A stretch of 64,000 nt of DNA from Candidatus Limnocylindrales bacterium (lineage in GTDB: Bacteria > Moduliflexota > Moduliflexia > Moduliflexales > JAUQPW01): the NCBI GenBank assembly GCA_035559535.1, contig DATMBG010000042.1:62001-126000 (forward strand), written 5' to 3'. A model generated the notes under the pieces. That model had not been told where the DNA came from. It did no database searches and saw nothing but the letters and a program-made list of their open reading frames with translations. The translations under genes were made by a program, and so were the position numbers. Positions 1 through 64,000 of this stretch are shown in pieces. The stretch's first letter is position 1; every line of letters begins with the position of its first letter.

Positions 1-192
1 ACCGGGGTTGGCATTGACAAAGCAAATCTCGAGAGAATCTTTGAGCCCTTTTTTACCACCAAAGCCAAGGGGAGTGGGCTAGGGTTACCCTTGGTTCGGC
101 AGATTCTTAAAGAGCATCGGGGAGAGATTGAGTGTATCAGTGAAAAGGGAGCCGGTACGACCTTTATCGTCTGGCTCCCTATAGCAAGATGA
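1..192 (+). CDS. Sensor histidine kinase, C-terminal fragment
   Basis: This open frame enters from the left edge and ends with TGA, giving 63 residues. It shows the end of a HATPase_c ATP-binding domain: a glycine box (TGVGID), the F box (FEPFFTTK) and the second glycine box (GSGLGL), then the usual terminal strands ending in TTFIVWLP. Such domains bind ATP and phosphorylate a histidine in the dimerization domain, which lies outside the window. No response regulator follows directly. The nearest receiver protein is at 12.2 kb on the other strand, so a partnership cannot be claimed. Confidence 0.85.
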   Translation, partial: TGVGIDKANLERIFEPFFTTKAKGSGLGLPLVRQILKEHRGEIECISEKGAGTTFIVWLPIAR

Positions 193-352
193 GTATTTTA
201 TCCGATAAAGATGGAAGCTATCTTCAGAGCGTTAAGGGGCGACAATGGGTGGTATTTTTCATCTACTCAGGTCAGTTTCATATACAGGGTCCAACCATCA
301 TTTAGATCGACTCGAACTACGCCATAATCTCCACAGTCTTTCCCCATTTGCC

Positions 353-388
353 CTAAACCCCTGGATAAACTCAAGACAGGCTTGTCCA
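353..388. repeat. 36-bp direct repeat, copy 1
   Basis: Begins CTAAACCCCTGGATAAACTC and ends GGCTTGTCCA. It is identical to 429-464, with 40 bp between the copies. Confidence 0.8.
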
Positions 389-428
389 CGTGTTTCTTTT
401 CTTCTATAATCCCCTTTAGAATTCCTAC

Positions 429-464
429 CTAAACCCCTGGATAAACTCAAGACAGGCTTGTCCA
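429..464. repeat. 36-bp direct repeat, copy 2
   Basis: Exact second copy of 353-388. No terminal inverted repeats and no gene are associated with the pair. Confidence 0.8.
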
Positions 465-800
465 AGGGTGAACATCGCACCAACCACAGCGTCCGACCAA
501 TAACCCATCTCAGTCGGAAATTGGCATCACCTCTTATACCAAATCAGTATTGAAATGGGGTATAAAGTAAGGACCGCCCCTCCCCAGGAGGCAACTTATT
601 CAATCCGAGCTGTTTCAAATCATGGACTCCTTGAGAATTTAAGGTTAGAAAACCCTCTAAAGAGAATGAATCCCCTGGTTTTAGATTAGACAAACATAAA
701 TCAAAAAAGTTGAAAATCAATAAAAATTTTCAGGTGATTTTTTGATTGCATCTCTAAGGAATTTAAGATATACAGGTAGAGTTTGAAAGTTAATGAATGT

Positions 801-820
801 TTTCCAAATTTGTTTGGAAA
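801..820. promoter_or_regulatory. Operator-like palindrome
   Basis: TTTCCAAA, four bases, then TTTGGAAA: a perfect 8-bp inverted repeat in AT-rich DNA about 120 bp upstream of the GGDEF-EAL start. There is no T run after it, so a protein-binding site is more likely than a terminator. The binding protein is unknown. Confidence 0.3.
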
Positions 821-937
821 GGATATAAACCCAGCAATAGGGGAGAGAGTGATTAACCCATCTCAGAGAACAAAAGCTTAAAGGATCCGGGCGCTACCTG
901 GAGAGAAGGATTTAATTCCCAAAATAAAAAAGATTCT

Positions 938-3328
938 ATGTTAGAATTTTTGAAAAAGCTCCTGGCATTACCCCTAACCTCGATGGTGAGAACACTTGTT
1001 GTTTGGGGTTTTATTGATCTTTCGAAATTAGAAAAAGAGCTGAAAAGTGAACTCATCAAAGGATTGACCCTGATGACCCCGGATAATGCCCAATTGTACC
1101 ATTCAATCCAGCAAGAGTTGGCCGAGCATAAGCGGACGGAAGAACAGTTACAACAACGCATTGAGCAACTTCAGAGTATTTACCATCTCAACAGTGCCAC
1201 CAGCCGTGCAGAAGTTCTCGAAGAGATCTACACCGAAGCTCTGAACGCTTTGCAACGTACGTTGAAGGCGGATCGGGCTTCGGTGTTACTATTTGATCCG
1301 GATGGCATCATCCGCTTTAAAGCCTGGAGAGGACTTTCCGATAACTACCGAAAAGCTGGAGAAGGTCATTGTCCGTGGTCACGCCACGAAAAGAACCCAC
1401 AGCCGATCCTGGTTCCTGATGTGGAAAAGGAGCCGAGTTTGCAGTCTCTCCGACCCGCCATTTTAAAGGAGGGCATCCGGGCTCTCGGTTTCATTCCCCT
1501 GGTGTATCAAGGTCAGTTGTTAGGGAAATTTATGATTTATTATAACACCCTGCATGAGTTCACCGATGAGGAAGTTCAGTTGGCGCAAACCATCGCCAGT
1601 CATATTGCCTTTGCCATAGAGCGCAAGCGGGCGGAGGATGCGTTGCGAGAGAGTGAAGAACGATATGCCCTTGCTGCCCGTGGGGCTAACGATGGACTGT
1701 GGGATTGGAATTTGAAAACTGGTGAGATCTATTACTCTCCCCGTTGGAAGTCGATGCTCGGTTATGAGGAAAACGAGATCAAAAATAGCCTCGAGGAGTG
1801 GTTTAGCCGGGTGCATCCTGAGGACATTGAAAATTTAAAGGCACGAATCGATTTACATCTGGAAGGCCTCACTCCCTTTGAAAACGAACATCGGATGAAA
1901 CATAAGGACGGAACTTACCGCTGGATGCTAAGTCGAGGACTTGCAGTTCGAGATGCAGAAGGGAAGGCTTATCGCATGGCCGGTTCTCAGACCGATATTA
2001 CCGACCGTAAGGTGGCCGAAATGCAACTCTTGCATGATGCGTTTCACGATGCCTTAACAGGCCTACCCAATCGAGCTCTGTTCATGAATCGCCTGGAGCA
2101 TGCAACCGAGCGTTCAAAACGCCGTCAGAATTATCAGTTTGCGGTCCTCTTTCTGGACCTGGATCGCTTTAAGGTTGTTAATGATAGTCTGGGCCATCTG
2201 GCCGGAGATCAGCTCCTTGTTGAGATTGCTCGAAGGTTGGTGGAGTGTTTGCGCCCTGGAGATACCGTTGCCCGTCTGGGGGGAGATGAGTTTGCCATCC
2301 TTCTCGATGGGATCGAAAGTCTTAATGATGCCATTCGTGTTTCGGACAGGATCCAAAAAGAACTGATGTCCCCCTTCAATTTAAATGGACAGGAGGTCTG
2401 TACAACCACCAGCATAGGGATTGCGCTAAATACCATAGGGTATATCCAACCCGACGATCTTCTACGGGATGCCGATATTGCCATGTATCGGGCCAAAGCG
2501 CTGGGTAAGGCAAGGTATGCCGTGTTTGATGCCGGTATGCATACACGGGCTGTGGAACTCTTACACCTGGAGGCCAGCCTTCGACGAGCTATCGAACAGC
2601 AGGAGTTTCGACTTTATTACCAACCCATCCTATGTTTGAAAAGTGGTAAGATAACCGGAGTTGAGGCGCTCCTACGCTGGCAACACCCTCAGCGGGGTCT
2701 TATCTCTCCAGGGGAGTTTATCCCGGTTGCGGAAGAAACCGGATTGATTGTGGCCATCGGGGAATGGGTAATACAAACGGCATGCACACAAAGTAAAGCC
2801 TGGCAAGATATGGGCCTACCCCCACTCTTCGTGGCCATAAACCTGTCGGCTCGCCAGTTTCAGCATCAAAATTTGCTGGAGTTGATCAAAAAGATCCTTA
2901 AAGAGACGGGTATGGCTGCTCAAACCCTTAAACTGGAAATTACCGAAAGTATTGCCATGAGAGATCTCGATTTCAGCATCCCGATATTAAAAGAATTGAG
3001 TGCCATGGGAGTCCAGATCTTAATAGATGATTTTGGTACCTGTTATTCTTCACTGGGTTATTTAAACCGCTTTCCCATTAACGCCTTAAAAATTGATCAG
3101 TCTTTTGTGAAGGATATCCCAAACAATGCGGATAATGCGGCCATTATCAAAGCCATTATTGCCATGGCCCATAGTCTCAAGTTGAAAGTGATCGCCGAGG
3201 GAGTGGAAACCGAAGAACAGTTAACCTTTTTACGCTCGCAAGCCTGTGACGAGATCCAAGGTTACTTACTCAGCCACCCACTCCCTGCTGAGGTGTTTGC
3301 ACGCCTGTACCCCACCTTTTCCCTCTAA
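938..3328 (+). CDS. GAF-PAS-GGDEF-EAL c-di-GMP synthase/phosphodiesterase
   Basis: A 796-residue signalling protein that makes and/or degrades cyclic di-GMP. In order it has a short N-terminal region with coiled coil (about 50-85), a GAF domain (about 90-235), a PAS/PAC domain (about 245-370), a GGDEF domain and an EAL domain. The diguanylate cyclase signature RLGGDEF is intact, and an RPGD inhibitory I-site lies five residues before it. The phosphodiesterase motifs EALLRW, NLSARQF, LEITES, IDDFGT, LKIDQSF and AEGVET all keep their metal-binding and catalytic residues, so both activities look possible. No membrane segments are seen, so it is probably cytoplasmic. The start has no close Shine-Dalgarno; an in-frame stop at 854-856 limits extension. 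It converges on the ribonucleotide reductase gene with a 10-bp gap, and that gene has a c-di-GMP riboswitch in its leader. Confidence 0.95.
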   Translation: MLEFLKKLLALPLTSMVRTLVVWGFIDLSKLEKELKSELIKGLTLMTPDNAQLYHSIQQELAEHKRTEEQLQQRIEQLQSIYHLNSATSRAEVLEEIYTEALNALQRTLKADRASVLLFDPDGIIRFKAWRGLSDNYRKAGEGHCPWSRHEKNPQPILVPDVEKEPSLQSLRPAILKEGIRALGFIPLVYQGQLLGKFMIYYNTLHEFTDEEVQLAQTIASHIAFAIERKRAEDALRESEERYALAARGANDGLWDWNLKTGEIYYSPRWKSMLGYEENEIKNSLEEWFSRVHPEDIENLKARIDLHLEGLTPFENEHRMKHKDGTYRWMLSRGLAVRDAEGKAYRMAGSQTDITDRKVAEMQLLHDAFHDALTGLPNRALFMNRLEHATERSKRRQNYQFAVLFLDLDRFKVVNDSLGHLAGDQLLVEIARRLVECLRPGDTVARLGGDEFAILLDGIESLNDAIRVSDRIQKELMSPFNLNGQEVCTTTSIGIALNTIGYIQPDDLLRDADIAMYRAKALGKARYAVFDAGMHTRAVELLHLEASLRRAIEQQEFRLYYQPILCLKSGKITGVEALLRWQHPQRGLISPGEFIPVAEETGLIVAIGEWVIQTACTQSKAWQDMGLPPLFVAINLSARQFQHQNLLELIKKILKETGMAAQTLKLEITESIAMRDLDFSIPILKELSAMGVQILIDDFGTCYSSLGYLNRFPINALKIDQSFVKDIPNNADNAAIIKAIIAMAHSLKLKVIAEGVETEEQLTFLRSQACDEIQGYLLSHPLPAEVFARLYPTFSL

Positions 3329-3338
3329 CCCTGGTTTC

Positions 3339-5465
3339 TCAACTCACCGAAGTACTCAGGGGTTGAGTCCGTTTGCAGCCATCTCGATATACCGCGACCG
3401 CTTTAAGCCCCATCTTCCAGGCCTCCATATATACCTGCCAGATGTCTTCAGGGGTCGCCTCCTGGGGCATATTAATGGTTTTGGACACTCCCCCCGACAA
3501 GAAAGGCTGAACGGCCCCTAACATCTTGAGATGACCGCTATAATGGATGGATCGGGTTCCTTTTGAGGGTTTGAACGCACAGTCAAAGACGGCAAGATGC
3601 TCCGGTTTTAGCCCCGGGGCTCCTTCAATGGTATCGTTCTGATCGATATACTCAACGATGGCGTGGATCTGCTCTGTAGAATAGCCCAACTTTTTCAAAG
3701 CCTCCGGAACCGTCCGGTTGACTATTTTGATTAAACCTCCCCCTGCCAGTTTTTTATATTTAACCAGACTGATATCCGGCTCCACCCCGGTGGTATCACA
3801 ATCCATGTAAAATCCTATAGTCCCTGTAGGAGCTAAAAGGGTGACCTGGGCATTCCGATACCCATACCGCTGGCCCATGCGATAAGCATCCTCCCAAACC
3901 TGTTCGGCCACCTCTATTAAAGATCGAGATATCTCTAGGCGGTCTATTTTAGCCAGATAAGAAATGTGTTTTTTAATGACCTTTAACATGGGTTCCCGAT
4001 TTACGGCATACTCCTGGAAGGGACCGAGTTCTCTGGCGATCATGGCAGAGGTTTTATAAGCCTGCCCACTCATGAGGGCTGTAATAGCTCCGGCATAAGC
4101 CCGGCCGGCATCGCTGTCATAGGGGAGACCCTCCGACATCAGAAGCGCTCCTAAATTGGCATATCCCAACCCCAGGGGACGAAATTTCTGGCTATTTCCC
4201 TGGATGGTTTGGGTGGGATAGCCGGAATTACCGACCAGGATCTCCATGGCGATGGTCATGATACTTACCACATGGCAGAACCCTGCTACATCCCAAGAAC
4301 CTTCATGGCGAAATTTCATTAGGTTTAGAGACCCCAGAATACAGGCCGAATTATCCAAAAACATGAATTCACTACAGGAGTTGGAAGCCTGAATACGACC
4401 GGAAGCCGGACAGGTATGCCAGTCATTGATGGTGGTATCGAATTGTAAACCGGGATCCCCACAGATATAGGCTGAATCCACGATCCGCTTCATTAGATCT
4501 CGAGCTGAATAGGTATCCACAACCTCGCCGGTAGTCACGGCCCGGGTTTGCCATTTCTTATCCTGTAAGACAGCCCACATAAAATCATCTGTAACCCGAA
4601 CGCTGTGGTTTGCGTTCTGAAAAGCCACCGTGTCATAGGCTCCACCGGACACATTAAATTCTCCGTTGTACCCGGCTTCGATGAGCGCCCAGGCTTTTTT
4701 CTCTTCATTGGCCTTGCAGTCGATAAATTCCAAAATATCCGGGTGATCTATATTCAAAATGGCCATCTTAGCGGCACGGCCTGTACGACCGCCACTTTTT
4801 ATGATACCCGCCATGGTATCACACCCCCGCATGAAGGAAACCGGTCCACTGGATTTACCACCTCCGGAGAGCTTCTCCTTAGAGGAACGTAAGGTAGAGA
4901 AATTGGTCCCGGTACCCGATCCATATTTAAAAAGTATTCCCTCTGTTTTAATGAGATCTAAAACCGACTCCAGAGTATCCTCCACAGAGTTGATAAAAGA
5001 TCCCGAACATTGGGGATGCTCTTCAATTCCTACGTTGAACCATACTGGGCTATTAAAAGCGGCTTTCTGATGAACTAAAATATGACAGAGTTCGTGGTAG
5101 AAGGTTTCGGCATCTTCACAGGAAGTAAAATACCCATCTTTAAGACCCCAATCCGTGATGGTTCGAGCAACACGATTAATCAAACTCTTGACACTCCGCT
5201 CTCGCCGGGGAGTTCCTAAAGCTCCATAAAAATATTTTCGTATGACTACATTGGTTGCCGTCTGAGACCAAAATTTCGGAACCTCCACCTCTCTCTGCTC
5301 AAAAATCGTTTCACCTTTTTCATCGGTAAAGCTGGCCACCCGGAGTTCCCATTCTACTTCCTCAAAGGGATGCACCTCCGGGGTGGTGTAAAATCTCTTT
5401 ATCTTTAAGCCCCTGGTTTTCGTTGAAATCGATGGAACTTCTCTATTTTTCATGGTTTTCAACAT
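3339..5465 (-). CDS. nrdJ: Adenosylcobalamin-dependent (class II) ribonucleotide reductase
   Basis: 708 residues. The enzyme reduces ribonucleotides to deoxyribonucleotides with a radical generated from adenosylcobalamin and needs no oxygen. The three catalytic cysteines are visible: C153 in PQCSGSF, the thiyl-radical C364 in SNSCSE, and the redox partner C375 in DNSACILGSLNL. GSGTGTNFS (about 182-190) and the late PTGTIGF motif are also present. The protein ends shortly after the YRDGCKRTQPLS motif, so the C-terminal zinc-finger/CxxC tail found in many longer NrdJ proteins is missing. The ATG at 5465 follows an AGGAGGG Shine-Dalgarno at good spacing. Upstream lie a c-di-GMP-I riboswitch and a candidate promoter. 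PduO at 27.8 kb can supply its cofactor. Confidence 0.95.
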   Translation of the reverse strand: MLKTMKNREVPSISTKTRGLKIKRFYTTPEVHPFEEVEWELRVASFTDEKGETIFEQREVEVPKFWSQTATNVVIRKYFYGALGTPRRERSVKSLINRVARTITDWGLKDGYFTSCEDAETFYHELCHILVHQKAAFNSPVWFNVGIEEHPQCSGSFINSVEDTLESVLDLIKTEGILFKYGSGTGTNFSTLRSSKEKLSGGGKSSGPVSFMRGCDTMAGIIKSGGRTGRAAKMAILNIDHPDILEFIDCKANEEKKAWALIEAGYNGEFNVSGGAYDTVAFQNANHSVRVTDDFMWAVLQDKKWQTRAVTTGEVVDTYSARDLMKRIVDSAYICGDPGLQFDTTINDWHTCPASGRIQASNSCSEFMFLDNSACILGSLNLMKFRHEGSWDVAGFCHVVSIMTIAMEILVGNSGYPTQTIQGNSQKFRPLGLGYANLGALLMSEGLPYDSDAGRAYAGAITALMSGQAYKTSAMIARELGPFQEYAVNREPMLKVIKKHISYLAKIDRLEISRSLIEVAEQVWEDAYRMGQRYGYRNAQVTLLAPTGTIGFYMDCDTTGVEPDISLVKYKKLAGGGLIKIVNRTVPEALKKLGYSTEQIHAIVEYIDQNDTIEGAPGLKPEHLAVFDCAFKPSKGTRSIHYSGHLKMLGAVQPFLSGGVSKTINMPQEATPEDIWQVYMEAWKMGLKAVAVYRDGCKRTQPLSTSVS

Positions 5466-5635
5466 GCTATGACCCTCCTGTTAAGGGACGGTCTGGGCCC
5501 TTCTTCCATTTCGAGAAGGAAAACTCGGACCCACTTATTTGCTAAAAAAATCAGGATCTGCTAAGGAAATTAGGAAGGCCAATAGGAAAGGAACAAGAGA
5601 AAGAGAGACGGAAGATCCTATTGTTGCTTCGCTAT

Positions 5636-5722
5636 TTCCTTCGGCAACCCTTCTACCATAGTGTAAATAACACCTTAGGCAGTGGCTTTCCGTCCCGCTC
5701 TTTCGAGTGGTTTGGCTTTATC
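5636..5722 (-). promoter_or_regulatory. c-di-GMP-I (GEMM) riboswitch aptamer
   Basis: The minus-strand RNA reads AGCCAAACC, ACTCGAAAGAG, GGGACGGAAAGCC, ACTGCCTAAGG, then a variable hairpin, GGTAGAAGGGTTGCCGA. This follows the GEMM-I consensus in order: the CAAACC segment, the GNRA-type GAAA tetraloop stem, the GGGACGCAAAGCC core with one C-to-G change, the GCCTAA joint and the GGTAG-GGGTTGCC closing stem. Its 3' end is about 170 nt before the ribonucleotide reductase ATG on the same strand. Between them a possible long hairpin (AGGATCT paired with AGATCCT, then a run of seven T) could serve as the expression platform. The match is by eye, without a covariance model. Confidence 0.85.
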
Positions 5723-5737
5723 GAGAAATAACGTACG

Positions 5738-5766
5738 AATCTTGACAAAAACCTTTCCTCTGTCAA
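5738..5766 (-). promoter_or_regulatory. Candidate promoter before the riboswitch
   Basis: On the minus strand a perfect TTGACA is followed by a 17-bp spacer and AAGATT, a weak -10. Transcription would begin just before the aptamer. The TTGACA lies in an inverted repeat (TCTTGACA at 5740-5747 and TGTCAAGA at 5761-5768) that could also be an operator. Confidence 0.4.
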
Positions 5767-5769
5767 GAA

Positions 5770-6411
5770 ACCCTTACAAGGAACCTATACTCAGGAAATG
5801 ACTTGGTGCTAACGCAAGAACTATACCACATGATAAAATAAGTTTAATTAAGTTATTTTAGCCTCCCTAAGGAGAAAAAACCCAGGAGGTTGTCTTCTAA
5901 AAAACTGAAAATTCTTGCGGTTTTAAAACTTTATTTGTGGCAAAGAAACCACCGAATTTCTCCTGGAATCGGAATTAAAGTCCTATGCAGGAGAGGTAAC
6001 CCCATCTATGAAAATTATTTCAACCTTCTTCAAAACAGGAAGTTAACGGGTCAGACCTACGATTTTAGGCTACAGGACAGGAAATATCATCGCCTCCTCC
6101 TCCTTGCCCCACTTTTCAGGGATAGTTTTCTTCTAACCTCCTTTCCTTGCAGGGAAGAGGAATCGAAGGGGTTAGATCCCAAAAGTCTTCCTCCTCTTCC
6201 GAAGTTTCTAGATGAAGGAGGGGTGAGATACAGACCGGTCTTTTAAAGTATCTCTGGACCGGTTTCCCTCAGGCTGTTGTACTTGTGACAAAGAACCCTT
6301 ATATTAACATCAGGTGGGGAAGTTATCCGTTGGGGAATAGAAGGATTATAGGAAATCTGACGGGACTTTACCAACCTTTTAGATGGATCCTCAGGGTCAA
6401 CAAACTGTTTT
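5770..6411. other. Gene-free stretch upstream of the PP2C gene
   Basis: No supported gene. A 118-codon plus-strand frame (5890-6246) has a TTG start, no family resemblance and purine-rich repeat-like DNA, so I do not call it. At 6226-6263 two 6-bp helices interleave (AGATAC with GTATCT, ACCGGT with ACCGGT), which could form a small pseudoknot or may be chance. Confidence 0.4.
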
Positions 6412-7218
6412 ATGCAGGTTCATTTTTTAATCGAGAAAGGCTCCGGCCCCCTTAATGAAGATAATCTGGTCATAACCCAAAATATTTTTGGAGTCTTCGA
6501 TGGCGTAACCAGCCTGGATAATTACAGAGATCCCCACGGGAATACAGGCGGATTGCTTGCTTCCCGTATTGCCAAAAGGGTTTTTGAAAAAGGGGGTAAA
6601 CCCCTGGTCGATCTGGCCCTGGAAGCAAATTCTCTCCTCAGAGAGGAAATGCTCAAACATGGAATAGATCTTTCTAAAAAGGTCAGTTTATGGGGCACTA
6701 CCGCAGCCGTGATCCAAATCAACCGGGATACCTTCGATTGGATACAAATCGGGGACAGTCCAATCCTGGTCCTTTACGATAAGAATTCCTACAAACTGCT
6801 TGTGGAGGACTACGACCATGATCGGGAGACCCTCATTCTCTGGAAAGAACTGGCAGATAAGAAGATCAAAAATATCCGGGAATTTCTTTTGGAACCCTTA
6901 CAGAAAGCAAGGGAAAAAGCCAATGTTTCCTACGGTGTCCTTAACGGGGAAAGGGAGATGATCGGGTTCTTAAATCGAGGTACAGAAGATTTAGAAAATG
7001 TGAAACATATCCTTGTTTTTACCGATGGGTTGTTTATTCCCCAGGAGAACCCCCGGCATAAAGATCCTTTGGGTCTACTGGTAAGTCTCTTTTTAGAGGG
7101 GGGTCTAGAAAGGATAAGAGACTACGTAAGGGAAAGAGAAAAAAGCGATCCAGAATGTTGGAAATATCCGAGGTTTAAGCCCCACGATGATATAGCAGCT
7201 GTTTCGATTTCTTTTTAA
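6412..7218 (+). CDS. PP2C-family serine/threonine phosphatase-like protein
   Basis: 268 residues, essentially one catalytic PP2C domain. These enzymes remove phosphate from Ser/Thr residues with two metal ions. The motifs appear in order: NEDN near the N terminus, FGVFDGV (metal-binding Asp), WGTTAA, IGDSPI, FTDGLF and the C-terminal HDDIAAVSI. There is no transmembrane segment, receiver or other sensory domain, so it is a stand-alone cytoplasmic phosphatase. No kinase lies beside it. The ATG lacks a clear Shine-Dalgarno. The neighbours (reductase leader upstream, lipoprotein downstream) give no clue to its substrate. Confidence 0.85.
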   Translation: MQVHFLIEKGSGPLNEDNLVITQNIFGVFDGVTSLDNYRDPHGNTGGLLASRIAKRVFEKGGKPLVDLALEANSLLREEMLKHGIDLSKKVSLWGTTAAVIQINRDTFDWIQIGDSPILVLYDKNSYKLLVEDYDHDRETLILWKELADKKIKNIREFLLEPLQKAREKANVSYGVLNGEREMIGFLNRGTEDLENVKHILVFTDGLFIPQENPRHKDPLGLLVSLFLEGGLERIRDYVREREKSDPECWKYPRFKPHDDIAAVSISF

Positions 7219-7765
7219 CAGGCTTGGAACGGTAGAACTTTGTCGCTGGTCCCGGTAATAGGTGATAAAAACAGTATTCTGGATGGTATGCTTCGCCGAC
7301 TTAGAGGAGTCGGAGCCACCCCTTAACCTGGCCCTCTCCACCTGCATATCCCCAACTGATTTAATCAAGCCATCAAGGAATCTTACAGTGTAGCAGGAAT
7401 GGCCGGCGGTGGAAGACCCTATTTGCTACAACCAGGCCGCCGGGGTTTTTCGGTCATTTAACATTGTCAAGTTAAATACCTTTGTTTCTTTAATGGAGAA
7501 ACCCTTTAATAGAGAAACTCCAAATAATCCTACGAAAGGGTCATAACCCATTGGGTCGCCACAAGGCATAAAAATCACAAGGCGATTTTCGTTGGGATTC
7601 CGAAGATTTTTTCCTTTTCATTCGTATAAATGAGTATAAATAGATATATGGCCTTCAAGGTGAAGGGATCTGAATAGATTGTTTTGTGTATGGACCAACT
7701 CCTGGATGCTTATCCAGCTTTATATTCAGGAGGGGGAGTTGGTATCCCATAGGAGGAAAAACGAA
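7219..7765. other. Gene-free stretch before the lipoprotein gene
   Basis: About 550 bp with no supported gene. The main structure is the two interleaved helices at 7389-7443. The right half is AT-rich and probably holds the lipoprotein promoter, but I see no clean -35/-10 pair. Confidence 0.4.
7389..7450 (+). other. Interleaved-helix RNA structure or terminator
   Basis: TGTAGCA (7389-7395) pairs with TGCTACA (7424-7430), and CCGGCGG (7403-7409) pairs with CCGCCGG (7437-7443). The order is a-b-a'-b', so the helices are mutually exclusive or form a pseudoknot. The second is followed by GGTTTTTC, as in an intrinsic terminator. It lies between the phosphatase and lipoprotein genes. It matches no riboswitch class I recognise. 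Confidence 0.4.
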
Positions 7766-8206
7766 ATGAGAAAGGCAAGTTTAATTTGGTTAGTTACAGG
7801 TGCTTTACTCTGGGCTTCAGGGTGTACCGGATATAGTACCCAAACGGGAGCTGCTATCGGTGCCGGAGCCGGGGCCCTGGCCGGACAGGCCTTAGGTCAT
7901 AATACCCGGAGTACTTTACTTGGTACAGCCTTAGGGGGGATAACCGGAGCTGTGGTGGGAAATGCCATAGATAAATACAATGAACAGAGGTATGGTCCCC
8001 CCCCTCATCCTACCTGGGGTCGCTCTGATTATAATACCGGCTACGGTCATTGGGTAACCGTTCCAGGTCAATGGGTCCAGGGGCAATGGGTTCCAGAACA
8101 TCAGGTATGGGTTCCAGATTTACCGGGCTGGAATAGTTCTCCACAACTACCTCCGGTCCCCTTAAAGCAAGAGACTGTGATGAATAGATCCGGATACCCG
8201 GATTAG
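7766..8206 (+). CDS. Glycine-zipper outer-membrane lipoprotein
   Basis: 146 residues. The N terminus is a lipoprotein signal peptide with lipobox WASGC, so the mature protein should be lipid-anchored at its cysteine. Residues about 30-70 form a glycine-zipper stretch (repeated GxxxG, with GAAIGAGAGALAG and GTALGGITGAVVG), as in the SlyB/YMGG-type 2TM family. The second half is rich in Trp and Pro (WVTVPGQWVQGQW, VWVPDLPG), as in a WxPG-type tail. The ATG at 7766 is chosen because AGGAGG lies 9 bp before it; upstream in-frame codons precede the signal peptide. The role is probably envelope integrity, by family. Confidence 0.85.
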   Translation: MRKASLIWLVTGALLWASGCTGYSTQTGAAIGAGAGALAGQALGHNTRSTLLGTALGGITGAVVGNAIDKYNEQRYGPPPHPTWGRSDYNTGYGHWVTVPGQWVQGQWVPEHQVWVPDLPGWNSSPQLPPVPLKQETVMNRSGYPD

Positions 8207-8491
8207 TAGAGTATGGCCATCTGCTTGTTAATACCGATTATCAAACGAGGACGTTTAACCTACTGAATCCTTCTTTTTTTCTCCCTTGACAAATTCCGTC
8301 CAGAGCAGGATGGTAAAAGTAATCTCCGGGCAGGAAACGAATTTGTTTTCAAAGCAGAAAAGGATTGATAGAGGGAATTACCTCCTCGACGGCAGGTGGT
8401 CCTACCCTCCTCCAGGTTAGATAGCAAACCTGCAGGAGAGGTCTGCCACCTGGCCGGGCTGATAAGATACTCGATGGGCTCCGGTTGGGGT

Positions 8492-10690
8492 ATGAATCTT
8501 AGGTCTGGCTTCCTCCCAGGAAGGAAACTACGTGGTTTTAGGTCACCGCATAGCTGGATTTTAGACTGGATTCTGTTGTTTATCTTCCTGTTCTTCCCTC
8601 CCACTCCCCTCTTTGCCGGGGAGGAAGGGAAAGATGCCATCCCCCTTTTAATCCACCATCTAGAAGTTCGTCTGACTCCTGAGGATCACAGGCTTCAGGT
8701 CCAGGATACTCTTCAAGTCCGCATGAATTCCGGCTTGATAAACTCAGATCAAGGGATCCTCTCTTTTTTTATGAATGGGGCGCTGAAAATCCTGGAAATT
8801 TATCCAGAGAAGTCAGATCAAACCCTCACCTGGCATAGTTTTCCAAGGGATCATAGATCTCAGGAGATTCGATTGCAGATCCCTGCAGAGGCAAGAGAAA
8901 CCTTTTCCTTTACCCTTCGTTACGAAGGAATCATCTATGACCCGATTCAGAAATCTCAGGATCTGAGCTTTATTACGGGAGACGAAACCACCGGATTAAT
9001 CGGAGAAGAAGGAGTTTATTTATCGGAAGATACCCACTGGTATCCGGAAATACCCAAATCTTTATCTCTTTTTAACCTTGTGGTCACCATTCCGGAGCCC
9101 TGGGTTGTTGTTACCCAGGGAGAGTTAATCGCACGAGAGACCAGAGAAGGTTTATCTAAAAGTCAATGGCGATCTGAGATTCCTGCAGAAGCCCTTACCC
9201 TGGTTGCCGGGAAGTATCGGGTTCAGACCCGGAATTGGAATGGGGTGGTCATGTCGGCTTATTTTTCTCCGGAAAATGAATCTCTGGCCGACAAATTCCT
9301 TGGGGCCGCCGGAGAGTATATTCAGTTGTATTCTCAAATCCTGGGCCCCTATCCCTACAAAAAGTTCGATATAGTGGAGAATTTCTTTTCCAGCGGATAT
9401 GGATTCCCCTCATTTACCCTGTTGGGAAAAGAAGTCATCCGACAAGGAGAACGGGCTTTGCAACCCGGTTATCTGGACCATGAGATCGTCCACTCCTGGC
9501 TGGGGAATTACGTATTCTACGATCCGGATAAAGGAAATTGGGTAGAGGCTTTGACTACCTATTGTGCCAATTATTACTATAAGGAGCTTAAACAAGGTGA
9601 AGAAGCAGCCTTTAGGTACCGAAAGAGGGCCAGCCAACAGTACAGTATACGGGTTACCCCGGAGAAAGAGTATCCAGTTCGGGCCTTCAAAGGAAAAACC
9701 GAAGATTACGAAAATGACATCGGCTATACCAAAGGATCTATGATCTTCCATCAACTCCGTCGATGGATAGGAGATGATTCTTTTTTTCTGGGCTTAAAGG
9801 AAATCATCCGACGATATGGTGGACACCGGGCCGACTGGGAAGATTTGCAAAAAGTTTTTGAAGAGATTTCCCACCAACCGCTGGATTGGTTCTTTCGCCA
9901 ATGGTTAGATTTAAAGGGAGGTCCCGAACTGAAATTGGAAGATGTAAAATTAGAAGCCCTTCCCAAAGGCTATCGGATTACGGGTCAGGTGGTTCAACGC
10001 GGAGATGTTTACCGACTTCGACTTCCCATCCAGCTTCGTTTCGAAGAGGAAAGAAGAATTTTGCATCTGGATCTTACCGAGCGGGAGACTCCCTTTATCT
10101 ATACGGTGGATCGGGCTCCCCTTGCTTTAATCCTGGATCCTGAATACCATGTTTTTCGTAAGATAGCTCCAGAAACTTTGATCCCCTGCCTCAATGCCCT
10201 TTTAGAAGATAAAGATAAACTTTTGATCTATCCGACCCAAGGAACAGCCGATGAAATCACTATTTATCGAGGTTTGGCAGAAATGGTCGCGACCCGAAAG
10301 GGGGGGAAAGTTCTGGCGGATACCACTCTAACCGGAGATTTATTGACCCAAAACTCTCTCTTTATCCTGGGTGATGCCCGGAAATCAGCCCCTGTCAAGG
10401 AATGGCTGACTCATCTTCCAGAAGGTTTTGAGCTAAAAGAAGATGCCTTCAGGCTGGGAGGTAAGGAATATAAAGGAGAAGAAATGGCCCTCCTGATAAC
10501 CTGGCGCAATCCAAAAAATCCGATGAAATATCTGACCCTCTATTTTGGATTAGCCCCCGGTGCCCTTTCCCGGGCTCGATATCTGTTCTATTACGGTTGG
10601 GATAGTTACATAATTTTTGAGAAGGGCTACCCCATTCAACGGGATGATTGGCCGGAAGAGTCTCCCAATACCGTCTATTATTTCCGATAA
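8492..10690 (+). CDS. Exported M1-like metallopeptidase
   Basis: About 732 residues from the ATG at 8492; an ATG at 8474 or the GTG at 8396 is possible. A hydrophobic stretch (WILDWILLFIFLFF) ending in LFA-GEE looks like a signal peptide, so the protein is exported. The zinc signature is HEIVH at residues 330-334, followed by a glutamate in NWVEAL after 17 residues (18 is usual in M1). The GxMEN substrate-recognition motif of M1 aminopeptidases is replaced by GYGFPSFTLLG. This suggests an endopeptidase-like or non-canonical function. The last 200 residues are a separate domain without recognised motifs. It stands alone; MreB converges from the right. Confidence 0.8.
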   Translation: MNLRSGFLPGRKLRGFRSPHSWILDWILLFIFLFFPPTPLFAGEEGKDAIPLLIHHLEVRLTPEDHRLQVQDTLQVRMNSGLINSDQGILSFFMNGALKILEIYPEKSDQTLTWHSFPRDHRSQEIRLQIPAEARETFSFTLRYEGIIYDPIQKSQDLSFITGDETTGLIGEEGVYLSEDTHWYPEIPKSLSLFNLVVTIPEPWVVVTQGELIARETREGLSKSQWRSEIPAEALTLVAGKYRVQTRNWNGVVMSAYFSPENESLADKFLGAAGEYIQLYSQILGPYPYKKFDIVENFFSSGYGFPSFTLLGKEVIRQGERALQPGYLDHEIVHSWLGNYVFYDPDKGNWVEALTTYCANYYYKELKQGEEAAFRYRKRASQQYSIRVTPEKEYPVRAFKGKTEDYENDIGYTKGSMIFHQLRRWIGDDSFFLGLKEIIRRYGGHRADWEDLQKVFEEISHQPLDWFFRQWLDLKGGPELKLEDVKLEALPKGYRITGQVVQRGDVYRLRLPIQLRFEEERRILHLDLTERETPFIYTVDRAPLALILDPEYHVFRKIAPETLIPCLNALLEDKDKLLIYPTQGTADEITIYRGLAEMVATRKGGKVLADTTLTGDLLTQNSLFILGDARKSAPVKEWLTHLPEGFELKEDAFRLGGKEYKGEEMALLITWRNPKNPMKYLTLYFGLAPGALSRARYLFYYGWDSYIIFEKGYPIQRDDWPEESPNTVYYFR

Positions 10691-10822
10691 CCGGACAAAG
10701 GCGCCTTAAGCTGGCGCCTGTGGAGAATGAGTGAAGGAGAACTCATGGCCGATTTCAATGGGGAATCCGTATCAGGACCCCCTGAAAGGTAAAGGAATAG
10801 TGAATTTTTCCCGGGGAAGAGG

Positions 10823-11845
10823 TTAGCCCACGGATATTCGACTCAATAAGTCCATATTATCCAAAACCTTGCCGGTTCCAAGAGCTACAGAGGTCAGAGG
10901 ATCCTCGGCCAGGATAATGGGTAAACCGGTTTCTTCCTGAAGTTGGATATCCAGGTTTCGAAGTAGGGAACCCCCTCCGGTTAATACGATCCCTTTGTCA
11001 ATAATGTCTGCGGATAATTCGGGAGGGATATGCTCCAGGGTTGTTTTCACAGCTTCCACAATAGCCAGTACCGTCTCACTGAGTGCATCTCGGATCTCTT
11101 CACTTGAAAGGGTCAGGGTCTTGGGAATCCCTTCTATCAAATCTCGACCTCTAATTTTTGTAATTTCTTCTTTGTCCAGGGGATAAGCAGAACCCCAGGT
11201 CATTTTAATATACTCCGCCGTTCTTCCTCCAATGAGTAAACTGTGCTTTTTCTTAATATATTGAATAATCGCTTCATCCATTTCATCCCCGGCCACACGA
11301 ATGGAACAGCTATGAACAATCCCTGCCATGGAAATAACCGCTACTTCTGTGGTCCCGCCTCCAATGTCCACAATCATATTCCCAGAAGGTTCTTCTATAG
11401 GTAAACCTACCCCCATAGCCGCAGCCATAGGCTCTTCAATCAGATAAACTTCGCTGGCCCCGACCTGAAGAATCGAGTCTTTTACGGCTTTTTTTTCGAC
11501 TTCTGTAATTCCCGATGGAACTGCTACCACAATCCTGGGATGAATAAAGAAGTATTTTCGGTTGTAAACTTTTCTAATGAAGTAATCCAACATTTGTTGG
11601 GTAATTCTAAAATCCGAGATAACCCCGTCTTTTAAGGGTCGAATAACACTGACAGATCCCGGAACCTTACCCAGCATTTCTTTAGCTTCCTTACCAACCG
11701 CCAGGATTTTATTGGTCTTAAGATCAACCGCCACCACGGAGGGTTCATTGACCACAATGCCCCGTCCCTTCATATAAATCAACGTATTGGCTGTACCTAG
11801 ATCAATGGCCAGGTCTTTAGAAAACCAACTTAAAGGTGGAATCAT
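10823..11845 (-). CDS. mreB: Rod-shape determining actin MreB
   Basis: 340 residues, the usual MreB length. It is a bacterial actin that forms membrane-associated filaments and guides side-wall peptidoglycan synthesis. Actin-fold motifs: phosphate 1 LAIDLGTANTLIY, connect 1, phosphate 2 VDIGGGTTEVAVIS and the adenosine motif TGGGSLL. The ATG follows AGGAGAATTCTTT. The gene is not followed by mreC/mreD; the next gene leftward is the convergent peptidase, so it is a single-gene mreB locus. Confidence 0.97.
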   Translation of the reverse strand: MIPPLSWFSKDLAIDLGTANTLIYMKGRGIVVNEPSVVAVDLKTNKILAVGKEAKEMLGKVPGSVSVIRPLKDGVISDFRITQQMLDYFIRKVYNRKYFFIHPRIVVAVPSGITEVEKKAVKDSILQVGASEVYLIEEPMAAAMGVGLPIEEPSGNMIVDIGGGTTEVAVISMAGIVHSCSIRVAGDEMDEAIIQYIKKKHSLLIGGRTAEYIKMTWGSAYPLDKEEITKIRGRDLIEGIPKTLTLSSEEIRDALSETVLAIVEAVKTTLEHIPPELSADIIDKGIVLTGGGSLLRNLDIQLQEETGLPIILAEDPLTSVALGTGKVLDNMDLLSRISVG

Positions 11846-12217
11846 AAAGAATTCTCCTACAAAAAAGCCGATAGCAAATGCCTCCCAGAGATTTGCTATG
11901 ACGACTCCTTCTCATACCCTCTAAAATCATCGGTATCCCTTTACCCTACCCTCTCACCCCACTTCCCGGCTCCTTGCTGGGGTAGGTCTTTTAGACCTAA
12001 CCCCCTCCGACTCTCCTTCCCTGGGAGGGAAAGAAAGAGTTGGGAGGAAAGGCCATCCCCGAGTTCCCCTTCCCCGCGTTGGGAAGAGGTTAGGGGGTCA
12101 GGTGAGAAAAAACTACCCTCGAAAGCCTTCTGACTCCTCTCCGGAGACTTCAGAAAAGAAGGAGAGGCGACAGAGAAGGAAGAATAAGGACTCTGTTCCG
12201 AAAATGGCTCTTTTTAT
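11846..12217. other. Repeat-filled spacer between mreB and the regulator gene
   Basis: No gene. The centre is a C-rich/G-rich dispersed repeat (see 11999-12110). Around it are further short pyrimidine/purine blocks of the same style. Confidence 0.5.
11999..12110. repeat. Dispersed ~100-bp repeat, copy A
   Basis: Contains GGCCATCCCCG, GTTCCCCTT, TTGGGAAG and GGTTAGGGGGTCAGG in that order. The reverse complement of 35366-35465 carries the same blocks in the same order, so these are two copies in opposite orientation. The tail GGGGGTCAGG followed by GAGAAAAAA recurs near 55665-55690. Confidence 0.7.
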
Positions 12218-12664
12218 TTAACCCTGTTTCCGGCATTTTTGTAAGTGAGCCAATAATTCTTGCAAGATGAGAGGGGCTACAGGCTTTGTAAAGTGATAAT
12301 CAAATCCTGCTTCCTGAGCTCGACGCCGATCTTCCTCCTGCCCATACCCCGTCACAGCTACCCGTACCGTCTTAGACAATTGGGTATCTTGTCGAAGCCA
12401 TCGAGCGATTTGATAGCCATCCATTCCCGGTAAATCAATATCCAACAGGACAACTTCGGGTAGATAACTCAGGGCTACCTTCGTGGCTTCTAAACCATCA
12501 TGGACTACCCGGACCTCATAGCCCCACAACTCCAATAAATCCCCCAGGGCGGTTGCGATATCTACATCATCCTCCACCACCAGTACACGGAAACGTTTCG
12601 CAGTGACCCTGGCTTCCTTTTCATTGAGGAGAATCTCTTTTTCGGTAGTTTCTTTTACCATCAT
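12218..12664 (-). CDS. Single-domain response regulator (CheY-like)
   Basis: 148 residues: a short N-terminal extension and one receiver domain with no output domain. The phosphorylation machinery is complete: acidic pair VVEDD, phospho-acceptor Asp in LLDIDLPGMDG, switch Thr in VAVTGYG and Lys in HFTKPV. Such proteins act by protein-protein contact, often in phosphorelays or inside a two-component array. The ATG at 12664 is chosen over one 27 codons upstream because AGGAG lies 8 bp before it. No kinase adjoins. The spacer beyond it toward 12.9 kb is AT-rich and probably holds its promoter. Confidence 0.9.
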   Translation of the reverse strand: MMVKETTEKEILLNEKEARVTAKRFRVLVVEDDVDIATALGDLLELWGYEVRVVHDGLEATKVALSYLPEVVLLDIDLPGMDGYQIARWLRQDTQLSKTVRVAVTGYGQEEDRRRAQEAGFDYHFTKPVAPLILQELLAHLQKCRKQG

Positions 12665-12859
12665 AACCGGATCTCCTTTTCTATACCGGTGTCCCAAGCT
12701 GTCTGGGACCATCGTATAGAACCTCCTATTTTCAGGCCGGTACACCCCTTCTTCGGGTTTTTCTGTTCTAATTAACGTATGTTACTCTATAGCATAAACT
12801 TATTTTATGTCAATATAAAAGTTAATCTTATTGAGGAAATCGGAATCAGAATTGAAAGT

Positions 12860-12887
12860 CTTGTCTGGCCAAATTCGGCCAGACAAG
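12860..12887 (-). terminator. Strong hairpin after the aldo/keto reductase gene
   Basis: CTTGTCTGGCC, a 6-base loop and GGCCAGACAAG make a perfect 11-bp stem 10 bp beyond the reductase stop. There is no T run, so it may act as an mRNA-stabilising 3' hairpin rather than an efficient intrinsic terminator. Confidence 0.55.
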
Positions 12888-12896
12888 GCCTCCTAT

Positions 12897-13844
12897 TTAG
12901 GCCGGGATTTCTTCCCTGGAGGGAAAGCCATGTTGGATTCTTCCGATGGGACCCTCATGCACCAGGGTGGTCTTATAGAGTTCCAGATGACCATCGGCTG
13001 CATAAAGCCGACAGCGTGCCCGAACAGCCTCCATCTCCTCCGGGGTCATCGGCTTGAAACCACAAGCAATTTGCAGATTCTGGTGAAGTATTTCCAAAGA
13101 ATTTATACCGCTGACCGTGGTGGCAACGGGAAGACTCATGGCATAGCGGAGCGCTTCGGCAACCGAAATGATTTTTTTGACCGCCGGTACGGTAAGTCGC
13201 CCGGTAAGGCTTTTCATACCAATGGCTCCGATACCCCGTCGATTGAGTTCCGGCAAAACCTGCTGTTCAAAACTACGAAAAGTTGCATCGAAACAATTAA
13301 GCGGGAGCTGACAGGTATCGAAAGGATAATTGTAGGAGAGCATTTTCAAATGGATGGCAGGATTTTTATGGCCTGTAAAGCCGACAAAACGAACTTTACC
13401 TTCACGTTTAGCCTGATCGAGGGCTTCGATGACCCCATCCCGAGCGAAATGCAGTTCCGGATCATTTTCATAAACAACCTCATGGATCTGCCACAGATCC
13501 AGATAATCCGTTCGGAGTCGGCGTAAAGATTGTTCCAGTTGCTGCAGGGCCGTTTTACGATCCCGTCCATGGGTACACACTTTGGTCATCAGAAAAACTT
13601 TATCCCGACGGCCCTGCAGACCTTTACCCATCCATTCTTCACTGCGACCGTCGTTATACTCCCAGGCATTATCCATGAAGGTTACTCCCATATCGACCGC
13701 TTCCTGGACGATACGGATAGCTTCTTCTTCGCTCTTTGCGATGCCCAGATGGAAACCCCCTAATCCCAAGGCTGAAACTTGAATCCCTGTCTTTCCTAAA
13801 GGTCGGCGAGGAATCTCACCGGAAAGTTTATAAGAACCGGTCAT
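12897..13844 (-). CDS. Aldo/keto reductase
   Basis: 315 residues, a complete NAD(P)H-dependent aldo/keto reductase (TIM barrel). The catalytic tetrad is visible: Asp in FMDNAW, Tyr in WEYNDG, Lys in LMTKVC and His in WQIHEV. RFVGFTGH and VSGINSLEILHQN belong to the family's substrate and cofactor strands. It lacks the four-cysteine C-terminal cluster of the ferredoxin-like subgroup. The ATG is preceded by AAGGAG. The substrate is unknown; it is isolated between the regulator and the VWA cluster. Confidence 0.9.
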   Translation of the reverse strand: MTGSYKLSGEIPRRPLGKTGIQVSALGLGGFHLGIAKSEEEAIRIVQEAVDMGVTFMDNAWEYNDGRSEEWMGKGLQGRRDKVFLMTKVCTHGRDRKTALQQLEQSLRRLRTDYLDLWQIHEVVYENDPELHFARDGVIEALDQAKREGKVRFVGFTGHKNPAIHLKMLSYNYPFDTCQLPLNCFDATFRSFEQQVLPELNRRGIGAIGMKSLTGRLTVPAVKKIISVAEALRYAMSLPVATTVSGINSLEILHQNLQIACGFKPMTPEEMEAVRARCRLYAADGHLELYKTTLVHEGPIGRIQHGFPSREEIPA

Positions 13845-13954
13845 AGGATCATTCTCCTTAATTTTAAGGGTTGAGTTCGAACCATTCGATGCGCCTTAAG
13901 CAACCTTTACCTCTATCTTCCCAGGAAAGTCAAGAATTTTATACAGATTTTCTA

Positions 13955-15121
13955 TCAGAGACGCCTGGAACGTCCGATGACTTTCCGAAGGGGAATTAAA
14001 ATCCATCGACCGTAGCCGGCGAGGCAGGAAAAAACGCCCAGAAGAGGAACAAGAAACCAGGTACGAAGCGGGGTATATTCTTCGTAGGTGTCGTAACGGA
14101 CTATTTTTCGTTGGGAAAGTATGATGGATTTCAAACTTGTGTAGAAGGTGGAACTCTCTTCCACGTAGTAATATGAACCTCCTCCGGCTACCGCCATCCG
14201 ACGCAGGATCTCTTCATCCAATGAGGAAGTTTGGATAGAACTGGTAGGGTCGTCGGGGTTTGTTCGGTAGTAACTCACCACACGTCCCTTCTCATCCTGG
14301 GTCTTTACCAATAGCACCTCCTCGGCATGACGTACACCCAGGGCGTCTTCTTTTATTTTTCCTATTCCGACCGTATAGAGGAGAATACGAGGATTCTTGG
14401 TATGAAGGTCATTTATTCTGCGAATCGCTTCGAGGCGATTTTGCTCCGAACCCCCTTCCTTGCCCCCATCGGAGATTAAAATCCCCACATCCGTGGTATC
14501 GGAATCCGCAGGAAATCGCGAAAGAAGATCTTCCCACGCGACGATTGCGGCCTGAAGGCTTGTACCCGGTACATCGATGGTATTTTCGTCTACGGCCTGA
14601 ATATAGGAGGTAATTTCGTAAGGACTCGTTGAGAAAAGAAAGGAGGTTGGAAATGCCGCACCGGCAAAGGGGATAACGGCCACCTGATAATTGCCACCGA
14701 TTTCCTCATTGCTCCAGAGGAAATCCACCAGATCTTGAAGGGTTTTTTTGGCAACGGCAAGACGACTTGGCTCCAGATCCCGTGCATAAGCCATGGACAG
14801 GGAGGTATCCAGGAGAAAGGTGATACGGATGCCGGTAAAAACAGGTTTCTCCTGAATCTTTTTTTTCATGGGTTCGGCAAGGACCATCAGGAAGAGCAGA
14901 TAGACTATACAGTATAAGATCCATCGGGTAACGACAACCCTTCTCTTCGGGAGGGTGGAACCTCTGAGATGCATCTGGATCCAGGGGTCTGCTAATACCT
15001 GCTCACGCTTCCGGTACGCGTACCAGGCACCCAGAAGAATCAAGGGGATCAGTATACTTCCCCACAGCCATTCAGGTTTTTGGAATATCACGCTCCAGGG
15101 CCCTTTTTCCCCGTCCTCCAA
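13955..15121 (-). CDS. Membrane VWA protein, MxaL/BatB-like
   Basis: 388 residues. Two N-terminal transmembrane segments (about 17-34 and 65-82), a von Willebrand A domain and a C-terminal transmembrane segment (about 350-370). The metal-ion adhesion site is complete: DTSLSMA, the Thr in VPGTSL and the Asp in LISDGG. Topology matches BatA/BatB and MxaL proteins. It is last in a four-gene minus-strand cluster (17336-19003, 16028-17317, 15155-15934, this gene) whose order resembles mxaA-C-K-L of methanol dehydrogenase loci, where these proteins support calcium insertion and enzyme maturation. No dehydrogenase gene is in the window, so the target is unknown. Confidence 0.75.
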   Translation of the reverse strand: MEDGEKGPWSVIFQKPEWLWGSILIPLILLGAWYAYRKREQVLADPWIQMHLRGSTLPKRRVVVTRWILYCIVYLLFLMVLAEPMKKKIQEKPVFTGIRITFLLDTSLSMAYARDLEPSRLAVAKKTLQDLVDFLWSNEEIGGNYQVAVIPFAGAAFPTSFLFSTSPYEITSYIQAVDENTIDVPGTSLQAAIVAWEDLLSRFPADSDTTDVGILISDGGKEGGSEQNRLEAIRRINDLHTKNPRILLYTVGIGKIKEDALGVRHAEEVLLVKTQDEKGRVVSYYRTNPDDPTSSIQTSSLDEEILRRMAVAGGGSYYYVEESSTFYTSLKSIILSQRKIVRYDTYEEYTPLRTWFLVPLLGVFSCLAGYGRWILIPLRKVIGRSRRL

Positions 15122-15154
15122 CCCCGGGAAGGGGGAAAGGAAGCAAGAATTCGA

Positions 15155-15934
15155 TTAATGGGTTCTTCCGGCAGGTACATCATTCATCTGGATTTTCTCA
15201 TTGGGGCGTTGAGGCAACATTTTCAGGATGATCTGTCGTTGTTGCGTGCTATCTCCTGTGAGGGAACCGGCTTTCTCCAAAGCCTTTTGGTTTTGTTCCA
15301 AGAGTTCAAGGGCCGTCTGGGCATTGCGATCTTTTGGTAGGTAAGCGAGGACTTTCTTGAGTTTGCTCCGCGCAACTTCGGTGAAATCGGAGAGTTTGGT
15401 GGCATCCTCTCCGGCAAAGATAGATCTTTCCACAGCAAATAAGGCAAACCGGTACAACCACTGCGCGGTTAAGATGGGATCATCGAAAGTTTCAGGAAGA
15501 AGCGCTACAACCCCATCTGCTTTTGTTGCCATGTCCATGGCCTCATTTAAATATCTCTTGGCCTCGGGGTGATTTTTGCTGTAAAGGAGGAATTGTTGTG
15601 CTCTGGCGACCTTTTTTTCCATTTGGAGCATGTAGCTTTCTGCAAGTTTTGCCATAAGCAGATTCTTGATACGAGCCTGTTCTTTCTCCTCTATCACCCT
15701 AGAGAGTTTGGGGAATTGATCTTTCAGGATCGCTTCCCAGGCTTCAGGAGAAGAAGCTTTTTTCATCTCGTCATTTATTTCACGGATTAAGGCCTCTATT
15801 TCCTTTTGTTCCTCGACCACACGCCTTTGATATAAGGCTTCTTCACGGGCACGTTTCTGCATCGCCTGTTTTATCCAAAAGCCCTCGCCGAGAAAAAGTA
15901 TTGTAAGAATGGTATAGATTATTAACCGTCCCAT
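15155..15934 (-). CDS. Membrane-anchored helical protein, MxaK/BatC position
   Basis: 259 residues with one N-terminal transmembrane helix (about 5-22). A mostly alpha-helical, charged region follows with coiled-coil character around residues 30-100 and helix pairs that look TPR-like. No catalytic motif. It lies between the two VWA genes, where methylotroph mxa loci encode MxaK and Bat operons encode a TPR protein, so an assembly or scaffold role is inferred from position. Sequence similarity to either family cannot be confirmed by eye. Confidence 0.6.
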   Translation of the reverse strand: MGRLIIYTILTILFLGEGFWIKQAMQKRAREEALYQRRVVEEQKEIEALIREINDEMKKASSPEAWEAILKDQFPKLSRVIEEKEQARIKNLLMAKLAESYMLQMEKKVARAQQFLLYSKNHPEAKRYLNEAMDMATKADGVVALLPETFDDPILTAQWLYRFALFAVERSIFAGEDATKLSDFTEVARSKLKKVLAYLPKDRNAQTALELLEQNQKALEKAGSLTGDSTQQRQIILKMLPQRPNEKIQMNDVPAGRTH

Positions 15935-16027
15935 AAAAGGATTGTAATCCTGGGTCAGAAGTCCGGAGCCAGAACTTTCTCTTTCTTTGCTTTGATTTCC
16001 GGCTTTTGACCTCCGGCTATAAGGCTG

Positions 16028-17317
16028 TTATATCTCTCCGGTAAGTGAACGGGCAAAGGTATATTCTGCAATCCCCCAGCAGAGAAAAAAGACGAACCCT
16101 GCCAATATAAACCATCGACTATACGAAGCACGTTTTGGGATTTGTATAGTGGTGAAGTGATTGAGATGTTTTTCAAAAATTTCCTTTACTGCCTGTTCCA
16201 TATTAACCAAGGGGTCGTCCTTTCGTACCAGAAGGAAATCCCCGCCGGTTTCTTGCGCTGCCAATTTAAGTTGGACAAGAAAATTTTCGATGGAGATAAA
16301 ATAAATGGGAAGCTTTAAATAAGCCGCAAACTCCAATAATTTCCAGAGAGAGGGATCCCGGGTTTCGAAAGACTTCAGGTCGTCATAGACTGCGTCAGTA
16401 AAAATCAAGATGGTCCATTCCTGGATTTTCGGTTGGATAGAACTCATTTTTTTGCTAAGTTCAGGAGGAAGTACAAAGTGTCCGCTTTGAGGTCGCAAAG
16501 CTTTCCTGAGGAGATTCATTTCATCTTCTGTAAAAATAGATTCCCTGGCTACCCTTAGGGCCTGTTCTAAGCCTGTGGAAGGGACGAACGCGGAGCCTGT
16601 AGGAGGAAGAAGTGTTGGATTGGTCGACGGGGTATTTGGCTCTGAGGCATAGCGAAAGATGAGGTTTGAAAGGGCTGCATAGAAAGCGATATGAATGTTG
16701 GTGTCTCCTCCCAGAATCACCGGACTCCACTCGAAACGCTCGACCTGATCTCGGAGCCTTCGGTAATCGGTACTTGGAAAAAGAATCACGGCAGGGTCTC
16801 GGGCAAAGGCCATAAGGGAGATAAGCGGTTTCTTTTTTTGATAGGGAGAGAGGGCTGCTGCTTCGGTCATATCCACGAATTTCTTAAGGGCACGGCACAT
16901 CCCTTTCATTCTTGGATATAGCTCGATTTCCTCTTCAGCCAGGCAGGTAATGGGTTTTACTCCGGGATAGACATTCAGGGTCTTGCGCTCAAACATGGAA
17001 CCTGAGGAATCCACCAGCAGGAGTATGTTGGGAGTTTCCAGTTTTTCTTCAGTCCAGAAATAGCCATGGGTAATCTCCGCAAGGGCCAGGATCACCGATA
17101 GGTAGGTCAGGGTCTTAAAAACCGTTGGAAGTACGAAGTGGATCCGACTTTGCCATTGCCTGAGTCGTTCACGGAAGGTCAGGTACTCCGGCTTTACATG
17201 GAGGTGTGCTTTTTGAAGCGCATAACGACGTACCCTGAAGAGGAATTCAACCAAAACAACAGGTAAGAGTAATAACCATTCAGGGTGTGAGGCTTCATAT
17301 CCAAATATTTCAAACAT
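16028..17317 (-). CDS. Membrane VWA protein, MxaC/BatA-like
   Basis: 429 residues: two transmembrane segments near the N terminus (about 14-30 and 63-82), a VWA domain with DSSGSM (about 103-108), the Thr region GGDTNIH and the Asp in IFTDAVYDD, and a final transmembrane helix (about 400-418). The VWA domain carries an insertion of about 60 residues around 220-280 (rich in Pro, Thr, Ser) absent from compact BatA domains. It is 18 bp downstream of the MxaA-like gene, so the two are probably co-transcribed. It probably works as a pair with the VWA protein at 13955-15121. Confidence 0.75.
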   Translation of the reverse strand: MFEIFGYEASHPEWLLLLPVVLVEFLFRVRRYALQKAHLHVKPEYLTFRERLRQWQSRIHFVLPTVFKTLTYLSVILALAEITHGYFWTEEKLETPNILLLVDSSGSMFERKTLNVYPGVKPITCLAEEEIELYPRMKGMCRALKKFVDMTEAAALSPYQKKKPLISLMAFARDPAVILFPSTDYRRLRDQVERFEWSPVILGGDTNIHIAFYAALSNLIFRYASEPNTPSTNPTLLPPTGSAFVPSTGLEQALRVARESIFTEDEMNLLRKALRPQSGHFVLPPELSKKMSSIQPKIQEWTILIFTDAVYDDLKSFETRDPSLWKLLEFAAYLKLPIYFISIENFLVQLKLAAQETGGDFLLVRKDDPLVNMEQAVKEIFEKHLNHFTTIQIPKRASYSRWFILAGFVFFLCWGIAEYTFARSLTGEI

Positions 17318-17335
17318 GGCTGGCTTCCTTCAAAC

Positions 17336-19003
17336 CTAGGATCCCATTTTCAGACGCTTCAGGGACATAATCAAGGACTTGACATCGGAGGTTAATCGGG
17401 TCAGCGTCTCTTCTTGAAGGGTAAAATTCGGCCGGTAAACCTTCTCTAACTCCCTATAGATTGTTTTAAGGAGGTCACGTTCCTTTTCATCTAACCGACT
17501 GCCACAGTTTTCCATCACTTCGCCAAGTCCTGGGTGGGGGCTTAACTCACCGGGAAAGAGGTTTTTCAATGCCAGGGAGAGGGCCTCATAGACCTTTTCA
17601 TAACTTTCGAGGGAAGGATGTTGCTGGGCTTCATTTAAAAGCTGCATACAGACCTCTTGCCAGGGTTTTTCAAGGGGTCCGCGAGGAATCTGTCGATTCC
17701 TCTGTTGCAAGAGGGTTCTCCCCCTTACCAGGCTGGCGATACCGAATAGACCTGCCAGGATAAACGAGGCATAGGAGAGTAAGACAGGTCTAAATGGGAG
17801 CTTGGCTATAAAGGGAATAGAATCCAGTCTGGAGGATGAGATAAAAGGAGCAGCGGGAAGGGGAGTAACCTGAATTTCAGGAACAGTCAGCAAAGTTGCC
17901 GGAGGAAATGAGGTTACAACTCCTGCAAGATGGGAAATTACAAAGAAGTTGGCAATATTGGTAGTAATCGTCTTTAACTCTCCATTCTCGGTAAAGTTAA
18001 TAGGAGGCCCAGAAATTACCCACTTTCCAACGGAATCGGTACCTGTAGCCTGTACTTCAAAAAGGCGCAACTTCCAGGTCAGGGTTACGATCTCTCCAGA
18101 TCCATTACGAACTCTGTTGACCTCGGGTTCTGGAGAAACCTCAAAATATCTGGCCTTACCTCCACTGACAGGTTTAGGAATAAACTCTGCACTTCCCAAA
18201 GGGGAAATCAGTTTAGGATCTATCTGAATCCGCTCTGGAGCAAAATTTTGAATGATCAAAGAAACCGTCCTGACCTCATCTAACTGCCCGGTTTCGGGAG
18301 TGACCTTAAGTTCCGCAATAACTGGGGGGTGAAGATAATGAAATCTGGGATAGGCACGACGTACCCATGAGTCGGTGGCGGCAAGATTTACAAGGCGTAA
18401 AAGCGTTAAGGGGGGTTTAATTTCCGAAAAAGAAATGTGAAAGGTACTGTTCTCGGATACGGTTACGGCTCCAACTGTAAAGTCACCATATTTTTTCAAC
18501 TCTTGAAGGATATGCTCCTGTAAATCCTGGACTGAAAAGAATTCCTTGGGTTCGATCACCATCCCCGTCATTTCTGCTGCAATCCCATGGACCAGGTAGA
18601 CGAACTCAGCACGGGCAACCTCAGAGGTGTTGATAAGATTTACAGCCTCTACGATCTTTGCCGGAGGAATCGTTTCCTCAAACTGGACAAACCATCGATT
18701 CGTCGGCATATTCCAGTTCATTTCCGGTTTATATTCACGAAGAGGAAACCCTGAAAGGGTTTTTGAGAGAAATTCCTCTTGTTTTTCCGGTAGTGCGTAA
18801 GAGAGTGTAAATTGAACAATGATTCTCGGTGCAAGCTCTAATGGCTCCCGCACGTTAACATCCTCGGTGTACGAATACATCTCCCCTAAACTGATGGCAG
18901 GATAAGCCTGACATTCCAGCCCGGCAAGCATCCAGAATGTAAACAAACTCAGCAGGCTAAGACCCATGGTGAAAAGAAGAAGGACTTGCTTTGGCATTCT
19001 CAT
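17336..19003 (-). CDS. Signal-peptide membrane protein, MxaA/BatD-like
   Basis: 555 residues. An N-terminal signal peptide (hydrophobic about 7-28) leads to a large extracytoplasmic region with beta-rich segments. One transmembrane helix lies at about 410-428 and a cytosolic tail of about 130 helical residues follows. This is the layout of MxaA and BatD-type proteins that stand first in VWA clusters. The ATG at 19003 follows GAGGAG at good spacing. It overlaps by 4 bp (ATGA) with a doubtful frame upstream. A role in assembling a periplasmic metalloenzyme is inferred from the cluster only. Confidence 0.6.
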   Translation of the reverse strand: MRMPKQVLLLFTMGLSLLSLFTFWMLAGLECQAYPAISLGEMYSYTEDVNVREPLELAPRIIVQFTLSYALPEKQEEFLSKTLSGFPLREYKPEMNWNMPTNRWFVQFEETIPPAKIVEAVNLINTSEVARAEFVYLVHGIAAEMTGMVIEPKEFFSVQDLQEHILQELKKYGDFTVGAVTVSENSTFHISFSEIKPPLTLLRLVNLAATDSWVRRAYPRFHYLHPPVIAELKVTPETGQLDEVRTVSLIIQNFAPERIQIDPKLISPLGSAEFIPKPVSGGKARYFEVSPEPEVNRVRNGSGEIVTLTWKLRLFEVQATGTDSVGKWVISGPPINFTENGELKTITTNIANFFVISHLAGVVTSFPPATLLTVPEIQVTPLPAAPFISSSRLDSIPFIAKLPFRPVLLSYASFILAGLFGIASLVRGRTLLQQRNRQIPRGPLEKPWQEVCMQLLNEAQQHPSLESYEKVYEALSLALKNLFPGELSPHPGLGEVMENCGSRLDEKERDLLKTIYRELEKVYRPNFTLQEETLTRLTSDVKSLIMSLKRLKMGS

Positions 19004-19452
19004 GATGATATCTCCTCATGGGATTTTTGACCCTTCTGAGAGAGAGAATTATTTTTAAATCTACTCTCTTCTACGTTGGTGTCAAGGGTCTGACAGAATT
19101 TAATCTTATCCCTATTCAAGGACCTGGATTGGACTTTCTCCTTGACCTTCACCCCTATAGAATTTATCCTCTCAGAAAAAGAGATTAAAAGCAAGAGATT
19201 TCTTAAAATTTGTAACTGTAACAATTTAGTAGGTGTCACTTTTTCTGTCTGAACACCCCCCTGGCCCCCTCCAGGAGGGACTGATATGGGGTTGCTACTG
19301 CTGAAGTCCCCCCCTAGGAGGACCAGGGGAGTGTTTCTTTTTCCATCGGATTTGATCCTTCCGCTTTTGATAAGTTTATGAATCGCCATACGAGTTACAT
19401 CCTGCAGATCCACCGCTTCTGTGACCTTCCTCAAATCGTCTTGAGATTCCAT
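19000..19452 (-). CDS. Doubtful or degenerate 150-residue frame
   Basis: The frame ends in an ATGA overlap with the MxaA-like gene, which suggests translational coupling. Its first 45 residues look protein-like (DLQDVTRMAIHKLIKSGRIK). The middle is encoded by a C-rich/G-rich intergenic-type repeat (CACCCCCCTGGCCCCCTCC with its inverted partner), giving a Gly/Pro-rich stretch unlike a folded protein. The end is low in recognisable pattern. It may be a broken gene of the cluster invaded by a repeat, or chance. Confidence 0.3.
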   Translation of the reverse strand: MESQDDLRKVTEAVDLQDVTRMAIHKLIKSGRIKSDGKRNTPLVLLGGDFSSSNPISVPPGGGQGGVQTEKVTPTKLLQLQILRNLLLLISFSERINSIGVKVKEKVQSRSLNRDKIKFCQTLDTNVEESRFKNNSLSQKGQKSHEEISS

Positions 19453-19722
19453 GAAAAAACGATCTACACCTATAAAGTAGATCAGTCAAGGAAATTTTTC
19501 ACAAAAGCGCAAGAACGGGGTTGTAGGGGCATCTTCACACCTGCGTAATTTTTTTATTGACGACGCCAGATAAAGGTGTAAAACTCCCTCCTGAATTTTT
19601 ACCACATATCCTCAGGCGGGTTTAAAACCCGTTCCTACGTTGGACTCAACCTAGACGTTTCTCTGACTCCGAACCCGCGACGGAAAGGACGTCGGGGGAG
19701 TCAGTGATACAGGGAGGATCAC

Positions 19723-20436
19723 ATGACCGGCCAGATTCGGATTCCGGCCAAGGAACTGGGAGAGCTGACCCTGCCGGATTTCTGCCCCTGCTGCTTCTGG
19801 ATTAAGCTCCATCTGCCGGAAGGACTACCTTTTCAGATCTTCCCCGGAATTTTTAACTCCATCGATGCCTACACCAAACGCCTCATCCAGAAATGGTTCG
19901 ACCAGTATGGAAGACCTCCTTCCTGGCTGTCCGATCTGGGAGATATCCACACATATCGGGAACCCCCCCATCATTCAAAGTTTCAGGTTTTTGATCCAGA
20001 CACTTCCATACTGCTTACCGGAACCCCCGACGCCGTGTTTGTTCAGGCCGATGGATCCTATCTGATTGCAGACTACAAAACGGCCCGGTTTACTGGTACC
20101 CAGGATAAACTCTCTTCCAAATACGAGGTACAGCTTAACGCCTATGCCTACATCGGGGAACACTGCGGGCTTTCTCCGGTTTCAGGTCTGGCATTGATTT
20201 ACCTGGAACCGGTGATCGACGTTAAGGGGGTAGACGAAGAGGATCCTGTAACGCCGGAGGGTTTTATTCTGGAGTTTTCGGCAAAGATTCTCCCGGTTCG
20301 GCTGGACTTCCAGAAGATTCCCCTGTTGGTCCGCAAAGTACGGGAGATTTATGATCAGGATCGCCCTCCCCGTGGGGTAGATGGATGTAAGAATTGTGAG
20401 TTACTCCGGCACCTGATGACCGTTGCTACAGCCTGA
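19723..20436 (+). CDS. PD-(D/E)XK nuclease-like protein with four or more cysteines
   Basis: 237 residues. The PD-(D/E)XK core is visible as TGTPDA (Asp103) followed by YLIADYKT (Asp117, Lys119), with the later QLNAYAYI helix typical of RecB/Cas4-type nucleases. Cysteines cluster at the N terminus (C21, C23, C24 in DFCPCCFW) and C terminus (C222, C225 in GCKNCELL), as in iron-sulfur RecB-family exonucleases. The ATG follows GGGAGGATC. No cas genes are nearby. It is a single gene between repeat-rich spacers. Confidence 0.75.
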   Translation: MTGQIRIPAKELGELTLPDFCPCCFWIKLHLPEGLPFQIFPGIFNSIDAYTKRLIQKWFDQYGRPPSWLSDLGDIHTYREPPHHSKFQVFDPDTSILLTGTPDAVFVQADGSYLIADYKTARFTGTQDKLSSKYEVQLNAYAYIGEHCGLSPVSGLALIYLEPVIDVKGVDEEDPVTPEGFILEFSAKILPVRLDFQKIPLLVRKVREIYDQDRPPRGVDGCKNCELLRHLMTVATA

Positions 20437-20850
20437 TAGGTAGCAGGTTCAGAGATTTTTTAGAAAGATGGGCCATGGGGTGCTTATGTTAAGCGTGGTC
20501 AGAGTCCTTATGGGGTTTGGGACATATCAGGAAAGGTAAGGGGGGGTGTGAAGAGTGTTTCCTTAAATTTCCTGCCAAAGTTTATATCCACAGATAAATA
20601 CCTGTTAATAATTTCCGGGCAAGGGTAACCGGCCGGTTACCCTTATTCAGTAAAATCTTCCAGATCACTTATTTTATCTCAAAAGACCGCATTTCGAAAC
20701 ATCTACGGTAGTACTTACAGAAGAATTGGTCGTTTTGTCGGTTGCTGTTATCTTAACCGGGGTCCTGGCGTATACATCGCAAGTGACCGGTGCCCCTATA
20801 AAGGTAAAGGTGCGGATGGACTTGAAGTCTCCCTCTTATAGAGACCGACT

Positions 20851-20905
20851 CTCCCTCACCCCCTTCCCCCTCTCCTGAAGCTTCAGGAAAGGGGGTGAGG
20901 TGGGG
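20851..20905. repeat. C-rich/G-rich palindromic element
   Basis: Centre CCTGAAGCTTCAGG, flanked by CACCCCCTTCC on one side and AAAGGGGGTG on the other, an imperfect long inverted repeat. Related-looking elements occur at 22411-22436 and 60400-60440. Confidence 0.6.
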
Positions 20906-21112
20906 AAGGGGGGGGGAAGGCAGACGGTCGCGCTCTCAGCTGAGCCTTATCCGGGCGTGTAGGGAGGCAAGGGAGGAACCGTATTGTTTAGGATAGACTT
21001 CAATTTGAAAGCGGTATCCTTTGGAGGGAACTTCCGCAGATAAAAAGCTTCAAATTCCCTGTCGGTTGGGTTATCAAAGCTTCCTCAGAGAATATATACT
21101 TCCCCCGGCCCT

Positions 21113-21145
21113 CCATAACCCTTTGAGGATGGCATTTTTCGTGGA
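21113..21145. repeat. 33-bp direct repeat, copy 1
   Basis: CATAACCCTTTGAGGATGGC and then ATTTTTCGTGGA. Differs from 21185-21217 at three or four positions; 39 bp separate them. Confidence 0.75.
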
Positions 21146-21184
21146 TCCAATCCGGGCCTTCCTGATCAATCAATTGGAAAGCCT

Positions 21185-21217
21185 TCATAACCCTTTGAGA
21201 ATGGTATTTTTCGTGGA
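21185..21217. repeat. 33-bp direct repeat, copy 2
   Basis: Second copy of 21113-21145, just beyond the 3' end of the XdhC gene. Confidence 0.75.
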
Positions 21218-21228
21218 CTGTAGCCTTA

Positions 21229-22359
21229 TTATTTAGACTCTTCTACCGTTCGCAGATGGTGGGTTCCACCCCGTCGAACCTGGATGAGTTCGGCGACAAT
21301 ACTCACGGCAATTTCCCCCGGATTATCGGCCCCAATATCAAGGCCAATGGGCGCATGAACTCGATCCAGTAACTCCCTGGGGATCCCTTTTCCTTGAAGT
21401 TTGTCCCACATGAGTTTAATTTTTCTTTTACTTCCGATCATTCCAATATATTTGGCCTGACTCCATACCACCTGTTCCATAATCTTTTCATCGTGCTGAT
21501 GCCCTCGGGTTACAGCAACGATGTAGGAAGATTCATTAAATCCTGGGGTCAATTTTTTAGCTACCGTAGTAAAATCATCGATGATAATCTCATCCGCTTC
21601 CGGGAATCGCTCCTTGTTTCCAAACAGGGGGCGATCTTCTATAACGATCAACTTAAAACCGGCTATTTTGGCTACCTTGGCTATCTCCAGGGAAACATGC
21701 CCACCTCCGAACAAATATAAAACCGGCTGGGCCAGTAAGGACTCGATGAAAACCCTGAGGACGGTACCTGGGGTTGTATTGAGTTTTTTGGCTTCTTCCT
21801 CGGTTAATGTGAAGTTCATGATCTTGAGGATATCCTGACCGAGTATCTTTTGAGCTTCGACCCGTACTTCTTCTTCAATACGACCCCCTCCGAGGGTTCC
21901 AACGGTGGAACCATCTTTTCGGATGAGCATCTTGGAATGCTCTTTAACCAGGTCGTAGGTGGTATCGGAAATAATCGTTGCCAGGGCAACCGATTGATTC
22001 TCATCTCGAAGCCGTACAATCTCCTCAAAAACCTCATCCATCCGCCCCGGTACGATGGGTTCTGTGAAAAAGTCTACGGTACCTCCACAGTTCAACCCGC
22101 TTTCCCCGGCATGTTTTTCAGTTAAAATAAACCGGGAAACTTTGGAAATATCCTGCTTCATGACCTCTTTAGCTTCTGCCCAAACATCTGCCTCCATACA
22201 TCCTCCACCCACCGTCCCTATGATGGTTCCATCCTGTAAAACCAGCATCTTAGATCGGGGACTCATGGGAAGAGAACCCTTGCTATTGATAATGGTAGAA
22301 AGCGCTGCCCGCTCCCCTCTGGCTTTAGCCCTTAAAATTTCCCTGAATACATCTTTCAT
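21229..22359 (-). CDS. xdhC: XdhC/CoxI-family protein with duplicated N-terminal domain
   Basis: 376 residues. XdhC/CoxF proteins bind molybdenum cofactor and insert it, sulfurated, into molybdenum hydroxylases. The XdhC_CoxI domain occurs twice: GTIIGTVGGGCMEADV near residues 44-60 and STVGTLGGGRIEEEV near 150-165, each preceded by KML and a DG turn. A Rossmann XdhC_C domain follows (LFGGGHVSLEIAKVA, then IGMIGSKRK). The second copy has Arg where the first has the conserved Cys. No hydroxylase subunit is in the window. LarC lies upstream on the same strand with about 180 bp between them. Confidence 0.92.
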   Translation of the reverse strand: MKDVFREILRAKARGERAALSTIINSKGSLPMSPRSKMLVLQDGTIIGTVGGGCMEADVWAEAKEVMKQDISKVSRFILTEKHAGESGLNCGGTVDFFTEPIVPGRMDEVFEEIVRLRDENQSVALATIISDTTYDLVKEHSKMLIRKDGSTVGTLGGGRIEEEVRVEAQKILGQDILKIMNFTLTEEEAKKLNTTPGTVLRVFIESLLAQPVLYLFGGGHVSLEIAKVAKIAGFKLIVIEDRPLFGNKERFPEADEIIIDDFTTVAKKLTPGFNESSYIVAVTRGHQHDEKIMEQVVWSQAKYIGMIGSKRKIKLMWDKLQGKGIPRELLDRVHAPIGLDIGADNPGEIAVSIVAELIQVRRGGTHHLRTVEESK

Positions 22360-22410
22360 AATTTACCTCTCTTGACGGGTTGTAAGGAAAAAAAGGTAAC
22401 CCCCCTCCTT

Positions 22411-22436
22411 TACCCTCCCCGTGGACGGGGAGAGAA
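22411..22436. repeat. Short GC-rich palindrome
   Basis: CCCTCCCCGTGGACGGGGAG, with CCCC-GTGGAC-GGGG at its core. The same core recurs near 60414-60432. Confidence 0.55.
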
Positions 22437-22543
22437 GAGGGTTAGTTCTTTCTCTATTTTTAGAGAATAGGCTCTTCCCAGGGAGGTGTCAAGCATTTTT
22501 CCAATTCCAGGTGGACCTCCCAGGGATAAAAAATTCCCTGAGA

Positions 22544-23752
22544 CTATTCCAGACCATCGCCCTTTTTCTGAAGTATAGTGTAACTAATCTCATTATAAAT
22601 TTCCTTGAGGGATTTTTCTTTATGGACTTCGGCAATCTTTTTACAGTCCTCGTACTCCGGGGTTGCACTAATGATACGGCCATTCCAGCGTGCTACCTTA
22701 ACCTTTACTTTCCCGTAGGGGGTATTCCAGTCGACCAACTCCCGCTCTGCCTTCATACGCTCCATTTCCTGCCAACGAATCCCCAGAGTTGTGGTTTCTC
22801 GAAGGATGAGGGTAGAGATTTCCGGCAGGAGCGATGGAGTACAGATAACGGTTAATAAAGTCCCGGGTCGGCTCTTCTTCATGAGAACCGGAGTCAGATA
22901 AACATCCAGAGCTCCTGCTTTAAAGAGTTGGTCCATGACATACTCGTAAAACTGGGGATTCATATCGTCGATGTTCGTTTCAATAACGACCACCCGTTCC
23001 TGACTCCTTTCCTCCGGTCCCTCAGGAACTTTCTGCTCTTGCAATTCTCCTATACAAAGCCTTAGCACATTGGGAATCGGAAAATCCTTTGTCCCTGCCC
23101 CATATCCAATAGCTTGAAGGGTCATGGCTGGCGGATTTCCGAATTCCGAACCCAGGGTAGTTAAGATGGCTGCTCCGGTAGGCGTAACCAGTTCTCCCTC
23201 TATATCTGAAAAGAAAACCGGTTTACCTTTAAGTAAAGCCAGCGTAGCCGGCGCTGGAAGCGGAATACGGCCATGGGCACAATCTACAAAACCTCTTCCC
23301 AAGGTGAAACGAGAAACATAAATTTTCTCTATTCCAAGCCTGTATAATCCACAAACCGCTCCGACGATATCCACCATAGAGTCCACGGCACCGATTTCAT
23401 GGAAGTGTACCTCTTCCACAGGCATTCGATGAATCTCGGCTTCTACCTGGGCAATACGCTGGAAAATTTGCCCGGCCCGATCCTTAAGAAAAGGCGCCAG
23501 GGTACTCCGGTTCAGAATCTCTAAAATATCGGATAAATGCCGGTGCTCTGGGTTTTCTTCGGCTTTTACTTCCACATGAGTTCCAGACAATCCCAGTTTC
23601 TGGACTTTCTTAACCGAAATTTGGTAACCGGAAAAAGGAAGCTTCTTGAGTTCTGCCTGAAGTTCTTCAAGAGGGAGACCTGCATCTAGAAGGGCTCCTA
23701 AAATCATGTTTCCACTGACTCCGGAAAAACAATCAAAATAGGCTATTTTCAT
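22544..23752 (-). CDS. larC: Nickel-pincer cofactor biosynthesis protein LarC
   Basis: 402 residues, full length in one frame (in some lactobacilli it is made by frameshifting). LarC inserts nickel into the pyridinium dithiocarboxylate pincer cofactor of lactate racemase and related enzymes. Family features: N-terminal YFDCFSGVSGNMILGALLDAG, the histidine-rich HFHEIGAVDSMVDIVG, ELVTPTGAAIL and the C-terminal ETNIDDMNPQFYEYVMD. The ATG at 23752 is chosen over a TTG seven codons upstream because MKIAYFDCFSG is the family's normal start. larA, larB and larE are not in the window. Confidence 0.93.
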   Translation of the reverse strand: MKIAYFDCFSGVSGNMILGALLDAGLPLEELQAELKKLPFSGYQISVKKVQKLGLSGTHVEVKAEENPEHRHLSDILEILNRSTLAPFLKDRAGQIFQRIAQVEAEIHRMPVEEVHFHEIGAVDSMVDIVGAVCGLYRLGIEKIYVSRFTLGRGFVDCAHGRIPLPAPATLALLKGKPVFFSDIEGELVTPTGAAILTTLGSEFGNPPAMTLQAIGYGAGTKDFPIPNVLRLCIGELQEQKVPEGPEERSQERVVVIETNIDDMNPQFYEYVMDQLFKAGALDVYLTPVLMKKSRPGTLLTVICTPSLLPEISTLILRETTTLGIRWQEMERMKAERELVDWNTPYGKVKVKVARWNGRIISATPEYEDCKKIAEVHKEKSLKEIYNEISYTILQKKGDGLE

Positions 23753-23800
23753 AAGTTTTCCCAATATAAGCAAATCTGTTGCGCACGGCGCCTCTATCCC

Positions 23801-24211
23801 TTATAGGTCATTTTTAATTCGGAGAAAGAATTCTTTATCCTTCGGGTGTGTCAATAAATCCGCTACCTTATCTTTTTCAACCCACCTTGCTTCGGGGTTT
23901 TCTGAATCCTGGGGATTTAAAACTTCCTGGTCGGTCCGAAATAAAAACATATGAATTGTTTTAAGTTCGGTCGGATCTTCATCACCATTCAAACCGATCT
24001 TATACCGCCGATAACTGCCCAGATCCTTCACCAATTTTAAATTACCAACCCCAGATTCTTCATAAATTTCCCGTTTAGCAGCCGTTAGGGCATCTTCACT
24101 GTCTTCAATATGGCCTTTAGGTAAAGACCAGGAAGTTCCGTTCTGATTAACCACCAGGACCTGTCCCTTTGGGTTAATAACCACGCCACCGGCGCTCTGG
24201 GTTTGTTTCAT
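23801..24211 (-). CDS. Nudix hydrolase
   Basis: 136 residues. The Nudix box is complete: G-x5-E-x7-REUXEEXGU seen as GHIEDSEDALTAAKREIYEE then SGV. AGGVVINPKG at the start and SWSLPKGH before the box are typical of the MutT/Ap4A-hydrolase-like branch. The family hydrolyses nucleoside diphosphates linked to another group; the substrate here is unknown. ATG 24211 is preferred; a GTG at 24232 would add seven residues. It lies between larC and the BoxB-like gene, all on the same strand with short gaps. Confidence 0.9.
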   Translation of the reverse strand: MKQTQSAGGVVINPKGQVLVVNQNGTSWSLPKGHIEDSEDALTAAKREIYEESGVGNLKLVKDLGSYRRYKIGLNGDEDPTELKTIHMFLFRTDQEVLNPQDSENPEARWVEKDKVADLLTHPKDKEFFLRIKNDL

Positions 24212-24246
24212 AGTCTGACTTTCGGTAAGCACTTTAAAAGCGAAAG

Positions 24247-25356
24247 TTATTTCCTATCCATCGGGGTTATCCAGTCATTCTCCTTGAAGATTTCCTGGAG
24301 TTTTCGTTCATCTTCGGGAGAAGGTAAAACCTTTTGAAGATAAAGGGTATAATCTGCCTCGTTTAAAGGTTCTCCTTTAACAGTGTAAGTTTTCCCGGCG
24401 TAACCTCCAATTCTTCGGTTAAACTTCATATCTGGTACATAAAGTTTAGGTTTATCTTCAGGGATGAGTTTGTTGAGGTTATCGACGAGCCAGCTAATTT
24501 CCTTATGGAAAAGAGCCCGGGCCGCTTCATTGAGGTTATTCTTATCGGCGGGTTCTTTGGTTTCTCCTTCGTTGTATCGGGCTTTCAATCCAGATACATA
24601 GGCCCAGTGGGCTGAAGAAGAATGATCGGTGCCAAAAAGGTCATAAGCTGTTGGGATCCATTTGTTGAAATATTTTTGAATGATTTCTACCGGGATTTTA
24701 CCCGCCATGAGAATTCTTCGCAACCCGGTATGGCCGGTTCCCAGGTGGTAGGATTCTTCTTTGAGCATGGCTTTGGTGCTCCGACCTAAGGGAGCGAATC
24801 CACAACGACTCAACATCTGGAGTTGAAACTTTCCGTCTCGATCGATAAATTCGGTATAGACAAAGAAATCCAGCCAGTTATTGACCTCTTCGTTAAAAGA
24901 ACCCAGGAGGCGATTCCGTTTAAAGGCCCGCCGTTCCAAAAGTTTTCTGGCTTCCAATTTTCCTGAATCACCGAAATAGTTCACCAACAGATACGACATC
25001 TGGTACCCGTGGCGCATTTCTTCGGTCATGACCCGCAGGAGGCTCTGAAGATCTTCGTCGCTGGGTGCAGTCTGAACCAGATGCCGCTGCTGTTCTACCG
25101 AGGCAAACTCGGTATCTCCTTGATAGACAATGAGGGTTAGAAGGGCATCCCGAACTTGCTGATTGGGGATCTGAAGGACGGTCTCCCATTTCCGCTGTCC
25201 TGCAAAGTCTCCGAATTCAATCTCTGGAGAGTCAACTTCTACAAATTTGGTCTCAAATTTGTAATCTCCGATAAGCTTTGAATCGAACCCGATATCGTTT
25301 CGCCATTGGGCGAACATATCGATCCAATCATCGAAGGTAGAGATTTTTTTTATCAT
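24247..25356 (-). CDS. BoxB/PaaA-like diiron aryl-CoA oxygenase
   Basis: 369 residues. Likely diiron ligands: SVEQQRHL, TEEMRHG (ExxH), SFNEEVNNW and KEESYHL (ExxH). The stretch YFGDSGKLEAR, GSFNEEVNNWLDFF, EFIDRDGKFQLQ, CGFAPLGRSTK follows the order of benzoyl-CoA epoxidase BoxB, more closely than phenylacetyl-CoA PaaA. It is shorter than BoxB (about 475 residues). BoxB needs a reductase, BoxA, which is not here. Two enoyl-CoA hydratase genes follow upstream on the same strand, so an aromatic or alicyclic acyl-CoA pathway is plausible. The ATG has a CGGAG Shine-Dalgarno. Substrate unproven. Confidence 0.75.
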   Translation of the reverse strand: MIKKISTFDDWIDMFAQWRNDIGFDSKLIGDYKFETKFVEVDSPEIEFGDFAGQRKWETVLQIPNQQVRDALLTLIVYQGDTEFASVEQQRHLVQTAPSDEDLQSLLRVMTEEMRHGYQMSYLLVNYFGDSGKLEARKLLERRAFKRNRLLGSFNEEVNNWLDFFVYTEFIDRDGKFQLQMLSRCGFAPLGRSTKAMLKEESYHLGTGHTGLRRILMAGKIPVEIIQKYFNKWIPTAYDLFGTDHSSSAHWAYVSGLKARYNEGETKEPADKNNLNEAARALFHKEISWLVDNLNKLIPEDKPKLYVPDMKFNRRIGGYAGKTYTVKGEPLNEADYTLYLQKVLPSPEDERKLQEIFKENDWITPMDRK

Positions 25357-25370
25357 TTTTCTCCGGTTCG

Positions 25371-25463
25371 TTGTCCGTTGTTCCCTTTTTTCTCAAAAAT
25401 CGGTTAAAACCAACCTTCCAACACTTTTATACCCTGAAAGTAGGGTAAAAAAACAACGGACAA
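25371..25463. repeat. Inverted repeat pair TTGTCCGTTGTT
   Basis: TTGTCCGTTGTT (25371-25382) and its exact reverse complement (25452-25463) bracket 69 bp between the BoxB-like gene and the next hydratase. A related pair occurs at 45005-45065. Confidence 0.7.
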
Positions 25464-25467
25464 AAAC

Positions 25468-26256
25468 TTATTTCCCTTGAAATTTGGGTATCCGTTTTTC
25501 TACATAGGCACTCAATCCTTCCTTAGCATCTTCGGATTGGAAAAGTTGTTGTTGGAGTTCACGCTCCAGAGCCAGGGCTTCGGCAAAGGAAATTTCCAAA
25601 CCGGATTGAACAGCCCGTTTAATGCGGCCTACTGCTTTACTGGCTTTGTTGGGGGGAACAAACTGTTGGGCATATTCCAGGACCTGCTTGAAGAAGTCTC
25701 CTTCTTCGAAAATATAATTAATCAAGCCCATTTCCAGGGCCTCCTCAAAGGAAAAGGTCCGACCTGTTACCATCAACTCTATGGCCCGTGATTTACCGAT
25801 TAAACGAGCTAATCTTTGAGTTCCTCCGGTTCCGGGCAAAACTCCCAGGTTGATCTCCGGTAATCCGATTTTACCTCCGTCTTTCTTGGCGATCCGAATA
25901 TCACAGGCCATGGCCACTTCAAGACCACCTCCAACGGTATGGCCATTCAGGGCAGCGATGACCAGTTTCGGTGTATGCTCGAGCCGATTCAATGTTTCAT
26001 TGGCATGAAGACAGAAATTGTACTTAAATTGAGGCGATACCTCTGAAAGCATCTTAATATTTGCCCCGGCCGAGAAGAACTTTTCCCCTGCCCCACGGAT
26101 TACCAGAACGTAAACCTGGTCATCAAATCGTGCGGCTAAAATGGCATCATCCAATTGCCGCATCATTTCATAGCTGTAAGTATTTGCCGGAGGATCGTTT
26201 AGCTCAATAATGGCTATCCCGTTCTCAACCCGATAATCAATCAATTTTTTTTCCAT
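25468..26256 (-). CDS. Enoyl-CoA hydratase
   Basis: 262 residues, a complete crotonase-fold enzyme that adds water to 2,3-unsaturated acyl-CoAs. Both catalytic glutamates are present (GGGLEVAMACD and LPEINLGVLPGTGG). The oxyanion-hole residues lie in FSAGANIKML and GHTVGGG. It shows no C-terminal dehydrogenase domain. It is on the same strand as the BoxB-like gene and the Dch-like hydratase, so it probably serves the same acyl-CoA route. Confidence 0.92.
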   Translation of the reverse strand: MEKKLIDYRVENGIAIIELNDPPANTYSYEMMRQLDDAILAARFDDQVYVLVIRGAGEKFFSAGANIKMLSEVSPQFKYNFCLHANETLNRLEHTPKLVIAALNGHTVGGGLEVAMACDIRIAKKDGGKIGLPEINLGVLPGTGGTQRLARLIGKSRAIELMVTGRTFSFEEALEMGLINYIFEEGDFFKQVLEYAQQFVPPNKASKAVGRIKRAVQSGLEISFAEALALERELQQQLFQSEDAKEGLSAYVEKRIPKFQGK

Positions 26257-26341
26257 AAATTAGAAAACAAGAATCAGAAATCAGCATGTAGAGTAGCCCA
26301 GGGGTCTCCGACATCTGACTTCTAACCCTTATTTGCAAAGG

Positions 26342-27112
26342 TTATTGGTTCTTCCATATGGGTCGTCGTTTTTCCAGGAAGGCTTTTAATCCTTCTTCGG
26401 CGTCGTGGGTTTTCATCAGAGTATTCAGGTAGAGACCTTCAATGGAAGGTAAAGTTTCTTTCCAGGGAGATATGGCTCCGCACACAAGCGCCCGTTTAGC
26501 CAGTTTTAACCCCACAGCACTTTTATCGATTAAACGATTGATAAGATCCGTGGTTGCCTTTTCCAACTCCTCAAAGGGTACCACCTGGTTGATCAGACCT
26601 AATTCTCTGGCTTCATAGGCCGAGATAGGGTCTCCGGTCAGAAGTAGTTCGGAAGCTTTTTTATATCCTATTTGGTGGGGCAACAGAGCCGAAGCAACAG
26701 GAGCAAAGATCCCCAGTTTGATCTCTGGTTGTCCGAAAACAGCTTCTGAAGCAGCGATGGCCAGGTCACAACAGGCCACCAACTCACAACCACCTCCCAG
26801 GGCCATTCCGTTCACAACGGCCAACGTAACGGCCTCCACCTGACTAAGTGTCTCTACCACCCTATGAACCTTCTGGATCATGGCCTCAACTTTGTCGGGG
26901 AGGTGGTCCTTGATATCCACTCCTGCCGAAAAGGCTTTATTTCCACTTCCGGTTAAAATCAAAACCTTAAGTTGAGGGTTTCCCCGAGCCAGATCCAACG
27001 CGCTATGAAGCTCCTCCAGGGTCATTAAATCCAGAATATGAAGGGGTGGTCGATTCAAGACAATTCGGGCTACAGGAGGTTCTATTTCGAACTGGATACA
27101 CTTAAAATCCAT
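26342..27112 (-). CDS. Enoyl-CoA hydratase family, cyclohexadienecarbonyl-CoA hydratase-like
   Basis: 256 residues, crotonase fold. Catalytic glutamates are in GGGCELVACCD and FGQPEIKLGIFAPVAS. The FGQPEI-K-G-F-PVA pattern, the start VARIVLNRPPLHILDL and FSAGVDIKDHLPDKVE resemble cyclohexa-1,5-diene-1-carbonyl-CoA hydratase of anaerobic benzoyl-CoA degradation. The assignment is by remembered motifs, not a search. It is about 37% identical by eye to the neighbour at 25468-26256 only around the active site, so these are not a recent duplication. Confidence 0.8.
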   Translation of the reverse strand: MDFKCIQFEIEPPVARIVLNRPPLHILDLMTLEELHSALDLARGNPQLKVLILTGSGNKAFSAGVDIKDHLPDKVEAMIQKVHRVVETLSQVEAVTLAVVNGMALGGGCELVACCDLAIAASEAVFGQPEIKLGIFAPVASALLPHQIGYKKASELLLTGDPISAYEARELGLINQVVPFEELEKATTDLINRLIDKSAVGLKLAKRALVCGAISPWKETLPSIEGLYLNTLMKTHDAEEGLKAFLEKRRPIWKNQ

Positions 27113-27149
27113 CTTTGACCTGAAGAACGGAAGAGCCAGAGAAGATAAG

Positions 27150-27270
27150 ATTCTTTCCTTCCCCCCCTACTTCCATACTTCCACACTCCCATACTCCGTA
27201 TTTACTTCTTGTATGTCGTTATCAAATCCAAAAATCCGAAACTTCCATACTTCCATACTCCGTATTTACT
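27150..27270. repeat. C-rich repeat block after nuoA
   Basis: Two copies of ACTTCCATACTTCCA...CTCCGTATTTACT (about 27170-27205 and 27239-27270) around 30 bp of unrelated sequence. This is the CTTCCATACTCCCATAC style found in the other C-rich arms of the window. Confidence 0.6.
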
Positions 27271-27619
27271 CCCACTCCAGAGCTCCTTTCTTCCAGGCAT
27301 AAACGAGTCCGGCCACTAACATGAGGAGAAAGACGATCATCTCGACAAAACCAAATACACCCAGTTCACGAAACACCGTTGCCCAGGGAAAAAGGAAAAT
27401 GATCTCAATATCGAAAAGGATAAAAAGTATGGCTACAATGTAGAATTTAACAGGGATCCGGACCACCGAGGTTTGAAGGGGTTGAACCCCACTTTCAAAG
27501 GGTTCCAGTTTGGCCTTGGTGAGTCTTTTGGGTCCTAAGATTGAGGTCAATAACAGAAGTCCTCCGGCAATAAGCGCGGAAAAGAGAGCCAGAATGAGGA
27601 CAGGAATGTATGTATTCAT
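27266..27619 (-). CDS. nuoA: NADH-quinone oxidoreductase subunit A
   Basis: 117 residues with three transmembrane helices (about 5-27, 60-82, 88-108), the normal size for NuoA, a membrane subunit of respiratory complex I. Diagnostic stretch: KLEPFESGVQPLQ (usually YECG in this loop; here FESG), RIPVKFYIVAILFILFDIEIIFLFPWA. No nuoB or other complex I gene adjoins: the downstream gene is a hydratase and the upstream one is pduO. Both flanks are repeat blocks, so it may have been separated from its operon by rearrangement. Confidence 0.93.
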   Translation of the reverse strand: MNTYIPVLILALFSALIAGGLLLLTSILGPKRLTKAKLEPFESGVQPLQTSVVRIPVKFYIVAILFILFDIEIIFLFPWATVFRELGVFGFVEMIVFLLMLVAGLVYAWKKGALEWE

Positions 27620-27629
27620 CAGAAAGAGG

Positions 27630-27800
27630 TATAGGAGTGTGGAGGTGGGGGATATGGGGGTATGGGAGTGTGGGGGTGGAGGAGTATGGAAGTGTGGAGG
27701 CGTGGAAGTATGTGAGAATTTACCTCCATACCCCCTCCCTCCCTACTCCTATGCTCCCATGCTCTCACACTTCCATACCCCCCCACCTCCACACTCTTAT
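27630..27800. repeat. Mirrored G-rich/C-rich hairpin
   Basis: 27632-27715 is built of units like GGAGTGTGG, GGGTATGGG and GGAAGTGTGG; 27722-27797 is the C-rich counterpart (CCATACCCCC, CTCCCATGCTC, CACACTTCC). Together they form a long imperfect hairpin between pduO and nuoA. The G-rich strand has the run spacing of a potential G-quadruplex. Confidence 0.65.
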
Positions 27801-27804
27801 TCCC

Positions 27805-28362
27805 TTAGGGTTCCCAGATCGTTTCCGGTTGACCGGCTCGTTGGTTAACCAGGCGAGCCAGGACGAAAAGCAAATCTGAAAGTCGGTTTAGATACTTAAT
27901 GATTTCCTTATTGATGTCGTGGTTCTGTGCCAGGGTCACCACGCGACGCTCCGCCCGGCGGGAGACCGTTCTGGCAAAATGGAGGTAGGCCGCGCCGGGA
28001 GTCCCACCCGGTAAGATAAAGCGGGTCAAGGGAACCAGTTCCGCTTCGCATTGATCGATCCATTCTTCTAATCGGGTTATCTGTTCCGGTACAATACGGG
28101 GTATGGGTTTTCGAGCTTCCAGCTTTGGTTGGTTAAAGGGAGTTGCCAGATCCGCACCTACCTTAAATAGTTCCGATTGAATGTTCTCCAGGATATTTCG
28201 AATTTGGGTATCGGTTATAAAGGATACGGCCAGTCCCAAAACCGAATTAAGCTCATCTACGGTTCCGTAGGCTTCCACATAGGGGGAATCTTTCAGAACA
28301 CGTTCCCCACCGAATAAACCTGTTTCCCCTTTATCTCCGGTTCGTGTGTAGATTTTCATCAT
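27805..28362 (-). CDS. pduO: PduO-type cob(I)yrinic acid/cobalamin adenosyltransferase
   Basis: 185 residues. It transfers the adenosyl group of ATP to cob(I)alamin, making adenosylcobalamin. Family signatures: N-terminal [24 protein letters not shown], the [26 protein letters not shown] stretch (Arg pair that binds ATP) and the late [14 protein letters not shown]. Its ATG overlaps the lipA stop by 4 bp (ATGA), so the two are translationally coupled. The product is the cofactor required by the class II ribonucleotide reductase at 3.3-5.5 kb. Confidence 0.95.
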
Positions 28363-29252
28363 GGGATTTTAATGTCCAACAACTCCCGGTGTTGGTTGAC
28401 CTGCTCATCGGCATGATAGGAGCTTCTAACAAGAGGACCGGATTCCACATGCCGGAATCCCATCTCTTCCCCTCGAGCTTTTAGCATTTTGAACTCATCC
28501 GGGTGGTAGTATCGAACAACCGGGAGATGTTGTTGGGAGGGTTGGAGGTATTGACCTAAGGTTAAAATGTCACACTGCACCCCACGTAAATCTGACATCA
28601 CCGCATAAACTTCTTCGATGGTTTCTCCGAGGCCCAGCATAATTCCAGTTTTGGTTACAAACCCCTGGGTTTTGGCCCTTCTTAACACCTCCAGGCTCTG
28701 TTGATAGTTCGCCTGAGGCCGAACTTTACGATATAATCGAGGAACCGTCTCGACGTTATGAGCTAAGATATCCGGCCTGGCCGCTAAAACGGTCATCAAA
28801 GCTTCTTCAGAGCCTTTAAAATCAGGTATCAAAACCTCAAGGGTGCAGGTCGGGTTTGCCTGTCGAACCCGGCGAATGGTCTCGGCCCAGATAGAAGAAC
28901 CTCCATCCTTCAGTTCATCCCGATTAACCGAGGTTATCACCACATGCTTCAGTCCAAGTTTACGAATTGCCTCGGCGACCCGCCGGGGTTCGTCCCAGTC
29001 TACTCCCAGCGGTCGACCGGTCGGTACATCACAAAAACCGCAACTCCGGGTGCAAATATTCCCCAGAAGCATAAAGGTAGCAGTTCTCCGATTCCAACAT
29101 TCCCCAATATTGGGACAGCTGGCACTCTCACAAACCGTGTGGAGCTTGTGGTCTCGAACCAGCTTTTTAAGCTCAAAGAAATTTTCACCTTGAGGCATCC
29201 GAACCTTGAGCCAGGGTGGATGCTTCCTTGCTTTAGGTGGACTTATTTCCAT
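28359..29252 (-). CDS. lipA: Lipoyl synthase
   Basis: 297 residues. A radical SAM enzyme that inserts two sulfurs into the octanoyl chain on lipoyl domains. Both iron-sulfur clusters are visible: the auxiliary cluster cysteines in [12 protein letters not shown] and the radical SAM CxxxCxxC in CTRSCGFC, with the conserved RSSYHADE at the C terminus. It is coupled to pduO and lies on the same strand as the selenoprotein, PHP gene and pyruvate dehydrogenase genes. Its most obvious target in the window is the E2 lipoyl domain at 31.1-32.5 kb. Confidence 0.97.
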
Positions 29253-29357
29253 ACTTTCTCAACCTTTAGTAGGTCAACCGTCACCGGTTGATAATCCATA
29301 AGTAACAATCAGCGATTAACAGTTTTTGTTTATTGTTCATTGCTGACTGTTTACCGC

Positions 29358-30044
29358 TTAGGATTCGTAGTATTCCGGGTACTCGCGTTCGGCAATTTTA
29401 CCCGGTTCAATAGGGTTTATCAACAAATTCAGGGCATCTTTAATAACCTTCTTGTGAAGTTCCTTCTGTCCGGGTTTACCGACCGAGTGCCCTATTTTAA
29501 ATCCCTTGGGACTAAGGGCCCTGGAAGGCCTTCCCATATGTGTCTGCTCTTTATCCGTTGTGATTAAAACCGATGGAATGGCCATCATTTCCAAAGCCCG
29601 CTGAATCGACACAACTGCGCGATGGCATAAAGGTCACCCGCCCGTCATCAGGGTAATATCGGCCCGGCTATTCTGGATCTGCTTGACAATTTCTGGAATG
29701 GTTTTCTCACGGACCTCTCTAAAAGCCTGGGTATAGCCCATGCTGATATGAATTTCAGAAACCGCACCGATAAATTTTTCCTGGGCCAGTTCTCTCAGGC
29801 GATCTATAGGGAAAACGCAGTTAATATCCTTATCTGCATCGGAATGGTCGTAGTGTCCGTGGGTGATCCTGAGATCTCGGCTTTCTACATTTCCTGGAAT
29901 TATACGAAAACTTGTATCTCCATCTAAAATAAAAGGAGGCTGGTCTTTCAAATGCACACCGGCCGTACTGACCAGTGCCACTTTACTTTCTTCAAGCTTA
30001 CCGGTAAAGGGTGTGTAAGGAATACACAAACGGGAGATTTCCAT
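29358..30044 (-). CDS. GrdB/PrdB-family selenoprotein, UGA read as selenocysteine
   Basis: 228 codons in one frame interrupted only by TGA at 29636-29634. Around it the frame reads TLMTGG-U-PLCHRAVVSIQRALE, the UxxCH redox motif of the glycine/sarcosine/betaine/D-proline reductase selenoprotein B family. After the TGA the frame continues another 92 codons with the family's IPSVLITT and later GRPSRAL patterns. A bacterial SECIS-like hairpin follows at 29605-29623. The full length is close to PrdB (about 240). The N terminus (THGHYDHSDAD, MGYTQ) also looks family-like. Biochemical role unknown: no grdA/prdA partner lies near, so it may be a stand-alone oxidoreductase. Sec machinery is not in the window. 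Confidence 0.85.
29605..29623 (-). promoter_or_regulatory. Bacterial SECIS element
   Basis: Starting 13 nt after the first base of the UGA, the RNA AUCG-CGC-AGUU-GUG-U-CGAU folds into a stem of 4 plus 3 pairs (one G-U) with a bulged U and apical loop AGUU. Stem, bulged U and a GU in the loop 22-23 nt from the UGA match the SelB-binding bacterial SECIS design of fdhF. Confidence 0.7.
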
Positions 30045-30119
30045 TTCTTTTAAAGTGGGTAGTAAGCAACAGGTTATAAACCTCTGCCCTTTGGCGCTTA
30101 TCTTTTTAATATCCCTTGC

Positions 30120-30941
30120 TTAGCGCCCACCTGCCCTTTGCCTGAGTTTCTCAACAAAACTATAAGGGATCGCCCGCATACCCATGGGGGTACCGCCACC
30201 TCGCTCCCCGTGATAATCGGAACCTCCACTTTCCAGGAGATGGTATCTTTGGGCCAGTCTGGCATAATGTTGAGGATCTCCCGGGAAGTTTTGAGGAGGG
30301 ATCGTTTCAATCCCATCCAGTCCTTTTTTTGCCAATTCCGGAATTATTCCATCCTGGTTATAGCAGCCGGGATGGGCCAATACCGAGACCCCTCCAATGG
30401 ATTGAATCAAAGCTATTCCTTCTTCGGGACTTAGGGGATACTTTTCTGCAAAGATCGGTCCCTGATCTCCGAGATATTTTTGAAAGGCTTCTTCATAGGA
30501 GGTTACATAACCCTCCTCGACCAGGACCTCGGCGATATGCGGTCGGCCAACCACTCCAGATCCTGCTTTTGTCAGAACCGATTCGATTCGAATCGGAAGA
30601 CCCTTCCGATTGAGTTGGGCAATCATTTTTTCTACCCTTCGGATCCTTCCGATTTTGAAAAGTTCCAGATAGTCCAGGAATTTCTGATCCTTATAATCGA
30701 TAAAGTATCCGAGTATATGGATATCCTTACCTTGATAGGTAACACTCAGCTCTACCCCGGGTATTACCTCGATTCCCAGTTCCTTGGCAACAGCCATGGC
30801 CGGATCAATACCACTTACGGTATCATGGTCGGTGATGCTGATGGCCTTCAAATTAGCCAACTTGGCTCGTTTTACAACCTCCTCAGGCGTGGAAGTTCCG
30901 TCCGAATGGACGGTATGTACATGTAAATCTGCCAGTTCCAA
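30120..30941 (-). CDS. PHP-domain phosphoesterase (RNase AM/TrpH-like)
   Basis: 273 residues. The metal-binding PHP motifs are in order: DLHVHTVHSDG at residues 5-15, ITDHDT, PGVELS, GRPHIA, LAHPG and GGSDYHG. The length and motif set match the YciV/TrpH group, which includes 5'-3' RNases and 3',5'-nucleotide bisphosphate phosphatases, not the DNA polymerase PHP domains. It is on the minus strand between the PDH genes and the selenoprotein. A C-rich/G-rich hairpin separates it from E2. Confidence 0.9.
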   Translation of the reverse strand: MELADLHVHTVHSDGTSTPEEVVKRAKLANLKAISITDHDTVSGIDPAMAVAKELGIEVIPGVELSVTYQGKDIHILGYFIDYKDQKFLDYLELFKIGRIRRVEKMIAQLNRKGLPIRIESVLTKAGSGVVGRPHIAEVLVEEGYVTSYEEAFQKYLGDQGPIFAEKYPLSPEEGIALIQSIGGVSVLAHPGCYNQDGIIPELAKKGLDGIETIPPQNFPGDPQHYARLAQRYHLLESGGSDYHGERGGGTPMGMRAIPYSFVEKLRQRAGGR

Positions 30942-30943
30942 CA

Positions 30944-31017
30944 GGAAAGTATGGGAGTATGGAAGTAGGAGCGTGTGGGAGGTAGAGTCTCCCCTCCCCC
31001 TCCCCTACTTCCACACG
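30944..31017. repeat. Mirrored G-rich/C-rich hairpin
   Basis: G-rich arm 30944-30986 and C-rich arm 30987-31017, with GGAAGTAGG (30961-30969) exactly pairing with CCTACTTCC (31004-31012). Lies between PDH E2 and the PHP gene. Confidence 0.65.
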
Positions 31018-31064
31018 TTTCGTGGACCTTTACCCACTGCCTATCACCCGGTGGTTTCCGTTTT

Positions 31065-32522
31065 TTACACGGCGAGCGTCATGGGATTTTCCAGAATTTT
31101 CTTCAATTCCTGTAAAAACTTGGCGGCGGTGGCGCCATCGGTAACCCGATGATCGCAGGATAGGGTCACTTTCATACGATGGCCGACTCGAATTTGGCCT
31201 TCCACCACCACCGGTTTTTCCTGGATCGAGCCGACGGCCAAGATAGCCCCTTCCGGGGGGTTAATAATTGCAGCAAAGTTCTCCACATCGTACATACCCA
31301 GATTGGAGATGGTAAAGGTACTACCGGTATATTCTTCGGGTTTTAATTTTTTCGATCGAGCCTTTTCGGCCAGATCTTTGGCTTCTCGGGCAATTTGCCC
31401 CAGGCTTTTAACCTCGCAATTTCGGATCACCGGGGTTATTAATCCATCTTCCAGAGCGACCGCTACACCGATATGGATTCCTTTATAAACTCTGATCTTA
31501 TCGCCTGCAAAGGAAGCATTCAATTGGGGATATTTCATAAGGGCTTTGGCTACGGCTTTAATAATCAGGTCGTTAAAGCTGATTTTAAGGTCTTCTTCCA
31601 GCTCGTTGACTAATTTGCGAAATTCCATCGCCTTCCCCATATCGATTTCTGATGTGATATAAAAATGGGGGACAGGCCCTTTGCTTTCGGCCATTCGTCT
31701 GGCGATGGTTTTTCGCATCATAGTCAACTCTTTTTCTTCGAATTCCGCAGGTGCAGGGGCAACCGGTACTTCGGGGGTAACTTCTATTTTTCCAGGCACC
31801 CATCGCGGTGGACGTTCTGGCTCATAAGAAGGTATTTTTTCGGCCCTTTCCATAAACATCTCGATATCCCGTTTGATCACCCGACCCAGGGGGCCACTTC
31901 CCTTTATTTGAGAAAGATCGAGTCCTAAGTTCTTGGCCATTCTTCGAGCCATGGGGGAAGCTTTAACATGTTCTGGCTCTTCTTCCATTTCCGTCAGTTC
32001 TTCAGCACTTCCAACTTCAGGTTTTTTAGCGGCTTCCATCTCGTCCGCTCTTCCCCCCTTCATTACTTCGAGGTGGCGTTTTTTCTCCCGTTCCCCTTCT
32101 TTGATTTTTTCTGGCTCTTCAAATTCTTCGGCCTCTTTAACTTGTGTTCTTTTCTCCTGCCTGGTCTCTACCACCTCGGCAGGTTTTTCAATTTCTCCAG
32201 CACCTCTCCTCGGGGTAGGACTTTCAGCTTTTCCGGCTTCTTTCTGCCCTTCTCCTCCGGGAAGTAAGCTGGAGATATCCTCATGGGGTTCTGCAATAAT
32301 TGCAATCAACTCCCCCACCGGAGCGGATTCCCCTTCCTTTTTAAGGATCTTTTTTAAAATCCCTGAGGCGTAGGCTTCCATTTCTAGATTGGCTTTATCT
32401 GTCTCGATCTCAGCGATGACGTCCCCGCTCTGAACTTTGTCCCCTTCTTTCTTCAGCCACTTGACAATCACCCCTTCCTGCATCGTATCGCTGAGTTTAG
32501 GCATTGTAACTTTACTTGCCAT
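31065..32522 (-). CDS. pdhC: Pyruvate dehydrogenase E2, dihydrolipoamide acetyltransferase
   Basis: 485 residues. One lipoyl domain at the N terminus (lysine in IETDKANLE, about residue 43), a long acidic Glu/Lys linker (about 90-190), a peripheral-subunit-binding domain (SPMARRMAKNLGLDLSQIKG, about 192-230) and the acyltransferase core with catalytic SCDHRVTDGA near the C terminus. It accepts acetyl from E1 and passes it to CoA. The genes E1alpha, E1beta and E2 form the minus-strand run 34615 to 31065. No E3 lipoamide dehydrogenase is present here. The linker has much more charge and less Ala/Pro than usual. Confidence 0.95.
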   Translation of the reverse strand: MASKVTMPKLSDTMQEGVIVKWLKKEGDKVQSGDVIAEIETDKANLEMEAYASGILKKILKKEGESAPVGELIAIIAEPHEDISSLLPGGEGQKEAGKAESPTPRRGAGEIEKPAEVVETRQEKRTQVKEAEEFEEPEKIKEGEREKKRHLEVMKGGRADEMEAAKKPEVGSAEELTEMEEEPEHVKASPMARRMAKNLGLDLSQIKGSGPLGRVIKRDIEMFMERAEKIPSYEPERPPRWVPGKIEVTPEVPVAPAPAEFEEKELTMMRKTIARRMAESKGPVPHFYITSEIDMGKAMEFRKLVNELEEDLKISFNDLIIKAVAKALMKYPQLNASFAGDKIRVYKGIHIGVAVALEDGLITPVIRNCEVKSLGQIAREAKDLAEKARSKKLKPEEYTGSTFTISNLGMYDVENFAAIINPPEGAILAVGSIQEKPVVVEGQIRVGHRMKVTLSCDHRVTDGATAAKFLQELKKILENPMTLAV

Positions 32523-32605
32523 GTTTCTAGAGACCGGAGGCCGGAGGCTGGGGGTTTGTAAAGACTCCGATCCCCGACCTCAAGCCCCAAGTCTCAAGAT
32601 ATCTT

Positions 32606-33586
32606 TTAGTCAAAGTATAAGACCTTTTTGACGGCTTCTATAACCCTCGCTTTATTGGGTATAGTGGCCATTTCTAAATTCTTCGCATAGGGCATGGGAA
32701 CGTTTCTCGCTGCTACCCGCTCGATGGGAGCATCAATATAGTCAAAAGCCTTACGGTAGATAATCTCCGCAATCTGAGCCCCAAATCCTCCAAATTCCCA
32801 ACCTTCTTCAACAATCACCGCCCGGTTGGTTTTACGAACCGAGTTAAGAATTGTGGTTTCATCCAAGGGCCTCAAAGTCCGGGGATCTACAATTTCTACC
32901 TCAATACCCTCTTTAGCCAATTCTTCAGCCGCCTCCATAGCCAGGAGGACCATTTTGGAATAAGCTATAATGGTTACATCGCTCCCTTTTCTTTTGATAT
33001 CGGCTTTTCCAAGGGGAATGGTGTATTCTCCTTCAGGAACTTCCCCTTTCGTACCGTATAACAACTCCCCTTCGATAAAAATAACGGGATTATCATCCCG
33101 GATGGCACTTTTAAGTAAGCCTTTGGCGTCCTTAGGGACACCCGGCATAACGACTTTGAGTCCCGGGACATAACAAAACCAGGTTTCCAGGGAGTGGGAA
33201 TGCTGGGCTGCCAGTGAATGGGCAGCTCCTCCAGGGCCTCGGATCACCATGGGGATCTTAAACTGTCCTCCCGACATGTATCGAATCTTAGCCGCACTGT
33301 TTACAATCTGATCCATGGCCACGATAGAGAAATTAAAGGTCATCATTTCGATGACTGGTCTCAATCCTACCATAGCTGCACCGACTCCTACCCCGGTAAA
33401 GGCCTCTTCGGTGATAGGGGTGTCAATGACCCTTTTTTCTCCAAATTCTTCTAGTAAACCCTGGCTGACTTTATAGGCTCCTTGATAGAGACCTACCTCC
33501 TCTCCCATGAGAAAAACCCTTTCATCTCGACGCATTTCCTCTCGAAGAGCCTGGTTGAGTGCTTCTCGATAAGTTATAACCGGCAT
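32606..33586 (-). CDS. pdhB: Pyruvate dehydrogenase E1 beta
   Basis: 326 residues from the ATG at 33586, which begins MPVITYREALNQALREEM, the family's usual start; a GTG 17 codons upstream lies in a palindrome and is less likely. Thiamine-diphosphate binding residues are in GEEVGLYQGAY (Glu) and ITEEAFTGVGVGAA. IEMMTFNFS, the PGGAAHSLAAQHS loop and the C-terminal transketolase domain (EEGWEFGGFGAQIAE) are all present. It pairs with E1 alpha. The spacer between the two genes holds an inverted repeat. Confidence 0.96.
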   Translation of the reverse strand: MPVITYREALNQALREEMRRDERVFLMGEEVGLYQGAYKVSQGLLEEFGEKRVIDTPITEEAFTGVGVGAAMVGLRPVIEMMTFNFSIVAMDQIVNSAAKIRYMSGGQFKIPMVIRGPGGAAHSLAAQHSHSLETWFCYVPGLKVVMPGVPKDAKGLLKSAIRDDNPVIFIEGELLYGTKGEVPEGEYTIPLGKADIKRKGSDVTIIAYSKMVLLAMEAAEELAKEGIEVEIVDPRTLRPLDETTILNSVRKTNRAVIVEEGWEFGGFGAQIAEIIYRKAFDYIDAPIERVAARNVPMPYAKNLEMATIPNKARVIEAVKKVLYFD

Positions 33587-33600
33587 GTGGAAATACTCAG

Positions 33601-33664
33601 GCGTAAGGCGAAAGGTCAAGGAAACTTTTCCTTTCACCCTTCGCCTTGTCCCTTTCGCCTTTTA
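33601..33664. repeat. Inverted repeat between pdhA and pdhB
   Basis: AAGGCGAAAGG (33605-33615) and CCTTTCGCCTT (33651-33661) are exact reverse complements, with a smaller GGAAACTTTTCC dyad inside. A hairpin here could tune the E1alpha/E1beta ratio. Confidence 0.55.
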
Positions 33665-34615
33665 GGCGTAAACATCCTCATACAACCATTCTTCAGGTGG
33701 TTCCGGACTCTTTTCCGCAAACTCTACAGCTTCCTCCACGATGGCTTTAATCTCTTTTTCCATTTCTTCAAACTTCTCTTCGGAAAGAATCCCTTCCGCG
33801 ATGAGTTTCTGCTTAAAGGTGACAATAGGATCTCGTTTCCTTTGTTCGTTAACTTCCTCTTTTGTTCGATATTGAGCAGGATCCGACATGGAATGTCCCC
33901 GGAAGCGGTAGGTTCTAACTTCCAGAAAAGTAGGTATTTTTTCATGTCGGGCCCGTTCTACGGCTTTACCAACCTTCTCCCAAACCTCTAATACGTTCAT
34001 TCCATCCACAAGCTCGCCGGGAATATCGTAGGCTTTGGCCTTCAAGTACATCTCCGGACCGGCCATGGCACGGGTTACTGCAGTTCCCATTCCATAGAAG
34101 TTATTTTCACAGATGTAAATGACGGGAAGCTTCCACAAAGACGCTAAATTCAGAGATTCATGGAAAACTCCTGTATTTACAGCTCCATCTCCAAAAAAGC
34201 ACAACACAACCTGATCCTTCCCCTCGTAGTTGATAGCAAAGCCAACGCCTGTAGCCAGAGGAATATGTCCTCCTACGATGGCATGTCCCCCCAGGAAGTT
34301 TCTTTCCGCATCAAAAAGATGCATGGATCCACCCTTTCCACGTGAAATTCCCGTGGCCTTTCCAAAGAGCTCGGCCATGATCTTTCGAGGTTCGGTTCCT
34401 ATCGCCAAAGCATGTCCATGCTCCCGGTAAGAAGCTATCACATAATCATCCTTTCGAATGGCCGCAATAGCACCCACTGCTACCGCTTCTTGACCAATAT
34501 AGAGATGGCAAAATCCACCAATTTTACCCATCATATACATCTCTGCGGCTTTTTCTTCAAACCGCCGGATGAGTAACATCTGACGATACATTTCAATTAA
34601 TTTTTCACTGTCCAT
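33662..34615 (-). CDS. pdhA: Pyruvate dehydrogenase E1 alpha
   Basis: 317 residues. It decarboxylates the 2-oxo acid with thiamine diphosphate: the TPP motif GDGAVNTGVFHESLN ends in the expected ENN (VIYICENN). The phosphorylation-loop equivalent YRFRGHSMSDPAQYR is present, as is HLYIGQEAVAVG near the N terminus. It is first in the PDH run. The length fits the pyruvate/acetoin dehydrogenase alpha family; acetoin dehydrogenase is the main alternative, but E2 and lipA next door favour pyruvate. Confidence 0.95.
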   Translation of the reverse strand: MDSEKLIEMYRQMLLIRRFEEKAAEMYMMGKIGGFCHLYIGQEAVAVGAIAAIRKDDYVIASYREHGHALAIGTEPRKIMAELFGKATGISRGKGGSMHLFDAERNFLGGHAIVGGHIPLATGVGFAINYEGKDQVVLCFFGDGAVNTGVFHESLNLASLWKLPVIYICENNFYGMGTAVTRAMAGPEMYLKAKAYDIPGELVDGMNVLEVWEKVGKAVERARHEKIPTFLEVRTYRFRGHSMSDPAQYRTKEEVNEQRKRDPIVTFKQKLIAEGILSEEKFEEMEKEIKAIVEEAVEFAEKSPEPPEEWLYEDVYA

Positions 34616-34646
34616 ATGCGTTCTATGTTGCTAAGATTGAGGGTTG

Positions 34647-34735
34647 TTGGTGGGATGGTGTGGTAGGGGAGCGGTGGGGTAGTGTTCCCATCCCATAACC
34701 CCACAACCCCATAACCCCACAACCTCACTGACTAC
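34647..34735. repeat. Mirrored G-rich/C-rich hairpin
   Basis: GGGATGG (34652-34658) pairs with CCATCCC (34688-34694); around it are GTGGTAGGGG and CCCCATAACCCCAC blocks. Upstream of pdhA. Confidence 0.6.
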
Positions 34736-34877
34736 CCGCTACTGCCAGAACCGCATCCATAATCCTGGTATATCCTGGGCCGAGGCCTTATTTAAAGTAC
34801 TCAATTTTTCTTGAATAATGACCTGATCTATCCATGTCCCTATCTAAAGGGACCACTCCTGATCTTTCTTACTTATT

Positions 34878-35066
34878 CTATGGGATATAGTTTAATTCAG
34901 AAACCTTTGTTAAATCAAGGAAGTAATCGGAGTTCAGAGCCTTTCTTCCCATGGGTAATCCTAAATCCATTCCACCGACTAAAGCCTTCACATGCCGGGG
35001 AGACATATCCGGCAGGGAGAAAATCTCTTGAATCCTGTTAGATCGCAGGTATTGAAAATTTTTCAA
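34878..35066 (-). CDS. Possible 62-residue small protein
   Basis: TTG start preceded by AAGGGAG at 6-bp spacing. The product is polar with MSPRHVKALVGGMDLG in the middle. No family recognised and no conserved neighbour, so it may be a gene remnant or chance. Confidence 0.25.
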   Translation of the reverse strand: MKNFQYLRSNRIQEIFSLPDMSPRHVKALVGGMDLGLPMGRKALNSDYFLDLTKVSELNYIP

Positions 35067-35365
35067 TGGGAACTCCCTTCCTTATCCCCCTTCCGGGGTA
35101 AATTTTTTATAACCCAACCCCTTAACCCCCTAGGTGCCAGGCTAAGCTGAAAAGCCCATCAGGGGCCAACAGTGGGTAGCCTCCGGCGAAAATTCGGAAG
35201 ATTCAGAAATTCAGAATTTTTTCAAGCTCCCCGGTAGTGTCCTGTTAAACAGGTCGCCTCGCTGGGACTTAGAGGAGGATAGAATCCTGCCTCCCCTGAC
35301 TTACGCCAGGGGCTATCCACAGGTTGCCCCGCCGGGGCTAACCTTCTTATCCTGGTACCTAGACC

Positions 35366-35465
35366 CCCTAATCCCCTTCCCAATGCGGAAAGGGGAACAC
35401 GGGGATGGCCCGAATCCCCACTCTCCCCTCCCCCTCCAGGGAAGGGAAGTCGAAGGGGTCAGGCT
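35366..35465. repeat. Dispersed ~100-bp repeat, copy B
   Basis: Reverse-complement relative of 11999-12110, sharing the blocks GGCCATCCCCG, GTTCCCC, CATTGGGAAGG and GGATTAGGGGG. Confidence 0.7.
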
Positions 35466-35818
35466 CAAAAAACCTATTCCAGAAAGCCCCTTATCCCAGG
35501 ATCAACATAGGGTTAGTTCTCCATACCCTTGAACCTCGGGTCAGTATTTTATCTTATTTTTAATGGAAAAAAGGTCAATTATAATTTAACCTTTCAAGAG
35601 GTTGTGGGCCAATAAATTTTTAACCATAGGAAGGTGGGCGAAGAAGCAAAGTTTTATTTGCGGGAAATACAGGAAGTAGAGAAAGGAACAGGAAGGATCT
35701 GGCGTCGAACCCAGACCTGGTAGCAGGAATTACCTTATCCGGGATCGACTACCAGTTACATAACCCCCGAGGATTCTTTCCATAGACCTGATGAGAAAGA
35801 TACGTATTTCCTCTCATA

Positions 35819-35834
35819 CCTGTCGAAAGACAGG
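35819..35834 (-). terminator. Hairpin right after the sigma-factor stop
   Basis: CCTGTC-GAAA-GACAGG: a 6-bp stem with a GAAA tetraloop on the plus strand (TTTC on the minus strand), starting 1 bp after the stop codon. No T run, so termination is not certain. Confidence 0.4.
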
Positions 35835-35835
35835 A

Positions 35836-36708
35836 TCAGGTTTCTACTTTTTCTTTGACCTGATCCGGAACTTTGACCTTATACATCTTGCGAAGTCGCT
35901 GGATGGCCGCTTCCTTAATCTGTCGAACCCGTTCCCGGGAGATTCCCATCATTTTTCCGATTTCCCTTAATGTCATCGGTTCCTGACCCTCTAATCCAAA
36001 GTAAAGCTTGATCACCTGAGCCTCTCGCTCCCCTAATTTGGATAAAGAATGGTTGATAGACTCCCGGGTCATGCTTTCATCCACCATTTTATCGGGAAGA
36101 TGCCCGTCTTCATCGGATATAAAATCTATGAAACTGCTATCCTCATCGGTTGTTAAAGGGGAGTTTAAAGAGAGGTGTGGCTGAAACATGGTAACCGCCT
36201 CTCGAACCAGTTCGGGATCTATACCCATGGCTTCCGCGACTTCTTCATCATCGGGTTCACGACCCAGCTCTTGGGTTAAAGCGTTTAACTTTTCATGGAT
36301 CTTCGAAAAAGACCAGGCTCGCTTGATGGGAACCCGAACGATTTGAGATTGATCGGCGAGGGCTTTAAAGATACCTTGCTTAATCCACCAGACAGCATAG
36401 GAAATGAACCTGGCGTCTTTGGTTTGGTCGAATCTTTTAACCGCTTTAATGAGACCCATGTTCCCCTCGCTGATAAGGTCTGAAAGAGGTAATCCTAAAT
36501 GTCTATATTTTTTGGCAATACTTACTACAAACCGTAAGTTAGAAGTAATGAGTTGATTCGCAGCTACTTGATCACCCCTTTTAATTCGCTCACTCAAATT
36601 AATTTCCTCTTCTCGACTCAGAAGAGGATAATGACTGATTTCCTTAAGATATTGGTCGAGTAGAGTGGTAGAACCCGGAGAACCAACAGCTAACTCATCT
36701 TTCATCAC
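35836..36708 (-). CDS. Sigma-70 family factor (RpoD/SigA-like, short form)
   Basis: 290 residues. It directs RNA polymerase to promoters. Regions: 1.2 (LDQYLKEISHYPLLSREEE, about 17-35), 2 with the -10-recognising and melting helix (DLISEGNMGLIKAVKRFD, FISYAVWWIKQGIFKAL), 3 (LGREPDDEEVAEAMG) and 4 with the helix-turn-helix (MTLREIGKMMGISRERVRQIKEAA). Region 1.1 is absent. The size and RpoD-like region 4 fit a primary-like or RpoS-type group 2 factor; its true class needs a tree. AT-rich DNA upstream contains a candidate promoter. Confidence 0.95.
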   Translation of the reverse strand: MMKDELAVGSPGSTTLLDQYLKEISHYPLLSREEEINLSERIKRGDQVAANQLITSNLRFVVSIAKKYRHLGLPLSDLISEGNMGLIKAVKRFDQTKDARFISYAVWWIKQGIFKALADQSQIVRVPIKRAWSFSKIHEKLNALTQELGREPDDEEVAEAMGIDPELVREAVTMFQPHLSLNSPLTTDEDSSFIDFISDEDGHLPDKMVDESMTRESINHSLSKLGEREAQVIKLYFGLEGQEPMTLREIGKMMGISRERVRQIKEAAIQRLRKMYKVKVPDQVKEKVET

Positions 36709-37302
36709 AACATAAGCTCCTTTGCCTATCCGATCAGTCCTCCCTACAGAGAAACTGATGATGCAAATTTCCTTAATAGGTTAATTTTTAACTTAAAAGC
36801 AAAAATAAAATTTAAATCTGAACTTTTATGATGCAGGAGCTATCTATTTGTGCTCAAATTTTCAGCAAAATTTTCTTCTCCCAATACGAAAACTTGGCAA
36901 GGTTACTCCAGCTTAGTTAACGTTTACGTAAATGTCAAGTTTTTTTAGAAATTTCTCTCCACATCTTGAGCACCAGCTGCCAACTTACCCAGGGTCGATG
37001 AGCCGATCCGAATCCAAAGATGTCTCTGTTCCTGCAAAAATAATCAAAACTTGTGCCACCCTTTTAAACCAGGGCCCGGAGGGGATAGATCTCCAGCAGG
37101 AACAAGCCTTCAGGTAAGGGAATTCACAAGGGCCAGGTCGGGGATGGAGGGTCTGATTCGGGCCAGCCTACAACCTGTCTCGAATTTACTAAAGAGCCGG
37201 GCTGTTTTATTTAGGATTCTAGAAAAACCAGAAATCAACTATTTCCAGGGGATCGCTCTGGAGAAGAAGGTTGGTCAAAATGTCAACCCTGCCTGTCAAA
37301 GT
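36709..37302. other. AT-rich leader of the sigma gene and repeat-like spacer
   Basis: No gene. The left half (36710-36950) is AT-rich and holds the candidate promoter; the rest shows no recognised structure apart from a short CAAAATGT/ACATTTTG dyad at about 37277-37317, near the hydrolase 3' end. Confidence 0.4.
36910..36938 (-). promoter_or_regulatory. Candidate promoter of the sigma gene
   Basis: Minus-strand TTGACA, 17-bp spacer containing palindromic TTTACGTAAA, then TAAGCT as a weak -10. The 5' UTR would be about 200 nt. Confidence 0.3.
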
Positions 37303-38331
37303 TTAACATTTTGTCAAGGCAATGAGGTTTTTTCTAAGATAACGAGCGATGATCCATCCATCGAGATACTTAAAGGGAAAAGTGCCGCTGGTATAATGGC
37401 CACAGGGAAGAAAAAATTTGTCATGGGGAATACCCAGTCGGTGGTATTCCTCGAAGAGTTGTTGAGCCAGGTAAGGGAGAAAGGTTAAATCGTATCTGGC
37501 GGAAATCAACAGACCGGCTTTAGAGAGGCCTTGCAATTTATGAACAAAGGGTAAGGGGCTGATCACAGACCAAAAGGTCCGCAGCTCCGGCAAAGAGACG
37601 TACCCTTCCAGGCCTTTACGAACATGTTGAGTGGTAATCCCCGTCCAAACCACGTCTGCAAAGTAACTGGATACATGATTAAAAGCTCCAACTCTAAGTC
37701 GGGTATCATGGCTAAAAGCGAGGAAAGCGATGCAGGACCCGATACTGGTTCCTGTAACCCCAAGATAGGAATAACCCTGTTGTTCCAGCCAATTTGCTGC
37801 TAATCGAACTTCCAAGACTGCCTGACGGCAGGCTTGAATGGTTCGTCCGATATTAGGGCTTACCAGGTAGTCGGCCCGTTGGAGATGGGCAGGTTTTCGT
37901 TTTTCGTGATAAGGTAACGTAAGTCGTAAAGCCGTCAATCCAAAGTAATTCAGTAACCGGCAAAGTCCCACATGACTTTCGGAATCTGCATTCCACTGAG
38001 GGATAACAATAACGGCTTTACCTTGGGAATTTACGGGAAAAAAGCGTGCATAGACCGTATTGTTAACCTGATGGGGAGTTTGAATGGGGCTGGGAAAAGT
38101 AAGCTCGTTCCCATGGAGGATGTATTCCTTAACCGGAGGAGGGGTATAAAAAGGGGTACTGTGGTTCAAGATTTTTGCAGCGTAAGCACGGAGATACTCT
38201 CTAGGGGAAAGCGATGGGAGGGAATCATTTCCATCGATCCATTCCAGACCCCACTCAAAGGGTAACACCCTACGATTTGTATCTTTTTGAGAACAGGCTA
38301 TTTCCCGGGCGTGGATCCACTTCCGTATCAT
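37303..38331 (-). CDS. Alpha/beta hydrolase
   Basis: 342 residues. A nucleophile elbow GVTGTSIGSCIAFLA (GxSxG) near residues 190-205, an acid in ARYDLTF and a late His in LPCGHYTSGTFPF make a plausible catalytic triad. The long N terminus (about 100 residues) has no signal peptide. It resembles uncharacterised bacterial alpha/beta hydrolases; substrate unknown. It is downstream of the TldE gene on the same strand, separated by a 17-bp hairpin. Confidence 0.8.
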   Translation of the reverse strand: MIRKWIHAREIACSQKDTNRRVLPFEWGLEWIDGNDSLPSLSPREYLRAYAAKILNHSTPFYTPPPVKEYILHGNELTFPSPIQTPHQVNNTVYARFFPVNSQGKAVIVIPQWNADSESHVGLCRLLNYFGLTALRLTLPYHEKRKPAHLQRADYLVSPNIGRTIQACRQAVLEVRLAANWLEQQGYSYLGVTGTSIGSCIAFLAFSHDTRLRVGAFNHVSSYFADVVWTGITTQHVRKGLEGYVSLPELRTFWSVISPLPFVHKLQGLSKAGLLISARYDLTFLPYLAQQLFEEYHRLGIPHDKFFLPCGHYTSGTFPFKYLDGWIIARYLRKNLIALTKC

Positions 38332-38345
38332 CTGTACGTACCCTG

Positions 38346-38402
38346 GGCTGTGGGTGGAGGATTAAGAGTCGCAGGTAGCCCCACGATCCTCCACCCACAG
38401 CC
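38346..38402. repeat. 17-bp perfect inverted repeat
   Basis: GGCTGTGGGTGGAGGAT (38346-38362) and its exact reverse complement (38386-38402), 23-base loop. It lies between TldE and the hydrolase. No T run, so a repeat element or mRNA hairpin rather than a terminator. Confidence 0.75.
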
Positions 38403-38412
38403 TGCCAGCTTT

Positions 38413-39750
38413 TCACCTGCCACTGATGGTCATTTCAGCAACTTTAAACGTGGGACTTGCAATAGCTCCCATAAACTCCAGATCATTTCCGACCATGGTG
38501 ATATTTTTCATCATTTCTTCCATATTTCCGGCTACGGTAATCTCATGGACAGGGTAGGCTAACTCTCCGTTTTCAATCCAGATTCCATAGGCGCCGCGAG
38601 AGTAATCCCCGGTTACCATGTTCGCACCCATACCCATCATCCAGACAAGGTAGAGTCCATTTTTTACACTGGCGATGATTTCTTCCGGCGTATGGGGGCC
38701 GGTCTGAAGGAAGAAGTTGGTCGGTCCAATGGTCGGGGTACTGGAATAATCTCGTACGGCATTTCCTGTTGGAGAAGCCCCTACTTTACGAGCTGTGTAG
38801 GTATCATAGAAATACGTTTTCAGGGTTCCCTTTTCCAGGACGATTTTTCTCCGTGTGGGGACCCCTTCTCCATCAAAAGGTCGGGATCCCAATCCCCCCG
38901 GTAAAGTTCCGTCATCGATTAAAGTGACCAAATCCGAAGCCACCTTATGGCCCAGTTTTCCGGCTAAAAAGGAGGCTCTTTTATACACGGCATCCCCATT
39001 CAGGGCACCAAAAATAGCCTGCCAGAAAGAGGCACCGGCTTGGGGATCGAAGACCACGGGAACTTTTTGGGTTTTTACTTTTCGGGCATTGAGCATGCGT
39101 ACAGTCCGATGTGCGGCTTTTCTTCCTATGGACTCCGGGCCGGCCAGATCCTTAAAAAACCGCTTATGGGACCACCACCAACCCACCTGTTTACGTCCCT
39201 GTTCCTCGGCGACGGTGGTACAGCTTAATTCCACAGAGGTGGTCGTATAACTGCTCAAGAATCCTCGAGAATTGGCTATTATAACGGTACCGATATGATC
39301 CCGGTACCTGCTTTCTTCGGTATTGTTAATCCGGGTATCGTAAGCAAAGGCAGCTTTTTCCATATCCCGGGCCATTTGGATTTTGGTTTCGTCCTCCACC
39401 TCTGCTAGATGTGGGTCAAAGAGATTTAATTCAGGGAGTTCTGTAACCTTCTCTTGGGGGAGTCCATGGTACTTATCGGGGGTACTCTCCCGGGCCAGAG
39501 CGAGGGTCTTTTTAACGAGATTTTCCAGAGCATCCGATGAGAAATCGGAAGTATAGCCAAATCCCAATCGACCTTCCACAAAAAGACGAAGACCCAACCC
39601 CTTGGAGGCTGCCCGTGTCAGGGTTTCTATGTCTCCCTGATGGATGTTTACCTCAAATCTGTCTCGATAGTGTAGATATACTTCAGACTCTGTAGCTCCC
39701 AGCTTTTGGGCCTGGGCTACCAGATCCTCTGCCAGATGTTTATAATCCAT
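38413..39750 (-). CDS. pmbA: TldE/PmbA-like metalloprotease partner
   Basis: 445 residues. Inactive-partner homolog of the TldD family that forms the TldD/TldE heterodimeric protease. Family features: VELSCTTVAEEQGRKQVGWWWSH, AGKLGHKVASDLVTLIDDGTLPGG and GNAVRDYSSTPTIGPTNFFLQ. The TldD HExxxH zinc site is absent (GASFWQAIFGA instead), as expected for TldE. It is 74 bp downstream of TldD on the same strand, so co-transcribed. Together they process small peptides such as the microcin B17 leader in E. coli. Confidence 0.95.
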   Translation of the reverse strand: MDYKHLAEDLVAQAQKLGATESEVYLHYRDRFEVNIHQGDIETLTRAASKGLGLRLFVEGRLGFGYTSDFSSDALENLVKKTLALARESTPDKYHGLPQEKVTELPELNLFDPHLAEVEDETKIQMARDMEKAAFAYDTRINNTEESRYRDHIGTVIIANSRGFLSSYTTTSVELSCTTVAEEQGRKQVGWWWSHKRFFKDLAGPESIGRKAAHRTVRMLNARKVKTQKVPVVFDPQAGASFWQAIFGALNGDAVYKRASFLAGKLGHKVASDLVTLIDDGTLPGGLGSRPFDGEGVPTRRKIVLEKGTLKTYFYDTYTARKVGASPTGNAVRDYSSTPTIGPTNFFLQTGPHTPEEIIASVKNGLYLVWMMGMGANMVTGDYSRGAYGIWIENGELAYPVHEITVAGNMEEMMKNITMVGNDLEFMGAIASPTFKVAEMTISGR

Positions 39751-39824
39751 ACAGAAACTTTAGGCTGCAGACCATGGGGTAGCTTTCTACTTTTCCACCC
39801 AGATTCACTGCCCAGGGTCCATGG

Positions 39825-41234
39825 CTACATGGCCGTTCCTCCTACGGTCATTTCTGAGATCTTCACCGTAGGCAATCCCACTCCCACGGGTTTTGACTGA
39901 CCGTTTTTTCCACAGGTACCGATGCCGGTATCAAACTCCAAATCATTCCCTACCCTGGTGACTCGGGTCAGAACATCCGGGCCGTTTCCGATGAGGGTAG
40001 CCCCTCGAACCGGTCTGGTAATATGACCTCCTTCAATGAGATACCCTTCGCTTACTTGAAAGACAAAGTTTCCCGAGGTAATATCTACCTGGCCTCCTCC
40101 CAGGGTTTTGGCATAAAACCCCTTCTGAACGGATCGAATGATATCTTCCGGATCCTCTTCTCCGGCCAGCATAAAGGTATTGGTCATGCGAGGCATGGGG
40201 ATATGGCGGAAGGATTCACGACGTCCATTCCCGGTTAATGGATGTTTCATCAAGCCAGCATTTAACCTGTCGTACATATAATCTTTTAAAATACCTTTTT
40301 CGATAAGTACCTTTCTTTGTCCGGGTATACCCTCATCGTCGATATGGATGCTCCCGCGTTTTCCGGCCAGAGTTGCATCGTCCACCACCGTGCAGAGTTC
40401 AGAGGCCACTTTTTGACCGATTTTACCGGTATAAAACGAGGTTTTCTTTCTGATGAAATCCCCCTCCAATCCGTGTCCAACCGCCTCATGTAAGAGAACT
40501 CCACTCCATCCGTGATTTAGGACAACCGTTTGAATTCCAGCCGGTGCCTCTGCAGCAGTCAGTTGCACGATCGCCTGGCGGGCTGCTTCCCGTGCAATGG
40601 TTTCCGGGGTAAACGTGGTATAAAAATCAAATCCAACCAGACCCCCTCCACCATAATAACCCCGCTGCCGAATCCCCTTATCTTCAGCCAGAGCCGTTAC
40701 ATTCAGGCGACAGATGGTTTGTTTATCCTCGGCCCAGAGCCCGTTGGAGTTGACAATGATAAGGTCTTTGGTGATATCTACAAAGCTGGCCATGACCTGA
40801 ATAATACGTGGATCATAGGCCTTTGCAGTGGTGTTGGCACGCCAGAGAAGATCCGATTTCTTTTTCACCTCGACCCCATCCGGGGGAATCTTCACCAGGT
40901 AATAGGAAGGGCCTTCATGCTGAATTTTTGAAATATTCACAGGTCCTATATCCCGCTTCGGCGAATCGGCAATGAGGGCAGCCGTTTTGGCCGCTTTTTC
41001 CAGATTCTCGTAGGAAAAATCGTCGGAATAGGCATATCCTGTTTTCTCTCCGGATATCACCCGAATTCCTACCCCCTGGATGACCCCACTGCTGTCTTCC
41101 TTAATCTTATCCTCTTCTAAAGCAATGGTATTCAACACAGTGTGTTCTATGTAGATTTCCGCAAAGTTTCCACCTCTGGAAAGGGCTATTCCTAGTAACT
41201 TTTCTAACATCGTCTGGGGTAATCGATATTCCAT
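39825..41234 (-). CDS. tldD: TldD-like zinc metalloprotease
   Basis: 469 residues. The zinc motif is HEAVGH (LLHEAVGHGLEGDF), followed by KVASELCTVVDDATL and the TldD C-terminal strands (GPDVLTRVTRVGNDLEF, KISEMTVGG). A 19-bp gap separates the AGGAGG-led ATG from neighbouring DNA. TldD is the catalytic half of the heterodimer with the downstream TldE. It is one of the most conserved gene pairs here. Confidence 0.96.
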   Translation of the reverse strand: MEYRLPQTMLEKLLGIALSRGGNFAEIYIEHTVLNTIALEEDKIKEDSSGVIQGVGIRVISGEKTGYAYSDDFSYENLEKAAKTAALIADSPKRDIGPVNISKIQHEGPSYYLVKIPPDGVEVKKKSDLLWRANTTAKAYDPRIIQVMASFVDITKDLIIVNSNGLWAEDKQTICRLNVTALAEDKGIRQRGYYGGGGLVGFDFYTTFTPETIAREAARQAIVQLTAAEAPAGIQTVVLNHGWSGVLLHEAVGHGLEGDFIRKKTSFYTGKIGQKVASELCTVVDDATLAGKRGSIHIDDEGIPGQRKVLIEKGILKDYMYDRLNAGLMKHPLTGNGRRESFRHIPMPRMTNTFMLAGEEDPEDIIRSVQKGFYAKTLGGGQVDITSGNFVFQVSEGYLIEGGHITRPVRGATLIGNGPDVLTRVTRVGNDLEFDTGIGTCGKNGQSKPVGVGLPTVKISEMTVGGTAM

Positions 41235-41537
41235 GTTATCCTCCTTTTTTAAGATGCCAAAGCGCTATTATATTATATTACCCCAGAAGGGGAGGATGCT
41301 AGGGATTTCATAAATTCTGGTTCTGGATAAAGCCTGAGATTTTTCTTGAAAGGAAGGGAATCCTTTGATAAACTGAAAGCAAAATCCCGGCCCTGAATCC
41401 CCAGCAGGAGGGACCAATAAATCTGCTCATCTTAAGGAGGGAAAAAACCTTTAGGGAAAACATCCTCTATCAATTCCAGGTTGAAGGGTTTCATAAAGCT
41501 GTATCCCGTTCGCCCTGGGGGAGGAACTGTATCGTTT

Positions 41538-41960
41538 ATGGCTTACTTGGATTCGAAAGAGATCTTAGATAGGTTTGTGGAAACCTATTTAGAAGAACAG
41601 CGCATGATTGCACAATTGAAGGAGCATACCCGGGAGATCCGATATGATTTTCTCCGCAAAAAGGCAGAAAAAATCGTAGAAGAAGATCTCATCCACACGA
41701 AATTTCTGGAAGAAAAAATTAAAGAGAGGGGTGGATCTTTACCTGCTGCGCCGGCAGTTGTGATAAGAGGTGGTTTTTTGCGGGATAAACTGGCCTGGGA
41801 TCTCAGAGATAAGCAGATGTTAGAGGCCCGGTACATTGAGCTGGCTAACCAGATCCTGGATGAAGAGGAAGAGTTGGGAAAGGCCTTACGGAAAATAGCG
41901 AGGGAAGAAAAGGAGCATGAATCTTTATTGATGGAGATACTTATGAAGATAAACCCTTAA
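41538..41960 (+). CDS. Ferritin-like four-helix protein
   Basis: 140 residues from ATG 41538. A continuous helical pattern with paired acidic/His motifs: EEDLIHTKFLEEK and AREEKEHESLL, spaced as in a rubrerythrin/ferritin-like diiron bundle (ExxH). The first helix pair carries QRMIAQLKEHTREI. No rubredoxin domain. Metal binding is inferred. An upstream TTG at 41481 gives an unlikely 19-residue extension. Stands alone before the PD-(D/E)XK gene. Confidence 0.6.
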   Translation: MAYLDSKEILDRFVETYLEEQRMIAQLKEHTREIRYDFLRKKAEKIVEEDLIHTKFLEEKIKERGGSLPAAPAVVIRGGFLRDKLAWDLRDKQMLEARYIELANQILDEEEELGKALRKIAREEKEHESLLMEILMKINP

Positions 41961-42106
41961 CCGATTTGGGGTTTACCATAAATTTTTTCCTGCCGGTTTG
42001 ACACTTTTTTCTTGCCAGTTTGACCGGATTTCGCCTAATATATCCTCAAATCTTTTTAGTGCCTTGAATTTTCCTGAACCCACTTCCTAAAAAAGGAGAA
42101 GAGGTT

Positions 42107-42985
42107 ATGAAAATGACTGGACCCGCCGCTATTATGAGTAAAGTTATCGAAGAAACCCTTTCCCCAAAAGAAGATGAAGAAGAGAAGATCGGTTATATTC
42201 GTCCCTCCTCCCTGGCCAAGGGGTGTGTACTTTATGTGGCAATGGAATTGTTGAAAATGCCTAAGGAAGAGATCGATACCCGGGTCAAACGGATTTTAGA
42301 GGCCGGCACTTCGGGTCACCTTCGAATCGCCAGATATTTCTCTAAGATAACCGTTGCCAAAGAGTTACCCTTTATCGATGAAGAATACCGCATTAAAGGT
42401 CAATGCGACGCACTTATTTACATTTCACCGGATTTAGATGTGGAACAGAGTGGATTTTATGTGGTGGAAATTAAAACAACCAGTTCTGCCGAATTTGACA
42501 GGATTAAGGAAGCCGGACAGCCCAAAGAAGAACACGTCCTGCAATGTCTGATTTATATTTGGGGACTTACCCGCTATTATAAATCGATTCCGATCCGGGG
42601 AGGGATTATTTATTATGAAAACCGGGATACTCTGGACTATCACCTGTTTAATGTGGGATATGATGAGAGTCGGTTACTTCCTCTTTTGACCCAGGTCAAA
42701 GCGATGCTGCCGGATTTAATCATTGAGGGGAAACTTCCCATGGATGCCCATCTTCCTCTGGATCATTGGGGACATGAGTACTGTCCTTATCTTTCTATCT
42801 GTGAAGTCGGTCAGGAAGCCCTGAAACTCAAGAAAGAGAAAAAACCGGAAATTCCAGATCGGGTTCTGGCCGAGATCATTGGAATGCGGATTGTAAAAAA
42901 ACAGCGTGCTAAGGAAGAAAAGGCTAAATCCCGCAAGACCCCCCGGACATTGGAAGAATTATCCTCTGAGTTTAACTGGGAGTAA
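42107..42985 (+). CDS. PD-(D/E)XK nuclease-like protein (Cas4/RecB type)
   Basis: 292 residues. Nuclease core: GHLRI near 70, KGQCDALI (Asp101), YVVEIKTTS (Glu121, Lys123) and the HVLQCLIYIWGL helix. Cysteines C40 (AKGC), C226 and C232 (YCPYLSIC) sit where Cas4-like nucleases bind iron-sulfur. The Lys-rich tail (KKQRAKEEKAKSRK) could contact DNA. An AAGGAG precedes the ATG. The gene is 120 bp before prmC. No CRISPR locus is seen, so it is a general or phage-type repair nuclease. It is distinct from the smaller protein at 19723-20436. Confidence 0.8.
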   Translation: MKMTGPAAIMSKVIEETLSPKEDEEEKIGYIRPSSLAKGCVLYVAMELLKMPKEEIDTRVKRILEAGTSGHLRIARYFSKITVAKELPFIDEEYRIKGQCDALIYISPDLDVEQSGFYVVEIKTTSSAEFDRIKEAGQPKEEHVLQCLIYIWGLTRYYKSIPIRGGIIYYENRDTLDYHLFNVGYDESRLLPLLTQVKAMLPDLIIEGKLPMDAHLPLDHWGHEYCPYLSICEVGQEALKLKKEKKPEIPDRVLAEIIGMRIVKKQRAKEEKAKSRKTPRTLEELSSEFNWE

Positions 42986-43104
42986 TAAGGAGGAGATAGA
43001 CAAAAAAGTTACCTGGAGTTGGATGGGTTTTCCTTGCTTTTTGGTGGTAATTTAAATAAGATAATCTTTAAGGAAGCAGATGAGAAAGGTAGGATACGTA
43101 GGAA

Positions 43105-44094
43105 ATGGCAGATGAAAAAACGAAAAAGCAGTGGACAATTCTAGAACTTATTCAATGGACCACCCATTACTTCCAGAGCAAAGGTATTCAAAGCCCTCGC
43201 TTAACTGCCGAGCTTTTATTAGCTTATACCTTAGGGGTTGAGCGTATCTCTCTTTATATCCACTATGATAAGCCTTTGAATTCCAGGGAATTAGCCGCAT
43301 TTAAAGAAAATATTCAACGTCGGATCCGGAGAGAGCCCACTCAATACATCACCGGTAAACAGGAATTTTGGTCTATGACCTTCAAAGTCACTCCGGATGT
43401 TTTAATTCCACGTCCTGAAACCGAATTACTTGTGGAAACAGCTTTGAGGCTTTTTAAGCAGCCGGCTCAGACGGCAGATCCCTTGTCCGGCCCCCTTACC
43501 CTGGCCGATATAGGGACCGGAAGTGGTAATATTGCTATTGCCCTCGCAAAGGAATTGAAAAATTGTGTGATCTACGCCTCTGATATTTCTGAGAAAGCCC
43601 TGGAGGTTGCCCGATATAATGCAAAGAACCTTTTAGAAAATCCTGATCAGATTATCTTTCTGAAGGGAGATCTCTTACAACCCTTCGAAAAACCCGACTC
43701 AATTCAGGTCGAAGGGCTTGGGATACGATCCCCGTATCGGGAAGGGACCGGTTCTTCCGACAAGGTGAAATTTAACGGAATTCTCTGTAACCCTCCCTAT
43801 ATCTCAGAAAAAGATTATGCCAGATTAGCCCCGGAGGTGGGTCAGTATGAACCGAAGATAGCTTTGTTGGGAGGAAAAGACGGATTATCCTACTATCGTC
43901 GACTCTTTTCTACCTCGGCAGGACATCTTTTTACACCGGGGTATCTGATTCTAGAAATGGGATTTGGTCAGAAAGAGGCCATCCTGCAGATGATAGAGCG
44001 TACACCTGGGTTAACTTTGCAGGAAGTCGTAAAAGACTATGCCGGTATAGATCGGGTTGTTGTGGCTCGTAAGGTGGACGATGCCCGACCATGA
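43105..44094 (+). CDS. prmC: Peptide chain release factor N5-glutamine methyltransferase PrmC
   Basis: 329 residues. It methylates the GGQ glutamine of release factors. The SAM domain (DIGTGSGNIAIALAKE) and the NPPY catalytic motif (GILCNPPYISEKDY) are present, after the N-terminal helical domain that binds the release factor. Compared with usual PrmC (about 280) there is extra sequence of about 25 residues just before the NPPY strand (LGIRSPYREGTGSSDK); the DNA there contains an inverted GATACG/CGTATC dyad. Release factor 1, often upstream, is absent. MurA is two genes downstream. Confidence 0.93.
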   Translation: MADEKTKKQWTILELIQWTTHYFQSKGIQSPRLTAELLLAYTLGVERISLYIHYDKPLNSRELAAFKENIQRRIRREPTQYITGKQEFWSMTFKVTPDVLIPRPETELLVETALRLFKQPAQTADPLSGPLTLADIGTGSGNIAIALAKELKNCVIYASDISEKALEVARYNAKNLLENPDQIIFLKGDLLQPFEKPDSIQVEGLGIRSPYREGTGSSDKVKFNGILCNPPYISEKDYARLAPEVGQYEPKIALLGGKDGLSYYRRLFSTSAGHLFTPGYLILEMGFGQKEAILQMIERTPGLTLQEVVKDYAGIDRVVVARKVDDARP

Positions 44095-44104
44095 AAGGGG
44101 AAAA

Positions 44105-44998
44105 ATGAGATCCACGAATTATTCTAAAAGTCACGAAAAGCTCGAGGATATAACCTTCGTTATATTTGACTTTGAGACCACAGGTCTTTATCCCTTACAA
44201 GGAGATAAGATCTGTGAGATCGGGGCGGTTAAAACCATTGGTATGAAGACGGTGGATCAGTTCAGTCAACTGGTAAATCCGCTCCGCCCCATTCCTCAAG
44301 AAGCTTCCAAATTTAATGGTATTACAGACGCTGTGGTTCGAAAGGCCCCTGTTCTTGGGGAAGTCTTACCCAAATTTCTGGATTTTATCGATCCCGACGC
44401 GGTTTTGGTTGCCCATAATGTGCCGGTAGATCTCAGTTTTTTCATTGCAGCTTTGCAGGAACTGGAGCTGAAACCCCTCAAAAATCTTGTCATCGATACG
44501 CTGTATCTTTCCAGAAAACTCTACCCCCATTATCGCCATCACAATCTGGATGAGCTGAGGTATCGGTTTAAGCTGGGTTATTCAAATGTCCACCGTGGAC
44601 TTGGAGATGCCCTGGCTACCCGGGACCTTCTCTGGATTTTATTAGACGATGTTATGGACACGGGAGATGATACGTTTCAAGGAGTCCTCCGATTCCACGG
44701 CCTTCCCTATCGGTTTCCCAAAATCAGGGATATGGTAGCCCACCTGTATTCTTCAGATCTCGCGGAAAAGCTAGAAACGGCTATGCTGAATCATCGGGCC
44801 CTGCTCTTGGAATATATTTCTCCAGGTCAGAGTACTTCCCGTTTGGTCGATCCCTATTTCCTCTTACAGTTGGGTAAGCACTGTTATTTGAGAGCTTATT
44901 GCCATCTACGGGGTAAAATGAGTACTTTTCGATTAGATCGGATTTTGAAAATGGAGCTGACCGATGTCATTTTTACCAAAGACCTAAGTCTCTATTAA
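44105..44998 (+). CDS. DnaQ-like DEDDh exonuclease fused to a WYL domain
   Basis: 297 residues. The exonuclease half (1-190) has FDFETTG (Asp22, Glu24), [10 protein letters not shown] (NxxxD) and [11 protein letters not shown] (His and Asp), the DEDDh active site of DnaQ-type 3'-5' exonucleases. The C-terminal third (about 215-290) looks like a WYL domain: [36 protein letters not shown] and TFRLDRI. WYL domains bind ligands or single-stranded DNA and usually follow a helix-turn-helix. The ATG at 44105 has a GGGGAAA lead and starts 10 bp after prmC. MurA follows. The link between nuclease and WYL is unusual, so the WYL could sense damaged DNA. Confidence 0.75.
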
Positions 44999-45004
44999 CG
45001 TAGA

Positions 45005-45065
45005 GTCCGTTGTCTTCTGTCGGGGAGTGGATTATCCATTTTATCCCAGACAACAGCCAACGGAC
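45005..45065. repeat. Inverted repeat GTCCGTTG before murA
   Basis: GTCCGTTG (45005-45012) and CAACGGAC (45058-45065), in DNA similar to the pair at 25371-25463. Confidence 0.55.
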
Positions 45066-45071
45066 AACCTT

Positions 45072-46403
45072 ATGGATAAAATTCTGATCCGGGGGGGTAA
45101 ATCTTTAAAAGGTGTTGTAGAACCCAGTGGGGCGAAAAATTCAGCATTACCCATTCTGGCCGCGACGTTACTGGCCGAAGGAGAAAGTTGTATAAGAAAT
45201 ATCCCCCGGCTGCGAGATATCGATACCTTCACTTATCTGTTAAAACACCTGGGAGCCCAGATCATCTATCGGGAGGCCGAGGTCGGTTCGGAGACCCAGA
45301 TCCCTTCAGGAGATCCTCGCGACCCGGAGAGAAGACCCCCCTTGCCCTTACTTTACGTGGTTACAGATTCCGTAAATAACTTTGAAGCCCCTTATGATTT
45401 GGTACGAACCATGCGGGCTTCGGTTTTGGTACTGGGACCTTTGCTGGCCAGATTCGGAAGAGCTCGGGTTTCTTTACCGGGAGGATGTGCCATTGGAGCC
45501 CGTCCTATTAATCTACACCTCGAGGGGTTAAAACAACTCGGTGCAGAAATTACCTTACAACACGGTTATATAGAGGCTAAAGCCGGTCGATTAAAGGGTA
45601 CCGATATCTATTTAGACCTTCCGACGGTTACCGGAACAGAAAATATCATGATGGCCGCAACTCTGGCAAAGGGTCGAACCGTAATTCAAAACGCAGCCAG
45701 AGAGCCCGAGGTAGTAGACCTGGCAGAGGCTTTAAATAAAATGGGGGCTCACATTTGGGGAGCCGGTACCCAAACCCTTGAAATAGAAGGTGTATCCCAT
45801 CTTACCCGTTTGGATCATACCATCATGCCAGATCGTATCGAAACAGGAACGTTTTTAGTGGCCGCTGCCATTACCAATGGAGATATTGAGATTAAAAATT
45901 GCCGTCCTGAAGACCTCTCGGCTGTTATTGCCAAGCTTCAAGAAGCCGGGGTTTCCATTGACCAGCCCAGTCCAACCTCCCTGAGGGTAAAGCGGGACGG
46001 TGAAATTAAAGCTGTTAATGTTAAAACTCAGCCCTATCCGGGATTTCCTACGGATATGCAGGCTCAAATCATGGCCCTTATGTGCCTCGCTAAGGGTTCC
46101 AGCGTAATTACCGAAACCATTTTTGAAAATCGGTTCATGCATGTCCTGGAATTGCTTCGTATGGGGGCACAGATTCAAATCACAGGGAATACTGCCGTGG
46201 TACTCGGAGTTCCAAAGCTGAGCGGTGCTCCGGTCATGGCCACCGATCTCAGGGCCAGTGCTTCTCTGGTCTTGGCTGGACTCGCTGCCGAAGGGGAAAC
46301 CCTTATCTCTCGAGTTTATCACTTAGATCGAGGATACGAACGAATCGAAGAAAAACTCTCCAGATTGGGAGCCGATATAACCCGAATAAAAGATAGAGGA
46401 TGA
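45072..46403 (+). CDS. murA: UDP-N-acetylglucosamine 1-carboxyvinyltransferase
   Basis: 443 residues. It performs the first committed peptidoglycan step, moving enolpyruvate from PEP to UDP-GlcNAc. Lys-Asn at [14 protein letters not shown] and the catalytic cysteine in [19 protein letters not shown] are present (fosfomycin-sensitive type). The loop before [22 protein letters not shown] is longer than usual by about 25 residues ([20 protein letters not shown]), a polar insertion. The ATG at 45072 ([14 protein letters not shown]) matches the family start better than the upstream frame. prmC-murA linkage is common in bacteria, though here the exonuclease lies between them. Confidence 0.95.
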
Positions 46404-46907
46404 AAATAACCCGGTTATTTATCCCAACCTTGAGTATTCCTTAGACTGAAGAGATTTACTATATCCGGCCTGCCAAGTGTCCAAAGACCGGGGTCTGGTG
46501 AAAATTAACTTTGAGTTTATTTAGTCCTTGCTTTTATTGCCTTCAACATAGAAACGAATCAATTGGCAATTTGTTTCTTTTAAAGATCCTGTAAAATTCG
46601 CCAGAATCCAGTTTTTAAGTTGTTTTCGCCAATTTCCCTACCTGTCAACGCATTACGGCAGGCAGTCGAAACACCAGGAGTAACAATCGTGTTTAGATTG
46701 TACCAGACCGGCGTGTGTGCTTCCCTTCCACCTGTGGTTCGACGTAACTCACCACGGGTGGAAGGAAGGTGAGACAGGAGAGGGATGTAGGGATAAGGGC
46801 AGACGGGTTGTTAAAAGTTAACTTTACCATGTTCTAGTAAGAGAGGGAAAGTATAATTCCTTTCTCTGATTATTCAGCAACTGCTCAATGTCGGTTATCC
46901 TTCCTCT
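46404..46907. other. Gene-free spacer after murA
   Basis: About 500 bp with no gene. The notable structure is the hairpin at 46720-46767. The rest is AT-rich without clear signals; it separates genes that converge here. Confidence 0.4.
46720..46767. repeat. Long hairpin
   Basis: CTTCCCTTCCACCTGTGGT paired with ACCACGGGTGGAAGGAAG, nearly complete over 18 bp with a 10-12-base loop. No T run. Lies between convergent murA and the methyltransferase. Confidence 0.6.
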
Positions 46908-47609
46908 TTAGGTTTTTACCCCATATCCGATATACAACATGGATAAGTCCTCCCGGGAAAGCTTAAACTGAACATCATCCCGGCGAAATAATCCCCGCCA
47001 CAGGCTCATATTCGGAACAAGACCGTGGGTTTCCATATTCTGGATGCCCTGGGCTGCCATCAACTTTATTAATCTGGGGAGCGGAACCAGTTTTTTAAAT
47101 TGATGGGTCCCTTTGGGAATAAAACCACAAAGATATTCACCGATAAATTTTAGAACCAGCAGAGATTTCAAGGTCTTATTGATTGTATCGTATAAGAAAA
47201 GTCCTTCGGGTTTTAAAACCCGGCTACTTTCTGCAATCACCCGATCCAAATCTTCTACATGCTCCAGAAAATCAGAGCTAACAATGGCATCAAAAACCCC
47301 GGAGGGGAAAGGAAGGTTTTCGGCCTTACTACAGACCAAGCAGGTTTTGGTGAGATGGGGTCGGGCAGCCTGAAGGGCACTGGGAAGTCGATCTAGGGCA
47401 TAGAGTTCGATTCCTTCAACTTCCAGAGCTGAAGAAAGAATCCCACCCCCACATCCTAACTCGAGTACTTTTCGGCAGGAATGCCGTTTCAATACATGGA
47501 GAAAATAGGTGGATCGAGCCGGATTCATCCGGTGTAGTCCCCCCATGGGACCTTCCGGGTTCCACCACTCATCTTTTAGAGAATTGAATAATTCGAGATC
47601 TCGCTCCAC
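46908..47609 (-). CDS. SAM-dependent methyltransferase, UbiG-like
   Basis: 233 residues. The N-terminal DEWWNPEGPMGGLHRMNPAR resembles the lid region of UbiG, which methylates the 3-hydroxyl of ubiquinone precursors. SAM motif ELGCGGGILSS, then DFLEHVEDLDRVI (post II) and LKPEGLFLYDTINKT (motif III) fit UbiG closely. It is isolated: no other ubiquinone genes are nearby. The specific substrate is not assured. Confidence 0.8.
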   Translation of the reverse strand: MERDLELFNSLKDEWWNPEGPMGGLHRMNPARSTYFLHVLKRHSCRKVLELGCGGGILSSALEVEGIELYALDRLPSALQAARPHLTKTCLVCSKAENLPFPSGVFDAIVSSDFLEHVEDLDRVIAESSRVLKPEGLFLYDTINKTLKSLLVLKFIGEYLCGFIPKGTHQFKKLVPLPRLIKLMAAQGIQNMETHGLVPNMSLWRGLFRRDDVQFKLSREDLSMLYIGYGVKT

Positions 47610-48039
47610 TTTACAATGCCTTTAACCGTCAACTGTTCTATCCCTCTACTTTCCTGGGGTCCTTCTCTGGCCCTCAGGTAGGAGCAGGTTTCAAACTTAT
47701 TCTTATTTTAAATACAAATGGGTTTTACAAAAATTCCAGAATCCTTATCAAGTTCCTCAAAGGATAACTCAAAATATAAATATATCAAAAGATTCTCCCG
47801 TGTCATGGGTTATTTATCCTAGATAGTCATTAATTTTATCTCGTAGAGAGGAAGGTACGTAAAAGTCCTTTTCCTTATAGTGAGCAGTGAGGGTTTATCC
47901 CTTTTCATTCTTAAAAACCTATTCCCATGAGGTCCCGGGGGTCCTTGGTCAGGATCACCTTGACAGGAGGTATCGTAATAAATACCTTAAAAGGAGGGGA
48001 GCTGTTAAAAATTTATTTACAAAGGAGGAGAATCCTACG
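47610..48039. other. Leader region of the proline-rich protein gene
   Basis: No gene; two divergent genes flank it. The middle is AT-rich (47700-47830), as expected for divergent promoters, but no strong -35/-10 pair stands out. AGGAGG precedes the start at 48040. Confidence 0.4.
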
Positions 48040-48762
48040 ATGAAAAAAATAATTCCCTTACTTGGGATGGGTATCTTTATGTGGATGGAGTGGGTGCCCC
48101 CTGAGATTTCGGAAGTATGGGCCCAGATGAGTTCGGCCCAGACGAACGGACAACGTGTATCACCGGTTATTCCTCCAAATCCTTCCTCTGTAACCCTTCA
48201 ACCGTTGATTCCTGTGAATCCCTCTTCTCAACCCCTTCGACCCATTACCCCTTCCAGGCCGTCTGCCGTTCAACTTCAGCCGGTGATTCCTGCGAATCCC
48301 TCTTCGCCACCTCTTCAACCCGTTATACCTCAGACCCCGTCCGTTACTCGACTTCAGCCGGTGATTCCTGCGAGTCCCTCTTCGCCACCTCTTCAACCCG
48401 TTATACCTTCTGGACCTGCGTTGGTTCCAATTCAGCCGGTGATCCCGCAGATCCTGCAGCCGGTTCCAGGAATTCCGGTAGATTTCGGATTTTTATTAAG
48501 TCCCATACGAGGGAGCCTTTTTCAGGCAAGTACCAATTCCAGAAGCGGAAATATCGCAGTGGCGGGTCAACAAATTCAATCCGCACTGGCCGAATTAAAT
48601 TTACTCCAACACCAGGTCCCGGCTGTAGCTCCTCAGGTTCAGCAGGCCCAAAGTAACTTGAGGGAAGCCTTACAACTCCTGGATCGAAACAGGCCCGATG
48701 AAGCCGTCCGGTCCATCCGACAAGCCGATGAGATTCTCACGTCTATTTTAAACCCGGATTAA
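48040..48762 (+). CDS. Secreted proline-rich tandem-repeat protein
   Basis: 240 residues. An N-terminal hydrophobic segment (about 5-20) looks like a signal peptide. Residues about 40-145 are seven or more repeats of about 13 residues around the core LQPVIPxxPSSPP (Pro/Gln-rich). The remaining 95 residues form a helical domain (QQIQSALAELNLLQHQV, SNLREALQLLDRNRPDEA) resembling small periplasmic helical-bundle modules. No known family. The ATG is preceded by AAGGAGGAG. Repeats in DNA (48274-48408) suggest copy-number change. A role in the envelope is inferred from the export signal. Confidence 0.7.
   Translation: MKKIIPLLGMGIFMWMEWVPPEISEVWAQMSSAQTNGQRVSPVIPPNPSSVTLQPLIPVNPSSQPLRPITPSRPSAVQLQPVIPANPSSPPLQPVIPQTPSVTRLQPVIPASPSSPPLQPVIPSGPALVPIQPVIPQILQPVPGIPVDFGFLLSPIRGSLFQASTNSRSGNIAVAGQQIQSALAELNLLQHQVPAVAPQVQQAQSNLREALQLLDRNRPDEAVRSIRQADEILTSILNPD
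48274..48408 (+). repeat. 78-bp in-frame tandem repeat in the proline-rich gene
   Basis: CTTCAGCCGGTGATTCCTGC recurs at 48274 and 48352. The first 57 bp of the two units differ at one base (AAT/AGT codon). Period 78 bp equals 26 residues. Confidence 0.85.
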
Positions 48763-48778
48763 CAAAAAGATGGCAAAC

Positions 48779-48816
48779 GGCGAATAGCGATGCCTACTTG
48801 CAATTCGCTATTCGCC
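48779..48816. repeat. Hairpin GGCGAATAGCGA
   Basis: GGCGAATAGCGA (48779-48790) and TCGCTATTCGCC (48805-48816): perfect 12-bp stem with a 14-base loop between the proline-rich gene and the methyltransferase. It overlaps the longer in-frame start option of that gene. Confidence 0.75.
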
Positions 48817-48834
48817 ATTGGCCTTTACAAGGCC

Positions 48835-49596
48835 GTGAACTCCTATCGATACTTATCCCAGATTTATGATCAATGGGAAAAACTCATGGGAGCTTCCTTT
48901 AGTATGCTGATTTTCCCTAAGCTCCAACAGGTCCTGGAAAGAACCCATCGCCCCATACAGAAAATGGTAGACCTGGCTTGCGGGACCGGAACCATGGCTA
49001 TCGCCATGGCGAAAATGGGCGTGGAGGTAATCGGAATCGACCTTTCAGAAGGTATGCTGGAAAAAGCCAGGGCAAAGGCCAAAAAGGCCGGGCTCTCCAT
49101 CCCCTTCTTCTGCCAGGATATGCGTTCCTTTAGCCTCACAGAAAAGGTTGACCTTGTAACCTCTTTTTACGATAGCCTCAATCATCTCCTGACTCCGGAA
49201 GATCTCCAACAAACCTTTGATGCAGTTGCCAGAAATCTCAATCCCGGGGGTCTGTTTATTTTCGATGTTAACAATAAAAATTGCTTTGAAAAATTGTGGC
49301 AGGGGACTTCGGTATTCCATCATGAAGAATTTACCCTCATCCTTGAGAATACCTTCGATGAGAAAAGCTTCCGGGCTCAGAGTCTTTCCACCATATTTCG
49401 TCGTAAGGATAAAGGACCTTTGTTCGAGAAGGCCACAGAACTTTGCGAGGAACGGTATTATCCCGATGAAGTTATTTATAACGGGCTAAATAGGGCGGGA
49501 TTTAAAGTTTTGGAAAAGGAAGATTTTAATCCTTTTTGGGAGATTATTTCCATAGGGCCAGTGAAAGAGTTCTGGATATGTGAAAAGCAGCGTTAA
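48835..49596 (+). CDS. Class I SAM-dependent methyltransferase
   Basis: 253 residues from the GTG at 48835; an ATG at 48790 adds 15 residues encoded by the hairpin and is less likely. Motif I is VDLACGTGTMAIAMA (glycine-rich), post I is GIDLSEGMLEKAR, and FSLTEKVDLVTSFYDSLNHL and PGGLFIFDVNNKN follow. Typical of small-molecule methyltransferases of the Methyltransf_25/11 class. Substrate unknown. It is close to the preceding proline-rich gene, with the hairpin in between. Confidence 0.85.
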   Translation: MNSYRYLSQIYDQWEKLMGASFSMLIFPKLQQVLERTHRPIQKMVDLACGTGTMAIAMAKMGVEVIGIDLSEGMLEKARAKAKKAGLSIPFFCQDMRSFSLTEKVDLVTSFYDSLNHLLTPEDLQQTFDAVARNLNPGGLFIFDVNNKNCFEKLWQGTSVFHHEEFTLILENTFDEKSFRAQSLSTIFRRKDKGPLFEKATELCEERYYPDEVIYNGLNRAGFKVLEKEDFNPFWEIISIGPVKEFWICEKQR

Positions 49597-49676
49597 GGGT
49601 CTGGAATCAAAGGCCGGCAGGGAAAGGAATCTGCTAAATCCCGGGTTATTCTGAATGCCGATTCCTGACCTTTCTT

Positions 49677-51272
49677 CTAAAATTCCTCTTCTCCGACTTC
49701 TTCTTTGGCCAGGGCATCTTGAGCTTTTTGGAGTTCCTCTTCCCGAAGGGCTTTTTTCAAGATTTTACCGGTTGGTGTTTTTGGCAGGGAAGTTCGGAAC
49801 TCGAAGTATTTAGGGTTTTTGTACATGGCGATCTTTTCATGGCAGAATCGTCTGAACTCTTTTTCGGTCGCCGTGACCCCTTCCTTTAGGGTAATAAAGG
49901 CCTTCGGGACTTCCCCCCGCTGTTTATCGGGAACTCCAATAACTGCGCATTCGGCCACTTTGGGATGGGTATAGAGAACCTCTTCCACTTCCCGGGGGTA
50001 CACGTTCATCCCTCGAACGATGAGCATGTCTTTTTTACGATCTACGATGTAGATGTATCCCTCCTCGTCGATCTTAACCAGGTCTCCGGTATGTAGCCAT
50101 CCCTCCTGGAGGGTCTTGGCTGTTTCCTCAGGTTGATTATAATACCCCACCATAACCGTATCCCCTTTAACGAGTAACTCTCCTACCTTGTTGGGCGTCT
50201 CGATACTGTTTCCATCTTCATCTATGACCTTAATCTGGACCCCCTTGATGGGTAATCCTACGGATAGAGGTTTTCGCTTCCCATGGAGGGGATTGACGCT
50301 AACACCGGCCGAGGCCTCAGATAAACCGTAACCTTCCAACAGGGGAATTTTAAATTTTTTTTCAAATTGTTTTAGAACCTCCGCAGGAAGGGCTGCAGCG
50401 CCTGAAATACAAACCCGAATGGGATTAATCCAATGGAAGAACCTGGGAACTTTTGCAGTAACCAGGGCGTGGTAAACCGGAGGGATTCCTACTAAAACAG
50501 AAACCCTGGAGAACAAAATAGTATTCACAACCCGTTTGAAAGGTTTTACAGAGGTTAAAAGGATAACCCGAGCTCCTTGACTGAAAGTAGCCAGTGTACA
50601 GTTGATAAACGTGTAAGCGTGGAATAAGGGGAGAAAAACCAAAACACGATCCCGATGACTGATCCGGATGGCATCGATATTGGCATCAATAGCCGCCAAG
50701 AGGTTTTTATGGGAAAGCATGGCCCCTTTGGGTTTCCCTGTGGTACCCGATGTATAGTGGATCACAACCACATCTTCTTTTCTCACCCCAAATTTTTCTT
50801 CAAGCTCCAGAGGTTCTTTATCAAAGCGTTCAAGGGGAATAGCTCCCTCCACCCCATCTTTTCCGCCCACCATAAGGATAGATTTTAATTTCGGCAGATC
50901 GGATCGGATCGGCTTAACGAGTTCAAATAACTCGGGGCTGGTTACAAGGGTGGAAACCTCACAGTCATTCAAAATGAATTTGACCTCTTCGGAAGATAAA
51001 AAAGTGTTGATAGGTACGTTGATTCCACCCAGTTTAGAAACTGCAAAATAGGTGAAAATAAACTCCGGACAATTAGGAAGAAGAATCGCAACCTTATGAC
51101 CGAATCGAACCCCCAGTTTATTTAAACCATTGGCAATCTGGTTGACCCTCTGGTTCATCAGCCGATAGGTAAACTTTTTTCCTTCAAAAATAAGACCCTT
51201 TCGCCGGGGATGTTCCGCAGCAATCTCCTCTAACATGGTCCCTAAAGTCATAGAGGGATCTTGAAGATTCAT
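49677..51272 (-). CDS. Long-chain acyl-CoA ligase (AMP-binding)
   Basis: 531 residues. It activates a fatty or aromatic acid to acyl-CoA with ATP. A-motif VVIHYTSGTTGKPKGAM, A5-type YGLSEASAGVSVNP, LHTGDLVKIDEEGYI, and the C-terminal catalytic Lys in KTPTGKILKK. It has no signal peptide. A paralog follows upstream on the same strand, separated by a G-rich/C-rich hairpin with 10-bp terminal inverted repeats. Chain-length preference unknown; the two may feed the acyl-CoA enzymes elsewhere in the window. Confidence 0.93.
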   Translation of the reverse strand: MNLQDPSMTLGTMLEEIAAEHPRRKGLIFEGKKFTYRLMNQRVNQIANGLNKLGVRFGHKVAILLPNCPEFIFTYFAVSKLGGINVPINTFLSSEEVKFILNDCEVSTLVTSPELFELVKPIRSDLPKLKSILMVGGKDGVEGAIPLERFDKEPLELEEKFGVRKEDVVVIHYTSGTTGKPKGAMLSHKNLLAAIDANIDAIRISHRDRVLVFLPLFHAYTFINCTLATFSQGARVILLTSVKPFKRVVNTILFSRVSVLVGIPPVYHALVTAKVPRFFHWINPIRVCISGAAALPAEVLKQFEKKFKIPLLEGYGLSEASAGVSVNPLHGKRKPLSVGLPIKGVQIKVIDEDGNSIETPNKVGELLVKGDTVMVGYYNQPEETAKTLQEGWLHTGDLVKIDEEGYIYIVDRKKDMLIVRGMNVYPREVEEVLYTHPKVAECAVIGVPDKQRGEVPKAFITLKEGVTATEKEFRRFCHEKIAMYKNPKYFEFRTSLPKTPTGKILKKALREEELQKAQDALAKEEVGEEEF

Positions 51273-51282
51273 AGGTTTCTAT

Positions 51283-51422
51283 CCCCGAAGGGTATGGGGG
51301 TATGGGGGTATGGGGGTATGGGAGTATGGGAGTATAAGTAATTATTCTCCCACACTCCCATACTCCCATACCCCCATACCCCCACACTTTCCCACTCCCA
51401 TACCTTTCATAGCCCTTCGGGG
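51283..51422. repeat. 140-bp G-rich/C-rich hairpin with 10-bp ends
   Basis: Outer arms CCCCGAAGGG (51283-51292) and CCCTTCGGGG (51413-51422) are exact reverse complements. Inside, 51291-51336 is built of GGGGGTATG/GGGAGTATG units and 51347-51404 of their C-rich mirror. The whole element is an intergenic, gene-free hairpin between the two acyl-CoA ligase genes. The best-defined member of this repeat class in the window. Confidence 0.8.
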
Positions 51423-51437
51423 AGGCTCTGTCTCTTT

Positions 51438-52940
51438 TCACCTGAGTTCTCTTTTGAGAATTTTACCTGTAGGCGTTTTGGGTAGAGATTTTCTGAACTC
51501 GATATAACGAGGTATCTTATATCTGGCCAGTTTTTCCATACAATATCGTCGGATTTCTCGTTCAGTCAGGGCAGCACCTTCTTTAAGGACGATAAAGGCT
51601 TTGGGTACCTCTCCGCGCTGTTCATCCTTTACCCCGATCACGGCACATTCTACTATCTGGGGATGGGAGAGCAGGACCTCTTCGATCTCCCTGGGGTATA
51701 CGTTGATCCCTCGTACCAACAGCATATCCTTCTTTCGATCTAGAATGTAGAGATACCCATCTTCATCAAGCTTTCCTATATCTCCCGTTAATAACCAGCC
51801 ATCTCGAAGGACACTTTGAGTTGCTTCAGGTAAGCGGTAATATCCAAGCATGACATTGGGGCCTTTAACGGCGATTTCTCCTTCCTGTCCCACCGGAAGA
51901 TCATTTCCTTCTGCATCGACTATCTTGACCTGAACCTGGGGTATAGGCAGGCCTACCGAACCTACCTTTCGGACCCCTTCTAACGGGTTAACCGAAACAA
52001 CCGGAGAGGCCTCCGATAAACCATAGCCTTCGAGCAACGGAGCTCCGAATTTCTTCTCTATCTTTTCAATGGTTGCCGCCGAGAGTGGAGCCGAACCCGA
52101 GATAAAAGCCCGAATGGCATGAAGATATTTAACAATCCAGGGTACTTTTCTCTCGGCCAGAATATTGAAAACCGCCGGAACCCCTACAAAAATGGTCACA
52201 CGGTCCCATAAGATGCTCTTTTTTATTTCCTCCAAGGACTTTACCGATTCCAACAGGATGATTCTGGCTCCCCCATATATGGGGGCTAAAACACAAACCG
52301 TAAAGGTAAAGGCATGAAAAAGTGGTAAAAACAACAGGAACCTATCCCTATGGGAAAATTTAAATGCCCGGATGCAACTCTCGATATTTGAATACAGATT
52401 CTTATGGGACAACATAACTCCCTTGGGATGACCGGTTGTACCAGAGGTATAAATTAAAACGGCCAGATTCTCAGGATTTAGCTTTTTTCCCGGAGATACA
52501 GGGAGTTCAGCTTCCATTAACCTGTTCAACGAAAGAAATTCTTTCGAGTCGTCATCCATCAAGATTGTGTATTTTAATGACAACACCTGAGGTAGTATGG
52601 GTTGAAGGGTTTCTAAAAATTTTTTAGAAGTAATTATCGCCTTGAGCTGGCAATCATTCATAATATAGGCCAGCTCTACGCCGGTCAGAAAAGTGTTAAG
52701 AGGAACGACAACTCCTCCGGTTTTAAGAATGGCGAAATAGCTGATAATATATTCCGGCTTATTCTCAAGAAGTATACCAACCTTGTCCCCTTCCTGTACA
52801 TCCCGTTTAAGAAGAGCCTGGCTTAATCGATTGACGGCTTCATCCAGTTGCTTAAAGGTTATTTTTTGCTTGCCGAATTTAATCGCTATGTGATGCGGGA
52901 ATCTTTCGGCAGTTTCTTCCAACATCTGACCTAAGATCAT
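51438..52940 (-). CDS. Acyl-CoA ligase (AMP-binding), paralog
   Basis: 500 residues. Same signatures as the neighbour: LIYTSGTTGHPKGVM, YGLSEASPVVSVNP, LLTGDIGKLDEDGYL and KTPTGKILKRELR at the C terminus. By eye it is roughly half identical to the 49677-51272 protein, so the pair came from an old tandem duplication. Shorter by about 30 residues. ATG preceded by an AGGAG 15 bp upstream. Confidence 0.93.
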   Translation of the reverse strand: MILGQMLEETAERFPHHIAIKFGKQKITFKQLDEAVNRLSQALLKRDVQEGDKVGILLENKPEYIISYFAILKTGGVVVPLNTFLTGVELAYIMNDCQLKAIITSKKFLETLQPILPQVLSLKYTILMDDDSKEFLSLNRLMEAELPVSPGKKLNPENLAVLIYTSGTTGHPKGVMLSHKNLYSNIESCIRAFKFSHRDRFLLFLPLFHAFTFTVCVLAPIYGGARIILLESVKSLEEIKKSILWDRVTIFVGVPAVFNILAERKVPWIVKYLHAIRAFISGSAPLSAATIEKIEKKFGAPLLEGYGLSEASPVVSVNPLEGVRKVGSVGLPIPQVQVKIVDAEGNDLPVGQEGEIAVKGPNVMLGYYRLPEATQSVLRDGWLLTGDIGKLDEDGYLYILDRKKDMLLVRGINVYPREIEEVLLSHPQIVECAVIGVKDEQRGEVPKAFIVLKEGAALTEREIRRYCMEKLARYKIPRYIEFRKSLPKTPTGKILKRELR

Positions 52941-53102
52941 GTTAACCTTTATATTTCTCCTGAAAAAGATTTATATTTGGTTATACCCTATAGCTAAGGA
53001 ATTAAATTAAGATAAGATTAAATAGAGTTATTAACAAGAAGTCAAGGAGAAAATTTGAAAGGCCTGAGAACCTTCTTGTCCCTGAGGCATTTTGTTTTCT
53101 AC

Positions 53103-53131
53103 TTGACAGATCCGGGTCGTTATTATATTCT
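53103..53131 (+). promoter_or_regulatory. Promoter of the repeat protein gene
   Basis: TTGACA (53103-53108), 17-bp spacer, TATTCT (53126-53131): good sigma-70 match about 80 bp before the ATG at 53210. AAGATTATAGGGAGA-like direct repeats follow (53142-53186). Confidence 0.6.
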
Positions 53132-53209
53132 GTTTCAAGACTATAGGGAGACAAGATTATCAAGATTATAGGGAGAAAGGTTTAACTATCGGGAAAGGGA
53201 GTTAACATC

Positions 53210-54166
53210 ATGGGTATTTCTGCCGAAGATAAAGGTAAAGGAAAACGCATTATCATGCAGTTTTTTAAAACCATGGCTCACGTACAAAGAGCCCTTTTAG
53301 TCCTTTTTGAGAAGGACGAGTATCAGGGAATTCAACGTCTGTTGCTGTTGTTAAATCCTGAAAGTAAAGTGGAAATTGACTCGATTGACAACCTGCGCAG
53401 AGGGCTAAGCATGATTTTGCAACATATTTACTCCCTCCCCTTTGAGGATAAAGAAGGGCATTTTCTGGAATTGATGCGATGTAAATCCCATCAGGAAGTC
53501 CTCCAAAAAGAAAAAGCGGCTTTTATTGATTATTTTCTGGGCAATCAGCCCGTGTTCAAGAGTTATTTAAAACAAGTTGCCGTGGAGGATGGAAACTATT
53601 ATGTTTTCAATCAAATTTGTAAAGAACTTCTCAACCGTCAGGAAGAAGTGAAAGACTTAAGGACTTTTAAAAGCAGCCTGAGGGATTTGCAGAATATATT
53701 GGCCAGGCGCATGGCTAATGGAAGTAGTGAGGAAGCTATTCTGGAGGATTTAAAAAAGAAAGTTAAAGAAGCCCCTGCTTCTGGATCTGTCTCGATTCCC
53801 AAACCAGGGTTCTCTGCCTTAGAACTCGTTCCCGACAATAAATCTCCCCATACCGGTGAAGAGGCCGGTAAATATAACTCTTCCCTGGTATCTGAACGTG
53901 CCCCATCGCTTTCCCTACAGCCTCCTTCTGAGGAAGAAAAACGCCGGGCCATAGAAACGATTCTGAATGGACCTAAGTATGAACCCCTTCGAAGGCTTCT
54001 ACTTAAAACGGTTGTAGAAGATCCCCAATTTCATACTTTTCAAAGTTATCTCAATAATATCCTGCCTCCGCCAGAACGGATTGTGGCCAGAGATTTAGAT
54101 TCCTTTTCTAAAGGTCTCCAGAGGATTAAAGAATTCAGAGATAATCTGGAAAGGGAGTTAAGTTAG
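53210..54166 (+). CDS. Protein of unknown function with repeated helical modules
   Basis: 318 residues, no signal peptide or membrane segment. Not recognised. Three helical modules look related: residues about 30-70 (KDEYQGIQRLLLLL, NLRRGLSMIL), about 105-160 (NQPVFKSYLKQVAVED, SLRDLQNILA) and about 245-310 (PKYEPLRRLLLKTVVED, SFSKGLQRIKEF). Each ends in a (F/L)xxxLxxI segment. A polar Ser/Pro linker (about 180-230) joins the last two. The AGGGAG before the ATG and a clear promoter support that it is a real gene. Next gene is the GT9 enzyme, 94 bp downstream. Confidence 0.65.
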   Translation: MGISAEDKGKGKRIIMQFFKTMAHVQRALLVLFEKDEYQGIQRLLLLLNPESKVEIDSIDNLRRGLSMILQHIYSLPFEDKEGHFLELMRCKSHQEVLQKEKAAFIDYFLGNQPVFKSYLKQVAVEDGNYYVFNQICKELLNRQEEVKDLRTFKSSLRDLQNILARRMANGSSEEAILEDLKKKVKEAPASGSVSIPKPGFSALELVPDNKSPHTGEEAGKYNSSLVSERAPSLSLQPPSEEEKRRAIETILNGPKYEPLRRLLLKTVVEDPQFHTFQSYLNNILPPPERIVARDLDSFSKGLQRIKEFRDNLERELS

Positions 54167-54260
54167 AAGCGTCCTTGGGTTATGAAGTAATCGAGTTTTA
54201 ACCCTGGCGAATCAAACCGGATTTCATCGGTAGATAAATCTTCTGGGGTTACCTGCAAGC

Positions 54261-55316
54261 ATGTTTCACAAGATTTTAGTAGTACAGACGGCCTTTATCG
54301 GGGATGTTTTATTGACAACCCCCCTGCTAAAGGCTCTTCGTCAACTCTTCCCATATACTACCATCTCGGTCCTTGTTCGGCCCCCCTCCCAATCCTTACT
54401 TAAAAATAATCCCGATGTAGATGAAATTCTCATCTATGACAAGCGGGACTCCGATAAAGGAATCAAGGCTTTCTTTAGAGTTGTCAAAGAACTCCGGAAG
54501 TCCAATTTTAACCTGGCCTTATCGCCCCACCGCTCCTTACGAACCGCCTTGCTTTTATGGATGGCTGGAATTCCTAAACGAATCGGATTCAAAACCGGAT
54601 TGGGTCAGTATTTGTATCACCATAGAGTTCCTTTTCGCTCCTATAAGCATGACATCGAACGTAATCTTTCTCTTTTGGCTCCTTTGACCTTGACTCCCAA
54701 GATTTTTTCCACAGAGATGGTCCTTCCTGTAATCCAGGAGGATCAGGAGGCTGCCGCCCAACTTCTGGAAAGGGCGGGTGTAGATTTAAAGAGAAAACCT
54801 CTTATTGGAATCAGCCCGGGTTCCATATGGCCGACCAAAAGATGGATTCCGGAGAAATTCTCGGAATTAATTCCCCGACTCATAGAAAATTACCGGGGAA
54901 CCGTCCTTCTTTTAGGAAGCAAGGAAGACCTTGACCTTTGCAAGAAAATTTCTTCTCAATGTCGATTTAGCTCGGAGGATCAACGTCGTTGTCTGATCAA
55001 TCTGGCCGGCCAGACAACGCTATCGGATTTGGCTGCAATCATCGACCGATGCGATCTCTTTATCACCAACGACAGCGGCCCGATGCATATTGCATCGGCA
55101 AGAAAGATTCCTACCGTCGCTATTTTTGGCTCTACGGTACCCTCTCAAGGCTACGCACCTTTACATAAAAAAGCCGTTGTGGTTGAAAAAACGCTTCCCT
55201 GCAGACCCTGTGGGGAGCACGGACGCAAGAAATGTCCCCAGGGTCATTTCCTCTGCATGAAAGCCATTACGGTAGAGGATGTTTTAGGAGCTGCCGAAAG
55301 TCTCCTGGGTATTTAA
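54261..55316 (+). CDS. Heptosyltransferase-like glycosyltransferase (GT9)
   Basis: 351 residues, GT-B fold of the GT9 family, which add ADP-heptose to lipid A-KDO. N-terminal ILVVQTAFIGDVLLTTPLLKAL, then the sugar-nucleotide signature LFITNDSGPMHIASA and FGSTVPSQGYAP. The first gene of a five-gene glycosyltransferase run on the plus strand, so lipopolysaccharide core assembly is likely. A cysteine-rich C-terminal segment (CRPCGEHGRKKCPQGHFLCM) resembles that of the second GT9 gene at 59002-60024. Acts at the inner-membrane cytoplasmic face. Confidence 0.92.
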   Translation: MFHKILVVQTAFIGDVLLTTPLLKALRQLFPYTTISVLVRPPSQSLLKNNPDVDEILIYDKRDSDKGIKAFFRVVKELRKSNFNLALSPHRSLRTALLLWMAGIPKRIGFKTGLGQYLYHHRVPFRSYKHDIERNLSLLAPLTLTPKIFSTEMVLPVIQEDQEAAAQLLERAGVDLKRKPLIGISPGSIWPTKRWIPEKFSELIPRLIENYRGTVLLLGSKEDLDLCKKISSQCRFSSEDQRRCLINLAGQTTLSDLAAIIDRCDLFITNDSGPMHIASARKIPTVAIFGSTVPSQGYAPLHKKAVVVEKTLPCRPCGEHGRKKCPQGHFLCMKAITVEDVLGAAESLLGI

Positions 55317-55373
55317 AAAGACAGGAAGATGGAGTAGGGGAGTGTGGGGTGTGGGAGTAGGGAGGTGTGGGAA

Positions 55374-55401
55374 GTAGGGGCGGAAGGCCTTCCGCCCCTA
55401 C
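55374..55401. repeat. 28-bp palindrome, variant GCGGAAGG
   Basis: GTAGGGGCGGAAGG joined to its exact reverse complement. Confidence 0.9.
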
Positions 55402-55531
55402 TTGGAGATCTGCCGGTTTTCCCTTTCCCCACTCCACCCCCTTCCCTCCCCGCCTGCGGGGAGGGAGAGAGGGGCCAGGGGGGTGTTGGGGTTAATAAAG
55501 TAATTCCTTCTGGTCTTATGCTGGTGCTTGA

Positions 55532-55559
55532 GTAGGGGCGGAAGGCCTTCCGCCCCTAC
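55532..55559. repeat. 28-bp palindrome, variant GCGGAAGG
   Basis: Same as 55374-55401. Confidence 0.9.
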
Positions 55560-55694
55560 TTAAAAAAGGCGGGCACAGTATAGGGAAAAAACCTGTTATC
55601 CCTATAAGAAAAGCTTGCATAAGGTCACCCCACTGCGGCTAACCTTCTTAACCCGCCTATGGAGTCAGGGGGTCAGGCGAGAAAAAATCTAACA

Positions 55695-55720
55695 TAGGGG
55701 CGTACGGCCGTACGCCCCTA
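55695..55720. repeat. 26-bp palindrome, variant GCGTACGG
   Basis: TAGGGGCGTACGG joined to its exact reverse complement. Confidence 0.9.
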
Positions 55721-55744
55721 CTCCCCGACCTTCATACTTCGGAG

Positions 55745-56884
55745 ATGAATATCGCTCACATAACAACAGAGGTTTCATGGCGAGGTGGAGAGGTCCAATT
55801 GTTTTATTTGTCCCTGGGTCTGGCCCGAAAAGGTTACACCAACTTTCTCATCACCCCGCCTGGAAGTGCCCTGGCCGGGAGAGTTGAAGCTCTTGAAGAA
55901 CCTTCCTTAAAGCCCCATCTGAAAATCATTACCCTTTCCATGAGGGGAGAATGGGATGTTCAGGCCGTCTTTCGGATGGCTCAAATTTTACGTCAAGAAC
56001 AGGTTCACATCCTCCACATGCATACGGCCCATGCGGTAACTTTGGGTTCTCTGGCCGGTAAAATTGCCCGAATTCCCGTCTGTATCCTCTCCCGCAGGGT
56101 TCAATTTCCCCTTCGCTCCCGATTAAGCCGATTCAAGTATCAATGGGGTATCGACAAAATTATAGCCGTTTCCCATGAAGTCCGAAGTCAGCTTCTGAGA
56201 AGTGGAATCGAGGAAGATAAAATCATTGTAATCCCCAGTGGGGTCGATTTAGTCAGGTTTAATCCCCGGATCCTATCCGGCCGATTACATCTGGAACTCA
56301 AGCTTCCTGAAGATGCCTTACTGGTGGGTGTCATAGGATATCTCTCTCCCGAAAAAGGTCAATCTTTGCTGATTCAGGCCGTTCCCGAGATCTTGAAACA
56401 GATTCCAGAAGTCAAAGTTATCCTGGTGGGGGATGGTCCCTTGCGATCAGCCCTTCAAAGCCAGATCAATACCCTGGGTTTAAATCAAACCGTTTATTTG
56501 TTGGGATTCCGGTCGGATATTCCTGAAATTCTGGCAGATCTGGATATCCTTCTCTCAACCTCTTTCTCTGAAGGCTCTCCAGGCACTGTAAAGGAGGCCA
56601 TGGCCCTGGGAAAACCGGTCATAGCCCTGGATACAGGTGGGGTCCGGGAACTTATTACCCATGGAGTTGAAGGAATCCTGATTCCTTATCGGGAAGCTGC
56701 AAAGGGAGGTTTTCATAAAGAACTCGTGGGGGAGCTAGCCGCTGCAGTTATTGCCTTGCTGAAGGATAGGAAGAAAAGACAACACATGGGCCAGGCCGCC
56801 GTCAAGAAAATCCAGGCCTACGGCATGGATAAGATGGTCGAAAGGACAGAAGCTCTTTACCTGGAAATTTTAAGAAAAAAGTAG
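55745..56884 (+). CDS. Glycosyltransferase family 4
   Basis: 379 residues, GT-B retaining enzyme. N-terminal TEVSWRGGEVQLFYLSLGLARKG (acceptor side), HMHTAHAVTLGS, and the donor half with VGVIGYLSPEKGQ and SFSEGSPGTVKEAMALGKPV (the E-x7-E signature). The TAG stop is inside a palindromic repeat copy (GTAGGGACG), so the repeat defines the gene's end. Second in the glycosyltransferase run. The sugar and acceptor are unknown. Confidence 0.92.
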   Translation: MNIAHITTEVSWRGGEVQLFYLSLGLARKGYTNFLITPPGSALAGRVEALEEPSLKPHLKIITLSMRGEWDVQAVFRMAQILRQEQVHILHMHTAHAVTLGSLAGKIARIPVCILSRRVQFPLRSRLSRFKYQWGIDKIIAVSHEVRSQLLRSGIEEDKIIVIPSGVDLVRFNPRILSGRLHLELKLPEDALLVGVIGYLSPEKGQSLLIQAVPEILKQIPEVKVILVGDGPLRSALQSQINTLGLNQTVYLLGFRSDIPEILADLDILLSTSFSEGSPGTVKEAMALGKPVIALDTGGVRELITHGVEGILIPYREAAKGGFHKELVGELAAAVIALLKDRKKRQHMGQAAVKKIQAYGMDKMVERTEALYLEILRKK

Positions 56885-56908
56885 GGACGTAAGGCCTTAC
56901 GCCCCTAC
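56881..56908. repeat. 28-bp palindrome with gene stop codon
   Basis: GTAGGGACGTAAGG then CCTTACGCCCCTAC, one mismatch. Its bases 2-4 are the TAG stop of the upstream glycosyltransferase. Followed by AAGAACACGG, also seen after the copy at 61309-61348. Confidence 0.9.
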
Positions 56909-56962
56909 AAGAACACGGTAAAGTCACTGTAACCGTTACAACGGTAAATTCTTCCTTGACTT

Positions 56963-56990
56963 GTACGGGCGTACGGCTGTACGCCCGTAC
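56963..56990. repeat. 28-bp palindrome, diverged
   Basis: GTACGGGCGTACGG then CTGTACGCCCGTAC; imperfect at the centre. Lies 11 bp before the GT2 start. Confidence 0.8.
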
Positions 56991-57001
56991 TTATTAAGTA
57001 T

Positions 57002-57817
57002 ATGTCCGCTTTATCTGTAACCCTCATCACCTATAACGAGGAAAATAAGATCGCCGACGCCCTGGAAAGTGTTAAGTGGGCAGATGAAATCGTTGTTGTC
57101 GATTCTTTCAGTACCGATCGTACCCTGGAGATTTGCAAACGTTATACCGATAAAGTCTATCAGATTCCCTGGCAGGGCTATGTAGTTCAAAAAAACCTGG
57201 CCCTGGAAAAGGCATCCCATGAATGGATTTTAAACCTGGATGCCGATGAGCGGGTCTCTCCGGAACTGGCAGAGGAAATAAAGAGGGCTTTACAAACCGA
57301 TGAGTTTGACGGTTATTATATCCCGAGGCGGGTTTTTTACCTGGGAACCTGGATCCGATATGCCGGCTGGTACCCGGACTATAAACTGCGATTGTTTAAG
57401 AAGAGCCTGGCCAGGTGGGAAGGACCGGGCATCCATGAAAAGGTGGTATTAAAGGGAAGGGTCGGCTACTTGAAGGGAGACCTTTACCACTTTTCCTACG
57501 ATAATTTAGCTCATCACGTCAACAAGATTAACCAGTTTACCACCATTGCCGCTGAACAGATCCGAAAACCCGTTCGAGGTCATACCATTTTTTTGAGGGC
57601 GCTTTTTGCTTTTTTCAAGAAATATTTCCTTAAAAGAGCTTTCTTAGAGGGAACCCGGGGCCTTATTATAAGTGGAATGTCCGCTTTTCAGGTATTTATT
57701 AAATATGCCAAGATGTGGGAACTCTCCCAAAATCCCAAAGGGCATGGGGACACGAAACCATGGGAACTCGGGAAAATTGATAAGGCGCGGGAGCAGGAGG
57801 ACTTGGAAAGGCAATGA
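57002..57817 (+). CDS. Glycosyltransferase family 2 (WaaE/KdtX-like)
   Basis: 271 residues. It starts with SVTLITYNEENKIADALESV, has the DxD motif (LNLDADERVS) and VVVDSFSTDRT. The YLGTWIRYAGWYPDYKLRLFKK segment and the later basic, aromatic tail match the LPS core glucosyltransferase group. A membrane-associated patch (FLRALFAFFKKYFLKRAF) lies near residues 200-220. Third in the run; core oligosaccharide synthesis is the best guess. Confidence 0.9.
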   Translation: MSALSVTLITYNEENKIADALESVKWADEIVVVDSFSTDRTLEICKRYTDKVYQIPWQGYVVQKNLALEKASHEWILNLDADERVSPELAEEIKRALQTDEFDGYYIPRRVFYLGTWIRYAGWYPDYKLRLFKKSLARWEGPGIHEKVVLKGRVGYLKGDLYHFSYDNLAHHVNKINQFTTIAAEQIRKPVRGHTIFLRALFAFFKKYFLKRAFLEGTRGLIISGMSAFQVFIKYAKMWELSQNPKGHGDTKPWELGKIDKAREQEDLERQ

Positions 57818-57853
57818 ATTATCTTCCACCTCCCTGTCTTTAGTCCTAAGAAA

Positions 57854-58984
57854 ATGAACCTTCTTCAGATCATCAATGTCCGCTGGTGGAACGCAGAAGC
57901 TTCCTATGCCTTGAATTTATCCAAAGGTCTTCGGGACCGGGGACATAAAGTAACCATCCTGGGCCTTCCCCATAGTCCGGTTATACGCCGGGCGGAGGAA
58001 GAAAATTTCCCGATCCTTACCTCCTTTGACCTGTGGGGTTTTAATCCCTATACGCTCTACAAGGGATTCCGCGGATTTTTGCGCTTCCTGAATCAGGAAA
58101 GATTCGATGTGATCAATGCCCACCGCTCGGAAGGATACTGCTTCGTTGCCCTGGCTGCTAAACTGGCTCAAAATAAACCGGCCCTGGTACGAACCCGGGG
58201 GGATATGCGTCCGGTCCGAAATAACCCCTTAAACCGATTCTTGTATGGAAAATGGACCGATAAGGTGATTACCTCTGGGGAAGTCATTCGAAGGAATCTA
58301 TGCCGGGATCTCTTTCTTTCTGCTCATCAGGTTCAAACCATCTACGGGAGTGTAGATCTCCAAAGATTTCATCCTTTTTTAGATGGAAGGGTGAAAAGAA
58401 AAGAACTTACCCTTGAGGAAAACGTCAAACTTATCGGCATCATCGGAAGAGTAGGATACATCAAGGGGCATCAATATCTTATCGCAGCGGCTTCCAAGAT
58501 TATTCAGATAGATCCTTCGGTCCGATTTTTATTGGCGATTAAGGAAGAAGATGAAGACATTGTGCGACTCAAAGACCTCATCGGGCAACTCCATCTTTCC
58601 CCTTATTTTATCCTGACAGGGTTTCATCCGGATATTGAGAAGGTCATGGCGGCATTGGATATAGGTATTGTAACTTCTATTGGATCAGAGGCCAATTGTC
58701 GGGTAGTTTTAGAGTTGATGGCATCGGGAAAGCCAATCGTAGCTACCCAGGTTGGAATTATTCCAGAGGTTATCGATAACGGCGTGAATGGAGTGCTGGT
58801 ACCTCCTAAAAATTCAGAAGCCCTGGCCGAGGCCATCGGTTTTCTGTTAAAAAATCCGGAAAAAGCCCGCAGTTTAGCCCAAGAAGCCCGTAAAACCGCC
58901 GAACGTAGATTTAATATCCATCGCCTGGTAGAGGAAACCGAGGCGGTTTATCGGGAGGCTTTAAAGGTCAGGCTGGTAAGATAA
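57854..58984 (+). CDS. Glycosyltransferase family 4
   Basis: 376 residues, GT-B fold. It starts with MNLLQIINVRWWNAEASYALNLSKGL, has INAHRSEGYCF and a donor half with IGIIGRVGYIKGHQ and GSEANCRVVLELMASGKPIVAT (an S/E-x7-E variant). Differs from the GT4 at 55745 in acceptor side. Its start follows the GT2 gene by 36 bp. Unknown sugar and acceptor. Confidence 0.92.
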   Translation: MNLLQIINVRWWNAEASYALNLSKGLRDRGHKVTILGLPHSPVIRRAEEENFPILTSFDLWGFNPYTLYKGFRGFLRFLNQERFDVINAHRSEGYCFVALAAKLAQNKPALVRTRGDMRPVRNNPLNRFLYGKWTDKVITSGEVIRRNLCRDLFLSAHQVQTIYGSVDLQRFHPFLDGRVKRKELTLEENVKLIGIIGRVGYIKGHQYLIAAASKIIQIDPSVRFLLAIKEEDEDIVRLKDLIGQLHLSPYFILTGFHPDIEKVMAALDIGIVTSIGSEANCRVVLELMASGKPIVATQVGIIPEVIDNGVNGVLVPPKNSEALAEAIGFLLKNPEKARSLAQEARKTAERRFNIHRLVEETEAVYREALKVRLVR

Positions 58985-59001
58985 GGACGAAAATTTCTAA
59001 A

Positions 59002-60024
59002 ATGTTGGAAGCCCATAAAATACTCGTTATTCAACTTCGTCAGGTAGGAGATGTCCTTCTCACTACCCCCGCTTTGAGGGTCTTGCGGACCTACTATCCC
59101 CATAGCCATATAGCTTTTCTGACGGAAAGAGCTTCCGCTCCTCTGGTCAGGAATAACCCTCATCTGGATGAGGTGATTATAAGAAATCGCTACGGTTCCT
59201 GGCGGGAAGAACTTGAACTGATCCGTCAGATTCGCCGTCAGCAATACGATTTGGTCCTTGATTTCTTCAGAAATCCCCGAAGTGGCTGGCTTACGCTTCT
59301 CAGCGGAGCAAAATATCGGGTGGCCAGCTACCATCCTCTCAGGGCTTTTTTTTACAATATTACACCCAAAATTCAGGCCGGCAAAGGCTATGCCACTCTG
59401 GATAAGCTCGCCTTGTTAAAGGCCATCGGCCTGGAAGGAGATCTCACTCCGCCCTATCTGGAAGTACCCGAAGAAGCCAGGGCTTATATCGAGGAATTTC
59501 TCGCCGCTCAGGGCATCTCTAAGCCTGACTTGGTCATCACTATCAGTCCTACAAGCCGAAGGCAACATCGGAAATGGATACCGGAGAAATATGCCCAATT
59601 AGCCGACTGGCTTTCAGATACCTGTGGAGCTAAAATCATCTTTCTCTGGGGACCCGGAGAAAAAGAAGAAGTGGTATCGATCCTCAAAAAATGCCATCGT
59701 CCCCATATCCTGGCCTGTCCTACCGACCTTCTTCAACTGGCTGCTCTGTTGGATAAAAGCCGGCTTCATATCGGAAATGAATCGGCTCCCCGACATATCG
59801 CGGTAGCCAGAGGAACCCCCACGCTAACCATTCTGGGACCGACAAATGAAGCAAACTGGACCTACCCTTCGCCTTTCCATCGGGTGGTCTATGAATCCGT
59901 CTCCTGCCGACCCTGTGAAAAGAAAAGTTGTGCCTACCAGATGGAGTGTATGCGATATCTGACGGTAGAAAAGGTAGCCGAAGCCTGTAAAGAACTTCTT
60001 GAACAGATAAGGAGTGAAGACTAA
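59002..60024 (+). CDS. Heptosyltransferase-like glycosyltransferase (GT9)
   Basis: 340 residues. N-terminal HKILVIQLRQVGDVLLTTPALRVLR, nucleotide-sugar signature LHIGNESAPRHIAVARGTP and LGPTNEANWTYPS fit GT9. The C terminus has a cysteine cluster (CRPCEKKSCAYQMECM) like its paralog at 54261-55316. Starts 17 bp after the GT4 gene, so co-transcribed. Fifth and last of the run. Two of the five enzymes being GT9 supports a core with at least two heptose-like residues. Confidence 0.92.
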   Translation: MLEAHKILVIQLRQVGDVLLTTPALRVLRTYYPHSHIAFLTERASAPLVRNNPHLDEVIIRNRYGSWREELELIRQIRRQQYDLVLDFFRNPRSGWLTLLSGAKYRVASYHPLRAFFYNITPKIQAGKGYATLDKLALLKAIGLEGDLTPPYLEVPEEARAYIEEFLAAQGISKPDLVITISPTSRRQHRKWIPEKYAQLADWLSDTCGAKIIFLWGPGEKEEVVSILKKCHRPHILACPTDLLQLAALLDKSRLHIGNESAPRHIAVARGTPTLTILGPTNEANWTYPSPFHRVVYESVSCRPCEKKSCAYQMECMRYLTVEKVAEACKELLEQIRSED

Positions 60025-60058
60025 GAGAGGGCTTCTCTACCTGCTGAAGGCTGAAGGA

Positions 60059-60086
60059 GTAGGGGCGTAAGGCCTTACGCCCCTAC
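60059..60086. repeat. 28-bp palindrome, consensus
   Basis: GTAGGGGCGTAAGG joined to its exact reverse complement. Followed by GTTCTT. Confidence 0.95.
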
Positions 60087-60156
60087 GTTCTTAAATCCCC
60101 AACTTGATGCAAAGGTCTGCGACCTTGCAGATTTATAATATTGGCATTTAGATAAA

Positions 60157-60184
60157 GTAGGGGCGTAAGGCCTTACGCCCCTAC
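60157..60184. repeat. 28-bp palindrome, consensus
   Basis: Identical to 60059-60086; also followed by GTTCTT. Confidence 0.95.
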
Positions 60185-60330
60185 GTTCTTTAACCTTTCT
60201 CTTTATCCCCTAGATAAAAATTATGACCGAAAAGTTTTTATAGCACCTTGACAATCTACCGGCAGAAATATCTTTTTAATAAACTCCTTTTGAGGACCCC
60301 GGAGGGTACCCCATAGACATCAAACTAAGA

Positions 60331-60358
60331 GTAGGGGCATAAGGCCTTATGCCCCTAC
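60331..60358. repeat. 28-bp palindrome, GCATAAGG variant
   Basis: GTAGGGGCATAAGG joined to its exact reverse complement: a compensated change, both arms differ together. Confidence 0.92.
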
Positions 60359-60529
60359 AATTTGTAAAGCTAATTTTGGGTTATTCTCCTTCACCCCAGA
60401 CCCCTCCCCCCTCTTCCCCCGTGGACGGGGGGAAGGGGTGGGGGCGGAGAGGGGAGTGGAGAGTTGATCTGGAGACTTGCCGGCTCCTTGCTCCCCTTGT
60501 GGAAGCGGGACCGGGGGTGAGGGGAAAGA

Positions 60530-60557
60530 GTAGGGGCGTAAGGCCTTACGCCCCTAC
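60530..60557. repeat. 28-bp palindrome, consensus
   Basis: Identical to 60059-60086, followed by AAG. Confidence 0.95.
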
Positions 60558-60610
60558 AAGAAATGGAACGCTTAGGGTGCCTGATGGAATAAAGAGATAG
60601 GAGGATAAAG

Positions 60611-61318
60611 ATGAAGTATCGCGAAATAGCCGAAGAAATTTCTTCTCATCTGGAACTGGACATTCCTCCCATAGGCCTTTCGTTTGTCGAAACCCTACCG
60701 GATGGAATACCTGTATTTGACCGGGATACACCTTCTGCCTGTAGCTTCTGGCGAAAAGCGGAGTCCGCCATCTTCTATGCTCCGGCAGAAAAGCATTTTA
60801 ACTGCCCGGTGGGTTCAAAGGTCATGGGATTTGATATGCCCGAAGCGATTCAAGAGGAACTTAAAGGATTTGTTCAGAAGATGTGCAATGCCGGCTATTT
60901 ATCCCCGGAAGAAGCTGAAAAACTTCCTTCCATCAAGAAGAAAAAGAGTGGAATTGTCTACGGACCTTTGAAGGATTTCCCCCTGGAACCCGATTTAATC
61001 TTAATGTGGTTGACGCCACGCCAGGCCATGCTATGCGGCGAGGCTGCCGGAAATGTCCGTTGGACCTCAATTTCCCCCTCTGCTACCTTTGGACGACCGG
61101 CCTGTGCAGCTTTACCCATTGCATTTGAACAAGGACGATCTACCCTCTCCCTGGGTTGTATGGGTATGCGAACCTTTACCGAAATTCAAGAAGATAAAAT
61201 CCTGGCGGTTCTCCCAGGGAAAAGGATTCAGGAATTTCTTGAAGCCCTGAAGGTCACCCTTGAAGCTAATCGGGTCATGAAAGCCTTCTACCAGGAACAT
61301 AAAGCAAAGTTCTTGTAG
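60611..61318 (+). CDS. DUF169 family protein
   Basis: 235 residues. Characteristic DUF169 patterns: IPPIGLSFVE, CSFWRKAESAIFYAPAEKHFNCPVG and LMWLTPRQAMLCGEAAG with conserved cysteines. The function is unknown. An AGGAGG lies 8 bp before the ATG. The last codons (AAG TTC TTG) and TAG stop are made largely of a 40-bp palindromic repeat (61309-61348), so its C-terminal end (KFL) may be repeat-derived. Confidence 0.88.
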   Translation: MKYREIAEEISSHLELDIPPIGLSFVETLPDGIPVFDRDTPSACSFWRKAESAIFYAPAEKHFNCPVGSKVMGFDMPEAIQEELKGFVQKMCNAGYLSPEEAEKLPSIKKKKSGIVYGPLKDFPLEPDLILMWLTPRQAMLCGEAAGNVRWTSISPSATFGRPACAALPIAFEQGRSTLSLGCMGMRTFTEIQEDKILAVLPGKRIQEFLEALKVTLEANRVMKAFYQEHKAKFL

Positions 61319-61348
61319 GGGCGTAAGGCCTTACGCCCCTACAAGAAC
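61309..61348. repeat. 40-bp perfect palindrome overlapping a gene end
   Basis: GTTCTTGTAGGGGCGTAAGG joined to its exact reverse complement. The most complete copy; it shows that the element extends to GTTCTT...AAGAAC. The DUF169 stop TAG is inside it. Confidence 0.95.
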
Positions 61349-61353
61349 ACGGA

Positions 61354-61374
61354 GCCTTACGCCCCTATAAGAAC
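61354..61374. repeat. Half copy of the palindrome
   Basis: GCCTTACGCCCCTATAAGAAC, the right half with one change, directly after 61309-61348 and again followed by ACGGAG. Confidence 0.8.
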
Positions 61375-61480
61375 ACGGAGTATAGAGGCTAAATAGCGAT
61401 TCAAGAAGGAATACTCAGTTCCCTGAGAGCCGGTAGTTGAAGCAGGGGGAAGTTTCTTTCATTAAATTCTATTTTTTTCC

Positions 61481-61509
61481 TTGACGGAAATTTTCTTTGA
61501 AGCTATTAT
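61481..61509 (+). promoter_or_regulatory. Promoter of the GntR gene
   Basis: TTGACG (61481-61486), 17-bp spacer, TATTAT (61504-61509): five of six matches in each hexamer, with optimal spacing. Confidence 0.75.
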
Positions 61510-61510
61510 T

Positions 61511-61528
61511 GTTATAGTGTTCTATAAC
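61511..61528 (+). promoter_or_regulatory. GntR-type operator
   Basis: GTTATAG-TGTT-CTATAAC is a perfect 7-bp inverted repeat directly after the -10 box, at the expected transcription start. Its position gives autorepression by blocking initiation. The form is like known YtrA-subfamily operators. Confidence 0.65.
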
Positions 61529-61566
61529 ACTTTAAGTTCAAATTCCAGATTGGGGAATTTTTGGCC

Positions 61567-62583
61567 ATGCAACTTTCCATTGATAAAAATAGCGGCTTCT
61601 CGATCAAGGCACAGCTTGCCGAGCAGATCAAATTCTTGATCAAGACTGGTAAACTGCAGCCCCATGAACGGCTTCCGACGGTTCGACAGCTGGCCGGCTT
61701 TCTAAGGATAAATCAGAATACCGTCTTTACCGTTTATAAAGAGTTGGAAAAGGAAAAGTTTCTTTATTGCTTACATGGTAAGGGGTGCTTTGTAGCCGAG
61801 CAGAAGGCCCGAACGGAGGAGAAAAACATGTCCGAGCTCCTGGAAATTTTGGAGGAGGCAATTGCCAAGGCAAAGGCGAAAGGGATTAGCCCAGAAGAGT
61901 TTGCTCTGGCCGCTTTCAGTAGAGCCCAGATGGAAGCCAGGAAGAAACCTCGTCCCCTCGAAGTTCATTTCATCGAGTGTAACCAGGCGGATTTGAAATT
62001 CTACAAAGAGCAACTGGAGAAGGAGGTTGGGATTGAAATTAAGACCTTTCTGGTAGATGAGGTAGAGCGGCAAATCAACACTGGATATTATCCTTCGAAG
62101 GATATAGATCTCGCGGTGACGACCTTCTTTCATTTGCATGAAATCAAGGAGCTCTTGAAAAATGCCCCCTTTGAGGTTATCGGAATTATGGCGGGTCCTC
62201 ATATTAAAACGCTCATGGAGTTGTCCAGTTTACCGGAGAAAACCCGGCTTGGAATTGTGTGTATTAGCTGGCGTGGAGTTAAAAACATGGAGGGATCCAT
62301 CCTTAACTCGGGACTTACCAACGTCATTCCGATTCCTTTTCCTATGACCGATCTGGCTTTATTTAAGGAGAAAATTCAACAGGTAGATACCGTTTTAACT
62401 TCCCAGGCCTGCTTTGAGAAAGTTAAAGCTCAATTACCTCCCCAGGTAAAATTGATCGTATATGACCGGGTGTTAGACCAGGGAGGAATCCAGATGCTGA
62501 AAGAGGCTATTGAGGAAATCCGGCAGAGGAAGCAGAAAGGGATTGAAAGTCAACAACCGGACTCTGGAAGCCAACCCGGGTAG
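61567..62583 (+). CDS. GntR-family transcriptional regulator
   Basis: 338 residues. The winged helix-turn-helix is at the N terminus: QLAEQIKFLIKTGKLQPHERLPTVRQLAGFL and NQNTVFTVYKELE (YtrA/GntR). A helical linker (about 90-130) leads to a C-terminal region of beta-alpha units that looks like a periplasmic-binding-like effector domain (VIGIMAGPHIK, LGIVCISWRG). It starts at the ATG 61567; a TTG two codons upstream is possible. Its own promoter and operator lie upstream. The next gene, the EamA transporter, has a similar palindrome before it, so it may be the target. Confidence 0.88.
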   Translation: MQLSIDKNSGFSIKAQLAEQIKFLIKTGKLQPHERLPTVRQLAGFLRINQNTVFTVYKELEKEKFLYCLHGKGCFVAEQKARTEEKNMSELLEILEEAIAKAKAKGISPEEFALAAFSRAQMEARKKPRPLEVHFIECNQADLKFYKEQLEKEVGIEIKTFLVDEVERQINTGYYPSKDIDLAVTTFFHLHEIKELLKNAPFEVIGIMAGPHIKTLMELSSLPEKTRLGIVCISWRGVKNMEGSILNSGLTNVIPIPFPMTDLALFKEKIQQVDTVLTSQACFEKVKAQLPPQVKLIVYDRVLDQGGIQMLKEAIEEIRQRKQKGIESQQPDSGSQPG

Positions 62584-62675
62584 GATATCCCGTTTCTATG
62601 TGACCCCTCTGGAAAAGGGGTCTGGATTACCAGACCTTCCTTTAGTTTCTAAGGGTTGTTTTCTTTTTCCAGCTT

Positions 62676-62693
62676 GTTCTAGTTTTTTAGAAC
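62676..62693 (+). promoter_or_regulatory. Possible GntR-type operator before the transporter
   Basis: GTTCTA-GTTTTT-TAGAAC is a perfect 6-bp inverted repeat. It resembles the GTTATAG/CTATAAC site upstream of the GntR gene. Further AGAAC and TATATAACC follow. Confidence 0.4.
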
Positions 62694-62736
62694 ATTAGAA
62701 CTATATAACCTCGCAACAACCGGGTGGTTTTTCTTC

Positions 62737-62764
62737 GTAGGGGCGTAAGGCCTTACGCCCCTAC
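62737..62764. repeat. 28-bp palindrome, consensus
   Basis: Exact consensus, 32 bp before the transporter start. Confidence 0.95.
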
Positions 62765-62796
62765 AAAGTTTTGAAAAGTTAATCTAACTCAAGGCT

Positions 62797-63849
62797 ATGA
62801 AGAAGGATAGGCGAAAGACTCATCATGCAGGCGTAAAGCGTTTAAACGTAAGTTCCTCTTCTGTTGGAGGGAAATCCCAAAAAGCTCTTCTCTTTATGGC
62901 ATTTGCCCTGATTTATGTGGTTTGGGGATCGACCTATCTGGCCATGCGTTTTGCCATTGAAGCGATCCCACCTTTTCTCATGATAGGTATACGATTCTTG
63001 ATTGCAGGGTCCATTCTTTACAACTGGGCCCGTTTTCAGAGTGCTTCTAAACCTACCCGCAAACATTGGGGGAACGCTACCATTATTGGAATCTTACTTC
63101 CGGCCTTTGGTACCGGTGGAGTAGCCTGGGCCGAACAATTTGTCCCTACCGGTTCTTGTAAGGGCGTAAGGCCTTACGCCCCTACTTTTATCCACCATGC
63201 CCATGTGGATGATTTTGATCGATGCCTTCCGACCGGGGGGACACGACCAAATCTACGGGTCCTGATCGGACTTATCGCCGGGTTTATCGGAGTCGCCCTT
63301 TTGATAGGTCCCGGAATCCTTACCGAAGAGGGTAAAAACATAGATCCCATGGGAGCGGTTGTTTTGATTGCCGCTGCCATTTCATGGGCGGAGGGTTCCA
63401 TCTTCTCCCGCCATGCTATTCTCCAGCCGGTTCCTTTCCAGACAGCAGGGATGGAAATGCTTGTAGGAGGTATACTCATGACCACCCTGGGACTCCTCCT
63501 GGGAGAAGGTTCTCGTATCCATCTTACCACACTTTCTGCGCGTTCCCTGCTTTCACTTTTATATCTCATTGTATTCGGTTCTCTTATAACCTATGTGGCT
63601 TATATCTGGTTACTCAAGAAAACTTCTGTAGCGGCTGTACCCACCTATGCCTAGGTTAATCCCATGGTTGCCATTTTTCTTGGCTGATGGCTTGCCGAGG
63701 AGGCTATTGGGTTAAGAATACTTCTGGCGGCCGCCATTATCATAGGTTCCGTAGCCGTAATTATTGGACAACAGGAGCGCCCATCGCCTCGAACTTCCAT
63801 ATTCCCGCGTATACTCCGGATCCAGACCCGTCATGAGTTGAATGGTTAA
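62797..63849 (+). pseudogene. EamA/DMT-family transporter, disrupted
   Basis: The frame gives a drug/metabolite transporter start (VVWGSTYLAMRFAIEAIPP, AEQFVPTG). A palindromic repeat lies inside at 63152-63185 and puts 37 bases between the VPTG codons and the next recognisable codons, against about 18 expected. After it the true DMT sequence STMPMWMILIDAFRPGG is in another frame until a 6-G run at 63235-63240, where the frame returns (GGTRPNLRVLIGLIAGFIGVALLIGP). Near the end TAG (63652-63654) falls where TYAYVNP is expected, and TGA (63688-63690) follows LG. Beyond it the frame continues as WLAEEAIGLRILLAAAIIIG to TAA at 63849. One palindrome, two compensating frameshifts and two stops make it a pseudogene unless sequencing errors explain them. 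Confidence 0.88.
63152..63185. repeat. Palindrome inside the transporter gene
   Basis: GTTCTTGTAAGGGCGTAAGG then CCTTACGCCCCTAC; one base in the left arm differs (AAGGGCG for AGGGGCG). Sits inside the EamA coding sequence. Confidence 0.95.
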
Positions 63850-63890
63850 TGGATCTCAGAGGAAACTTTAAAGGAGGTAAAGCGAAAGCG

Positions 63891-64000
63891 ATGACCCCGA
63901 CCGTAACAAAACAGGAACTGGAGCAACTCTTGCTGGAAACCCCCTTTGCAAAAATTTATGGATTCAAAATCCATGAGATCGGAGAGGGTCTATGTACCGT
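63891..64000 (+). CDS. Hotdog thioesterase (PaaI type), 5' part
   Basis: 36 codons run off the right edge. They read FAKIYGFKIHEIGEGLCTV, the early strand-helix pattern of PaaI/YdiI-type acyl-CoA thioesterases. AAGGAGGT precedes the ATG at 63891. The catalytic residues are outside the window. It fits the acyl-CoA genes in the window. Confidence 0.65.
   Translation, partial: MTPTVTKQELEQLLLETPFAKIYGFKIHEIGEGLCT

Follow-up and report, generated by a model that had tools for sequence, protein, structure and literature searches.

A PrdB/GrdB-like selenoprotein gene whose close relatives mostly adjoin a selenocysteine-containing peroxiredoxin gene

Two short open reading frames, one following the other on the minus strand and parted by a single TGA, raise the question of whether the window (the whole stretch of 64,000 nts analysed here, from the genome G000) encodes at this place one selenoprotein or two ordinary genes, and what the product might do. 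The minus-strand frame running from 30044 to 29358 has the TGA at 29636-29634 as its sole interruption, within the motif MTGG-U-PLCHR, and translation with table 11 cuts its 228 codons into ORFs of 136 aa and 84 aa. This bears out the first-pass annotation, which had joined the two apparent genes into one 228-codon frame broken only by TGA and had expected gene callers to split it. The features of the locus are the following:

29358..30044, minus strand: predicted PrdB/GrdB-like selenoprotein gene of 228 codons and a stop, interrupted by a single UGA in frame
29634..29636, minus strand: predicted selenocysteine (Sec) codon 137, the in-frame TGA, present as TGA in 23/27 broad homologues and 23/25 members of the protein's own clade
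29625..29636, minus strand: UxxC redox motif U137-P-L-C140, invariant at both positions (Sec/Cys) throughout the clade (25/25)
30024..30026, minus strand: codon of Cys7, invariant in the clade (25/25)
29817..29819, minus strand: codon of Cys76, invariant in the clade (25/25)
29605..29623, minus strand: SECIS-like hairpin of 7 pairs with a bulged U and an AGUU loop, at the position of a covarying hairpin of the wider family

When the whole window was scanned for TGA codons lying between coding-like frames, the one at 29636-29634 was the only real candidate. A TGA at 51438 was rejected as the end of an ordinary gene and another at 57815 as the boundary of two adjoining glycosyltransferase genes sharing one frame; with TGA alone between them, these two genes (57002-58984, plus strand) are a trap for readthrough scans.

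The orthologue in G001, a genome of the same genus, is 97% identical at the protein level and differs in 33 codons, 26 of them synonymously. The synonymous changes fall on either side of the UGA and, given their proportion, both halves of the gene are coding and under purifying selection. A pseudogene, a sequencing error or two separate small genes would agree with the way table 11 splits the frame, but the UGA is shared with this independent genome and with dozens of homologues across phyla, and such readings, incompatible also with selection on both halves, are rejected on this evidence as having practically no probability.

The first-pass annotation had tied its selenoprotein reading to two observations, a selenocysteine machinery in the genome and Cys or Sec at this position in relatives, and both were made. 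G000 encodes a tRNA-Sec (selC) with the anticodon UCA, which scores 74.5 bits and exceeds the Rfam cut-off, together with SelA (622 bits), SelB (408.6 bits) and SelD (388.6 bits), all above their curated cut-offs. A homologue search of 192 genomes returned 27 homologues, with an in-frame TGA in 23; at the aligned Sec column the remaining four carry Cys (2), Gly (1) and Ser (1). Within the protein's own clade, the two members that do not have Sec have Cys. Hence the UGA is kept across phyla, and Cys stands at the same column in relatives.

A further element is the hairpin downstream of the UGA (AUCG CGC-AGUU-GUG U CGAU), which spans positions +11 to +29 from it, with pairs +11/29, 12/28, 13/27, 14/26, 15/24, 16/23 and 17/22, U25 bulged and the AGUU loop at +18..21. 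The 7-bp stem, the bulged U and the loop are thus as described earlier, while the stem starts 10 nts after the UGA and not 13. Taken alone, this hairpin is weak evidence: the 48-nt segment folds no better than shuffled sequences (z -0.23), and a loosely similar hairpin is found at about 6% of the TGAs in the window. Strong evidence comes from its homology with a hairpin that covaries across the wider family. In 19 Sec members of that family, the homologous hairpin has standard pairs at 139/152 positions, most pairs occurring in several types and with many compensatory changes, whereas control alignments with one arm slid by 1-2 nts retain 30-70/152. The exact bulged architecture, with changed pairs, recurs in two members of the window clade (L055, L062), and in most of the clade a stem of 7 pairs carries the loop GGUC. 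Because SelA, SelB, SelC and SelD are all present, the UGA is conserved across phyla alongside Cys relatives and the hairpin covaries, the gene almost certainly encodes a selenoprotein in which UGA codon 137 is predicted to be read as selenocysteine; insertion in vivo is what we infer from these sequences.

Membership of the GrdB/PrdB family, as claimed in the first-pass annotation, is supported by a PF07355 match of 34.2 bits against a gathering cut-off of 22, covering the C-terminal part of the family model. Such proteins have been reported before. Sequences annotated as 'proline reductase PrdB' with a UxxC motif numbered 42 in the Sargasso Sea (PMC1088965) and 235 in the GOS data, where they were among the more abundant selenoproteins of ocean metagenomes (PMC2398784), and the selenoproteins listed for A. 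dehalogenans in 2006 included one 'proline reductase' and three peroxiredoxins (PMC1794560). Selenoproteins of the PrdB/GrdB-like family are therefore known and abundant already, and the window protein, which shares with these marine and Anaeromyxobacter selenoproteins both the family and the in-frame UGA at UxxC, is as such a further member. In the literature searched, no assigned function was found for PrdB-like UxxC proteins beyond amino-acid-fermenting anaerobes.

Could the window protein be a true PrdB- or GrdB-type subunit of an amino-acid reductase, with its pyruvoyl subunit encoded elsewhere? Its homology to these enzymes is clear, since it exceeds the PF07355 cut-off and scores 180.8 bits with the PrdB model TIGR04483; it resembles the D-proline reductase PrdB of Clostridium in length, in an alignment over residues 10-222 and in the UxxC motif. 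However, the equivalog cut-off of TIGR04483 is 300, that of the GrdB model TIGR01917 is 602 (the protein scores 41.2 bits), and the gene neighbourhood differs from that of Clostridium PrdB. Compared with GrdB (PF07355, TIGR01917/01918), the protein is about half as long and has no GrdA-type partner nearby. The UxxCxxC motif described for GrdB (PMC13188914) is absent as well, the window protein reading UPLCHRA, where A143 occupies the position of the second Cys. The pyruvoyl subunit (PF09338, Gly_reductase) had no match in 16 genomes of the clade, although no control genome scored positive either, which leaves this absence tentative. An amino-acid reductase is a highly improbable reading for this protein.

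The structure predicted with AF2 (mean pLDDT 95) places U137 just ahead of a helix (138-153) and after a strand (130-134). When the fold was compared against the PDB, even the best hit fell short of significance (E 2.7e-3, TM 0.35), so that the fold lends no structural argument for a reductase, and a PDB sequence search with the PrdB-like protein returned nothing.

The first-pass annotation had left the function open, and this can be narrowed because the clade of the window protein is tied to a Sec-containing peroxiredoxin (Prx). Of 145 genomes of one Myxococcota-like order, 23 have a close relative (43-52% identity, E < 1e-58); together with the two genomes of the window's genus, these form a clade on a long branch of the tree with support 100/99. 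In all 23 loci of that order, which belong to five families, the directly upstream gene on the same strand encodes a peroxiredoxin. Neighbouring genes in these GC-rich contigs were called by codon usage, and the Prx gene came out in two halves: it has an in-frame TGA of its own in 21/23 loci (FTPV-U-TVQMPSYEED and similar) and Cys in the other two. Standard gene callers truncate both the PrdB-like gene and its Prx neighbour.

The two genes also occur together. Across the 145 genomes, 23 have both, 1 has the peroxiredoxin only, none has the PrdB-like gene only and 121 have neither; at E < 1e-40, the clade peroxiredoxin has matches in those 23 genomes and in a further one, G329, in which it is not followed by a PrdB-like gene. 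The Fisher value of 8e-26 overstates the independence of these genomes, which are related, even though the set spans five families. A peroxiredoxin match at E < 1e-60 was found among 385 diverse genomes only in G000, G001 and G178, and these same three genomes are those in which the PrdB-like clade was found among the 192 searched. A scan of the named genome collection with a three-member alignment found one distant relative only, and a scan of virus contigs for PrdB-like relatives found none.

In one genus, both proteins of the pair have changed from Sec to Cys. In G221 and G222, Cys stands in both proteins although a strong tRNA-Sec is retained, while G220, of the same genus, has Sec in both. 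The pair thus switched together without loss of the tRNA-Sec, in a single event.

In the genome G012, the gene of a distant PrdB-like relative of the Cys type is followed on the same strand by genes for a Rieske-type protein and a Prx (L118:4162-5933), a weaker association but an independent one. As a separate observation, in two loci of Anaeromyxobacter-like genomes (L090, L091) a further peroxiredoxin gene, of the Cys type, lies some 1.0-1.5 kb ahead of the PrdB-like gene in the same orientation.

It is this genomic context, the link of the clade to a Sec-peroxiredoxin, that is new here. The earlier surveys list the PrdB-like families, and no statement on an operon with a Sec-peroxiredoxin was found in them (PMC1088965, PMC2398784, PMC1794560). 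Nor was such an operon found elsewhere in the literature searched, though an earlier account in Haft and Tolstoy 2025 (mSystems) is possible, and the pair is absent from the operon section of a 2026 review (PMC13188914). Known arrangements that resemble it are neighbouring genes for Prx and SelW-like selenoproteins and the SAO and Tso operons, in which several selenoprotein genes also adjoin one another and one case includes a Prx (PMC2398784; PMC13188914). However, the partner families differ, and no PrdB-like protein stands among the Tso entries of the review table (PMC13188914).

What the peroxiredoxin would require from a partner can be read from its Cys residues. The clade Prx proteins match AhpC-TSA with 124-131 bits, and the solved structures nearest to them are those of M. 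tuberculosis AhpE. About half of the sequences have no Cys beyond the active-site Sec/Cys, and no other Cys position is conserved. AhpE is a peroxiredoxin of the one-cysteine type and relies on outside reductants. The clade Prx has in common with AhpE (Rv2238c) and with PrxU of Eubacterium acidaminophilum the active site PxxxTxxU/C, but differs in containing Sec, in lying far below the PrxU equivalog cut-off (NF040737, 67-79 vs 270 bits) and in being encoded with a PrdB-like protein. Since it has no conserved resolving Cys, this AhpE-like Prx probably needs an outside reductant too. On the side of the PrdB-like clade, four positions, C7, C76, U/C137 and C140, are invariant in 25/25 members.

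We consider that the PrdB-like UxxC protein may well be the reductant or redox partner of the AhpE-like Sec-peroxiredoxin, with a probability of about 0.5, the reductase step itself being deduced from gene context and conserved residues. More tentatively, and at a little short of even odds, the two would form a dedicated couple of selenoproteins in which a 1-Sec AhpE-like Prx has the PrdB/GrdB-like UxxC protein as its own reductant. In such a cycle, UGA 137 would be decoded as Sec with the help of the downstream hairpin and SelA, SelB, SelC and SelD. The Sec of the Prx (Cys in a few) would reduce peroxide and become a selenenic acid which, for want of a conserved resolving Cys, would be resolved by the U137 selenol of the PrdB-like protein. 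Cys140 would then attack the mixed bond, freeing the reduced Prx and leaving a U137-C140 selenenylsulfide, to be re-reduced by a cellular dithiol donor, by the invariant Cys7/Cys76 or by both. This scheme is built on the lack of a conserved resolving Cys in the Prx, the invariance of C7, C76, U/C137 and C140, the adjacency of the genes and the run in G012; direct electron transfer, the role of C7/C76 and the upstream donor are its presumptive parts.

Several observations speak against a redox partnership. G329 has the Prx and no PrdB-like protein, and G173 and G175 have more distant Sec-peroxiredoxins, at 54-58% identity, with no PrdB-like gene next to them. In most of the remaining PrdB-like branches no peroxiredoxin lies within 1.5 kb, and the change from Sec to Cys happened once, in one genus. 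In addition, the two genes are about 61 kb apart in the window's genome and share no operon there.

These points leave room for an explanation in which the two selenoproteins share a stress regulon or detoxification pathway and never touch. The PrdB-like protein would cleave a small molecule reductively, such as a carbon-heteroatom or peroxide-derived adduct, while the Prx, fed by thioredoxin or glutaredoxin, removed peroxide alongside. The characterised homologues GrdB and PrdB do act on small molecules (PMC13188914), and adjacency is evidence of a shared pathway, not of direct electron transfer. Nevertheless, the joint change from Sec to Cys and the near-perfect co-occurrence fit direct partners better, and a Prx with no conserved resolving Cys is less easily accommodated, and we regard the absence of contact as rather unlikely.

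The window's own lineage differs from the order in its gene arrangement. As the first-pass annotation had placed it, the gene lies between lipA and a PHP gene, and it is this PHP gene, not the Prx gene, that is directly upstream. The neighbours are:

30120..30941, minus strand: PHP-domain phosphoesterase-like gene, upstream, functional link putative
28359..29252, minus strand: lipA (lipoyl synthase), downstream, functional link putative
31065..32522, minus strand: E2 subunit of a 2-oxoacid dehydrogenase, with lipoyl domain, upstream of the PHP gene

Together they belong to a minus-strand run (28359-34615) in the order E1alpha, E1beta, lipoyl E2, PHP, PrdB-like and lipA, which is found in both genomes of the genus; in the window, a cobalamin adenosyltransferase gene comes after lipA in the same-strand run. 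The Sec-Prx orthologue of G000 lies on the same contig outside the window (C42:30202-30681, 64% identity, in-frame TGA), and in G001 the Prx and PrdB-like genes are likewise on one contig, about 48 kb apart.

A route is known in M. tuberculosis by which electrons pass through AhpD from a dihydrolipoyl E2 to a peroxiredoxin. A link from lipoyl electrons to the selenoprotein is possible in the window's genus, where the E2 and lipA genes flank the PHP and PrdB-like pair on one strand. As a special form of the redox-partner explanation, the protein of this lineage would take electrons from the dihydrolipoyl E2 of the pyruvate dehydrogenase complex and pass them on to the peroxiredoxin. This setting is confined to one genus, however; in the other order the PrdB-like gene stands with the peroxiredoxin gene, and neighbours of this kind do not recur, which makes the lipoyl route improbable.

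The link to the Prx, on which the redox-partner reading is founded, gives the PrdB-like protein a concrete and testable job. If that reading is true, 'proline reductase' is the wrong name for the window branch, one branch of an abundant selenoprotein family gains a function, and a fold for which the PDB search gave no significant relative would act as a new kind of peroxiredoxin reductase. The joint switch from Sec to Cys would then serve as a natural experiment on the reasons for which Sec is retained in pairs.

Other candidate selenoprotein genes were observed in G000. A second PrdB-like gene with an in-frame TGA (C10:4284-4934; L018; L020:4179-5006) follows uvrB and a cyclase-family gene, and this paralogue is conserved in G001 (L047). 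The selD gene (C29:76668-77594; L022) has an in-frame TGA of its own, suggesting that SelD is probably a selenoprotein itself. Further probable selenoproteins are encoded at C22:224800-225273, C10:79463-79939, C44:137370-137750 and C32:13436-13750 (L100, L101, L102, L105), a set made up of two exported-looking Sec-peroxiredoxins, a Prx-like protein with TPGU and a TlpA/ResA-like protein with WUGIC. The predicted selenoproteome of this organism is thus sizeable.
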